DNA of 41,023 nt from Planctomycetota bacterium (GTDB taxonomy: Bacteria > Planctomycetota > Phycisphaerae > Phycisphaerales > SM1A02), in NCBI GenBank assembly GCA_024230295.1, contig JAAERN010000124.1, forward strand, positions 1 through 41,023, given 5' to 3'. Below the pieces are notes generated by a model. The model was not told the origin of the DNA, did not search any database, and worked only from the letters and a program-made list of their open reading frames with translations. The translations under genes were made by a program, and so were the position numbers. Within the stretch, counting starts at the first letter, position 1. Each line of letters starts with the position of its first letter. Below are positions 1 to 41,023 of this stretch, piece by piece.

Positions 1-398
1 AGCGAGCATCGAATGATTGGCTTGAGGATCTCTTGCAGTTGCAAACCGGTCCCGAAAAGGCATTCCTTGAAGATGCGCCATGGTTGATTGTGGTATTCAA
101 ACTCATGAAAGATGATTGCGAAGAATCACAATCAGATCGTGTGTACTACGTCAACGAGTCGGTTGGTATCGCCGTTGGTTTGCTGCTCGCTGCTGCGCAG
201 CATGCAGGTCTTGCGACTCTGACCCACACCCCGAGTCCGATGGGGTTTCTCAGCGAACTGCTTGGCCGACCCGAATACGAAAGGCCGTACGTTTTGATAC
301 CCATAGGATGGGCAGCAGAAGATTGTGAAGTACCAAACATTCACCGAAAGCGCCTTGATGAAATACTGACGGTCTACCAATCGAAGGGGCAGGGCTGA
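1..398 (+). CDS. Nitroreductase-family protein, C-terminal part (5' end outside window)
   Basis: The frame is open to the first base, so only the C-terminal ~130 residues are present. The text 'YYVNESVGIAVGLLLAAAQ' followed by 'HAGLATLTHTPSPMGFL', 'LLGRP..ERPYVLIPIGW' and 'VP...RKRLDEIL' is the usual end of FMN-dependent nitroreductase-fold flavoproteins, in particular the branch resembling iodotyrosine deiodinase. Family members reduce nitro or halogenated aromatics, or other substrates, with NAD(P)H; the substrate cannot be read from this fragment. The N-terminal FMN-binding Arg/Ser residues lie outside the window. A TTG at 33 could be taken as a start, but the coding frame continues upstream of it, so it is probably internal. 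The stop lies 3 bases before the next gene, which suggests co-transcription. Confidence 0.8.
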   Translation, partial: RASNDWLEDLLQLQTGPEKAFLEDAPWLIVVFKLMKDDCEESQSDRVYYVNESVGIAVGLLLAAAQHAGLATLTHTPSPMGFLSELLGRPEYERPYVLIPIGWAAEDCEVPNIHRKRLDEILTVYQSKGQG

Positions 399-401
399 GT
401 C

Positions 402-947
402 ATGATTTGGCTGCACTGGACCATGGTTGGGATCTTCGCGCTTCTAGGCGCTGGGTGCCTCTTGCTTATAGTCATGCAGTTGCCGGGCACCTGGCTTATC
501 TTGACGCTTGGTTTAGGTGTGCAACTGATCGATGTAGCCTGGATTCATGGCGACGATGCGACTGCTGGCTGGTGGGGGCTCGGGGTAGGTTTGGTACTGG
601 CGATTGTGGGGGAGATCCTCGAGGCAGTATCGGGCGCTGCGGGCGCCAAGGTTGGAGGCGGAACGAGGCGGTCGATGTGGGGCGGCTTTGTTGGTGGTGT
701 GATCGGTGCGATTCTCGGAACGCCACTTATTCCGATTCCAATCCTCGGGACATTCATCGGCGCGATCGTTGGCGCATTTGCCGGCGCCATGGTTGGAGAA
801 GTTACCGGTTCGAATGCTCGAAGTGTTGCTGGTGCTATTGCACCGGCGACAGGCGCAGCAGCAGGGCGGGCCGTCGGAACGGTCGTCAAGATGGCGACTG
901 GGGTCGCCGTTTGGCTCATCGTTATTGCCGGGCTCTCGATCCGCTGA
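402..947 (+). CDS. DUF456 family membrane protein
   Basis: The product is 181 residues, almost wholly hydrophobic. It has an N-terminal helix pair including 'MQLPGTWLIL', and a glycine-rich middle and end with repeated small-residue segments ('GGFVGGVIGAILGTP', 'IGAIVGAFAGAMVGE') like glycine zippers. The PGTW motif and overall layout match the DUF456 family of inner-membrane proteins, whose function is not known. It starts 3 bases after the nitroreductase stop. Its TGA (945-947) directly abuts the complement of the gspE stop (948-950), so the two convergent genes share no spacer. Confidence 0.8.
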   Translation: MIWLHWTMVGIFALLGAGCLLLIVMQLPGTWLILTLGLGVQLIDVAWIHGDDATAGWWGLGVGLVLAIVGEILEAVSGAAGAKVGGGTRRSMWGGFVGGVIGAILGTPLIPIPILGTFIGAIVGAFAGAMVGEVTGSNARSVAGAIAPATGAAAGRAVGTVVKMATGVAVWLIVIAGLSIR

Positions 948-2720
948 TCAATCGTCCGTTGTGACGCGCAGCACTTCGGAGAGCGTTGTTTGACCCGCAG
1001 CCACTTTTCGAAGACCGTCTTCGCGAAGTGTCGTCATGCCAGCAGCGCAGCACTGCGTGCGAAGTTCGTTGACTGATGGATTCCCCGCGATTCGGTCGCG
1101 GAGTGAGTCATCCAGAAGCAACATTTCGTGGATGCCGAGACGCCCTGACAGGCCTGTCTGGCGGCAGGAGTCACATCCAACGCCTTCCATCATTGTCTCA
1201 AGAGACATGCTGTAGCGGCCAAGAATCTCTGCTGCTTCAGCGGTTACAGGTTTTGCGGCAGCACACTTTTTGCAGACCCGCCGCATGAGTCGCTGCGCGA
1301 GGATGCCGTTGACGGCTCCAGCGACGAGAAACGGCTCGATGCCGATGTTGATCAGCCGCGTGACAGATGACGGGGCGTCATTGGTGTGGAGTGTCGAGAG
1401 CACAAGGTGACCGGTCAACGCCGCTTGGATGGCGATCGTTGCCGTTTCGTGGTCGCGAATCTCACCGATCATGATGACGTCGGGGTCCTGCCGCAAAAGT
1501 GTTCGCAGGGAAGAGGCGAACGTCAGCCCGATCCGCTCGTGCGTCTGCATCTGTGTGATGCCGCGAAGCTGGTACTCAACTGGATCTTCGACGGTCGAAA
1601 CATTGAGCTGTTGTGTGTCGAGTTCCTGCATGGAGGCATACAGCGTCGTGGTTTTGCCAGAGCCAGTTGGCCCGGTGACAAGAAGAATGCCGTGCGGCTT
1701 GGCAATTTCGGATCGCCACGCATCGAGTGTGGTGTCGTGGAACCCAAGATCTCCCAGAGGCACCTGAATTGAACGGTTGTCAAGCAAACGCATGACGGTC
1801 TTTTCGCCGTGCGGCGTAGGTGCGGTTGATACACGAAGATCGAGTGGACGCCCGAATACTTGGAGACGAATCCGACCGTCTTGTGGAAGTCGCCGCTCGG
1901 CGATGTCGAGTGAGGCCATGATCTTGATGCGGCTCGTCATGGAGGCGAGCATTCGCCGTGGCGGGCTCATCATCTCATAGAGCACGCCATCGATGCGGAA
2001 ACGGATTTTGACGGCCGACTCGGACGGCTCAATGTGGATATCCGAGGCGCCTTCGCGGGCAGCGGTCTGAATGACATGGTTGACATAACGCACAATGGGC
2101 GATGCGCTGCCGTCATCGACTTCATCGTCATCTTCATCTTGCACGATCTCAACGCCACCCTCGGCGGCGTCGACGAGAAGCTGTTGGAGGTCGAACTCAT
2201 CGCCCGTTTCGGGGACAGCGTCGTCAAGTAGCCGCTCGATTGCGGTGGGTGTTGCAACGACCTGTTGCACAATTCGGCCGCCGAGCGCGGCGCGTACTTC
2301 ATCAAGTGTTCTGATGTCGAGCGCATCGGTCGTGGCGATGCACAACCGGCCTCCGGAGTACACGGGAATGAACCCGCGAGATTTGCAATACTCGATGCCA
2401 AGTGTTCCCAGAGTCTCCTCGTCAACATCCTCGCTTGCCGGGGCGACATATTCCAAGCCACTGCCGGCTGCGAGTATTGACATGACAGCGTCTTCGTCCG
2501 CACCCATGCCAAGAAGAATGGCCGCAAGCGGCTTTGTCGGCGATTGACTCTGTACACGGCGTGCGGAGTCGATGAGCTCAAGCGACACGCGACCCGCATC
2601 CGCGAGCGCGGAACCAAGATCGAATGCCTCTGTGGTTCTTTGTGCGTTGGGCGACCACAAATCACGCATAACTGCGGCGGTATCAGGAGTCGGGACGGCG
2701 TCGGAGTCGTGTGGTGTCAT
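948..2720 (-). CDS. gspE: GspE/PilB-type secretion or pilus assembly ATPase
   Basis: This 590-residue protein is a hexameric ATPase that powers pseudopilus or pilus assembly at the inner membrane. An N-terminal GspE-N/MshEN-like domain covers about residues 40-165. An acidic linker (195-203) precedes the ATPase core. Walker A is GPTGSGKTT (350-358), Walker B is DVIMIGEIRD (414-423) and the His box is near 436-449 (GHLVLSTLHTNDA). Four cysteines (483, 486, 516, 519) form the zinc-binding pair of CxxC motifs typical of GspE and PilB. It is the last gene of a five-gene series and its ATG overlaps the preceding stop by 4 bases (2717-2720). The PilM/N/O neighbours favour a type IV pilus-like machine, but GspE of a type II system in planctomycetes is equally possible from sequence. 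Confidence 0.93.
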   Translation of the reverse strand: MTPHDSDAVPTPDTAAVMRDLWSPNAQRTTEAFDLGSALADAGRVSLELIDSARRVQSQSPTKPLAAILLGMGADEDAVMSILAAGSGLEYVAPASEDVDEETLGTLGIEYCKSRGFIPVYSGGRLCIATTDALDIRTLDEVRAALGGRIVQQVVATPTAIERLLDDAVPETGDEFDLQQLLVDAAEGGVEIVQDEDDDEVDDGSASPIVRYVNHVIQTAAREGASDIHIEPSESAVKIRFRIDGVLYEMMSPPRRMLASMTSRIKIMASLDIAERRLPQDGRIRLQVFGRPLDLRVSTAPTPHGEKTVMRLLDNRSIQVPLGDLGFHDTTLDAWRSEIAKPHGILLVTGPTGSGKTTTLYASMQELDTQQLNVSTVEDPVEYQLRGITQMQTHERIGLTFASSLRTLLRQDPDVIMIGEIRDHETATIAIQAALTGHLVLSTLHTNDAPSSVTRLINIGIEPFLVAGAVNGILAQRLMRRVCKKCAAAKPVTAEAAEILGRYSMSLETMMEGVGCDSCRQTGLSGRLGIHEMLLLDDSLRDRIAGNPSVNELRTQCCAAGMTTLREDGLRKVAAGQTTLSEVLRVTTDD

Positions 2721-3358
2721 GGCCTCGGAAGATCCACGGCAACGGTCAGTTTGAGTGTTGTATCCGTTGCCTCAACGACGACGCCAGCAGAGCTGACCGC
2801 CTTGAGACAGAGCGTTGTTTGCGAATCGTATTCCACCGGCTTTTCAAGGGGGAGCGTGATACCACCGACGACTGCGAGGCTACTTCGTCCCTGGAGGACC
2901 ATCGAAACTCGCATATCACCGATCTCTTCGCGCATTTGGAATGCTCTGGCATTTCGAGCATCTTCGATGCTCGTTTGAGAACGCGCTGCGGGAATGGCCA
3001 TGGTGCCGCCAGGAAGAATGAACGGATTCGTCCGCAAGGCGTCGAATGGGACACGCGCGATCGGCGTGTTGAATTCGGCGAGCACTTGAAGTGGGTCTGC
3101 GACCGTTGCATCGGCCTGCTCGTCAGTTGCCGGCGCCAGATACGCACTGATTGCGATCTGGGCGTCGGTTCCGGCGGTGGTCTGAGCGGGTCCGCCCGAG
3201 AGCATTCGCATCGCGGCGATCATGGCAAGTCCACCACCCATGACAAGAACCATTATCACAATCCTCGTTTGGCGGTGCTGTGAAAACGGCGTCTGCGAAG
3301 TTGGGATATTTGCCGCGGTTGCGAGTCCGCCGGATTCGTTGGCTTCGGCCCATGTCAT
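2717..3358 (-). CDS. PilP/GspC-like single-pass membrane protein of the pilus/T2SS cluster
   Basis: The product is 213 residues. It has a cytoplasmic N-terminus, one transmembrane helix at about residues 33-55 ('IVIMVLVMGGGLAMIAAM') and a periplasmic remainder. The C-terminal ~80 residues ('MRVSMVLQGRSSLAVVGG', 'LPLEKPVEY', 'VSSAGVVVEATDTTLKLTV') have the short beta-strand pattern expected of the HR/PilP-type domain that links PilN/PilO or GspL/GspM to the outer-membrane secretin. I do not see a lipobox, unlike true PilP, so the architecture is closer to GspC. Its position after PilO and before the ATPase, with 4-base overlaps on both sides, is the main support. Assignment to PilP or GspC is inference. 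Confidence 0.6.
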   Translation of the reverse strand: MTWAEANESGGLATAANIPTSQTPFSQHRQTRIVIMVLVMGGGLAMIAAMRMLSGGPAQTTAGTDAQIAISAYLAPATDEQADATVADPLQVLAEFNTPIARVPFDALRTNPFILPGGTMAIPAARSQTSIEDARNARAFQMREEIGDMRVSMVLQGRSSLAVVGGITLPLEKPVEYDSQTTLCLKAVSSAGVVVEATDTTLKLTVAVDLPRP

Positions 3359-3945
3359 CGAATGGCTCCAGCGGATGCGACCTCGGGGACCGAGTCTGCA
3401 AAGTAGATACTGAGTACGAATTGGGTTGCAACGGATCCGGGTGGCAGTTTGTTGCTTGGTCCACGGACTTTGAGGCCAGCTTCTTGAATGGAGATTTCCG
3501 AGAGTCGGGTGACTCGGGGAAGTGTTTCGAGTTCAAGAAGGAACCGATAAAAGCCTTCGAATGGCCCGTCCATGCTTACTTCAAGAGGCAACTCCATGTA
3601 CACCGCCGATGGCACGGCGGGTCGCGTCTTGACCGAGCGGACAAGCAGCCCATTGCGATCGGCGATCTGCCAGATATTTTCGAGCACACCTTCGACATCT
3701 CTTCGGCGAGGAAGTTGAGCCTCGACCTGCTCGACGAGTTGCTCGCCTTGTTGCAGAGCCTGTTCAAGACTCGGGATGCGTTCAGCGAGCTTTGCCACGG
3801 TGTCGAGTTGACGCTGACGCTGCGTGATATTCTGCATGGCTTCTGCAATGTCCGCGTTTTGTGGGCGGAAGACGACATACCACGCGGTCAGGGGAATGCC
3901 CAATAACGCCACGAAGAAGGCGATTTGACGGAGATGACTGTTCAT
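3355..3945 (-). CDS. pilO: PilO-like pilus assembly inner-membrane protein
   Basis: At 196 residues this has the PilO plan: a short cytoplasmic tail, one membrane helix (about 7-26), a coiled coil ('ITQRQRQLDTVAKLAERIP', about 38-85) and a periplasmic ferredoxin-like domain. 'GPFEGFYRFLLELETLPR' is the characteristic PilO signature, in which the segment before the last strands contacts PilN. PilO forms heterodimers with PilN and connects the cytoplasmic PilM ring to the outer-membrane complex. The gene overlaps the PilN gene and the next gene by 4 bases on each side, so translation is probably coupled. Confidence 0.82.
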   Translation of the reverse strand: MNSHLRQIAFFVALLGIPLTAWYVVFRPQNADIAEAMQNITQRQRQLDTVAKLAERIPSLEQALQQGEQLVEQVEAQLPRRRDVEGVLENIWQIADRNGLLVRSVKTRPAVPSAVYMELPLEVSMDGPFEGFYRFLLELETLPRVTRLSEISIQEAGLKVRGPSNKLPPGSVATQFVLSIYFADSVPEVASAGAIR

Positions 3946-4658
3946 CGGATGAATCCCCCGAGTTCTGCGGTTCGGGTCGGTGAGAGGCTTCGGCAGTCGG
4001 CGTGTGGTCCGATGCTGGCTTTGATCCGGAACTGACGAACTGGGATGTCATTCAAATCAATCTCCTCGGAGAATTGAAGATTGACATCCTCGAGTAGTGG
4101 ATGGTCATTCAACGCTGAGAGAAAGGCCGACACATGAACATCGGTCGGAGCAAAGCCAAGCAATGAGATTTCTGTTCGCCACAGTGGTGGCTCGATGCGA
4201 GGATCCTCGGCAACTTCGGCGTTGGTCTTACCCCTTTTGGGGCGGTTTGCGGGGGCATCAGCTGCGGGCGGGGTCGAAGGAGGCAGTTGCGTGGCAGTGA
4301 GTTCGAACTCAAGAAGCCCGAGTTCGGCTGGCATGTTGTTGATGAACTCTGCGAGGAGTACAGATCGAGGAAGACGATCGATCAGACTCGCGGCGAGTTC
4401 CGCTCGCTTGGCGATTCGCTGTTGACGCTCCTCCAGGGCAGCAAGGACGCGGACCTGATCGGCGGCTTCCTCATAGCGAAGGGAAACTTGATCTCGGATC
4501 GTGCGAATGTGGCGCCAGTCGGATCTCGTCACAACGAATGCGATCGCAACACCGGCGAGCACGATGCAGAAGAGACCAACTGCGGCAAGATGCATTCGAC
4601 GATCTTGGCGGTGCTCGATGTATTCCTTTGGAAGGAAGTCGTCTTCGTGTGTATTCAT
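3942..4658 (-). CDS. pilN: PilN-like fimbrial assembly protein
   Basis: This 238-residue protein begins 'MNTHEDDFLPKEYIE'. The 'FLPKEY' stretch matches the conserved N-terminal INLLP-type motif of PilN that inserts into PilM. One transmembrane helix follows (about 24-45), then a long coiled coil (about 50-95) and a periplasmic domain containing 'LPRSVLLAEFINNMPAELG', a PilN-type segment. A Pro/Ala-rich insertion (about 122-145) interrupts the periplasmic domain. It is placed between PilM and PilO with 4-base overlaps on both sides. Confidence 0.8.
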   Translation of the reverse strand: MNTHEDDFLPKEYIEHRQDRRMHLAAVGLFCIVLAGVAIAFVVTRSDWRHIRTIRDQVSLRYEEAADQVRVLAALEERQQRIAKRAELAASLIDRLPRSVLLAEFINNMPAELGLLEFELTATQLPPSTPPAADAPANRPKRGKTNAEVAEDPRIEPPLWRTEISLLGFAPTDVHVSAFLSALNDHPLLEDVNLQFSEEIDLNDIPVRQFRIKASIGPHADCRSLSPTRTAELGGFIR

Positions 4659-5752
4659 GACTTGAACTCCTCACCAAGATCGGTGGCGAGGCCTGCAACT
4701 ATGGACCACTGAGGTCGTAGTTGCATCGCCCAATCATCGATCTCGGTTTTGGTCGCCGACGCGTTCCAACGGGCGAGCGGGTCACCGATTTGCGCCGGAA
4801 GGTGGAGTGACTTTGCAATTGCGCAGCAAGGCGATGCCTGCATTGCACCGAGTCCAGTAAAGACGATGCGCTGTACGGGCGTCTCGGCAAACAAGCTTTG
4901 GTAGTGCCGCATGCACGTACTGAGTTCTTCACAGAGCTCACTTGGGACTTCGGCAGCACTCCCATCGCCACTCAGGTGTGGGAGGCTTGCAGATTCATTG
5001 TCGGCGCGGCGGTTGAGCGTGGTCAGAAAGTCGATTGCGCCATCGTCTGTGGCAGATGTCACTGCAGGTTCCAGAACTGGTGCAGGTGCAGCAGGCGCAT
5101 GCTTTGTTGTAGCCGCGACCGAAATACTCCTGGCAGCAACGAGCGATGCTCCTTGGCCAAAGGCAACAGTTGTCTGGTGTCGCCCCAAATCGATATACAT
5201 GGTGGCCGTATCAGAATCGGCATCCCGCCGGTTGACATGGGCAAACGCTCGCAGAAGCATGCTGGCGGGCGTATAGACCCCTGCTATGTCGAACTTACAA
5301 TCGTGGAGTATTCCGACATATCGAAGCACGGATTCTCGTGACATGGCAAGGCACAGCAGCTCACGGTTACCTCGGCCGGTCTTCCAAGGGCTGGAAACAT
5401 CGATGGTCCGGACCATTGGATTTGATCCAAGTTCGGGCAGGCGAGATTGCGCGGCCAGCGCGGCGTCTTCGCCGGCTTCCAATCGCAAGTGTGTCATTGA
5501 GACCAATGAGGCGGGCAGGGCGATCACAACGCGTCGCCCTATCCACGTGTCACTCGCAGCGAATGTTTCAGCAGCGCTTGCGGTTGCCGCGAGGTGAGAC
5601 TCGAGGTCAAAGGATTCAGCTGGTTCGGTGGGCTGGCTCATCGCTGCGGCGATTGTGTGGCCATCACTGGTCAGTTGAATCGCGTGGATGGCCGACTCCC
5701 CCAAGTCCGCAGCAATCGGCGGGGCGGTGGGACGTCTCATTCTGAACCGCAT
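4655..5752 (-). CDS. pilM: PilM-like actin-fold pilus assembly protein
   Basis: The 365-residue product carries the actin/FtsA-fold signatures of PilM: phosphate-1 'AADLGESAIHAIQL' near residue 15, phosphate-2 'YIDLGRHQTTVAFGQG' near 190, and an adenosine-type 'VFTGLGAM' near 305. PilM is the cytoplasmic ring protein that binds the PilN tail. A low-complexity insertion (about 215-265: Ala/Pro-rich, then Asp/Ser-rich) separates subdomains. The ATG at 5752 is preceded by GGAGG 8 bases away on the minus strand, which supports this start over the next Met (residue 5). It is the first gene of the five-gene unit; 5753-5906 upstream is non-coding and should hold the promoter. Confidence 0.8.
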   Translation of the reverse strand: MRFRMRRPTAPPIAADLGESAIHAIQLTSDGHTIAAAMSQPTEPAESFDLESHLAATASAAETFAASDTWIGRRVVIALPASLVSMTHLRLEAGEDAALAAQSRLPELGSNPMVRTIDVSSPWKTGRGNRELLCLAMSRESVLRYVGILHDCKFDIAGVYTPASMLLRAFAHVNRRDADSDTATMYIDLGRHQTTVAFGQGASLVAARSISVAATTKHAPAAPAPVLEPAVTSATDDGAIDFLTTLNRRADNESASLPHLSGDGSAAEVPSELCEELSTCMRHYQSLFAETPVQRIVFTGLGAMQASPCCAIAKSLHLPAQIGDPLARWNASATKTEIDDWAMQLRPQWSIVAGLATDLGEEFKS

Positions 5753-5906
5753 GCGTGAACCTCCGGGTCATCCAGCAAGGATGGCCGCTGGAGGGGGTCG
5801 TCGGCAGGATCGGATTGCCGCTGAAGCGATGGCTTGAGACGAACCACCGGCGATCGAGGATGAGGGGGGATCGGCGGTCTGTGTGGTCTGTGCGGGCGTG
5901 TGGCGT

Positions 5907-6530
5907 CTATTCAAGCCGGCTCAGAATCACTGGAAGCGCATCGGCCAGCATTGCAATCGCACCTTTGAGGTCCCACTGCTGTGAGCCACGGTCGCCCGTC
6001 GTGTTTGAAATGGCCCGAATCTCAATGGCCGGTATGGAGAGTCGCCGCGCCGCATGAACAACGGCCGCGCCTTCCATGGCCTCAGCGGCGCAGCCTGTGC
6101 GGTCGGCGACTGCTTTGGCAGCGGTGTCGGTTCCCGAGCACGTGGCAACGGTTGCGATTCGAGTAGCCGGACAGACTTCGGCGACCCCCCGGACAAGGTT
6201 AGGACAGCATGGCACTTCATTGCCTTCGAAGTCACCGAGTGGGAAGCCGAGGGTCTGTACATCATGGACTCCAGATGGAGTCACGATGCCTTCCTCCGCA
6301 TAGATGCATGCGCTCGCTGCGACAACATCTCCAATCGAGAGGTTTCCGCCCGGGAGCGATCCGGCGACGCCGACGGAGAGGACCGCGTCAAACGGTCCAT
6401 GTGCCACCACCGCGAGCGTTGTCGCAGCGGCCGCATTGGTGCGACCGATTCCGCTGATTACAACGTGCGCATCAAGCCCTTTACATGCTTCAGATTCAGT
6501 TTCGACAGCGGTGACAATCAGTGTTCGCAT
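5907..6530 (-). CDS. mqnB: Futalosine hydrolase
   Basis: The product is 207 residues of the purine nucleoside phosphorylase/MTA-SAH nucleosidase fold. It has 'GIGRTNAAAATTLAV', 'SVGVAGSLPGG', 'VVAASACIYAEEG', 'AAEAMEGAAVVHAAR' (the Met-Glu nucleoside-binding pair), and 'EIRAISNTTGDRGSQQWDL'. The last segment is typical of MqnB, which cleaves futalosine to dehypoxanthine futalosine and hypoxanthine in the alternative menaquinone pathway. I chose the ATG at 6530 because the protein then starts 'MRTLIVTAVETESEA', the normal first strand. The longer frame to 6575 runs into hisS. The start overlaps the end of hisS by 13 bases, so the pair is co-transcribed. No other mqn gene is visible in the window. 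Confidence 0.85.
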   Translation of the reverse strand: MRTLIVTAVETESEACKGLDAHVVISGIGRTNAAAATTLAVVAHGPFDAVLSVGVAGSLPGGNLSIGDVVAASACIYAEEGIVTPSGVHDVQTLGFPLGDFEGNEVPCCPNLVRGVAEVCPATRIATVATCSGTDTAAKAVADRTGCAAEAMEGAAVVHAARRLSIPAIEIRAISNTTGDRGSQQWDLKGAIAMLADALPVILSRLE

Positions 6531-7885
6531 GAGCGTTTGTCGGCGGCGTACCCTGCCAGCCTCCGCTGCAGCCATGCGGCAAGATCGCCAGCGGGAACTT
6601 TGAATTGTTCGCCCGCAGTCATGTCCTTGACAACCATGTGTCCACTATCAAGTTCATCGCCAAGGATGACAGCGAACTTCGCGAGGTGCCCCGAGGCTTC
6701 TTTGAGTTGCTTGCCGATATTGCGACCAGCCTTGAAGGTGTGCCGAACGTGCAGTCCCGCATCGCGAAGTGAAGTTGCAAGTGGAATGAACAAGCCTTCC
6801 GCTTGATCGTCCCCGCTTGAGACAACGAAGACATCCGGTCGCGGCGACAGTACGCCGTGATCGGCATCGAGCAGTCCTCGATCCTCCAACAACAACGCTA
6901 GCACCACATCGCCCATTCCAAATCCGCATGCCGGAATAGTTGGCCCGCCAAAGAGTCCCACGAGCTCGTCGTATCGACCTCCGCCAGCGACCGCGCGGAA
7001 AGTTCCCGCAGCATCATGGATTTCCCACACAGTTCCTGTGTAGTAGGCGAGACCGCGGACAATGCCGAGATCCCAATCGCAGAACGGCAGGAGTCCTCGC
7101 TTGTCGAGTTCTACCGAGAGTGAGGTGAGTTCTGACACGGCATCGACGGGAAGATCGTGTTTCTCGGCGATGGTTGTGGGTTGTGTGGTTGCTGGCAGCC
7201 GACTGGCGGCGATTTTGTCGAGTCGCGCTACTCCAGCCTCGTCGAGTCCGATGGCTGCAGCCTGGGTCGCAAAAACTTCTGTCGGAACCTTTTCGCGGCG
7301 ATCGACGAGCGAAAAGGCCTCGGCCATGCGGTCACCCGGGACGCCGCAGGCAGCCAGCAGTCCCGCAGCGGCGCCGCGGTGGCTGATGCGAACTCGAATG
7401 TCGGCAGGTCCGAGTCCGAGGCCGCGTAGCGCGGTGACGGCGACGGCGATGACTTCCGCGTCAGCATCCGGACCAGGAGCGCCAAGCAGATCGACATTCC
7501 ACTGTCGGTGTTCACGGAGGCGCCCACGCTGTGGTCGCTCCGCGCGGAAGAGGTCTGGAATGGCAAACCACTTGGTCGGCAGGGGCAGCGAACGCCCCTT
7601 GGATGCGGCCATGCGGGCGAGGGTGGGCGTGAACTCTGGCCGCAGCGCGTAGTCGGTATCTCCGCCAGACCGCTGGAACGAGAAGAGCTCACTCACAATG
7701 CCCTCGCCACTCTTGATTGTGAAGAGATCGAGATGTTCGAAGGTTGGACCCCCGATTTCCTCGAACCCGTGCCTGATGGAGGCGCTCCGCCAAGCCCGCT
7801 CAAGGTGCTGCCGGACTGCCATATCTTCGGGAAAGAAATCCCGCATGCCCTTTGGGGCCTGAAAGACATGTTTTGATGCCGCCAT
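6518..7885 (-). CDS. hisS: Histidine--tRNA ligase
   Basis: This 455-residue class II aminoacyl-tRNA synthetase starts 'MAASKHVFQAPKGMRDFFP'; 'PKGMRDF' is the usual HisRS opening. Motif 2 is 'FRAERPQRGRLREHRQWN'. The histidine-A motif 'RGLAYYTGTVWEI' and motif 3 region 'GGRYDELVGLFGGPTIPACGFGMG' follow, and the C-terminal anticodon-binding domain covers roughly residues 350-450. The reading frame continues upstream to 8236, but that extension has no HisRS-like sequence and overlaps the divergent hydrolase gene, so the ATG at 7885 is used. The gene is followed by mqnB with a 13-base overlap and faces a divergent gene across a 75-base gap (7886-7960). Confidence 0.96.
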   Translation of the reverse strand: MAASKHVFQAPKGMRDFFPEDMAVRQHLERAWRSASIRHGFEEIGGPTFEHLDLFTIKSGEGIVSELFSFQRSGGDTDYALRPEFTPTLARMAASKGRSLPLPTKWFAIPDLFRAERPQRGRLREHRQWNVDLLGAPGPDADAEVIAVAVTALRGLGLGPADIRVRISHRGAAAGLLAACGVPGDRMAEAFSLVDRREKVPTEVFATQAAAIGLDEAGVARLDKIAASRLPATTQPTTIAEKHDLPVDAVSELTSLSVELDKRGLLPFCDWDLGIVRGLAYYTGTVWEIHDAAGTFRAVAGGGRYDELVGLFGGPTIPACGFGMGDVVLALLLEDRGLLDADHGVLSPRPDVFVVSSGDDQAEGLFIPLATSLRDAGLHVRHTFKAGRNIGKQLKEASGHLAKFAVILGDELDSGHMVVKDMTAGEQFKVPAGDLAAWLQRRLAGYAADKRSCEH

Positions 7886-7960
7886 GGGCGGGGAGGCTAT
7901 CACATGGCCGGTTATGCCGAGCAGGGGTATGGGATCGGAGCTCTGGCTTGACGCCTGGTC

Positions 7961-8740
7961 ATGCAGACCGAACCATGGGTAGAAAAGGCGCCGAGGTGGC
8001 GCCGTTCTGGCACCGAGGAGTCGTTGGCCGTGGAAGGGACCGTCATCCTGCTTCATGGATTGGGTCGCACCAGCCGCTCCATGGCTCGGTTGCAGCGACG
8101 CATTGCGGCAACAGGGCGAGATACGCGAAATATCGGCTATGACTCGCGGCGCGTATCGATTCGGGATGCAGCCGAGCAGATATCGTCGCAGCTTGGCGAC
8201 TTTCAGGTGGAACACCCACTTATCGCGGTGACGCATTCACTTGGGGGCATCGTGTTGCGAGCGTTGGTTTCCCGATTCAACTGGGCGGGGTGCGTCATGA
8301 TTGCGCCGCCAAATCATGGAAGTGGTCTGGCCTCATGGTCCGCCGGCATTCCGCCAGTTCGATGGCTTATGGGGCCGGCGCTTATCGAGCTTGGTTCAGA
8401 GCCCTGTTGGCCGAGTCCCCCGAAACCTTGCGGAATCATCGCTGGGACCGCGCGGGCGACACTCGACAATCCCCCCTCGTGGCTTGCGTGGATTCGAGGG
8501 GTGTTTGATCGAGACGAAGTTCATGACGGCACCGTTTCGCTGAAAGAAGCCATTCACTCGGGGGCGACTGATGTGGCCATGGTTGATGCGTCGCATACGC
8601 GCATCATGGATCATGTAGCCACCGTGAGACTCGTGCTCAGGTTCTTGGAAACCGGCGCATTTGGAACTTCTGGAATGGAACCAATCGAAGTCGAAATGCA
8701 GTCGGTTGCCGGCTCGCTGCCGGTCGTCGGAGATGGTTGA
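7961..8740 (+). CDS. Alpha/beta-fold hydrolase (lipase/esterase-like)
   Basis: The 259-residue product has 'VILLHGLGRTSRSM' (oxyanion-hole HG region) at about 28-42. The nucleophile elbow 'VTHSLGGIVLRAL' (Ser about 97) is a THSLGG variant of GHSLGG. 'DEVHDGTVSL' supplies a likely acid residue, and 'VDASHTRIMDH' the catalytic His. This resembles short triacylglycerol-lipase or PGAP1-like hydrolases. There is no signal peptide, so it is probably cytoplasmic. The exact substrate is not readable. The ATG at 7961 gives an N-terminal extension of about 25 poorly conserved residues; a later start near the HG strand is possible. Confidence 0.78.
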   Translation: MQTEPWVEKAPRWRRSGTEESLAVEGTVILLHGLGRTSRSMARLQRRIAATGRDTRNIGYDSRRVSIRDAAEQISSQLGDFQVEHPLIAVTHSLGGIVLRALVSRFNWAGCVMIAPPNHGSGLASWSAGIPPVRWLMGPALIELGSEPCWPSPPKPCGIIAGTARATLDNPPSWLAWIRGVFDRDEVHDGTVSLKEAIHSGATDVAMVDASHTRIMDHVATVRLVLRFLETGAFGTSGMEPIEVEMQSVAGSLPVVGDG

Positions 8741-9016
8741 TCAGGTTGGCAGCGAAGCAATCAGCACAACGGTGTCATCCTCGACCTGTCCGTCCTGAAG
8801 CGTGTCAAGTACTGCAAGCACGGTCTCTGGTGCTGCTACTGAAGATGTATCCGACGATTCGATGATCGACTGATAGGTGCTGAATCCAGCGAGCGTTCCC
8901 TTGCTATCAAACCGTTCGAACGCGCCGTCAGTACACGTGATGAGCGCATCTCCGGGCTCAAAGTGCGTCGTGATTGGTTCTGCGTCAAATTCATCAGGGG
9001 CCAATACGCCGAGCAT
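8741..9016 (-). pseudogene. SpoIIE/PP2C-type phosphatase, C-terminal fragment
   Basis: This is the last ~91 residues of a SpoIIE-type (PPM) serine/threonine phosphatase: 'TMLGVLAPDEFDAEP', then the core motif 'FEPGDALITCTDGAFER' (PGD...TDG), and 'VEDDTVVLIASL' at the end, matching the final DD-T strand of the domain. The first two thirds of the domain, with its metal-binding 'GGDxYD'-type Asp residues, are absent, so it cannot be an active phosphatase. In-frame sequence just upstream of the ATG ('STDVIKPTTT') still looks like phosphatase sequence, so the ATG at 9016 is probably not an original start. It overlaps the end of the membrane ORF at 8994-9302 in another frame; the two look like the ends of one gene after an out-of-frame internal deletion. 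Confidence 0.6.
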
Positions 9017-9302
9017 CGTTGTTGTGGGTTTGATGACGTCGGTCGATCCGTTCGTGCGGCTTGACGTAAATGATTGTGATTGCGGCGATGAAAACGACGA
9101 CGGATGCCTGGAACCACCACGAAAACATGGTTTGCATGTCAGGCGAACCGAGTGTGAGCAGGCCGGCTATGACAGCAGTGATGACGAATTGCAGGAGGAC
9201 CATGATCCACAAGTAGATCAGCAGCCACTTCCGAAGACGGCGCCTGGTTTCGCTGACGTACTCATGACGAAATGTGAGTTGTGGATCGAACGTTCTAGCC
9301 AT
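8994..9302 (-). pseudogene. Two-helix membrane protein, probable N-terminal remnant of a membrane-bound phosphatase
   Basis: This ORF codes for about 102 residues: a charged N-terminus ('MARTFDPQLTFRHEYVSE', 'TRRRLRKW'), two transmembrane helices ('LLIYLWIMVLLQFVITAVIA' and 'WFQASVVVFIAAITIIYV'), then 'KPHERIDRRHQTHNNDAR', which becomes polar and low in character and ends within the phosphatase fragment that is read in a different frame. Membrane-anchored SpoIIE phosphatases have helices N-terminal to the catalytic domain, so this is most simply the N-terminus of the same broken gene. It could also be an intact small membrane protein. The ATG at 9302 was preferred over 9383, whose extension reads as non-coding and contains the hairpin at 9362-9391. 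Confidence 0.45.
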
Positions 9303-9361
9303 CCGCCAGAGTATGGCGGTCTTCCTTCCACCTTGCCAACCACGAGCCTTTTTCAATGCAA

Positions 9362-9391
9362 CAGGGCGGGTGGCTGAAGCCACCCGCCCTG
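9362..9391 (-). terminator. Strong GC-rich hairpin downstream of the secreted repeat protein gene
   Basis: A perfect 13-base-pair inverted repeat with a 4-base loop (CAGGGCGGGTGGC / TGAA / GCCACCCGCCCTG) lies 31 bases after the stop of the gene ending at 9423. A second small repeat (GATCACA...TGTGATC) lies just before it at 9398-9417. The T-run after the hairpin on the minus strand is poor, so it may act as a transcription stop or RNA-stabilising element, or be a dispersed palindromic repeat. Confidence 0.5.
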
Positions 9392-9422
9392 CGTGAGATC
9401 ACAGAACCGTGTGATCAGATGA

Positions 9423-11789
9423 TCACAGGCACGGACCGAAGTTACCGATGACCATCAGGAGGTCATCGATATTCACCTGGCCGTTGTCGTCGACGTCGCC
9501 GTCGCAGTCACCGGTGCAAGTGAAGTTGCCAATCACCGACAGGAGGTCATCGATGTTGACTTCGCCATTGCCGTCGTCATCACCCGGGCACGGGTCTTTG
9601 ATGACGTCGATCTCGCCGAGGACGGTGCCGTAGTTCTCTACGGTCTCGTACCAGACGGTGCGAGTACCCGTGTTGAACGTGGCGCCAGCTTCGATGACGA
9701 GGTGCTTGGCATAAATGGTTTCTTCACCGTCGGCATTGTCGTAGTTGTCTACGACACTGACGGTGCTGCCCGACTCGATGATGAGTTGGCCGAGTGGGAA
9801 GTGACCATCAATCGTGCGATCAATGCCGTCGGTGCTGCTTCCGACATCGGTGCTCATCGCCTCGATGCTTTGTGTGGAAGCAATACCAGTCATGGCGAGT
9901 GTGGATTCGTCCATCACATATCGATTGTGATAGTCGATGGCGACGTCGAAGTTGCCACCCACAGCGAGCTGCCAATTGGCATGCGCCATAATGAGTTCGG
10001 CACCTGCACCAGCGATGTAATCGCCACTGATACGGAGTCCGTCACCCTCAACTGGATCACCGCCACCTGACAACGGTCCAGTATCGACGTCGCCGACGAT
10101 CGTGCCGTTGTTGGTGAGGTTGCCGAGGATGTAGAGCGGTCCACGGTTGACGGACACGAGGCCGTCGTTGACGAGGTTGCCCGAGAGCATGGTCTCGTCG
10201 TTGCACTGAATCGTACCGACCGAGCCGTTGGCCAAGTCAGTGACAAACGTGCCAGCGGTGCTCATGTAACTCTGGTTGTCCATCGAATCTGCCGCGACAA
10301 CAGCATTGCCGACCGTGGTCATGGATCCGAAGTTGGACAGGCTTCCCGTTGCGACCAACGATCCACCTGACATGACAAGCGTTGCACCAGCTGCGCTGGC
10401 GATTGGTGTCTGGAACTCGACACCAGCACCACTTCGCACGAATGTGGTGCCATTGGCATTGACGGATGTGCCATCCGCGATGACACCAGTGCCACTGAAC
10501 CCACTGTTCACATCAGCGACAGTAGAGCCACCCGAGCCGGTCACGACGGCGCCATTGGCGAGCGTGATTGTTCCAGCCTGGTTCATTCCACCTTCGACAA
10601 CATTCATATACAGGCCCTTGCCCATGAAGTTGACATCGGTTTCGGCGTTGAAGTAGGCGGCCTCACCCTCGATCGTGTCACCGTTGTCGGCAGCAAAGAT
10701 CGCTTCGGCAGCGGTATCAGAGATGAGACCACTGTTGAGGTTGACGTAAGGAGTGACTTCGCAGGCATCGAGCTCGCCGTTGCCGTTGCCGTCGCCACCA
10801 TCGGCGATGTCGCACGAATCGGGGCGACCGTTGCTGTCGCAGTCGTCGGCGGTGCCGTCGGCGATGTCACAACTGTCGGGTGTGCCATTGCCATTGCAAT
10901 CCTCACCCATGTCGCAGACATCCATGATGCCGTCACCGTTGCAGTCGGCGGCGCCGTCGGCGATGTCACACTCGTCCGGTACGCCGTTTTCGTCGCAGTC
11001 TTCAGATGTGCCGTCGATGATGTCGTCGGGGTCATTGATGCCGTTTTCGTTGCAGTCGAGGAACTCGCATGCATCGAGGATGCCATTGCCATCGCTGTCG
11101 CCACCATTTGCGAAGTCACAACGGTCAGTGACGTCGTTTCCGTCACAGTCGCCGTCCATGACTTCGTCATACGAGATGAAGATGTCATCGGTGTGCTGCC
11201 ATACGATCTCGTTGGCGTCACGTCCCTGGAAGAGGGCCGTCATATTGATCGTTGAGTCTGCTCCGGTGACCGTGAGTCGGGCAACTAAGACGCCATTGAC
11301 ATCGGTGCAGTCCACATTCTCGATGGTTTCCGAGACACCCTGTGGCTCGGTCGGAATGATGAACCACGTACCGTTGTCCGTGCTGATATCGCCACCAGCC
11401 TCAAAGTCAGTGAAATCGATGCCGATGTTCTGCAACTCGTTGTTGGTCATGCTGAGATAGCCGATGGTGACGAAGGAGTCGAACTCCATCGACGGCTGCA
11501 TGTCCCAGAACCCATCGTTGTTTTCGACCGATGTGGCGCCAGCGAACGTGTTTTGATAAAAAGTGCCGGTCGTCGAAATGATTTTTGGGGAACTTGAGTT
11601 CCCTGCAACCGCATCGAGACGGTTGTCTGCGTCCAGCACAGCAATCACATCGATTGTGTAGTTGAATCCGCCGGTGTCCACCATGTTGGTGCCGACGAGC
11701 CGATAATCAAGCCCCTGCATTCCAGCCAGTGCGGTGCCTGCGCAGACCATCGCACCAGCTGCAGCGGCAGCGTTTGAAAGTGTTCTCAT
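9423..11789 (-). CDS. Large secreted protein with thrombospondin-3-like Ca-binding repeats and EF-hand (dockerin-like) C-terminus
   Basis: The 788-residue product starts with a signal peptide ('MRTLSNAAAAAGAMV...TALAG', cleavage near residue 22). Residues ~25-210 form an unassigned beta-rich domain. Residues ~213-343 are 8-9 Asp/Asn/Cys repeats of the form 'DCNGNGTPDSCDIADG', as in thrombospondin type 3 Ca-binding repeats. Residues ~350-730 are Gly/Ser/Thr/Asn-rich with short repeated strands ('GSLVATGSLSNFGSM', 'GNLTNNGTIVGDV'), resembling a beta-helix or adhesin passenger. The end (about 735-788) has two EF-hand loops, 'GNGEVNIDDLLSVIGNF' and 'DNGQVNIDDLLMVIGNF', with a Cys pair between them. 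It is probably a calcium-stabilised surface or extracellular protein. Minus-strand AGGAG at 11799-11803 lies 9 bases from the ATG and fixes the start. It is probably monocistronic. Function unknown. Confidence 0.85.
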   Translation of the reverse strand: MRTLSNAAAAAGAMVCAGTALAGMQGLDYRLVGTNMVDTGGFNYTIDVIAVLDADNRLDAVAGNSSSPKIISTTGTFYQNTFAGATSVENNDGFWDMQPSMEFDSFVTIGYLSMTNNELQNIGIDFTDFEAGGDISTDNGTWFIIPTEPQGVSETIENVDCTDVNGVLVARLTVTGADSTINMTALFQGRDANEIVWQHTDDIFISYDEVMDGDCDGNDVTDRCDFANGGDSDGNGILDACEFLDCNENGINDPDDIIDGTSEDCDENGVPDECDIADGAADCNGDGIMDVCDMGEDCNGNGTPDSCDIADGTADDCDSNGRPDSCDIADGGDGNGNGELDACEVTPYVNLNSGLISDTAAEAIFAADNGDTIEGEAAYFNAETDVNFMGKGLYMNVVEGGMNQAGTITLANGAVVTGSGGSTVADVNSGFSGTGVIADGTSVNANGTTFVRSGAGVEFQTPIASAAGATLVMSGGSLVATGSLSNFGSMTTVGNAVVAADSMDNQSYMSTAGTFVTDLANGSVGTIQCNDETMLSGNLVNDGLVSVNRGPLYILGNLTNNGTIVGDVDTGPLSGGGDPVEGDGLRISGDYIAGAGAELIMAHANWQLAVGGNFDVAIDYHNRYVMDESTLAMTGIASTQSIEAMSTDVGSSTDGIDRTIDGHFPLGQLIIESGSTVSVVDNYDNADGEETIYAKHLVIEAGATFNTGTRTVWYETVENYGTVLGEIDVIKDPCPGDDDGNGEVNIDDLLSVIGNFTCTGDCDGDVDDNGQVNIDDLLMVIGNFGPCL
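10758..11153 (-). repeat. DNA encoding tandem Asp/Cys calcium-binding repeats
   Basis: This in-gene stretch encodes successive units of about 14-20 residues around the motif 'DC(D/N)xNGxPDxCDIADG' and is therefore repetitive at DNA level (recurring GCCGTCGGCGATGTCACA-like segments on the plus strand). The units differ in length and sequence, as expected of a protein repeat, not of CRISPR spacers. Confidence 0.8.
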
Positions 11790-11901
11790 GTGTTCCTTCT
11801 CCTCTCAGAACTTCTTTTTTACCTGCCACCCCGCCACAATGAGGCACGCGCTCACACCGAGATTGACGGTAAGTCACTACCCTAACTGTGTTTCAGGCTA
11901 G

Positions 11902-12021
11902 ATGGTCCGGAAACCCGACGAATCGATCCACCAATTCCAGGAAGTCATTGCAGCATTCGATGAGCCGAATGAGGCTCTTTTGAAGGAATTGGAGAATTCT
12001 AAGTGGCTGTTTTGCAACTAG
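11902..12021 (+). CDS. Possible 39-residue small protein
   Basis: ATG to TAG encodes 39 residues, beginning 'MVRKPDESIHQFQEVIAAFD' and ending 'LLKELENSKWLFCN'. The composition (amphipathic, charged, no rare residue runs) is more protein-like than expected by chance. No clear Shine-Dalgarno lies upstream and no family is recognised. The dense helix-forming sequence and the final Trp-Leu-Phe could fit a small regulator, a toxin/antitoxin-like piece or a gene remnant. Non-coding chance is equally likely. Confidence 0.25.
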   Translation: MVRKPDESIHQFQEVIAAFDEPNEALLKELENSKWLFCN

Positions 12022-12049
12022 TTACATAATTGCCCACCCAGCGACCGAT

Positions 12050-12180
12050 TCTTCACTGGTCCCATTTGGACCATTCGTCCGATACCAAACGTCAGGTTGA
12101 GGCCGTTCGACGCCTACGACGGCATCGTGCCTCTGACCATGGTCAGGCGGTCCGACATGGAGGTCGGAATCCGCGAGGAG
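12050..12180 (+). promoter_or_regulatory. Structured leader of the small membrane protein gene, with a perfect palindrome
   Basis: Upstream of the ATG at 12190 there are several consecutive inverted repeats: TGGTCC/GGACCA (12057-12073), GCCGT/ACGGC (12102-12123), the perfect 14-base palindrome CTGACCATGGTCAG (12133-12146) and TCCGAC/GTCGGA (12151-12168). GAGGAG (12175-12180) then sits 9 bases before the start codon. The last hairpin lies immediately before the ribosome binding site. The palindrome could instead be a protein operator. I do not recognise a known riboswitch class. Confidence 0.4.
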
Positions 12181-12189
12181 ACACGCAGC

Positions 12190-12423
12190 ATGAATGCAAT
12201 GGCAACTATCAAAGGCTGGGCACGTGAGTTGATCGATCTCTCACTGCTCTTCATCGCCGTCGGTGTGATCGTCCAGATCATCTTCGGCAAGGATGACGGT
12301 TGGTTCTTCGGTGGAGTCACCGAAAGACTGATGAGTTTCATCGACGAACTGGGTAACGGCGGCTTTGTCGGCCTGATCGCGTTGCTCGTGATCGTCTATG
12401 TCTTCTCGAAGCGCGGCAGTTGA
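12190..12423 (+). CDS. Small two-helix membrane protein
   Basis: The 77-residue product 'MNAMATIKGWARELIDLS...' has a transmembrane helix at about residues 17-34 ('LSLLFIAVGVIVQIIFG') and another near the C-terminus ('GGFVGLIALLVIVYVFSKRG'), joined by an amphipathic segment ('FFGGVTERLMSFIDEL'). The ATG at 12190 has GAGGAG at 9 bases; longer upstream starts lack this and would run through the hairpin-rich leader. It is flanked by that leader and by a near-perfect terminator 25 bases after the stop, so it looks like a well-defined single-gene transcript. No family is recognised. Confidence 0.7.
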   Translation: MNAMATIKGWARELIDLSLLFIAVGVIVQIIFGKDDGWFFGGVTERLMSFIDELGNGGFVGLIALLVIVYVFSKRGS

Positions 12424-12447
12424 TCGCCCGCATCTGAATGACTAAAC

Positions 12448-12488
12448 ACAACTGCCCGTCCGCTCTGCGGGCGGGCAGTTGTTGTTTT
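12448..12488 (+). terminator. Rho-independent terminator, possibly bidirectional
   Basis: A 16-base-pair stem (12448-12463 with 12467-12482, one G-T wobble) with a 3-base loop TCT is followed by TGTTTTG. It lies 25 bases after the stop of the small membrane protein gene. On the other strand the stem is preceded by AAAC-rich sequence, so it could also end leftward transcription after the mutase gene (stop at 12640), though that distance is about 150 bases. Confidence 0.85.
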
Positions 12489-12639
12489 GAAGAAGCGGGT
12501 CAGTTCGCCGATGCGTAGTCGGCGCCGTCACCGGCGTAGGCGCCCGTGGCGGCGATCGCTGCCCTGACCAGGGTTGACCGCCTCCCTGATCCATGCTGAT
12601 ACCCGCGATCGACCAGCCGCTGCACGTGGTAGCGTGCGA

Positions 12640-14307
12640 TCACCACTCTGGACCACTGAGGTACCGTCCGTACACATCCGCCATCGCCTGCACCATTTCG
12701 CCAAGCGTGCAGTTAGCGTGCGAGGCGGCGATGAGCGTTGGCATGAGGTTGTCGTCGTTCTTCGCGGCGGCGCGGATAGCGTCGAGTGCTGCCTTCGTAC
12801 CATCATCGTCGCGACGCTTTTTAAAATCGGCGAGTCGATCGCACTGCGTCGTCTCGACTTCGTGCGGAATCTGCAGGATGTCGACCTGGTGATCTTCGTT
12901 ACCTTCGGTGAATGCGTTGACGCCGACGATCACACGGTCACCCGCTTCCATCTCTTGACCGAAGCGGTAACTCGCTTCAGCAATCGAGCGGCGGAAGTAG
13001 CCCTTGTGAATGCCAGCGACGACGCCGCCCATGCCATCGATCTCGTTGATGATGGCATCGGCATCTTCTTGCATGCGGTCGGTGAGCGCTTCGACATACC
13101 AACTGCCGCCGAGCGGGTCGACGGTTCGGGTGACGCCAGTTTCTTCGTTCAGGATTTGCTGTGTTCGTAGTGCAACTCGCACGCTCGTTTCCGTCGGCAG
13201 GCCGAGGGTTTCGTCCATGCTGTCGGTGTGCAGGCTCTGGCAGCCGCCGAGCACGCCGGCCATCGCCTGATAGGCGACGCGGACGATGTTGTTGAGGGGC
13301 TGCTGCTCGGTCAGTGAGCAGCCTGCCGTTTGTACATGGGTTCGCATGAGGAGTGAGCGATCGTTCTTAGCGCCGTAGCGATCCTTCATTGCGGTCGCCC
13401 AGATGCGCCGCGCGGCGCGGAGTTTGCAAATCTCTTCGAAGAACTCGTTGTGCGAGTTGAAGAAGAAGGAGAGCCGCGGCGCGAACGTGTCGACGTCGAG
13501 CCCACGCTTTACGGCAGCTTCGACATATTCCATGCCATCACGGAGCGTGAATGCAAGTTCCTGCGTCGCGTTCGAACCAGCTTCGCGGATGTGGTAGCCG
13601 CTGATCGAGATGCTGTTCCAGCGGGGAAGGTGCTGGGTAGCATGTTCGATCGTATCTACGACGAGTTTGACGGACGCCTCCGGCGGATAAATGAACTCGT
13701 TTTGACTGTGGAACTCCTTGAGGATGTCGTTCTGCAGCGTCCCACCGAGTCTCGCCGGGTCGATGCCGCGCTGCTCGGCCATGGCGATATACATGGCCCA
13801 GATGACGCAGGCTGGCCCATTGATTGTCTGGCTGACCGTGACCTCGTCGATCGGAATGTCCGCGTAGAGGCGGTGCATGTCCTCGATCGTGTCGATCGCA
13901 ACGCCGCAGCGGCCAACCTCACCCAAACTCAACCCATCATCGCTGTCGCGGCCCATGAGGGTTGGCAGGTCGAAGGCTGTCGAGAGACCGGTGTTCGTGC
14001 CCTTGGCGTTTTCCAGGAGATACTTGAAGCGGGCGTTCGTATCGTCGGCGCTGCCGAAGCCCGCGAACTGCCGCATGGTCCACCCGCGGGTTCGGTACAT
14101 GCCAGAGTGGACGCCGCGGGTGTAGGGATATTCGCCCGGTTCGCCGATGCGATTATTCACATCGCCCGGGTTGCCTGGGCTGGTTGTTTCGACCTGATCG
14201 GGTCCGTACAGACGGTCGATGACGTAGCCCGAGAGGCTGACATTGGCCGGATCAGCCGAGCCGTCACTGGCGTGGTGGGTGGTGGGTGTGCTCTCAGGCG
14301 TTGTCAT
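12640..14307 (-). CDS. Acyl-CoA mutase large subunit (methylmalonyl-CoA mutase family, isobutyryl-type signature)
   Basis: The 555-residue product is the substrate-binding TIM-barrel subunit of a coenzyme-B12 acyl-CoA mutase: 'RGWTMRQFAGFGSADDTN', 'GLSTAFDLPTLMGRDSDD', 'LQNDILKEFHSQNEFIYPP', 'NSISISGYHIREAG' (His239), 'APRLSFFF', 'SLHTDSMDETLGLPTE' and 'VDPLGGSWYVE'. The C-terminal B12-binding domain is absent, so a separate small subunit must exist; none is in the window. Aligned to the Propionibacterium enzyme, Tyr89 (IRQY) is Phe81 here (MRQF) and Arg207 (MVRN) is Gln202 (HSQN). That Phe/Gln pair is the published isobutyryl-CoA mutase pattern, so substrate isobutyryl/n-butyryl-CoA or a similar non-carboxylated acyl-CoA is more likely than methylmalonyl-CoA. 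Single gene, with GGAG 11 bases before the ATG. Confidence 0.88.
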   Translation of the reverse strand: MTTPESTPTTHHASDGSADPANVSLSGYVIDRLYGPDQVETTSPGNPGDVNNRIGEPGEYPYTRGVHSGMYRTRGWTMRQFAGFGSADDTNARFKYLLENAKGTNTGLSTAFDLPTLMGRDSDDGLSLGEVGRCGVAIDTIEDMHRLYADIPIDEVTVSQTINGPACVIWAMYIAMAEQRGIDPARLGGTLQNDILKEFHSQNEFIYPPEASVKLVVDTIEHATQHLPRWNSISISGYHIREAGSNATQELAFTLRDGMEYVEAAVKRGLDVDTFAPRLSFFFNSHNEFFEEICKLRAARRIWATAMKDRYGAKNDRSLLMRTHVQTAGCSLTEQQPLNNIVRVAYQAMAGVLGGCQSLHTDSMDETLGLPTETSVRVALRTQQILNEETGVTRTVDPLGGSWYVEALTDRMQEDADAIINEIDGMGGVVAGIHKGYFRRSIAEASYRFGQEMEAGDRVIVGVNAFTEGNEDHQVDILQIPHEVETTQCDRLADFKKRRDDDGTKAALDAIRAAAKNDDNLMPTLIAASHANCTLGEMVQAMADVYGRYLSGPEW

Positions 14308-14404
14308 GGCGCATGTTCTCCGCTTCGCTCAAGGGAGGCGATTGTATCCCGGAGGGCGTTTCGAGGTCTTATGGAAACCGTGCACGAGCGGCTGGCCCGC
14401 GAGA

Positions 14405-15457
14405 TCAGTGCTGAGGGCTCGCAGGAGCGGGCTTGGCCTCATCCTCATCGTCAATCAGGTTGACCGGTGGTGGGCTGGGCTCAGCGGGGGTTTCTGGGGG
14501 GGTTTTCGGCTTCGCCTCGGTGGTCGTGTCCGGGGTGGGTGCTCCGGCCGCTCTCGGCGTGGCCTTTGGAGCGAGTGCCTGTTCGGAGACCCTCCGACGC
14601 GTGCCTTTTGGAACGGTCGCATGGTGTGACGGGACATCAATGGAGGTGCCGGTGGGCACGATTTCCCAGTGCATGGCTTCGACATCATCGGTCTTGCTGG
14701 GCGGTGTCCACATGGTGTAGAAGTGCAGGACAAGATCGTGCCCGGCAGGGACATCAACTTCAAAGACCTGCTCACCACTCTTGATATCGGAGACCGAAAC
14801 TCTCCGCGTGGCGCCGGTGTCGGTCCAGGTCATCGTCGCATGTGGCCGCGTGCCGGAAGCCTTGCGTGGGGTTGGTGCTGGAACCGCTTTGGGGGCTGTA
14901 GAGTCAGTGGGCTCGGGAACCTTGGCCGCGTCAGGAGATGCAGCCGGTACCACAGGCGCAGGCTGAGAGACCGCGGGCGTGTCCGTCCTTCCGTCGTCTG
15001 CTGCCTTGGCATCAGGTAGTGGCACTTCTAGCGGAACGACTTCGCGGGTCGGATCGGGTGGCGTGTATGAATCAGGGGTTCGGAAGAAGACATCAATCCG
15101 CCGGTTCCAGGCATGAGGCACTTCGATTGACTCGTCGAGGGCGCCAACCCACCGCCCGAGCGGGAGAAGCGTGTACCGCATGATGTCTGGCGATTCGGGG
15201 TGCTTCTGAGGGTCCTTGTGCTCAAAGAACTGAATCGACAGTTGCTCGCCAAGTGGGATATCGAGTTCAAAAACGGTTTCGCCGGTCCGGGTGTCTACAA
15301 TCGCGATTGTCTTGGGGCAGGCGGCCGTGGATTCCCATGTCAGGGGGCTGGAAGTACCCGCCGCACTGGGAAGCAGGCCACCACCCTTGAGGGTGCAGCC
15401 AGTAACGAGAAGGATCCCAATCAACCCGAGGCATTCAGCCAGACACCGACGCCGCAT
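14405..15457 (-). CDS. Lipoprotein with a duplicated beta-domain
   Basis: The 350-residue product has a lipoprotein signal 'MRRRCLAECLGLIGILLVTG|C' with Cys21 as the lipid site. Two similar domains are separated by a Pro/Ala/Asp-rich linker. The first (about 39-125) contains 'RTGETVFELDIPLGEQLSI' and the second (about 205-275) 'KSGEQVFEVDVPAGHDLVL'. Both are preceded by 'LTW/MTW' and followed by a 'LLP.G/IVP.G' strand, so they arose by duplication. The tail (about 300-350) is Pro/Ala/Glu-rich and probably disordered. AAGGAG at 15466-15471 (minus strand) lies 8 bases from the ATG at 15457 and decides the start over 15487. Function unknown; anchored in a membrane facing the periplasm. It faces ispF divergently. 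Confidence 0.75.
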   Translation of the reverse strand: MRRRCLAECLGLIGILLVTGCTLKGGGLLPSAAGTSSPLTWESTAACPKTIAIVDTRTGETVFELDIPLGEQLSIQFFEHKDPQKHPESPDIMRYTLLPLGRWVGALDESIEVPHAWNRRIDVFFRTPDSYTPPDPTREVVPLEVPLPDAKAADDGRTDTPAVSQPAPVVPAASPDAAKVPEPTDSTAPKAVPAPTPRKASGTRPHATMTWTDTGATRRVSVSDIKSGEQVFEVDVPAGHDLVLHFYTMWTPPSKTDDVEAMHWEIVPTGTSIDVPSHHATVPKGTRRRVSEQALAPKATPRAAGAPTPDTTTEAKPKTPPETPAEPSPPPVNLIDDEDEAKPAPASPQH

Positions 15458-15548
15458 TGAGGCATCTCCTTGCACGGATGGCACCACCTGCCACGCCAGC
15501 CATGCTATCCGGACAGTGGGGCATGGTGGTATCGGCTACGCTTGCGGG

Positions 15549-16073
15549 ATGCCTCCATTCAGGATTGGGCACGGTTACGATTTGCATCGCCTTGAACCCC
15601 TCGAGCCCGAGGGCCGGGGCAGGCCATGTGTGCTTGGGGGGATCCAATTCGATCACCCGGCGGGCCCTGTCGGCCACTCTGATGGCGATGCGGTTCTGCA
15701 TGCTGTGACTGACGCCTTGCTTGGAGCAATCGGGGAACCGGACATCGGGCAACTCTTCCCGGACACCGATCCGCAGCACGAGGGCCAGAACAGCGTCATT
15801 TTTCTGCACGAGGCCGTTCGCAGGATCACCACGAGGGGGTTCCGGCTTGGAAACCTCGATATCACGGTTATCTGTGAGCGGCCGAAAATCGGTCCTCGGC
15901 GGGACGAGATGTGCACGCACCTTGCTTCGCTGCTCGGGTGCGATCGGGCGGATGTCAACATCAAGGGGAAGACTCATGAAGGCGTCGATGCGGTGGGCGA
16001 GGGCCGGGCGATTGAAGTTCATGTCGTGGTGATGCTTGTCTCAGCGGATGCTGATGCGAAGGATGGATCATGA
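15549..16073 (+). CDS. ispF: 2-C-methyl-D-erythritol 2,4-cyclodiphosphate synthase
   Basis: The 174-residue product is a full-length IspF, catalysing formation of MEcPP in the non-mevalonate isoprenoid pathway. The zinc site is visible: 'RIGHGYDLHRL' (Asp11, His13) and 'GPVGHSDGDAVLHAVTDALL' (His43). 'GEPDIGQLFPDTDP' and 'VNIKGKTHEGVDAVGEGRAIEVH' are typical family blocks, the latter with the Thr of the active site. The ATG at 15549 starts directly before the first strand; the frame upstream of it belongs to the opposite-strand lipoprotein region. The stop overlaps the next ATG by 4 bases (ATGA). No ispD is adjacent. Confidence 0.96.
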   Translation: MPPFRIGHGYDLHRLEPLEPEGRGRPCVLGGIQFDHPAGPVGHSDGDAVLHAVTDALLGAIGEPDIGQLFPDTDPQHEGQNSVIFLHEAVRRITTRGFRLGNLDITVICERPKIGPRRDEMCTHLASLLGCDRADVNIKGKTHEGVDAVGEGRAIEVHVVVMLVSADADAKDGS

Positions 16074-16858
16074 CGATTCTTCTGATGCTGTGCACCGCCG
16101 CTGTGATCCTGCTTGGCAATCAGTCCGAGCAGCCGATCTCTCCTGTCCACGAAGCACTCGACTCGATCGAGCGGGCAGGCGAGGATCTTCACGCCTTTAC
16201 CGCAGATGTGGCCTACCGAAAAGATGATGCGCTCCTCGGTGGCGGAGAACTGCGAACGGGTTCGATGGTCTACGACACGAATCCCGAAGCCTCGCCGCGA
16301 CTTGCGGTCAACTTCGACTACCGCATTGATCTTGGGAGCAATGAACGGCGTGCCGAGCACAAGCAGTTGATCTTTGACGGCGGCTGGCTGGTCGAGCGTG
16401 ACGAGGCGGCCAGACAATTTATCAAGCGACAGATTGTTCGCCCCGGAGACATGGCCGATCCGATGCGACTTGGTGGACCCTTCCCGCTTCCGATTGGGCA
16501 GAAGCGGGAGGATGTGCTGCGAACCTTTACGGTGACCAAGCTCGATCCTCCGCCGGATCATTTTGCGGTTCCAAAGTCCGAAGCGTTGAAACTCATCGGG
16601 CTGCATCTTGTCCCTCGGGAAGGGTCAGAGGAATCGGAAGATTGGGCGAGTATCGACTTGTGGTACGACCTCGCTACATGGCTTCCAATCGGTGTCATTG
16701 CGACGGAAGTCAATGGAGATCAACGGAGGATCCGGCTGACCAAGGCCAAACTCCACGATGTGCTGCCGGAGGCATCGGAGTCATTGCTCTCTATTGAAGT
16801 GCCGAGCGATGGATGGTCAGTAGATGTTCAACCGTGGGTCGAGACTCAGGATCCCTGA
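16070..16858 (+). CDS. LolA-like outer-membrane lipoprotein carrier family protein
   Basis: The 262-residue product starts with a hydrophobic export signal ('MTILLMLCTAAVILLG'). It continues with the LolA/LolB-like beta pattern: 'LHAFTADVAYRKDDALLGGG', 'LAVNFDYRIDLG', 'HKQLIFDGGWLVERDEAARQ', and a late 'LWYDLATWLPIGVIATEVNG' strand like that used in LolA to describe the lipid-binding half-barrel. It probably carries or senses lipids or lipoproteins in the periplasm, but many planctomycete members are unstudied. Translation is coupled to ispF through ATGA. It ends convergently with the SDR gene, overlapping it by 13 bases. Confidence 0.7.
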   Translation: MTILLMLCTAAVILLGNQSEQPISPVHEALDSIERAGEDLHAFTADVAYRKDDALLGGGELRTGSMVYDTNPEASPRLAVNFDYRIDLGSNERRAEHKQLIFDGGWLVERDEAARQFIKRQIVRPGDMADPMRLGGPFPLPIGQKREDVLRTFTVTKLDPPPDHFAVPKSEALKLIGLHLVPREGSEESEDWASIDLWYDLATWLPIGVIATEVNGDQRRIRLTKAKLHDVLPEASESLLSIEVPSDGWSVDVQPWVETQDP

Positions 16859-17691
16859 CCAGGTACGTCGCTTCGCTCATCCAGCATGCGTTTCATCTGT
16901 CGGTCCATGAGAGTCGGGCGAAGCGTTCGCATGGCTGCGGTGATTCGGACAATCGTACTGGTCCATACTTCAGGCACGGGTTTGCGGAGACACTTGAAGA
17001 TGCTCCGCGCGACTTGCTCGGGACTCTGTCTGAAGAACTTTGGCGTGAGATGTACGCTGGTTCGCTCGGTTGATCGTCCGCTGACTTGGGCCGAAACATC
17101 GAAGAACTCAGTCGTTGTCGTGATGGGATGAATTGTCGAGACGAAAATACCAAACGGCGCCAACTCAAGCCGCATTGCCTGACAGAACAGATCCTGCGCG
17201 GCCTTGGAGGCGGCGTATGCCCCGTGGTAGGGCGGCGAGAACTTTGACACGCACGATGCGCATGCCAGTAAGTGTCCGCCCTCGCGGCGGCCGAGCATAC
17301 GCTCCGCGGCCTCAGTGAGCAGGATGTGCGTGGCGAAGAAGTTGACCTCGAAGATGGATCGAAGTTCTTCTTCTGTTGTGGTGTGTCCCGCCCGATCCAA
17401 GCCACGGCCAGCATTGGCGAAGACCGCCCAGGCTGGCCCAAAGACAGACTCGCCCGCATCCAGAATCTCGGTTGCGTGATTGCCTTGTGTGACATCGGTT
17501 GACACGATATGCGCGCGTCCCCCGGCAGCTTCAATGGACGCCTTCGTGGCCTCAAGCGGTTCGGTTCGCCTTCCAGCAAGAACCACTGGCATTCCGGCTG
17601 CGGCGCAGATCTTCGCCGTTGCCGCGCCAATACCAGTGCCGCCGCCGGTAATGACGATCGGTTTGCCATCGAGTTGCACGCGTCTGGGCAT
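16846..17691 (-). CDS. Short-chain dehydrogenase/reductase
   Basis: The 281-residue product is a classical SDR with the NAD(P) motif 'VITGGGTGIGAATA' (TGxxxGxG) near residue 14, 'VFANAG' for NNAG, and catalytic 'YAASK' with a Ser 13 residues before the Tyr (in 'LLACASCVS'). 'AGRRTEPL' after the second strand suggests NADP(H) preference through its Arg residues. The substrate is unknown. Its ATG (17691) is one base beyond the carboxylase stop, so it is translationally linked and may act on an acyl-CoA or lipid intermediate; that is inference. The frame upstream to 17814 overlaps the carboxylase gene and is rejected as start. Confidence 0.85.
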   Translation of the reverse strand: MPRRVQLDGKPIVITGGGTGIGAATAKICAAAGMPVVLAGRRTEPLEATKASIEAAGGRAHIVSTDVTQGNHATEILDAGESVFGPAWAVFANAGRGLDRAGHTTTEEELRSIFEVNFFATHILLTEAAERMLGRREGGHLLACASCVSKFSPPYHGAYAASKAAQDLFCQAMRLELAPFGIFVSTIHPITTTTEFFDVSAQVSGRSTERTSVHLTPKFFRQSPEQVARSIFKCLRKPVPEVWTSTIVRITAAMRTLRPTLMDRQMKRMLDERSDVPGQGS

Positions 17692-17692
17692 G

Positions 17693-19330
17693 TCAGGTTT
17701 GCAGCACGCCGGTCTGGTATGTGCCCTCAATTGGGAAGGTCGAAGCGATCTGGAGGGCGGCTGCCAGTTCGTCGCGGGTGTGGTGCGGCTCGATGATGCG
17801 ATCGACCCAGCCACGGGCCGCGCCGTAGCGAATGTCCTGCTGGGTGTCGTATGACTCCGTGATGGCCGCGAGCAATTCTTCTCTTGCCTGCTCGTCCACT
17901 TCTTCGCCTCGGCGTTTGCGAGCGGCCAGATCGATTTGAAGCAGCGTACTCGCGGCGATCTGGGCGCCCATGACCGCGCATCGGCTGCTGGGCCAAGCGA
18001 GCGTCAGGAACGGATCAAACGCGCGGCCGCACATAGCGTAGTTCCCGGCACCGTACGAGCCGCCGGTGATCAAACTGATCTTCGGCACAATGCTGTTGCT
18101 CATCGCGTTGACCATCTTGGCGCCGCTTCGGATGATTCCAGCTTGCTCGCTATCCCGGCCGACCATGAAGCCGGTAGTGTCGTGAACGAAGATGAGCGGA
18201 ATGTGCTTCTGGTTGCAGTCCATGATGAACCGCGCCGCTTTGTCGGCACTTTCGGCATAGATGACGGCTGGCATGTTGACGGCACGCGAAGGTCCGTCCT
18301 TGCCTCCGGGCATGACGCGGTTGGTGAGTTTTCGTTGGTTCGCGACGATTCCGCATGGCCAGCCATTGATTCTGGCGTAGCCACAGACGATTGATTCGCC
18401 GAACTCTGATCGGTACTCGTTCCATGAGTGTTCATCAACGACGCTGGCGAGCACGTCAACGACGTCGTACTGATCGCGAGGTTCGCTGGAGAAGACTTCA
18501 TAGATGTGATCAGGTTCGACCGCAGGAGGCGCCGACTCAATCGGTGCATCCTGCATCGGCGGCGTCTTCATGTCGGCCATCATCAAATCGCGGACCCGCT
18601 TGAGACACTGTTCATCGTCGGGTTCGCGGTAGTCGACCGTGCCGGATATTGAGGCGTGCATTTCAGCGCCTCCGAGGTCTTCGCTCTCGACATTCTGGCC
18701 GATGGCCGCTTTAACAAGTGCGGGTCCAGCCAGATAAAGTCCACTGCCCTCGGTCATCAACAGGACATCGCACAGAACCGGGAGGTAGCCGCCGCCGGCG
18801 ACACAGTTGCCCATGATGGCGGCGATTTGGGGAATGCCCTTTGCGGAAATGACCGCATTGTTGCGAAACACGCGGCCGAAGTCATCGGTGTCCGGGAACA
18901 CATCTTCCTGAAGTGGAAGAAACACACCGGCCGAGTCAACGAGGTAGATGAGCGGCAGCCGAGCGCGTTCTGCGATTGTCTGCGCGCGAATGATCTTCTT
19001 GCACGTCATTGGGAAGAACGCGCCAGCCTTCACGGTCGCGTCATTGGCGACGATCATGGTCATGCGGCCGCCGACGGGAGCGATGGTCGTGACGACCGAC
19101 GCGCCAGGCGCACCGCCGTACTTCTGATACATGCCGTGAGCTGCGAAGAGCCCGCACTCGAATCGATGACCACCCGGATCAATGAGATGTTCGATTCGCT
19201 CGCGGGCGGTCAGGCGGCCGTGCCGGTGTTGTCTTTCGATTCCCTTGGCGCCACCGCCCTCACGGATTGTTTCCGCTTCAGCGATGTACTCCGTGGTGCT
19301 CTGGCGAAGATCGGATGTCGTCGTACTCAT
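17693..19330 (-). CDS. Acyl-CoA carboxylase carboxyltransferase (beta) subunit, methylcrotonyl-CoA carboxylase-like
   Basis: The 545-residue product is a biotin-dependent carboxyltransferase with N- and C-terminal crotonase-like halves. 'GRLTARERIEHLIDPG', 'LPLIYLVDSAGVFLPLQEDV', 'NCVAGGGYLPVLCDVLLM', 'LAGPALVKAAIGQ', 'DTTGFMVGRDSEQAG', 'GGSYGAGNYAMCGRAFDP' and 'AWPSSRCAVMG' follow the methylcrotonyl-CoA carboxylase beta pattern more closely than propionyl-CoA carboxylase. Geranyl-CoA carboxylase cannot be excluded. The biotin carboxylase/carrier subunit is not in the window. The gene starts 23 bases after the CBS-domain gene and leads directly into an SDR. Leucine or isoprenoid degradation is the likely setting. 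Confidence 0.9.
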   Translation of the reverse strand: MSTTTSDLRQSTTEYIAEAETIREGGGAKGIERQHRHGRLTARERIEHLIDPGGHRFECGLFAAHGMYQKYGGAPGASVVTTIAPVGGRMTMIVANDATVKAGAFFPMTCKKIIRAQTIAERARLPLIYLVDSAGVFLPLQEDVFPDTDDFGRVFRNNAVISAKGIPQIAAIMGNCVAGGGYLPVLCDVLLMTEGSGLYLAGPALVKAAIGQNVESEDLGGAEMHASISGTVDYREPDDEQCLKRVRDLMMADMKTPPMQDAPIESAPPAVEPDHIYEVFSSEPRDQYDVVDVLASVVDEHSWNEYRSEFGESIVCGYARINGWPCGIVANQRKLTNRVMPGGKDGPSRAVNMPAVIYAESADKAARFIMDCNQKHIPLIFVHDTTGFMVGRDSEQAGIIRSGAKMVNAMSNSIVPKISLITGGSYGAGNYAMCGRAFDPFLTLAWPSSRCAVMGAQIAASTLLQIDLAARKRRGEEVDEQAREELLAAITESYDTQQDIRYGAARGWVDRIIEPHHTRDELAAALQIASTFPIEGTYQTGVLQT

Positions 19331-19353
19331 TGAGCGTCAGGATAGCAGGCCCC

Positions 19354-20625
19354 TCACGATGCCCCTTTGCTGACACGCAAGCGGGTGACATGCGTCGGCT
19401 CCGCGGCCAGAACCGTGAAGGCGAGGTCATACTCTTCGAGTGTTTCACCCGCCTCGGGGACGCGGCCGACCCTCGCGGTAAACCAACCGCCGATCGTGTC
19501 ATATTCATCGTCTTCGGGGAGGACGGAGCCGAGTGTCTCGTTAAAGTCATCGATGTGGAATCGACCGTCGACCTCCCACGTGTTGGCCTCGACCTCGACG
19601 AGTTCGGGTTCATCGTCCTCGTCATCGCCCTCGTGCTCATCGTAGATCTCGCCAACGATTTCCTCGAGTACATCCTCGATCGTTGCCAGGCCGGCCGTGC
19701 CCCCATACTCATCAACCACGATTGCCATATGGACCTCTGCCTTCTGAAAATCTGCCAGCAGATCGGCAACGGGCTTGGTCTCTGGAACGACAATCGGCCG
19801 TCTCAGCAGCGGAGCCAGCGTGAATGATGAGGCGTCCTGCCCCAGGAACGGGATGAGATCCTTGACATAGAGAATGCCCGCAATGTGATCAAGATCTTCC
19901 TTATAGACCGGGATGCGAGAGTGCCCGGCCTCGAGGATGAAGGCCTTGATTGCTGCAAGATCATCGGTCAACTCGATGCCTTCGATCTCGGTTCGCGGTG
20001 TCATGACTTCGCCGACATCGGTGGAGGTGAAGTCGACCACGTTCTCAAGTAGCGTGGCAGCTCCTTCGGCTAATTCACCTTCTCGCTGCTTGGCCTCGAT
20101 GCTTCGAAGGAGCTCGGCTTCGGCTTCGCCGGTTCGACCGTTTCCATGGGCATGCTCGCCCGCCAATCGGCGAATGACCTCGTTGAAGAAGCGGGAGATC
20201 CAAGCAAGGATGGGAGAAACTGCTGCGGCAAACCGTATGAGCGGGAGGCTCCCTCGGAGGAGCGCGTCGCCAGCCCAGCGGGCGATGGCCGGAGCGAGGA
20301 TGGCGTCTGCGATCCAGATGAGCACAGCAGCGGCGATCGATCCGCCGAGCATTCGACCAGGCCAGTCGGAGACGGCTGATTGATCCCATCCGACGATTGC
20401 CCCGAGCCAGATGGCGAGAAAGACGAGGATCAGCGCGATTCGGGCGAGTGAGAGCAAGTCTGCGGCGGCGTCGAACCGTGGCAGGAGTGCATCGCGGAGC
20501 GTGGCTCGGCCGGCGCGTTCTAGGTGTTCACAGAGCGCGGTCCGGGGGCCGTTGCGTAGCGCGCGATCAATGGCGGCGAGCCAAATAGCGACAGCGAGCA
20601 CAAGAAGAGATGCGAATGTGATCAT
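19354..20625 (-). CDS. CorC/HlyC-type CBS-domain membrane transporter
   Basis: This 423-residue protein has an N-terminal membrane region with helices at about 3-20, 55-80, 90-115 and 125-150 (DUF21-like, weakly conserved). A CBS pair follows at about 195-325 ('VGEVMTPRTEIEGIELTDD', 'AGHSRIPVYKEDLDHIAGIL', 'MAIVVDEYGGTAGLATIED'). A poly-acidic loop (about 330-345) leads to a C-terminal CorC/HlyC domain ('WEVDGRFHIDDFNETLG', 'YDTIGGWFTARVGRVPEAG'). The family is linked to Mg/Co efflux and is often called hemolysin-like. Its position right after ybeY with a 4-base overlap (20622-20625) is the arrangement common across bacteria. Confidence 0.88.
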   Translation of the reverse strand: MITFASLLVLAVAIWLAAIDRALRNGPRTALCEHLERAGRATLRDALLPRFDAAADLLSLARIALILVFLAIWLGAIVGWDQSAVSDWPGRMLGGSIAAAVLIWIADAILAPAIARWAGDALLRGSLPLIRFAAAVSPILAWISRFFNEVIRRLAGEHAHGNGRTGEAEAELLRSIEAKQREGELAEGAATLLENVVDFTSTDVGEVMTPRTEIEGIELTDDLAAIKAFILEAGHSRIPVYKEDLDHIAGILYVKDLIPFLGQDASSFTLAPLLRRPIVVPETKPVADLLADFQKAEVHMAIVVDEYGGTAGLATIEDVLEEIVGEIYDEHEGDDEDDEPELVEVEANTWEVDGRFHIDDFNETLGSVLPEDDEYDTIGGWFTARVGRVPEAGETLEEYDLAFTVLAAEPTHVTRLRVSKGAS

Positions 20626-21185
20626 GCTTCACCGCCATCGGTTGTATAGATCGCCGCCAATCCGATCGCTCGGAGGAGACGATCTTCTTCCCGGTGCATG
20701 GCCGCTGAGGCCTGATCATCGTGATCATCGAAACCGCAGCAATGCAGCAGTCCATGAACCGCATAGAGCAGGAGTTCCTCATCGGCCGTGTGATCACGCG
20801 TCATAGCGGCTCGTTCGGCCTCATCGAGGCACACCGCCATATCGACTTCAAGTGGACCTTCGGTGTCCGACTCAAAGGTAATGACGTCAGTGGTCGAGTT
20901 CTGGTTGTGCCAACGCAGGTGCAGTTCGCACATCTCTGGGTCGCCGACGATCTTGATTCCGATTCGGGTGATCTTACGAGTGAGTTTTGCGGCGATCTTG
21001 GCGATGCGCTGCGTCAGCAGATCAGTGCGATCCGATGCAAAGCAGTCGGACTGGATCAAGATCTCGGTGGGTGTTGGTGTGGGGCGATCGGCAGGTTCGG
21101 GGGGGCCGTCGCCCTCGGCCGACGAGCCAGGCTCGTCTGTGTCATCACAGTCCCGCGTGGGCTGCGATATGCAGTCGGTATTCAT
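20622..21185 (-). CDS. ybeY: Endoribonuclease YbeY
   Basis: The 187-residue product has the YbeY metal site 'LLYAVHGLLHCCGFDDHDD' near the C-terminus, preceded by 'MCELHLRWHNQNSTTDVITF' (the NxxxRxxxxxTDVLSFP-type block). YbeY is involved in 16S rRNA 3'-end maturation and ribosome quality control. The metal motif reads HxxxHxxxFDDH, with one more residue before the third His than the common HGxLHLxGYDH. An acidic and Pro-rich N-terminal extension of about 40 residues is unusual for the family. The ATG at 21185 is used; a longer frame to 21302 would run through palindromes and into nuoF. Confidence 0.88.
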   Translation of the reverse strand: MNTDCISQPTRDCDDTDEPGSSAEGDGPPEPADRPTPTPTEILIQSDCFASDRTDLLTQRIAKIAAKLTRKITRIGIKIVGDPEMCELHLRWHNQNSTTDVITFESDTEGPLEVDMAVCLDEAERAAMTRDHTADEELLLYAVHGLLHCCGFDDHDDQASAAMHREEDRLLRAIGLAAIYTTDGGEA

Positions 21186-21232
21186 TGGTGTGTCAGGTCG
21201 CCGCCGTTGCGGGACGTGTGCTCCTCTTTCAA

Positions 21233-21266
21233 GCCCGCCTTCCGGGCGAGCAGGCTGGCTCAGCCT
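21233..21266. repeat. Pair of short palindromes between nuoF and ybeY
   Basis: GCCCG-CCTTC-CGGGC (21233-21247) and AGGCTG-GCT-CAGCCT (21252-21266) form two adjacent hairpins in the 113-base gap. There is no good T-run, so this may be a dispersed repetitive palindrome (REP-like) or an RNA processing or attenuation site inside a long transcript. Confidence 0.4.
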
Positions 21267-21298
21267 ACCTTCCGCTTCGGTCCTAGGCCAACTTGTTT

Positions 21299-22645
21299 TC
21301 AAGATGTGGCTGTGAGTACGCCTGTAGTGCCTCGAATACGGGCTTCGAACTCGCTTCGGAACTTCTTGACGATTGTGCTGACGGCCCAGTTTGTGCCGTC
21401 CGCAAGCCCGCAGATCGTCGTGCCTTGCATGCTTCCCATCGACCCAGCCACCTCCACGAGCAGGTCAAGGTCCGCCGGCTTCGCTTCGCCTTGTTCAATC
21501 TTCACGAGCAGTTTATAGACCCACTGCGATCCTTCGCGGCAGGGGGTGCACTGGCCGCATGATTCATTCTTGAAGAAGCGGGCGATGTTGCGAGCAACCA
21601 TCACCATATCGGTGCCTTCGTCGAACATGGTCGGGCAGGCTGTGCCGAGTCCCATGATTCCGTTCTTGCGGCCGATGTCAAAGTCGAGTTCGGCGCCAAA
21701 CTCGTTTTGATCGAGCACGCCCATGCTCACGCCGCCTGGAATCGAAGCCTTGTAGGCGCGGCCGGACTTTATGCCCTGGCAGTAGTCCTCGCGTTCAATG
21801 AGTTCGTTGAGTGGCGCGCCGAGACCGATTTCATAGACGCCGGGCCGATTGACGTGTCCGGATACGCCGACGAGTTTGGTTCCAAATGAAGCCGGTTGGC
21901 CGATCGTCGATTCGACGCCGATCGACGTCCACCAGTCGGCCCCGCGCTCGACGATGTGCGGCACGGCTGCGAGCGTCTCGACATTGTTGACGATGGTTGG
22001 TCTGCCAAAGAGCCCTTCGATTGCGGGAAATGGGGGCTTCAAACGCGGCCAGCCACGCTTACCCTCGACTGCTTCGAGCAGCGCTGTTTCTTCGCCACAG
22101 ATATAAGCGCCGGCGCCGCGGTGCAAGTGGCACTCGACTGCAAAGTCAGTTGCACCGCCAAGCAGTCCTTGTGGGCCGAAGATCCCGGCCTCGTACGCTT
22201 CGCGGATGGCCTGTTTCATGACCTTGGCCTGATGTCGATACTCGCCGCGGATAAAGAAGTAAGCCGTATCCAGGCGGCATGCCCAGCAGGCAATGGCGAT
22301 GCCCTCGATGATCTGGTGCGGGTCGTAGTCGACAAGAAGACGATCTTTGAACGTGCCTGGCTCGGCCTCGTCGCAGTTGATAGCAAGGTAACGCCGGCCA
22401 CCATCAATCTTGGGCAGAAACCCCCACTTGACGCCGCACGGGAAGCCCGCACCACCGCGGCCACGGAGTTGCGAGTCCTTGACGCACTGAATCACGTCGG
22501 TCGGCTCCATAGAGATAGCCTTGCGGAGCGCTTCATATCCACCGGTGCGGCGATACTGATCCACCGAAATCAATGTTCGCTCGGCCGGGTCGCCCCAGGG
22601 CCATGTCGGGATACGCTTGGTCAAAACCGGCTCAGTCAGAAACAT
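21299..22645 (-). CDS. nuoF: NADH-quinone oxidoreductase subunit F
   Basis: The 448-residue product has the NADH-binding 'LRGRGGAGFPCGVKWGF', the FMN-site 'GAGAYICGEETALLEAVEGK' and the 4Fe-4S N3 ligands in 'ESCGQCTPCREGSQW', with a fourth Cys in 'GTTICGLADGTNW'. NuoF takes electrons from NADH in the peripheral arm of complex I. The ATG at 22645 gives 'MFLTEPVLTKRIPTWPWG', a normal planctomycete/deltaproteobacterial-type start. The longer frame to 22741 overlaps the small ORF. It overlaps the small ORF's end by 14 bases. Confidence 0.96.
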   Translation of the reverse strand: MFLTEPVLTKRIPTWPWGDPAERTLISVDQYRRTGGYEALRKAISMEPTDVIQCVKDSQLRGRGGAGFPCGVKWGFLPKIDGGRRYLAINCDEAEPGTFKDRLLVDYDPHQIIEGIAIACWACRLDTAYFFIRGEYRHQAKVMKQAIREAYEAGIFGPQGLLGGATDFAVECHLHRGAGAYICGEETALLEAVEGKRGWPRLKPPFPAIEGLFGRPTIVNNVETLAAVPHIVERGADWWTSIGVESTIGQPASFGTKLVGVSGHVNRPGVYEIGLGAPLNELIEREDYCQGIKSGRAYKASIPGGVSMGVLDQNEFGAELDFDIGRKNGIMGLGTACPTMFDEGTDMVMVARNIARFFKNESCGQCTPCREGSQWVYKLLVKIEQGEAKPADLDLLVEVAGSMGSMQGTTICGLADGTNWAVSTIVKKFRSEFEARIRGTTGVLTATS

Positions 22646-22853
22646 TTTGGTTGTTCCTCGGCTCCTGCCCCGTGGGCAGCTCGATCTCGTCGATGGTGGT
22701 CCGCCGAAGCGTAACCCCGTTCTCAGTTCGTTCCTCAACACGCCGCGAGATCTCCTCGCGGTCAGCGTCGGCGGGCGTACGGATGCCCTTGATGATTTCG
22801 CCGGCGAACTCGCCGAAACACCGCATCAGTGATTTTCGTTTCTTGGCCATCAC
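22632..22853 (-). CDS. Small ORF of unknown function between nuoE and nuoF
   Basis: The 73-residue product starts 'MMAKKRKSLMRCFGEFAGEI' and ends 'EIELPTGQEPRNNQNVSD'. It has a basic N-terminus, an amphipathic helix and a charged, Glu/Arg-rich middle ('ADREEISRRVEERTENG'). Its ATG overlaps the nuoE stop by 4 bases and its own stop overlaps nuoF by 14 bases, so it sits exactly in the reading order of the operon. No cysteines suitable for a cluster and no membrane helix are seen. It may be an assembly or accessory factor of the NADH module; that is inference from position only. Confidence 0.65.
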   Translation of the reverse strand: MMAKKRKSLMRCFGEFAGEIIKGIRTPADADREEISRRVEERTENGVTLRRTTIDEIELPTGQEPRNNQNVSD

Positions 22854-23377
22854 GATGAAAGCCGATCGATCACCTGATCAATCGCCGCAATGGTGAGGTC
22901 ATCGTGGCGATCGTCATCGACGAGCGCGCACGGTGCTGTGTCACACGATCCAAGACACTCAAGGGCAAGCAAGGTGAACTTGCCGTCATCAGTCGTTTCG
23001 TGAGGCTCGATGTCGAGCCGGTTTCGTACGTGGTCGATAATCGCCTGATGACCACATGCCTCACACGCAATTGACTGGCAGATAGCGATCACGTGTTCGC
23101 CTACTGGATGCGTGTGAAACTCCTCGTAGAACGAGGCGGTGTCGAGCACCTGCGAAGCGTCGATCGAGAGGAAGGCGGCGATTTCCTCCATGGCCTGCGG
23201 GGGAATCCATCCGTACTCGCGCTGTACATCATGCAGAATTGGCATGAGGCAGGCGAGTTTGGTTTCATACCTCGGGACGATGACTTCGCGATACCGCGAC
23301 AGCATGTCGGCCGAAAGGTACGGCTCGTTGCGTCGGGGGATCTCCATCGTGGCAGAGGGTTTGACGGTCCAAGCCAT
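22850..23377 (-). CDS. nuoE: NADH-quinone oxidoreductase subunit E
   Basis: The 175-residue thioredoxin-like 2Fe-2S protein has cluster N1a ligands Cys100, Cys105 ('CQSIAC'), Cys141 and Cys145 ('CLGSC'). The N-terminal helical bundle is recognisable through 'LMPILHDVQREYGWIPPQAM' and 'VLDTASFYEEFHTHPVG'. NuoE and NuoF form the NADH dehydrogenase module. The ATG at 23377 follows the nuoD stop by 11 bases; the upstream frame to 23524 overlaps nuoD and is rejected. Confidence 0.95.
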   Translation of the reverse strand: MAWTVKPSATMEIPRRNEPYLSADMLSRYREVIVPRYETKLACLMPILHDVQREYGWIPPQAMEEIAAFLSIDASQVLDTASFYEEFHTHPVGEHVIAICQSIACEACGHQAIIDHVRNRLDIEPHETTDDGKFTLLALECLGSCDTAPCALVDDDRHDDLTIAAIDQVIDRLSS

Positions 23378-23388
23378 CGTGGTGGCTC

Positions 23389-24678
23389 CTATCGATCCAA
23401 CTCGGCCGCGATGACGTTGATCGATCCGAGAATCGCGACGAAGTCGGCGAGTTGGTGCCCCTCGAGTTGCCGGGCAAACGTCTGGTAGTTGATGAATGAT
23501 GGCGATCGGACACCGACGCGCCACGGCGTTCGGTCGCCATCGGCGACGATGTGGAAACCGTATTCTCCGTTGGGGGCTTCCATGGCCGAGTAGATCTCAC
23601 CGATGGGCGTTTCGAAGCCACGGTTGTCCATGATGAGCTCGAAGTGTTGAATCGTCCCCTCGATCGATCCATACACCTGCTCTTTGGGAGGCAGCACGGC
23701 CTTACCCTCGGGGTCGACGTTGATCGGCCCAGCGGGGATGCGGTCGATGAGTTGACGAATGATATTGGCCGACTGTTTGATTTCCTCAAGTCGCACGAGG
23801 TATCGGCACAGGCAATCGCCGTCTTTGGCGACCGGGACATCGAACTCCACCGCGGTGGCGCCGTCGCCATCCCAGTTGTCGGCGTAGCACAGGTTCGGCT
23901 CGTCCTTACGGAGATCGCAAGCGACGCCAGATGCTCGAGCAAGGGGGCCAGTGAGTGACCACGCGGTCGCTTCTTCGGCCGTGAGAACGCCGATCCCTTT
24001 GACGCGATCGATGAAGATTCGATTGCGATTGAGCAGCGTTTCGATGTCGGTGATGGCCTTGGGAAGCCGTTCGTCGAGGAACGAGTGGATCATCTTGCGG
24101 AAGATGGCTTCATCTGGAATGTCTCGAACAACTCCGCCGACGCGCGTGTAGTCGGGATGAAACCGCTGCCCGGTGAGGAAGTCGATGATGTCGTAGATGA
24201 ACTCGCGTTCGTTGAATCCGTACAGGAATCCCGTGAAGGCGCCGAGGTCGAGCGCCGCAGCACCAACACAGAGCAAGTGGCCTTGAATACGGCCGAGTTC
24301 CATCAGAATGGTTCGGAGGGCCTTGCATCGCGGCGTTAGTTCGATGTCGAACAGGGTCTCGACGGCGTTGTGCCAGATGATGTCGTTGCAGATCGGACCG
24401 ACATAGTCAAGGCGGCTGGCTGTGCAGACAAACTGGTTGTACGACTGGTGCTCGCCGAGTTTCTCGAATCCGCTGTGGAGATACCCGATATGGGGCGTGA
24501 CCCGCACGACCCGCTCTCCGTCCAATTCCAGCACAACCCGCAACGTGGTATGCGTTGCGGGGTGCTGTGGCCCGAAGTTGAGGACCCACCGGTCGCCAGA
24601 GTCTGGTCGATTGGCCAGGTAATCAACGTCGTCAACATCGACGTCCCAAGGCTGCGCGGGGGTGAGGGTGTAGGGCAT
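23389..24678 (-). CDS. nuoD: NADH-quinone oxidoreductase subunit D (49 kDa)
   Basis: The 429-residue product shows the NuoD blocks 'LNFGPQHPATHTTLRVVLEL', 'GYLHSGFEKLGE', 'YVGPICNDIIWHNAVE', 'LGRIQGHLLCVGAAALDLGA' and 'EFIYDIIDFLTGQRFHPDYTRVGGV', and a C-terminus 'LEGHQLADFVAILGSINVIAAELDR'. It contributes to the quinone-binding pocket (His of 'PQHPATH', Tyr of the 'NQFVCTASRLDYV' region). It is the first gene of a leftward series; nuoA, B and C are not upstream. The 94-base gap 24679-24772 should hold its promoter. Confidence 0.96.
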   Translation of the reverse strand: MPYTLTPAQPWDVDVDDVDYLANRPDSGDRWVLNFGPQHPATHTTLRVVLELDGERVVRVTPHIGYLHSGFEKLGEHQSYNQFVCTASRLDYVGPICNDIIWHNAVETLFDIELTPRCKALRTILMELGRIQGHLLCVGAAALDLGAFTGFLYGFNEREFIYDIIDFLTGQRFHPDYTRVGGVVRDIPDEAIFRKMIHSFLDERLPKAITDIETLLNRNRIFIDRVKGIGVLTAEEATAWSLTGPLARASGVACDLRKDEPNLCYADNWDGDGATAVEFDVPVAKDGDCLCRYLVRLEEIKQSANIIRQLIDRIPAGPINVDPEGKAVLPPKEQVYGSIEGTIQHFELIMDNRGFETPIGEIYSAMEAPNGEYGFHIVADGDRTPWRVGVRSPSFINYQTFARQLEGHQLADFVAILGSINVIAAELDR

Positions 24679-24772
24679 GAAATGGACCTGTCTAGTGGGT
24701 GAAATGGGCAGTATAGAGGGATGCCCCTCCGAACTACGCTGGCCCGCCCATCAAGATCTCCAGCGATGGAGT

Positions 24773-25363
24773 TCAGGGATCAAGGACGTCGGGCGATGGC
24801 TTCGGTACATAGATGACGTGGCATCCGTTGAGGGTTCCTTCCTCGAGACCACCCTGATACCAGTTTTTGCAGCGAGTGCCGTTGTTCGGGCATTGGCCAT
24901 CCTCGCACGTGAAGGTGACGGCGTAGCTTCCATGCCAGGACGTGCACATGCACTCGCAGATGCAGTGGTGCGTCGGGCTGAGCATGTCCAAGGATCCCAC
25001 CCACAGTGATCGACCCGGAGGCAGGTCGATGATCTCACCCTCGGTCGTCAAGATTGTGATGAGTGATTCGCCCGTGTTGGTGAGCGCCCCTTGCGTAATC
25101 AAGTCGTCCGATTGGAGCATGCGGGGGCTGAGTACGCTCGTGCCGTCGCAAATCATCCCATGGGCTTCGAGCGGCGGGCTCAGGGCGCGGCCACTGGAAC
25201 CTGGAACGTGCCAGGCAATTGCGATTTCGATAGGTCCTTCGTGTATATCGTCGATCACAATGGGCGGTGCCATCACCTGTTTGCAGGGGTCTGGCGGAGG
25301 CGCCCCCGTGCTGGATCCGATGAGCGCAAAGACTGCGATCAAGATTGATCCAAGAGTCGTCAT
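24773..25363 (-). CDS. Secreted Cys-rich protein of unknown function
   Basis: The 196-residue product has a signal peptide 'MTTLGSILIAVFALIGSSTG'. The mature part begins 'APPPDPCKQV' and carries a beta-rich domain. A C-terminal Cys cluster then follows ('CICECMC', 'FTCEDGQCPNNGTRC', one more Cys in 'LNGCHVIYV') with about eight cysteines in 50 residues, suited to disulphides in the periplasm or outside. TCCTCC at 25371-25376 (GGAGGA on the minus strand) lies 7 bases upstream of the ATG at 25363 and decides the start. No family is recognised. It stands alone between nuoD and a permease gene. Confidence 0.65.
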   Translation of the reverse strand: MTTLGSILIAVFALIGSSTGAPPPDPCKQVMAPPIVIDDIHEGPIEIAIAWHVPGSSGRALSPPLEAHGMICDGTSVLSPRMLQSDDLITQGALTNTGESLITILTTEGEIIDLPPGRSLWVGSLDMLSPTHHCICECMCTSWHGSYAVTFTCEDGQCPNNGTRCKNWYQGGLEEGTLNGCHVIYVPKPSPDVLDP

Positions 25364-25494
25364 TGTTCGATCCTCCATTCGCTGATGCGGGCACTATTGC
25401 CTGCACGGAGGACGCTACAACGCAAAACGGGCTACTCCCTCGAGTGCTGCCAAAAAGCAGTATGCGGCTGAAAGTCGGGGTTGGCGTGGCGGCC

Positions 25495-27231
25495 TCAGAC
25501 TCGGAAAATGGCGCCCATCTTTCGGCCCATCAGGACCGACGCGCCAACGAGCGTGACGGCAAGCAGCGCCATGGCCCAAACGCCCATCGCGCTGGCGATG
25601 CCGGGACCATCGCCAAGACGTTCAAAGAGAACATAGATCGCCTTGGTAATCGGGTAATCACTCTCTCGCTGGGCGAGGATCAACGAGTCGCTGACCTCTA
25701 GCATGGCGAAGGAGAATGCGAGCAAGCCACCAGCGATGAGATTCGCGGTGATAAGCGGAATAACGACCGTTCGGATCGCTCTCGTCCGCGAGGCCCCCAG
25801 ATTGAGCGCAGCTTCTTCGAGTTCACCGCTGGTCTGTTCGAGGCCCGCAACAGTTGATCGAACGACATAGGGCAGCCGGCGCACCGCATAGGCGATGACC
25901 AGCAGCAGGACCGGATTCGGGTCTGCACCAACGACCGAGATCACACCCTCAAGTGGATCACCCTTGCCAAATGGCCAGCGGAGCGTCATCGCGACGTAGC
26001 CGAAGGCCATGACAAGGCCCGGAACTGCCAGCGGCAGCATGGCGAGCGCATCGACGAGACCTCGGCCCCTCACCTTCACCCGGACGATCAGATAACCAAT
26101 CGCCAGACCGATGATCAGGTCGGCACCGACTGCGAGAGACGAATACAGAAGGCTGTTTCGGATCGAACCGCTGGCAAGCGAGTGTGAAAGCGCTGTGTCG
26201 TAATTGTGCATCGTCCACTGCGTCGGGAGTACGCTGTCGTACCACGCTCCCTCGACAGAGAGTGATGCAAGCACGACGCTGATATGCGGCATGACTGCTG
26301 CGAGCGTGACACCACCGAACAGGCAAATCGCTGCGATGCCTCCGAGCGGTCCGAGCCGCTTTGGAACTGAGCGAATTGAGGCTTTGGCATACATGGTGCT
26401 CGAGCGGCCACCGAGGAACACCTTGCCGATCAAGTAGGCCGCTGCCGCCACGATGAGCAGAACCGCTGTCAGGGCATAGGGCTGCGTCGAGCCCTCCATT
26501 TCCTTGATGCCATTGAAGATTTGAACGGGCGTGACCTGCTGATAGTCGAACATCAGCGGCGTTCCAAGTTCGGTAAACGACCAGATGAAGACGATCGTGC
26601 CGCCGGCAAAGAGCCCCGGCCTGATGAGTGGCAGCACAATCTGCCTTAGTCGCCGCCACGCCGATGCGCCAAGCCCCGAAGCAGCCTCTTCGAGGGCCGG
26701 GTCAAGATTCGCCAGGGCCGCGGCTGCATTCAAGTAAATGATGGGATACAGATGCAGAGCCTCGATTAGTACGATGGCCCAAAAGCCACCTTGGCCGATG
26801 AAATCAACTCCATGATCGGTCAGCCCGAGTGAGATGAGCAGTTCGCTGATGGCTCCGTGCCGCCCGAGCAGATGGTGTAGCCCGATCGCGCCGACGAATG
26901 GCGGCAGGATGAGCGGTACGAGAATGACCGCGTTGAAAGCGGTCTTGCCTGGGAAGTCACACTTGACCGAGACGAGTGCGAGGGGAATCGAGATGATGAT
27001 GGCGGCCGTCGTCGTGCAGACGGCAATTCCCAGTGCGTTGAGCAGCCCGATTCGGGTTGAGGGATCGCGCAGCACTTCGAGCACGTGGTGCAGCGTAAAG
27101 CCGCCGCCCTTCGACTCGAAGCCGACCGCGACCGTGAGCCAGATCGGATAGATCAGGAAAACGGCAAAGCCGGCGAGGACGAGAGCAAGCAGGAGATAGG
27201 AGCCAAGCCGGGCGCGCCGCATGCCGGGCAT
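25495..27231 (-). CDS. ABC transporter permease, two-domain, iron(III)/FbpB type
   Basis: The 578-residue product has about 12 transmembrane helices and two binding-protein-dependent transport domains in one chain. Each has an EAA loop: 'LEEAASGLGASAWRRLRQIV' (about 180-200) and 'LEEAALNLGASRTRAIRTVV' (about 475-495). A duplicated permease of this size fits the FbpB/AfuB Fe(III) family; thiamine and 2-aminoethylphosphonate permeases share the layout. Neither an ATPase nor a periplasmic binding protein gene is adjacent, which is unusual. It is 43 bases downstream of the first protease-like gene's stop, so co-transcription is possible but not clear. Confidence 0.85.
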   Translation of the reverse strand: MPGMRRARLGSYLLLALVLAGFAVFLIYPIWLTVAVGFESKGGGFTLHHVLEVLRDPSTRIGLLNALGIAVCTTTAAIIISIPLALVSVKCDFPGKTAFNAVILVPLILPPFVGAIGLHHLLGRHGAISELLISLGLTDHGVDFIGQGGFWAIVLIEALHLYPIIYLNAAAALANLDPALEEAASGLGASAWRRLRQIVLPLIRPGLFAGGTIVFIWSFTELGTPLMFDYQQVTPVQIFNGIKEMEGSTQPYALTAVLLIVAAAAYLIGKVFLGGRSSTMYAKASIRSVPKRLGPLGGIAAICLFGGVTLAAVMPHISVVLASLSVEGAWYDSVLPTQWTMHNYDTALSHSLASGSIRNSLLYSSLAVGADLIIGLAIGYLIVRVKVRGRGLVDALAMLPLAVPGLVMAFGYVAMTLRWPFGKGDPLEGVISVVGADPNPVLLLVIAYAVRRLPYVVRSTVAGLEQTSGELEEAALNLGASRTRAIRTVVIPLITANLIAGGLLAFSFAMLEVSDSLILAQRESDYPITKAIYVLFERLGDGPGIASAMGVWAMALLAVTLVGASVLMGRKMGAIFRV

Positions 27232-27274
27232 GGTAGTGGACGCGATTGGCCCGTCCGGTGGGAGCCTGGGCCGG

Positions 27275-28822
27275 CTACGCCCCCCAGCGGGCGATGAGCA
27301 GCAAGAGATCGGTTAGGTCGAGCACGCCGTCTTGGTTGAGATCGGCGGCACAGTCGGTGCATGCTGACCAAGAGGTCAGCAGCGACAGCAGATCTTCGAT
27401 GCCGACGACACCGTTTTCATCAAGATCGGCGTCGACCACCTCGCCCGTGGTGTACCAGGCCACCGCGACATCGACGTCGCTTCCGCTGGCATCAGCCCGC
27501 TCAAGCCGCAGGACATAGTGGCCTGCAGCGAGACCCGTGACATATAGGTGCTCCACCGGATCGATCTGGCTCTCGCTGCGGACGTTGCCGCTGGTGAACA
27601 CCTCAATGCCGGCATCGCCGGTGAGCGGTTGGGGTTCGCCTTCAAGTACGCGAAGCAACTCAAGATTGAGGTCGGCGAGTGACCATGAATTGAACGTGGA
27701 GGACACTTCTCGGTTCCATGCTGCGCTGGCGACGAACATGTCGGTTGATCCGAGTGCATTGAAAGACCACTCGGCCTCGCTGCCTGGAGCGAGCGTTTCT
27801 CTCGACCACCCGGCGGCAGCGGCGGCGCCGGCGGTTTGCATACCAGCGGTCAGAATCACATGGGCGCGATTGACATCGAGATGCCCGGCCCCAACGATCG
27901 CGTCGAGTGGCCCGGCTGTGATGCCGCGGTTCGTTCCGGTTTCGGGTGCTCCGTTGGACCAGATTCTGTCATTGTCATCTCCAGGGCCGACGTGATTCGC
28001 GGACGCCATCAGGATCGCCTTGATGACGCTCGGTTGCTCGCCATCGTCGGGCAAGTCGTCATCTCCGCGAACCTCGCCGATCAGCATCGCTGCTGCCGCT
28101 GAAACCGGTGACGTGGAGTAGCTGGTTGTGACCTCGGGGCCACACAGGTCCGGTCGCTGACGACCTGCGCCGTCTTGCCCAGCGGGGACGGCGCCGTGAC
28201 TGTGATCGCTGTTGCGGCAGCCCACAGCAATGACATTGAAGCAATTTGCGAGCAGCGGCATTTGCTCCGAGCCGTTATTGAGTCCGACGCACACCACCGG
28301 CTTGGTTGCGTGCGAATCAACCATCCAGTCAATACGCCGGCAAATTTCGGTGTTGTATGAATCAGAGCCCGCATCGCCGGCCCACGAGTGGTTCCAGACC
28401 CTGACGGCCCCCGAGACTTCGGGCTGGGAAGAACTGTTGCCGGTCTTGAGGCAGTCATTGCCAATGAATCCATTGACCTCGTAACACTGCACCTGCAGAA
28501 TTTCAGGAGCCATGCCCGAGTCGTGCCCACACAATCGAATCCCGACAGAGTGCGCGTGACTGGACTTCCCCGACGCTCCGGATCTGAGCGTGATGAGTTG
28601 GCCGTCGAATTCTGGATCGCAGGCCCAAGGGGAGCATTCGTCGAGGGCGTAGTTTCCATCACTTCCACTCTCGACCATGGCGATGATGACACCGTCGCCG
28701 CGTGGGACGTTGTCTTCACCAAGTCGCTCGACAAGATCTGTCCAGCCGCAGACGCTTCGATAGTCGGCAGCGCAGGTTGCGGCGGTCCCCAGAATGCAAA
28801 GGCACGCTGTAATAGGTTTCAT
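27275..28822 (-). CDS. Secreted subtilisin-like (S8) protein with EF-hand C-terminal module
   Basis: The 515-residue product has a signal peptide (about 1-19). Residues ~43-250 align to S8 peptidases: 'GVIIAMVESGSDG' where the catalytic Asp is Glu51, 'SSHAHSVGIRLCG' with His89, oxyanion Asn182 in 'GLNNG', 'NVIAVG', and 'TTSYSTSPVSAAAAML' with Ser234 in place of GTSMSTP. No I9-like propeptide is visible. Residues ~335-460 form a pre-peptidase-like beta domain ('LAAGHYVLRLERADASGSDV'). The C-terminus has two EF loops, 'DLDENGVVGIEDLLSLLTSW' and 'DLNQDGVLDLTDLLLLIARW', with a Cys-x2-Cys between. Coupled to the next gene by a 4-base overlap. Activity with Glu for Asp is uncertain. Confidence 0.82.
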   Translation of the reverse strand: MKPITACLCILGTAATCAADYRSVCGWTDLVERLGEDNVPRGDGVIIAMVESGSDGNYALDECSPWACDPEFDGQLITLRSGASGKSSHAHSVGIRLCGHDSGMAPEILQVQCYEVNGFIGNDCLKTGNSSSQPEVSGAVRVWNHSWAGDAGSDSYNTEICRRIDWMVDSHATKPVVCVGLNNGSEQMPLLANCFNVIAVGCRNSDHSHGAVPAGQDGAGRQRPDLCGPEVTTSYSTSPVSAAAAMLIGEVRGDDDLPDDGEQPSVIKAILMASANHVGPGDDNDRIWSNGAPETGTNRGITAGPLDAIVGAGHLDVNRAHVILTAGMQTAGAAAAAGWSRETLAPGSEAEWSFNALGSTDMFVASAAWNREVSSTFNSWSLADLNLELLRVLEGEPQPLTGDAGIEVFTSGNVRSESQIDPVEHLYVTGLAAGHYVLRLERADASGSDVDVAVAWYTTGEVVDADLDENGVVGIEDLLSLLTSWSACTDCAADLNQDGVLDLTDLLLLIARWGA

Positions 28823-30360
28823 GACCAGAACGACAGTAACAAGAGCAAATCATTGACGTCAACGAGGCCGTCGGCGTTGAGGTCTTCTGGGCAGTCGGCG
28901 CAGTCACCCCAGGCAGCGAGCATGAGGAGGAGATCATCAACACTGATTGTTCCATCGCCGTTGATATCGCCGGGAATACCACCGGTCTCTGTCTCTGACC
29001 ACCAAGCTACGGCGATGTCCACGTCGCCGCCGCTGCCATCCACACGTTCGGCGCGAAGAAGATAGGTACCGGGTGCCAGGTCATTCACATTGATGAGTTC
29101 GACGTTGTCGACTTCGCTTGCGCTGGCGACATTGCCACTGCCGAAACTGACGTCATCGCCCACGAGTGGCAAGACATCTGCGCCGTCAACCACGAAGAGT
29201 TCGATATTGACATCAGCCAAACTGTATGAGGTGAAGTTTCCTGAAACTTCACGGTTCCATGCCGCGACAATAGAGAGGTTTGACGAGCCGCCTGGAAAGC
29301 TGAATTGCCACCAGCCCTCTTCGTCGAGATCCAGTGTGGCCAGATCCCAGCCGTGCGTGGTGGCGGCGCCGGCGGTGGCGGAACTACTGCCGCCCTCCGT
29401 TCGCCCACCCGACATGACCTGATGAGCGCGATCTACATTGACGTGGCCGGATCCGACGCTTTCATCGAGCGGTCGGTTTGTCAGTCCTCGCTCGGGACCA
29501 TCCTGCGGGGCGTTGTTGGACCACTCGGCTCCCTGAGCGCCGTTGTGGTCTGCCGATGCCATCAGAATCGCTCGAAGCGACTCGGCGGCTTCTCCCTCGG
29601 TGGGAAGATCGGCGTCGTCACGGACCATCTCAGTGAGCATGGCTGCGGCCGCCGAGATAATGGGTGTAGCTTCGCTTGTCGTGTATCGCGGCCCACAGAT
29701 GTCGGGACGCATTCGTCCTTCGCCTTCGTATGGAGCCGGGATGTCCCCGGCAGAATGATCTGCATCGCGGCGACCCACGGCGACGGTGTTGAATCCGTAA
29801 CTCAGCAGTGGAACTTGTTCGGTGCCGTTATTGATACCGACACTGACGAAGACATCGTCCCGGTCGACGACCCAGTCCATCCTTCGGAGTGCCTCATGAT
29901 CGTAGGTGAGGTTCCCAAAAGACCCTACCCATGAGTGGCTCCATACTTTCAGGCCGCCCATCGAGTCGAGCGGTGGCATCGAAGTTCCGATGTTGAGATA
30001 GCCAGCTTGCAACCAATTGTTGACTTCGAAGCAGTTGATGAACCACACACCCGAGGCCATGCTCGTGTCGTTTCCGTAATACAACTTGCCGACTGAGGTG
30101 GCGTGTGTTGAGCTATTTGTGGAACCACCGGATCGGCGAATCAGGTACTTGCCGTCGAACTCGGGGTTGGATGCATCGGGCATGTAATACCCATTTTCGG
30201 TGGGGGCCTCGACCTGACCGACAATGACGTCTACTCCGGTCGGAACGTTTTCCAGCCCAATACGAGCTACAAGGTCATCCCAGCCACACTGTTCGCGATA
30301 GTCGCCCATGACGCCGCCCGTGGCTGTGGCCACGATCACTGCGGTGATAGACCATTTCAT
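28819..30360 (-). CDS. Secreted subtilisin-like (S8) protein with EF-hand C-terminal module (paralogue)
   Basis: The 513-residue product is a diverged paralogue of the neighbouring protein, sharing order and most motifs. These are a signal peptide (about 1-19), 'CGWDDLVARIGLENVP', 'DVIVGQVEAPTENG' with Glu51 at the Asp position, 'SSTHATSVGKLYYG' with His86, Asn177 in 'GINNGTEQVPLL', 'NTVAVG', and 'TTSEATPIISAAAAML' with Ser229. The C-terminal beta domain and EF module ('GDINGDGTISVDDLLLMLAA', 'DLNADGLVDVNDLLLLLSFW') match the tag on other exported proteins here. The ATG at 30360 is used because it begins the signal peptide; AGGAG lies 11 bases upstream. Its stop overlaps the next gene by 4 bases. 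Confidence 0.82.
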   Translation of the reverse strand: MKWSITAVIVATATGGVMGDYREQCGWDDLVARIGLENVPTGVDVIVGQVEAPTENGYYMPDASNPEFDGKYLIRRSGGSTNSSTHATSVGKLYYGNDTSMASGVWFINCFEVNNWLQAGYLNIGTSMPPLDSMGGLKVWSHSWVGSFGNLTYDHEALRRMDWVVDRDDVFVSVGINNGTEQVPLLSYGFNTVAVGRRDADHSAGDIPAPYEGEGRMRPDICGPRYTTSEATPIISAAAAMLTEMVRDDADLPTEGEAAESLRAILMASADHNGAQGAEWSNNAPQDGPERGLTNRPLDESVGSGHVNVDRAHQVMSGGRTEGGSSSATAGAATTHGWDLATLDLDEEGWWQFSFPGGSSNLSIVAAWNREVSGNFTSYSLADVNIELFVVDGADVLPLVGDDVSFGSGNVASASEVDNVELINVNDLAPGTYLLRAERVDGSGGDVDIAVAWWSETETGGIPGDINGDGTISVDDLLLMLAAWGDCADCPEDLNADGLVDVNDLLLLLSFWS

Positions 30361-30464
30361 CGTCTGATGCGCTCCTCTACGCCCAACATCCACGTGTAGC
30401 GAACACCCGAGCGTACCACCAGCCGTGTCGCTTGCAAGGCTCCTTTATCGATACATAGGGCGAT

Positions 30465-31127
30465 TCAGCTTGTTGGCGGCTCAGATTCCGCCTGAACAGG
30501 CTGGTTGGTCTGAAGGGCCTGCTCGATCGCCGCGAGCAGTTTTCGTTCCGCGCTGCGATCTCGGCTGGTCGGTATCCAAATGACGCCGCCTGGAGGCTGC
30601 TCCCACTGCCTGTCGTAGCCGGTTCGTTTGGGTTGGGCCGTGAGTTTTGGACTCCAAGTGCTTCGCATCAGATTTGGCTTGTGGCCGTGTTCAACGTACA
30701 CCCAGGCCCTGAGATCGAGGGGCTGATCGAGTTGGGTGAGATCCTGCAGCCCTTGGCGGGCCACATAGTCTGGAGCGTCGAGTACTGGTTGACTGGACCG
30801 GGCCAGCGTGGCAGGTCGAGTGGGTCGGAATTCGATCCGGACCCGTGTTCGCGTTTTGGAGAGGGTGTTCTCGATGATTGTGTCGAAGTCCTCGGTATTG
30901 AGCCGGAACGGCTCGATCAGCGAACCAGCCTGGACCGTACCCGACTCAATCACGCCGCTGCGGCGGTCCATCAATTCGGGTTCCCAGCCACGGTGACGGA
31001 CCAGCTCGACGGTTGTTGAAAACGCCTCTGAATACTGTCCAGACGCGATGGTGAGCATCTCGGGGCCCCGATGGGCGGAGCAGCCAGTGAGTACCAGAGC
31101 AGCGACGGCTATGCAGGGTCGGATCAT
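30465..31127 (-). CDS. Lipoprotein of unknown function
   Basis: The 220-residue product has a lipobox 'VAALVLTGCSAHRG' with Cys16. The rest is a single mixed domain: 'YSEAFSTTVELVRHRGWEP', then 'RRSGVIESGTVQAGS', 'TRTRVRIEFRPTRP', and 'LRAWVYVEHGHKPNL'. The pattern (a helix then strands ending in a cleft-like 'RRSGVI.S') resembles small periplasmic lipoproteins seen in planctomycetes, but I do not recognise a named family. It faces the cytochrome gene divergently over 143 bases. Confidence 0.65.
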   Translation of the reverse strand: MIRPCIAVAALVLTGCSAHRGPEMLTIASGQYSEAFSTTVELVRHRGWEPELMDRRSGVIESGTVQAGSLIEPFRLNTEDFDTIIENTLSKTRTRVRIEFRPTRPATLARSSQPVLDAPDYVARQGLQDLTQLDQPLDLRAWVYVEHGHKPNLMRSTWSPKLTAQPKRTGYDRQWEQPPGGVIWIPTSRDRSAERKLLAAIEQALQTNQPVQAESEPPTS

Positions 31128-31270
31128 GTCGGCCCGAGTCTATCCATTCATCCCCCGATCCGCCGGACGGCGCTTGACGTATGCCAGACGAGGAGTACCG
31201 TCAGGGAGGAAGGTGGTGGCTTCTCGCAGGTGGGGGCGAGCAGGCCTGAAGTTGAAGAGGGAGTTCCCGC

Positions 31271-33166
31271 GTGAACGACAGGTATTCGGTGGCTAGCCTG
31301 CTGGTCTTGGTTGTCGTTGGGGGCATGGCGGTCAGGGCTCAGTCTGATCAGACTCAGGTTCCTACGACGGCCGAGGATTTCTATCAGCCAGGGAGCCAAC
31401 CGCTTCCAGCCGGGCTGGAGCCATTCTCGGAATCTTGGTCCTGCAGCAGTTGTCATAACTTCACCGACGACGACAACCCGGATGCTGTTACGTCACCGTT
31501 TTTCAACTGGGCCGGCACCATGATGGCGCAATCAGCCAGAGATCCGGTCTGGCAGGCGGCGGTGATTATCGCAAGCCAAGACGCTGCAGGCGCCGGCGAG
31601 TACTGCATTCGATGCCACTCGCCCACAGGCTGGGCTGGCGGCCGGAGTACGTCCGGTGATCTCGACGACCTATGGGACCCAGATGATTTCGATGGCGTGA
31701 ACTGTGCCTTCTGTCACCGACTGGTTGATCCGATCTCGTCGAATGAGAATCCAGCTCAGGACTCGGATATTCTTCAAGCGCTCATCGATGATGGGACGTA
31801 TCCCGATCCGGCCCACCCCGGTAATGGACGATTCATCTTCGACCCGGAGGACGATCGCCGCGGGCCGCTGGATGATGTTGGCATCAACATGCACGGAGCG
31901 GCGCAAATTGTGCATTCGCCGCATCACTCCGAGGCATCGATCTGCGCATCGTGCCACGATTTGGGGAACCCAGTTTTCAGCTGGAACGAGGCGACCGAGT
32001 CGTTTGAACTCAACGACATGGATGCAGCGCATCCGACCCAGAACACCTACCACATGTTTCCCGAACAACGCACGTACAGCGAGTGGCTCAACAGTGAGTT
32101 TGCTTCGAGCGGTGTCGCATTTCCCGATGGTCGATTTGGTGGTGACGGGCATCCCGATGGCGTGATGAAGTCCTGCCAGGATTGCCACATGCCCAAGACA
32201 CACGGAGCGAATTGCAGTTTCTGGTATCTCCCGGAGATAGGTTCACGTGACGACATTGATGTTCACAGCTTTGCCGGGGGCAACACTTGGGTGGTCGGTG
32301 CTGTCCACGATCTCTGGGATTCGACGTACACGGGTTTGACCGATGAGATCGTGAACATGTCCATGCAGCGGACGGCGGACATGCTTGCCGCAGCGAGCGA
32401 TATGGATGTCAGCCAAAACGGCAGTCAACTTGATATTCGCGTGACGAATTGGTCGGGCCACAAACTTCCCACCGGCATGCCGGAGGGGCGACGCATGTGG
32501 TTGAACATCGAGTTCCACGACGTGTCCGGTGCCATAATCGAAGAGCTGGGCGATTACAACTGGATCGATGCGAGTCTGGATGAAGCATCGACACACGTAT
32601 GGGAGGCGCGGCTTGGTGTTTCGCAAACGATCGCCGACGCGACCGGTGTCGATACAGGCGAGTCGTATCACTTGGTGCTGTGCGATCACGTAGTCAAGGA
32701 CAACCGGATTCCACCCGTCGGATTCACTAACGCCGCCTTCGAGGCCATCCATGCCGCGCCGGTTGGCGCGACGTACGTGGACGGCCAACACTGGTCGGAT
32801 ACTGCTTTCGAGATTCCAGCGGGCGCTGTGGATGCCGTCGTCACGATGTACTTCCAGACGACAACGCGGGACATGATGGAATTCCTTCGTGACGCCAACG
32901 TCACCGATGACCGTGGTCAAATCGCGTGGGATGCCTATGTGGCCCGAGGTATGTCCCCGCCGGTTGTCATGGACGCGACCACAATCGAGTTAGACGAGGT
33001 CGCGGTGGTCCCTGGCGATGTGAATGGCGATGGCGTGGTGACGATCGACGACTTGCTTGAATTGCTCTCACAATGGGGCCCGTGCACGGGCTGCTCGGCT
33101 GATCTCAACGGCGATGGGGAGGTGTCGGTCGATGATCTTCTGGAGTTGCTCAGCCACATAACTTGA
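31271..33166 (+). CDS. Secreted five-haem cytochrome c-type protein with EF-hand C-terminal module
   Basis: The 631-residue product starts at GTG with a purine-rich AGAGGGAG upstream, and has a signal peptide ('SVASLLVLVVVGGMAVRAQ'). Five CxxCH haem-binding motifs lie at Cys58-His62, Cys112-His116, Cys145-His149, Cys225-His229 and Cys302-His306. A few extra His residues ('HSPHHSEAS') may be distal ligands. Residues ~385-560 form a haem-free beta domain. The C-terminus has two EF loops 'GDVNGDGVVTIDDLLELL' and 'DLNGDGEVSVDDLLELL' with a Cys pair between. It is probably an extracytoplasmic electron-transfer or oxidoreductase protein; the partner and substrate are unknown. No cytochrome maturation gene is nearby. 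Confidence 0.85.
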   Translation: MNDRYSVASLLVLVVVGGMAVRAQSDQTQVPTTAEDFYQPGSQPLPAGLEPFSESWSCSSCHNFTDDDNPDAVTSPFFNWAGTMMAQSARDPVWQAAVIIASQDAAGAGEYCIRCHSPTGWAGGRSTSGDLDDLWDPDDFDGVNCAFCHRLVDPISSNENPAQDSDILQALIDDGTYPDPAHPGNGRFIFDPEDDRRGPLDDVGINMHGAAQIVHSPHHSEASICASCHDLGNPVFSWNEATESFELNDMDAAHPTQNTYHMFPEQRTYSEWLNSEFASSGVAFPDGRFGGDGHPDGVMKSCQDCHMPKTHGANCSFWYLPEIGSRDDIDVHSFAGGNTWVVGAVHDLWDSTYTGLTDEIVNMSMQRTADMLAAASDMDVSQNGSQLDIRVTNWSGHKLPTGMPEGRRMWLNIEFHDVSGAIIEELGDYNWIDASLDEASTHVWEARLGVSQTIADATGVDTGESYHLVLCDHVVKDNRIPPVGFTNAAFEAIHAAPVGATYVDGQHWSDTAFEIPAGAVDAVVTMYFQTTTRDMMEFLRDANVTDDRGQIAWDAYVARGMSPPVVMDATTIELDEVAVVPGDVNGDGVVTIDDLLELLSQWGPCTGCSADLNGDGEVSVDDLLELLSHIT

Positions 33167-33206
33167 TGCCCGGTCGAATCCGATCGCGGATACCATGTGA
33201 TCCCGG

Positions 33207-34163
33207 ATGACAACGACGAGTGTCAGTACGCGGCATCTGCTTGGTTTGCGGGAGATCTCCCGCGAGCGGCTCGTTGGTCTGCTTGAATCAGCAGCGTCGC
33301 TGCTACCGATCGTGACCGGTGAGGTATGTCCTCGCGACACCCTCGACGGCCGGATCATCGCCAACCTCTTTCTTGAGAACTCGACCCGGACGCGGGTGTC
33401 GTTCACGGTGGCTGCCAGACGACTCGGCGGTACGACGGTCGATCTCATTGGATCGTCGAGCAGTGCGAGCAAGGGTGAGTCGCTCATCGACACGGCTCGC
33501 AACGTCGCGGCGATGGGTGTGGATGCAGTCGTTGTGCGGTGCGCCGCCAGTGGGGGCGCTCATCTTGTGGCTCGGCACGTCGATTGTCCAGTGATCAATG
33601 CGGGCGATGGGACATGCGAGCATCCGACACAGGGTCTGCTCGACGCATTGGCGCTGACACGAGCGGTGGGATCCATGGATCTGACTGACCGCACGGTCGG
33701 AGTTACCGGTGATATTGCCCATAGCAGGGTGGCGCGTTCGGCGGTCTTTGCGATGACCAGTCTTGGAGCCGATGTCGTGTTGATCGGGCCGCCGTCAATG
33801 ACGCCAGCCTCTCTCGGAGGCCTGCTGGATGGTCTGGACGACACGGGCCGCGGGACTGTGAGCGTGTGCCACGATCTTGACGCAGTGCTGCCGATTTTGG
33901 ATGCGGCGATGATGCTGCGAGTGCAGTTTGAGCGAGGGGCCGCGATTACGAGCGACTATGCCTCGATGTACGGAATGACCGAGCGACGGGCCGCGAAGCT
34001 TCCAGATGGGGCATTCATCATGCATCCGGGACCGATCAATCGAGGGCTGGAGTTGGCTGCTGAAACAGCCGATGGACCTCGCAGCATCATTTTGGATCAG
34101 GTGACCAGTGGCGTGGCAGTGCGAATGGCCGTACTGCTGGAGCAACTCGGATCTCATATCTGA
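33207..34163 (+). CDS. pyrB: Aspartate carbamoyltransferase catalytic subunit
   Basis: The 318-residue product has the carbamoyl-phosphate site 'FLENSTRTRVSF' (STRTR at 59-63), 'GSSSSASKGESLIDTARNVA' with the loop Lys, 'EHPTQGLLDALAL', 'VGVTGDIAHSRVARSA' and 'MHPGPINRGLELA'. It carries out the first committed step of pyrimidine synthesis. Length and motifs match the catalytic chain; no pyrI regulatory gene or pyrC is adjacent. The ATG at 33207 lies 40 bases after the cytochrome stop. Confidence 0.96.
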   Translation: MTTTSVSTRHLLGLREISRERLVGLLESAASLLPIVTGEVCPRDTLDGRIIANLFLENSTRTRVSFTVAARRLGGTTVDLIGSSSSASKGESLIDTARNVAAMGVDAVVVRCAASGGAHLVARHVDCPVINAGDGTCEHPTQGLLDALALTRAVGSMDLTDRTVGVTGDIAHSRVARSAVFAMTSLGADVVLIGPPSMTPASLGGLLDGLDDTGRGTVSVCHDLDAVLPILDAAMMLRVQFERGAAITSDYASMYGMTERRAAKLPDGAFIMHPGPINRGLELAAETADGPRSIILDQVTSGVAVRMAVLLEQLGSHI

Positions 34164-34178
34164 CGGAGTTCTCAATCC

Positions 34179-36188
34179 ATGCCACGTGACATCCCGGTCG
34201 GCAACGGCGACATGCTCGTGACCTTTGACCGGAAGTATCGCATTCGTGATCTGTATTGGCCGCATGTCGGCATGCCCAATCACACGGGTGGGCATGTGCA
34301 GCACTTCGGCGTTTGGGCCGACGGCGACTTTGCCTGGGTTGAGGACGATAGCTGGGAGCGTTCGCTCAGATACAAGCCCGACACGATGGTGACCGAGGTT
34401 CTACTTCGAAACGACCGTCTCGGCTTGGAACTGCACTGTGAAGATGCGGTTGACTACAACAACCCCGTATACCTGCGGTCGATTCGTGTCCACGATTTGA
34501 AGAATGTGCAGCGTGAAGTGCGGGTGTTCTTTCACCACGACATTTCTATCGGCGGATTTCGTGTCGGCGACACGGTCAACTACGACCCCAAGACCATGGG
34601 CCTGGTGCATTACAAGGATGGCAGCTACTTTCTTGTCAACGGCTGCGACAGCCGGAAGTGCGGGCTCGATCACTTTGCGACCGGCACGAAACGGCTTGGC
34701 ACTGCTGAGGGGACATGGCGGGATGCGGAGGATGGGCAACTCGTTCGAAGTGCCATTTCGCAGGGCTCGGTTGATTCGACGATCGGCTTTGATCTGAAGA
34801 TCTCGGCCGGCGGCAAATCGCATCTCGTCTATTGGATCGCGGCAGCGCATTCATACAAAGAAGTCAGGGCACTCAATCAGAAGGTGCTCGATCGAACGGC
34901 CGAGCGAATGATTCGTCGGACCGAGGCGTATTGGCGGCTGTGGGCATGCAAGGAACCGCTGGACTTTTCGCCGCTGCCGGAACCGCTTCGAGACCACTAC
35001 GTTCGCAGCGAGATCATCCTGCGAACGCAGGTCGACCATGACGGCGCGATCATCGCTGCCAACGACACCGACATCACGCACTTCGCAGGTGACACGTACT
35101 CGTACATGTGGCCGCGAGACGGCGCGCTCTGCAGTCAGGCGCTTATTCTTGCTGGTCACAGCGAGCTCTCGCGGCGGTTCTTTCGATTCTGCCAGAACGT
35201 CATCGAGCCCGAGGGCTACTTTCTCCACAAGTACAACCCAACAGGAACGTTGGCGAGCAGTTGGCATCCGTGGTTCAAGGACGGCCGCCCGAGCCTACCG
35301 ATTCAGCAGGACGAGACGGCGCTCGTCGTGTGGGCGCTCCGCCGGCACTTTGAAGTGTTCCGCGACGTCGAGTTCATTCGAGAAATGCATCGGGATCTGG
35401 TGACTATCCCCGCAGAGTGGATCATATCCTTCCGCGACCACAATGGGCTTCCGCAGCCCTCGTGGGATCTGTGGGAAGAGCGGCACGGCGTGCACCTCTT
35501 TACGGTTGCAGCGTGTATTGGCGCGCTTGAGGCGGCGAGGGACTTTGCCGACGACTTCGGAGCCGCCGAAGAGACGGCCAGATATCGGGTGGCGGCCGAT
35601 CAGATGCGTCATGCCATGAATGAGTACATGTGGTGCGAGTCGGCGGGGCATTATGCCAGAGCTGTGACGCTGCAAGATGACGGTTCCTACACACACGACA
35701 TGACACTTGATGCCAGCGGGTGGGGGCTCTTTGCGTTTGATGCCATGCCTGCGGAGGATTCACGGGTCGCCTCGCATATGGCGGCGATTCGTGATCGACT
35801 GACGGTCGCGACTGGCATCGGTGGTGTGGCCCGGTACGAGAATGATTATTACCACCAGGTTGAAACTCAAGACACTGCAAGTGTCCCTGGAAACCCGTGG
35901 GCGATCTGTACTTTGTGGTTGGCACAGTACGAGATTGCGACTGCGACGACGGTGGAGCAATTGCAGGCGGCGGTGTCGAAACTCGAGTGGACACGACTGC
36001 GATCGCTCGAGTCAGGCGTACTTGCCGAGCAGTTTGATCCGTACACCGGCGCCCCGATCAGCGTGAGCCCGCTGACGTGGTCTCACGCGACGGTGATGAC
36101 GACCACGGTGCAATACCTCCTCAAGTACTCGCAACTCACCGGACGCCCGGCAGGAACCGTGGCTGAACTCATCCGAACTCGCCGGTAG
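34179..36188 (+). CDS. Glycoside hydrolase family 15 protein (glucoamylase/trehalase-like)
   Basis: The 669-residue product has an N-terminal beta-sandwich (about 1-270) and an alpha/alpha6 barrel. 'DTYSYMWPRDGALCSQALIL' is the substrate-binding WPRD block (about 305-325). 'PSWDLWEERHGVHLFT' near 425-440 carries the general acid Glu, and 'LAEQFDPYTGAPISVSPLTW' near 612-630 the general base Glu. GH15 enzymes cut alpha-1,4/1,6-glucans, trehalose or dextrans from the non-reducing end by inversion. No signal peptide is present, so it probably works on cytoplasmic storage glucan or trehalose. It starts 15 bases after pyrB with CGGAG upstream, so they may be co-transcribed. Confidence 0.9.
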   Translation: MPRDIPVGNGDMLVTFDRKYRIRDLYWPHVGMPNHTGGHVQHFGVWADGDFAWVEDDSWERSLRYKPDTMVTEVLLRNDRLGLELHCEDAVDYNNPVYLRSIRVHDLKNVQREVRVFFHHDISIGGFRVGDTVNYDPKTMGLVHYKDGSYFLVNGCDSRKCGLDHFATGTKRLGTAEGTWRDAEDGQLVRSAISQGSVDSTIGFDLKISAGGKSHLVYWIAAAHSYKEVRALNQKVLDRTAERMIRRTEAYWRLWACKEPLDFSPLPEPLRDHYVRSEIILRTQVDHDGAIIAANDTDITHFAGDTYSYMWPRDGALCSQALILAGHSELSRRFFRFCQNVIEPEGYFLHKYNPTGTLASSWHPWFKDGRPSLPIQQDETALVVWALRRHFEVFRDVEFIREMHRDLVTIPAEWIISFRDHNGLPQPSWDLWEERHGVHLFTVAACIGALEAARDFADDFGAAEETARYRVAADQMRHAMNEYMWCESAGHYARAVTLQDDGSYTHDMTLDASGWGLFAFDAMPAEDSRVASHMAAIRDRLTVATGIGGVARYENDYYHQVETQDTASVPGNPWAICTLWLAQYEIATATTVEQLQAAVSKLEWTRLRSLESGVLAEQFDPYTGAPISVSPLTWSHATVMTTTVQYLLKYSQLTGRPAGTVAELIRTRR

Positions 36189-36449
36189 TGCACCGATCAG
36201 CCAAGCCAGATTCATCGGGCTTGGATGCGGTCTACTGGCTCTGGCTGCCGGTGCTTTGCCGCGCGTCCCAATCGACAATTCCACTGTTACGAGCCAGACA
36301 TCGTCAAGTACGCGGGGGCATTTGGAGCCCAGGGACAATGAGCGAAAACTGGTTGATGTACTGACCCCATGACCGGCGGTTACGGGGTGTCTGCGACGGT
36401 TTTTGGGGTTTGACCGAAGTCGGCCCTCTGCTGGGTCGATGCCGGGCAC
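36189..36449. other. Non-coding gap after the GH15 gene
   Basis: 261 bases without a supported gene. An imperfect inverted repeat CCCCATGACC/GGTTACGGGG lies near 36365-36387, followed by GGTTTTTGGGG; this could be a weak terminator of the GH15 transcript. A long minus-strand open frame across this region is a shadow frame with Arg/Ser/Pro-rich sequence and is not supported. Confidence 0.35.
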
Positions 36450-36887
36450 ATGGCTACCCCCCGAATCGACCTCATTCCGCCGGAATCGCCCTCCACTGCG
36501 TTTGCAGAGGCTCAGGCGGCTCATCGAGGCCGGATGGGCTCGATCGGGCGGGCGGCCTGTCTTGGTTGGTACCTCACCATCGCATTGGCTGCTGCTGGTG
36601 ATACGGTCATGACGGGGCTGCCTGCCGCTTCCCTTGCAGCGGTATTTGTTTTTGCATCGCTCGCAGCCTTCCTCTGGGCTGGCGGTCTGACTGCTGAGCG
36701 GGCAATGCTTCGAAGTCTCCTTGTGGGGCTGATCGGGCTGGCGGCTGGTGTGATCACTTGCATCAGCGCGCCTCCCGATTCGGGAGCCGCCGCCGAGTTC
36801 TTGTGCTTTGGGGCTATGGCCATGCTCTTTGGAATTCTTGCAGCCTTCCCGCCGGCCTTGGCGAGCGTGGCGACGCAAGTGAAGTGA
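36450..36887 (+). CDS. Small integral membrane protein of unknown function
   Basis: The 145-residue product has a polar N-terminus (about 1-32) and then four predicted helices: 'AACLGWYLTIALAAAGDTV', 'ASLAAVFVFASLAAFLWAGG', 'LRSLLVGLIGLAAGVITCI' and 'AEFLCFGAMAMLFGILAAF'. The Ala/Gly/Leu-rich composition fits a real membrane protein better than the opposite-strand frame does. No Shine-Dalgarno is obvious, and no family is recognised. It ends convergently 10 bases before the glycosyltransferase stop at 36898. Confidence 0.55.
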   Translation: MATPRIDLIPPESPSTAFAEAQAAHRGRMGSIGRAACLGWYLTIALAAAGDTVMTGLPAASLAAVFVFASLAAFLWAGGLTAERAMLRSLLVGLIGLAAGVITCISAPPDSGAAAEFLCFGAMAMLFGILAAFPPALASVATQVK

Positions 36888-36897
36888 GCGTGCGCGA

Positions 36898-37686
36898 TCA
36901 GCGGCCGTTGCCGCGATGCCGCAATTCGTGCCAGGCCTGCTTGCAGAGCATGCCTACGAATCTGGGATCATCAATCAGATATCGCTTGTACATCCGCTTG
37001 GGTTCTTGGACCAGTCGGAAGAGCCACTCAAGGCCAATCTTTGACACCCACTTGGGTGCTCGGCGATACACGCCAGCAGCAATGTCGAAGCTTCCCCCAA
37101 CGCCGAGCACAAAGCCCACATTGGCAAGTGCTTCGCGGTTGCGATCGACGAACTCTTCTTTCTTCGGACTCGAAATCGCGATGAAGAGCATCTGAGCACC
37201 TGACTCCTCAATCTCCTTGGCGATCTTCGGCTCATCTTCTTCGGTGTAGTACCCATGGTGGTATCCACCAACGGGAAGGCCGGGATGCCGATCTTTGTAG
37301 TTCTTCACAGCCACTTCGAGGATGTCGGGCTTCGTTCCGAGGAAGAAGATCGTGTAGTCCTTCTCGACGGCAACTGGGAGCAAGGCCTCGAAGAGATCGA
37401 TGCCAGTCACGCGTTCGGGAAGGCTCTTTCCGAACAGTCGGCTCGCCCACACGATTGGCGCGCCGTCAGCCGTGACGAGATCGCACTTCTCGACAATGTC
37501 ACGGAACTCCGGCTGATCCTTCATCTTGATCAACTGGTCGACGTTGACTCCGCACCCATGGTGCAGCCGCCCGCTTCCGAGGAACTGCTCGACTCTCGCC
37601 ACAGCCCTAGGCATGTCAACAACATCGAATTGGCACCCGAACAGGTCGACCCGTTCGGGGGCATCAATCGTGGTCACACCGTGCAC
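36898..37686 (-). CDS. WecG/TagA/CpsF family glycosyltransferase
   Basis: The 262-residue product follows the family pattern: 'NVDQLIKMKDQPEFRDIVEK', 'CDLVTADGAPIVWASRLFG' with the conserved Asp, 'RVTGIDLFEALL', 'FFLGTKPDILEVAVKN', 'MLFIAISSPKKEEFVD', 'VGFVLGVGGSFDIAAGVYRR' and 'GLEWLFRLVQEPKRMYKRYL'. These GT26 enzymes add ManNAc(A) or similar sugars to lipid-linked GlcNAc. The position that is often Thr in TxN reads Gly in my alignment ('CGVNVD'), which is worth checking. The C-terminal basic tail fits the membrane-recruiting appendage of TagA. It overlaps the epimerase gene end by 13 bases, so both likely belong to one polysaccharide or glycolipid route. Confidence 0.88.
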   Translation of the reverse strand: MHGVTTIDAPERVDLFGCQFDVVDMPRAVARVEQFLGSGRLHHGCGVNVDQLIKMKDQPEFRDIVEKCDLVTADGAPIVWASRLFGKSLPERVTGIDLFEALLPVAVEKDYTIFFLGTKPDILEVAVKNYKDRHPGLPVGGYHHGYYTEEDEPKIAKEIEESGAQMLFIAISSPKKEEFVDRNREALANVGFVLGVGGSFDIAAGVYRRAPKWVSKIGLEWLFRLVQEPKRMYKRYLIDDPRFVGMLCKQAWHELRHRGNGR

Positions 37687-38756
37687 TCTTCTTTAGTGTC
37701 TGCCTTGACTGTCATGTCCCGTACGGCCGAGCTTGCGCCGGGGCCGAATGCGTTGTAGGCCTCGATGGCATCCCAGTTTTCACGCATCCACTCGATCTGA
37801 AGCATGAGACCCTCGTGGAAGTCCTGGTCGGGGTTGTAGCCCAGCAGTGTGCCAGCCTTGGAGACGTCGGCCCGCAGCCGCTTCTTGGTGTCCCACTTGC
37901 GAACCTCGGCCCACTTGATGCCGGCACCGTTGCAGGTGGCATCGTTGATCATCTCAGCAAGGCCCTTGATCGATGTTTCGCGGCCACTGGCAAGATTGAA
38001 CTCCTCGCCGATCGCGGCAGGGTTCGTTCCCGATCGCAGCAGGCCATCGACGATGTCGCCGACGAAGGTAAAGTCCCGCGTCTCTTCGCCGTTACCGGTA
38101 ATGGGAAGTGGGAGACCCTTCATGGCCCAGTAGGTAAAGTTCGGAATGACGTTGCGGTACTGTCCTGGAATCTCACCCGGTCCATAACTATTGAAGAACC
38201 GAGCTTTTACGATCGGAAGATCGAAGTGATGCCAGAAGAAGTTGCCGTAGAGTTCGCCGAGCATCTTGGTGATTTGATAGGGCGTCGTCAGGTGCATGCT
38301 GACGAAGTCCTCTTTGAGCGGCAGCGGCGCAGCCGATCCATAGATCGAGCATCCAGAACTTGCGTACACAAACCGATCAACTCCGGCAAGAACTGAGTAC
38401 TCCATGAGTCGGAGCGTACCCATGCCATTCACCATGAGATCGCTCTCCGGGTGATCGACGCTGTTCTGGTTCGCAAAGAATGCTGCGAGATGGAAGACGA
38501 TGTCGGGGCTCTCGAAGTAGCACCGCTTCAGTTTGACTTCATCGAGAATGTCGCCCTCAACAAACATGACGTTCGGAAGGCTTGGGATATTCCAGCGGGC
38601 GGACGAACACAAGTTGTCAATGACAACAACCTGTTTGCACAGCGGGCTCAACGCTCGGACGAGATTGCTCCCAATAGCTCCCGCTCCACCCGTCACAAGA
38701 ACGGTCTTGTCCTCATAGGCCCCAATGTGATCAAAATCACCATGAAGATCGCGCAT
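37674..38756 (-). CDS. NAD-dependent sugar nucleotide epimerase/dehydratase
   Basis: The 360-residue extended SDR has a Rossmann motif 'VLVTGGAGAIGSNLVRAL' (about 19-36), 'VVVIDNLCSSARWN', 'IVFHLAAFFANQNSV', 'FVYASSGCSIYGSAAPL', catalytic 'TPYQITKMLGELYGN' (YxxxK), 'KARFFNSYGPGE', and 'RDFTFVGDIVDGLLR'. It resembles UDP-glucose/UDP-GlcNAc(A) 4-epimerases and related dehydratases; the exact sugar is not readable. The C-terminus continues into the start of the glycosyltransferase gene (13-base overlap). Confidence 0.88.
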   Translation of the reverse strand: MRDLHGDFDHIGAYEDKTVLVTGGAGAIGSNLVRALSPLCKQVVVIDNLCSSARWNIPSLPNVMFVEGDILDEVKLKRCYFESPDIVFHLAAFFANQNSVDHPESDLMVNGMGTLRLMEYSVLAGVDRFVYASSGCSIYGSAAPLPLKEDFVSMHLTTPYQITKMLGELYGNFFWHHFDLPIVKARFFNSYGPGEIPGQYRNVIPNFTYWAMKGLPLPITGNGEETRDFTFVGDIVDGLLRSGTNPAAIGEEFNLASGRETSIKGLAEMINDATCNGAGIKWAEVRKWDTKKRLRADVSKAGTLLGYNPDQDFHEGLMLQIEWMRENWDAIEAYNAFGPGASSAVRDMTVKADTKEECTV

Positions 38757-38881
38757 ACCAAATACTCCTCGTTGAGCTCACTTGCGGTCAGGGTTCCCAG
38801 AAAGACAAGCCCGTATGATAGCCGAAAGTCGCAATTTTGGCACACGCATATTCCGTGTGAGCACGCTTTCTACGCCTCTCG

Positions 38882-40528
38882 CTACAGCACAATTAAGTGC
38901 ATGTCAGACTCGGCCTGCACCACCTCAGATGGAGGATGGTGCACACCGCGGGCCATTTCGGTGAGGCCGCGATCGGCCATGTGCTCACGAGTTTGCTGGT
39001 CGCAGAATGTGCCTGCCGATTCTCCTCGCAGCGCTGCGAGAAGATCGATGCCGATCTGCGACTCGCCTTTGCACCATCGCTTCGGATCGACTGCACGGTA
39101 AAAAGATTGGATCCGACCGGTCGCGTTCTCGAACGTGCCCGCCTTTTCCATCCAGGTCGCACCCGGAAGGAAGACATCGCAGCATGCTGTCAGTTGGTTG
39201 GGCAGCGTGTCGATCAGCACCGTAAATCGGCCGCCGTCGATCGCATCCATGAGGTCTGACGTGATCCAGTCGCTCGGATAATTCCCGGTGACAAGGACGC
39301 CGCCGATCGACGCCTCGTCCCGAAGATTCGCCTTGAAGGCTTCGGCATCGAGCACCGGATCCCCAAACGACTCAAGGACCCTGCGAACGCCGCGGGCGTT
39401 CGGGGCCTTTTCGCCGCGGATGACGTAGCCATCGAGCATGGTCTGGTCTTCGCCCTCAATGGGGACTGGCCCGATGCCAAGTACGGCGTGCGGGTCGATG
39501 GCGCGGGCGAGTTCGGCGAGATGCCACGCATCCTCGCACGAGAGCATTGGACTGATGAGTGCGGCGATGTGTCCGGCGTCCTGCAGGCCATCGAGCGCCG
39601 CTGCCTCGGCTCGCTCCCATGCTTCATCGGCCGCATCGTCTGCGAAGGCCTCGGTATTCTTGACCGCGGGCATGAGACATCGATCGTCGTTGTTGATGAA
39701 GTGCCATCCGTAGCGAACTTCGTCGGTTATCCACCAACGGTTGACGTCCATGTTTTCGCGAGGTTTGAGCCGGTAGACCTCGCCCTTGTTGTGCTCAACG
39801 AGGATGTTGTCGCCCGATGCCGTCAGCCCATCGATTGAGGGTGCTGACTTGAGGAACCACACTCGCTGCGCAAAGAGAAAGTCTTTGTCGATCATCGATC
39901 CGACGGGACATACATCGACCACGCATCCGCTCAGTGGGTTATCGAGCGCCTGTCCTGGAAACACGTCGATTGACTCGGTCGCACCGCGTCCATCAATCAT
40001 GAGTTCGCGAGTGCCGGTCACTTCGGCAGTAAATCGAACACACCGCGTGCACATGATGCAACGATCGCTGTAGAGCAGTACATGCGGACCGATGTCCTTC
40101 TTCTGCTGTGTGATCTTCTCTTCTTCGAATCGCTTGCACGAACGGCCGTACCGGTAGGCGTAGTCTTGCAAGCCGCACTCGCCCGCCTGATCGCAGGTCG
40201 GGCAATCGATCGGGTGATTGAGCAGCAGCATTTCCATGACCGCGCTCTGATTGCCGCGTGCCTTCTCGCTTTGGGTGGTGACAACTTGCCCATCGCCTGC
40301 CGGGGTCTGGCAGGCCGGGAGTAGTTTCGGAATCGTCTCCAATTTGCCATCGTTGCGAGGATTCGGAGCGGCGACTTCAGTGAGACAGATCCGGCAGGAC
40401 GCGGCGACCGAGAGCCCCGGGTGCCAGCAGTAATACGGGATCTCCAGACCGTTGGCCTTGGCGACCTCAAGAATGGACTGTCCGTCCTCGAACTTGCAGA
40501 CGACGTCATTGATGGTGCATGTGGGCAT
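38882..40528 (-). CDS. nuoG: NADH-quinone oxidoreductase subunit G
   Basis: The 548-residue product has all N-terminal clusters of NuoG: 2Fe-2S Cys34, 45, 48, 73; N5 ligands His105, Cys109, 112, 118 ('HPIDCPTCDQAGECGLQDY'); and a 4Fe-4S Cys157, 160, 163, 207 ('CIMCTRC', 'VDVCPVGSM'). The molybdopterin-oxidoreductase-like C-terminal part is short (about 215-548) compared with the ~900-residue E. coli protein and has no N7 Cys set near residue 230. It is about 16 kb away from nuoD/E/F in the same orientation. It starts at ATG 40528, facing the AT-richer right end. Confidence 0.93.
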   Translation of the reverse strand: MPTCTINDVVCKFEDGQSILEVAKANGLEIPYYCWHPGLSVAASCRICLTEVAAPNPRNDGKLETIPKLLPACQTPAGDGQVVTTQSEKARGNQSAVMEMLLLNHPIDCPTCDQAGECGLQDYAYRYGRSCKRFEEEKITQQKKDIGPHVLLYSDRCIMCTRCVRFTAEVTGTRELMIDGRGATESIDVFPGQALDNPLSGCVVDVCPVGSMIDKDFLFAQRVWFLKSAPSIDGLTASGDNILVEHNKGEVYRLKPRENMDVNRWWITDEVRYGWHFINNDDRCLMPAVKNTEAFADDAADEAWERAEAAALDGLQDAGHIAALISPMLSCEDAWHLAELARAIDPHAVLGIGPVPIEGEDQTMLDGYVIRGEKAPNARGVRRVLESFGDPVLDAEAFKANLRDEASIGGVLVTGNYPSDWITSDLMDAIDGGRFTVLIDTLPNQLTACCDVFLPGATWMEKAGTFENATGRIQSFYRAVDPKRWCKGESQIGIDLLAALRGESAGTFCDQQTREHMADRGLTEMARGVHHPPSEVVQAESDMHLIVL

Positions 40529-40569
40529 GGGGGAGCAGACTCATGGGCCGGGATGCGTCAACCGTCGAC

Positions 40570-40588
40570 CCTCGGACCACTTCCGAGG
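40570..40588. promoter_or_regulatory. Short hairpin in the divergent nuoG / right-edge intergenic space
   Basis: CCTCGG (40570-40575) and CCGAGG (40583-40588) form a perfect 6-base inverted repeat with a 7-base spacer, 42 bases upstream of the nuoG start. It could be an operator for nuoG or for the rightward gene. It marks roughly the border between GC-rich and AT-richer DNA. Confidence 0.3.
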
Positions 40589-40619
40589 ACTCGGGCGGGA
40601 TCGGGCATGGTAGCGTCAG

Positions 40620-40982
40620 ATGTACCAAGAACTTCTGACCATGTTTCAAGAGAAACAGGCAAACGGACTCTATAAGGCACTCACAGAACGGAACGACTCA
40701 CCAGGCGGAGTGAAAGATCGTGCATTCCAGTGGGAAGTCATGCGAAGACTTGCCGACAAAGCATCCAAGGCTACTGGTAGGGAGGTTAATGTCAGTGACG
40801 TTCAAGCAGGGCTTTGGTACTACGAAAAACGGCTTGTTAGTGAACTTGGCGGTAAAGGCAAAGTCCGTGATATAGGATATTCAGAAGCCGCAGAACTCCA
40901 TTTATACAGGAGAATCTCATGCCAACTTCCGACGCACCCTCGAACAAGACGGGTTCTCATTCAAGCGGAATACGGGACATGA
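40620..40982 (+). CDS. Hypothetical protein, possibly phage-derived
   Basis: The 120-residue product contains 'DRAFQWEVMRRLADKASKAT' and 'VSDVQAGLWYYEKRLVSELG'. The latter recalls the short C-terminal module (DUF7178-like) of phage and prophage proteins in which 'DxQAxLWYxEKxL' is followed by a Tyr-containing helix ('DIGYSEAAELHLYRRI'). No Shine-Dalgarno precedes the ATG, and a stop lies 9 bases upstream in frame, so it may be an N-terminally truncated copy. Base composition is about 47% GC with codons unlike the neighbours. Its last 21 codons overlap the start of the next gene, so the true end of the conserved part is near 40915. Confidence 0.5.
   Translation: MYQELLTMFQEKQANGLYKALTERNDSPGGVKDRAFQWEVMRRLADKASKATGREVNVSDVQAGLWYYEKRLVSELGGKGKVRDIGYSEAAELHLYRRISCQLPTHPRTRRVLIQAEYGT
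40908..40913 (+). promoter_or_regulatory. Shine-Dalgarno AGGAGA for the right-edge gene
   Basis: AGGAGA lies 5 bases before the ATG at 40919. It is the best ribosome binding site at this edge and is what supports the following partial gene. Confidence 0.6.
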
Positions 40983-41023
40983 ACGAGTTGATGGATCAGG
41001 AGATGTCCCCGGAGGACGCGCAG
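40919..41023 (+). CDS. Start of an unidentified gene running off the window
   Basis: 35 codons are open to the last base. The product begins 'MPTSDAPSNKTGSHSSG' and continues 'IRDMNELMDQEMSPEDAQ', polar and probably disordered at first. It overlaps the previous ORF by 64 bases in another frame, but has a much better ribosome binding site. Too little remains to name it. Confidence 0.45.
   Translation, partial: MPTSDAPSNKTGSHSSGIRDMNELMDQEMSPEDAQ

Follow-up and report, generated by a model that had tools for sequence, protein, structure and literature searches.

A tandem pair of subtilase-like proteins with glutamate in place of the triad aspartate in a planctomycete genome

The Asp32 residue of subtilisin is familiar from textbooks. 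Here we examine two adjacent genes for subtilisin-like proteins with glutamate at this position and ask whether such proteins still work as proteases. The genes, A and B, lie in a 41,023-nucleotide stretch of DNA from a Planctomycetota bacterium (the window). A preliminary description of the window proposed that the glutamate is under constraint and that the pair represents either a distinct S8 subgroup or non-catalytic binding proteins. Using homologue alignments, profile comparisons and a predicted structure, we consider it likely that A and B are exported, probably surface-held subtilase copies that use ordinary subtilase chemistry with Glu standing in for Asp in a Glu-His-Ser triad. Glu-His-Ser subtilases as such are already known, with SprP as an active member; a planctomycete-centred subfamily of them, found mostly in Planctomycetota, may be new. 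We found no description of this subfamily in the literature searched, whose coverage of subscription journals was thin. The interest of the family lies in a fixed Glu combined with a missing loop and a missing propeptide.

A coupled gene pair and its predicted fold

The coordinates, strand and reading frames of both genes are as first described (Table 1). The longest open reading frame for A begins at GTG 30393, and we count its residues from the ATG. The reported four-base coupling of the pair was also found: read on the minus strand, the shared bases are ATGA. The two proteins share 48% identity and follow a common plan of signal-like N-terminus, subtilase domain, beta-domain and dockerin-like tail. 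The nearest relatives of the window pair, loci L116 and L117, have two tandem copies each, and L118 has one copy; Glu, His and Ser are present in both copies of the window, L116 and L117. A careful tree of 18 rows unites the A copies (support 89/91), pairs the window B with the B copy of L117 (100/98) and places the B copy of L116 next to the A copies (84/86). The duplication giving A and B is local. The 73 matches to A in the window's own genome, the pair aside, fall in the C-terminal part of A from residue 383 onward.

Table 1. Features of the gene pair and its neighbour in the window
Feature	Coordinates	Strand	Basis or remark
Gene A: exported Glu-His-Ser subtilase-like protein (predicted), 513 aa	28819..30360	-	ORF from ATG 30360; predicted from sequence and model
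A residues 1-19: signal-like N-terminus directly ahead of catalytic domain	30304..30360	-	sequence, family statistics
A residues ~20-325: predicted subtilisin-fold catalytic domain	29386..30303	-	model pLDDT 96.3; Z ~35; borders approximate
A Glu51, triad Asp position	30208..30210	-	codon GAG; aligned to Asp
A His86	30103..30105	-	codon CAC; invariant 92/92
A Asn177-Asn178, putative oxyanion loop (NNG)	29827..29832	-	Asn177 codon AAT
A Ser229, putative nucleophile	29674..29676	-	codon AGC; invariant 92/92 and 83/83
A residues ~336-455: predicted KP-43-like C-terminal beta-domain	28996..29355	-	profile, model; borders approximate
A residues ~462-513: dockerin-like tail	28822..28977	-	Pfam Dockerin_1 21.1 bits (cut-off 22.9); NF041540 20.0 (cut-off 29)
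Gene B: diverged tandem copy, 515 aa, Glu51/His89/Ser234	27275..28822	-	ORF, codons
B Glu51	28670..28672	-	codon GAG
B His89	28556..28558	-	codon CAC
B Ser234	28121..28123	-	codon AGC
B residues ~463-515: dockerin-like tail	27278..27436	-	Dockerin_1 15.2 bits; NF041540 24.5 (cut-off 29)
ATGA: stop of A overlaps start of B	28819..28822	-	read on minus strand
ABC transporter permease, two BPD_transp_1 stretches	25495..27231	-	43 bases after B

Four features go beyond the preliminary description: the beta-domain at the C-terminus, the tails that resemble dockerins, the absence of a loop ahead of Ser, and the permease gene that follows B after 43 bases. The subtilase kinship claimed in that description is real, though weak by single sequence. 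With Pfam PF00082, A scores 14.2 bits, below the cut-off of 21.8, and B is unlisted at E <= 1; within the family, 57 of 77 sequences reach E <= 0.01. PF00082 exceeds its cut-off at five places in the window's own genome, none of them within the window, and Pfam annotation overlooks the window copies. A profile of the family matches the solved subtilases SubHal (E 7.2e-11) and KP-43 (E 1e-10). We also observed that 21 of the 77 members match the NCBIfam anti-phage peptidase IteS at E <= 0.01 (best 2.7e-5), which we take as general S8 kinship suggested by sequence.

An AlphaFold2 model of A residues 20-455 reached a pLDDT of 96.3 and a pTM of 0.95, using an alignment of 77 sequences (75 of 76 locus sequences, L153 being omitted, and both window proteins). 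The predicted fold is subtilisin-like (clan SB). It aligns over its whole length, catalytic domain and C-terminal beta-domain, with SubHal 5fax (Foldseek E 5.9e-20, Z 35.5) and KP-43 1wmd (E 8.1e-20, Z 35.4), and it compares with subtilisin BPN' at Z 23.6. In KP-43 and SubHal the triad acid is Asp and an N-terminal propeptide is present. The window family shares the C-terminal beta-domain of this subgroup but has Glu51 and no evident propeptide, and it lacks the loop before Ser that KP-43 and SubHal keep in the profile alignment.

In subtilisin the loop before Ser lines the leaving-group side. Here the APG-type proline precedes the nucleophile Ser by 5 residues in 11 of the 12 family representatives with that proline, and by 6 in the other, compared with 19-55 residues in 54 sampled S8 domains. 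P219 and S229 lie 10 residues apart in 81 of 92 rows of set 1 and in 80 of 83 rows of set 2 (both sets are described below), and hhalign of the family profile against 16 Asp-type S8 proteins places a gap immediately ahead of the TTS of A. The propeptide noted as missing from A and B is missing more widely: 76 of 79 members have a signal-like hydrophobic 12-mer whose end lies a median of 34 residues from the Glu, and an upstream start more than 110 residues ahead of the Glu would be possible in 9 of the 79. Secreted subtilases usually have a propeptide (PMC3937732).

Conservation of the triad

The motifs VEA in A, VES in B and TTS in both were confirmed, and the catalytic residues first named (Glu51, His86, Asn177 and Ser229 in A; Glu51, His89, Asn182 and Ser234 in B) agree with their codons, that of B Asn182 being AAT. 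In the same hhalign comparison with Asp-type proteins, Glu51 falls in the column of the triad Asp (E 1.1e-15); in the model it ends the first core strand (model residue 32). Both copies depart from the classical D-H-S order of S8 enzymes, having Glu51 where Asp comes first in the triad. Asn177 appears likelier than Asn178 to be the oxyanion residue from the alignment to KP-43; a MAFFT alignment with a mixed S8 set put Asn178 at this position.

Two sets of homologues were collected. For set 1, the catalytic domain of A was searched against 397 genomes of the same class, giving matches in 81 genomes, its own included. Of the 100 matches listed, 92 were aligned, with the window pair included and the 8 weakest left out. 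Glu51 is found in 91 of these rows and Asp in one (L089), and His86 and Ser229 are present in all 92. Set 2 came from a pattern scan of named genome records, yielding 79 loci and 83 aligned rows, mostly titled Planctomycetota or uncultured MAGs; Peristeroidobacter soli (L185) and a Chromatiales MAG (L190) are also represented. Glu and His occur in all 81 rows that cover both sites (L184 and L191 do not), in a set that is partly selected for Glu since one of its two patterns contained it; set 1 was not so selected. The sets share 16 of the 83 rows, the window pair among these, and together they comprise 159 distinct rows, of which 156 have Glu-His-Ser, one has Asp-His-Ser and two are uncovered. 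Glu-His-Ser thus occupies the three triad positions in 156 of 157 covering rows, and all three residues are among the 18 invariant columns of the 77 aligned sequences. The triad position is not random, with the single Asp as its only variant, which bears out the proposed constraint on Glu as opposed to decay and supports a distinct S8 subgroup.

A phylum-wide search of 392 genomes gave matches in 31 at E <= 1e-15, the weaker ones including L219 and L220, and a search of viral contigs for relatives found none. L219 and L220 apparently have Cys and no acid at the triad position, which speaks for tolerance of acid loss outside the family proper.

As a control, the acid column was read in S8 domains drawn from the same class and phylum. 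The 85 control rows contain Asp in 69, Glu in 11, Ser in 3, Thr in 1 and a gap in 1; they are partly biased by 20 domains picked for a late-starting Pfam match (Asp 10, Glu 6, Ser 3, Thr 1), they include two duplicates (L277 repeats L004, and L297 repeats L264), and L264 and L297, entered as Asp, look like Glu by eye. When only the best PF00082 match of each genome was taken, Asp was present in 28 of 29. In a quick tree of 96 rows (with manual assignment of Glu to L264 and of Cys to L219 and L220; L277, L297, L005, one L278 fragment and L218 omitted), 8 changes are required at the acid column overall, on a tree whose deep branches are weak. Glu appears in the family with its neighbours L253, L265, L224 and L267, in L004, in L264 with L269, in L298 with L300, and in L271, L272 and L274. 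With Glu in several separate places, the switch from Asp to Glu in S8 proteins may be recurrent. One such protein, L004, is a subtilase of the window's own genome (G000:C7) that resembles the pair in having Glu at the triad position (VEPS) and a HAT motif; it differs in keeping GTS, in retaining a long spacing of 31 residues from KPD to Ser, and in grouping with Asp-type proteins in the quick tree.

The tails of the family vary. Both window tails score under the NF041540 cut-off for a GC-type dockerin tail (Table 1), and we therefore call them dockerin-like only. Sorted by simple patterns, the 92 tails of set 1 comprise 40 dockerin-like, 23 PEP-CTERM-like and 29 that are neither, with incomplete ends counted in. 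A simple pattern classed the 83 tails of set 2 as 72 dockerin-like, 8 other (some of them plainly dockerin-like) and 3 cut off. For freshwater Planctomycetes a cohesin-dockerin peptidase complex has been proposed (PMC6461901); the peptidases described for it are M12B and M14, not S8. That the enzyme might sort proteins with dockerin tails was considered as an idea and set aside.

Proposed chemistry and competing readings

In the mechanism that we infer, Ser229 (Ser234 in B) would attack the peptide bond with His86 (His89) as general base, Glu51 would orient and charge the His in Asp's stead, the NNG loop would stabilize the oxyanion, and the tail would anchor the protein at the surface. The simplest guess for the substrate is an extracellular protein or peptide.

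A Glu-His-Ser subset of subtilases is reportedly described in the abstract of Siezen, Renckens and Boekhorst (2007). PMC3937732 places SprP (PA1242) of Pseudomonas aeruginosa, with a predicted triad of E262, H299 and S499, in the 'E-H-S family' named in that 2007 work, and reports a protease activity that is abolished in the S499A variant. That such subtilases are already in print is a point absent from the preliminary description. Like SprP as described there, A and B have Glu-His-Ser for Asp-His-Ser, a signal sequence and an S8-type domain. SprP, compared here by its published description, additionally carries, between its signal and its S8 domain, an uncharacterized domain that the window family lacks, and has 200 residues from His to Ser versus 143 in A.

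In sedolisins the Glu occupies the position of the subtilisin His. Sedolisins (S53, the ED-S family) share with the window family a subtilisin-like fold and a non-Asp acid in the triad; the names D-H-S and ED-S are given in PMC9549277. The comparison with sedolisins raised in the preliminary description fails by position: the window family keeps His in 92 of 92 rows and has its Glu at the Asp position, and we rejected a sedolisin reading.

The retention of Glu-His-Ser in 156 of 157 rows argues for a working triad and not a pseudoenzyme, and we take A and B to be probable functional proteases that belong to an already known minority type. The triad reading is supported by the SprP precedent, where the enzyme is active and the S499A variant is not (PMC3937732). 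The missing loop before Ser, which could impair ordinary substrate binding, counts against it, as do the apparent Cys of L219 and L220 and the position of the window copies below the Pfam S8 cut-off. A non-catalytic pseudoprotease, in which the fold is kept for binding peptides or surface ligands and the Glu marks lost chemistry, would fit the altered acid, the absent loop and propeptide, the apparent lack of an acid in L219 and L220, and the Ser or Thr at the acid column of 4 of 85 other sampled S8 domains. We find such a role unlikely: Glu, His and Ser occur together in all covering rows but one, which has Asp, and a published Glu-His-Ser subtilase is active (PMC3937732). Binding proteins without catalysis, one of the options first put forward, are disfavoured, since His and Ser show the same invariance as Glu.

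A further possibility is a serine enzyme other than a general protease, whose leaving-group side may be open and which may act in acyl transfer or trim specific surface proteins. The 5 residues between the APG-type proline and Ser, against 19-55 in sampled S8 domains, and the dockerin-like tails point this way, but the rest of the site in the predicted model resembles an ordinary subtilase, and we give this reading only a slim chance. Very improbable is a triad completed by another acid, such as Asp55 of B, which lies four residues from Glu51. Of the two outcomes named at the outset as able to overturn the Glu reading, another Asp in the triad and random residues among homologues, neither appeared: the column of Asp55 is Asp in just 7 of 92 rows, so Asp55 was rejected as the triad acid, and no other conserved acid lies near Glu51 in this alignment. 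Four other columns (162, 220, 299 and 418) have Asp or Glu in more than 80% of the 92 rows. Column 162 sits in the helix preceding the oxyanion strand in the predicted model, and column 220 belongs to a KPD/E motif that is present in Asp-type S8 proteins too; neither looks like a substitute for the triad acid.

A natural family with a fixed Glu, whose genomes also encode Asp-type relatives, would allow the tolerance of the triad for a longer acid to be tested. Additionally, the absent propeptide and loop would test the need for these parts in folding and substrate binding.

The adjacent ABC permease

Downstream of B, on the same strand, lies a gene for an ABC transporter permease (Table 1) that is possibly co-transcribed with A and B. 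Using tblastn, we found a permease homologue in 52 of 79 related loci. In 49 of these 52 it is on the same strand and starts less than 400 bases from the family gene (median 49). The other loci comprise 19 with at least 900 bases downstream and no permease homologue, and 8 that are too short. Among the genomes listed with both genes, the two are adjacent in 10 of 11 from one bacterial family (f1; the exception is G167) and in none of 18 outside it, of which 16 have the genes on different contigs, so that a linkage there could have been missed. A role for the permease in every family member was rejected, as the adjacency is a trait of this one bacterial family. By sequence it is similar to permeases for phosphonate, molybdate, sulfate and polyamines but passes none of the 25 cut-offs shown. 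PF13343 binding proteins are encoded above cut-off at two places elsewhere in the window's own genome.

A broader scenario would join the permease to the enzymes. In it, a Glu-His-Ser subtilase that needs no propeptide and whose leaving-group side is open would carry out acyl transfer on, or trimming of, anchored surface proteins instead of degrading protein in bulk; in one family of planctomycetes the adjacent ABC permease would import the product. We regard this as a doubtful proposition with few odds in its favour. NuoD homologues are present in 24 of the 79 loci, so the gene order may partly be plain inheritance.

Residues at the triad acid and in the oxyanion loop

The paired exported subtilase-like genes A and B carry Glu51 at the catalytic Asp position, and the same genome encodes a further subtilase (L004) that likewise has Glu there (VEPS); however, L004 differs from A and B in retaining the long loop before Ser. 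Among family members, the homologues of A and B, L089 is the only one with Asp at the triad acid position (motif VVDP), and it has HGQ following the triad His. Five weaker relatives (L219-L223) apparently have Cys at this position, within AAVCRS or GTICPS, with His and Ser retained, as judged by eye from an alignment that is not confident here. Ser was observed at the Asp position in three sampled S8 domains (L270, L273, and L275). In the putative oxyanion loop, Asp replaces the usual Asn (GDG vs GNG) in 11 of the 92 aligned homologues, a set from the same-class genome search with the A catalytic domain that includes the window pair.

Proteins with dockerin or dockerin-like tails

The 788-aa protein yielded no Pfam matches at E <= 0.01. 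The dockerin tail of the 631-aa protein scores 29.5 bits, above the Pfam cut-off.

Locations of proteins with dockerin or dockerin-like tails and of variant subtilases
Feature	Location	Strand	Description
631-aa protein	window 31271-33166	+	dockerin-tailed, with numerous CxxCH-like motifs
788-aa protein	window 9423-11789	-	end similar to the dockerin-like tail of A
L004	G000:C7:47412-48173		Glu-type subtilase of own genome
L219-L223	genomes G028, G075, G049, G035, G042		weaker relatives with apparent Cys at triad acid
L099, L102, L104-L106, L110, L113-L115	92-homologue set		examples of Asp-type putative oxyanion loop (GDG)

The permease in relatives

A family member (L131) adjoins a permease gene in a record titled Chitinophaga pinensis, a title that may be a wrong label for a MAG. 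In five genomes (G155, G161, G167, G182, and G197) the permease match falls into two pieces around query residue 425; the short gap between them lies within a single open frame, as if these sequences carried a small insert at this point.
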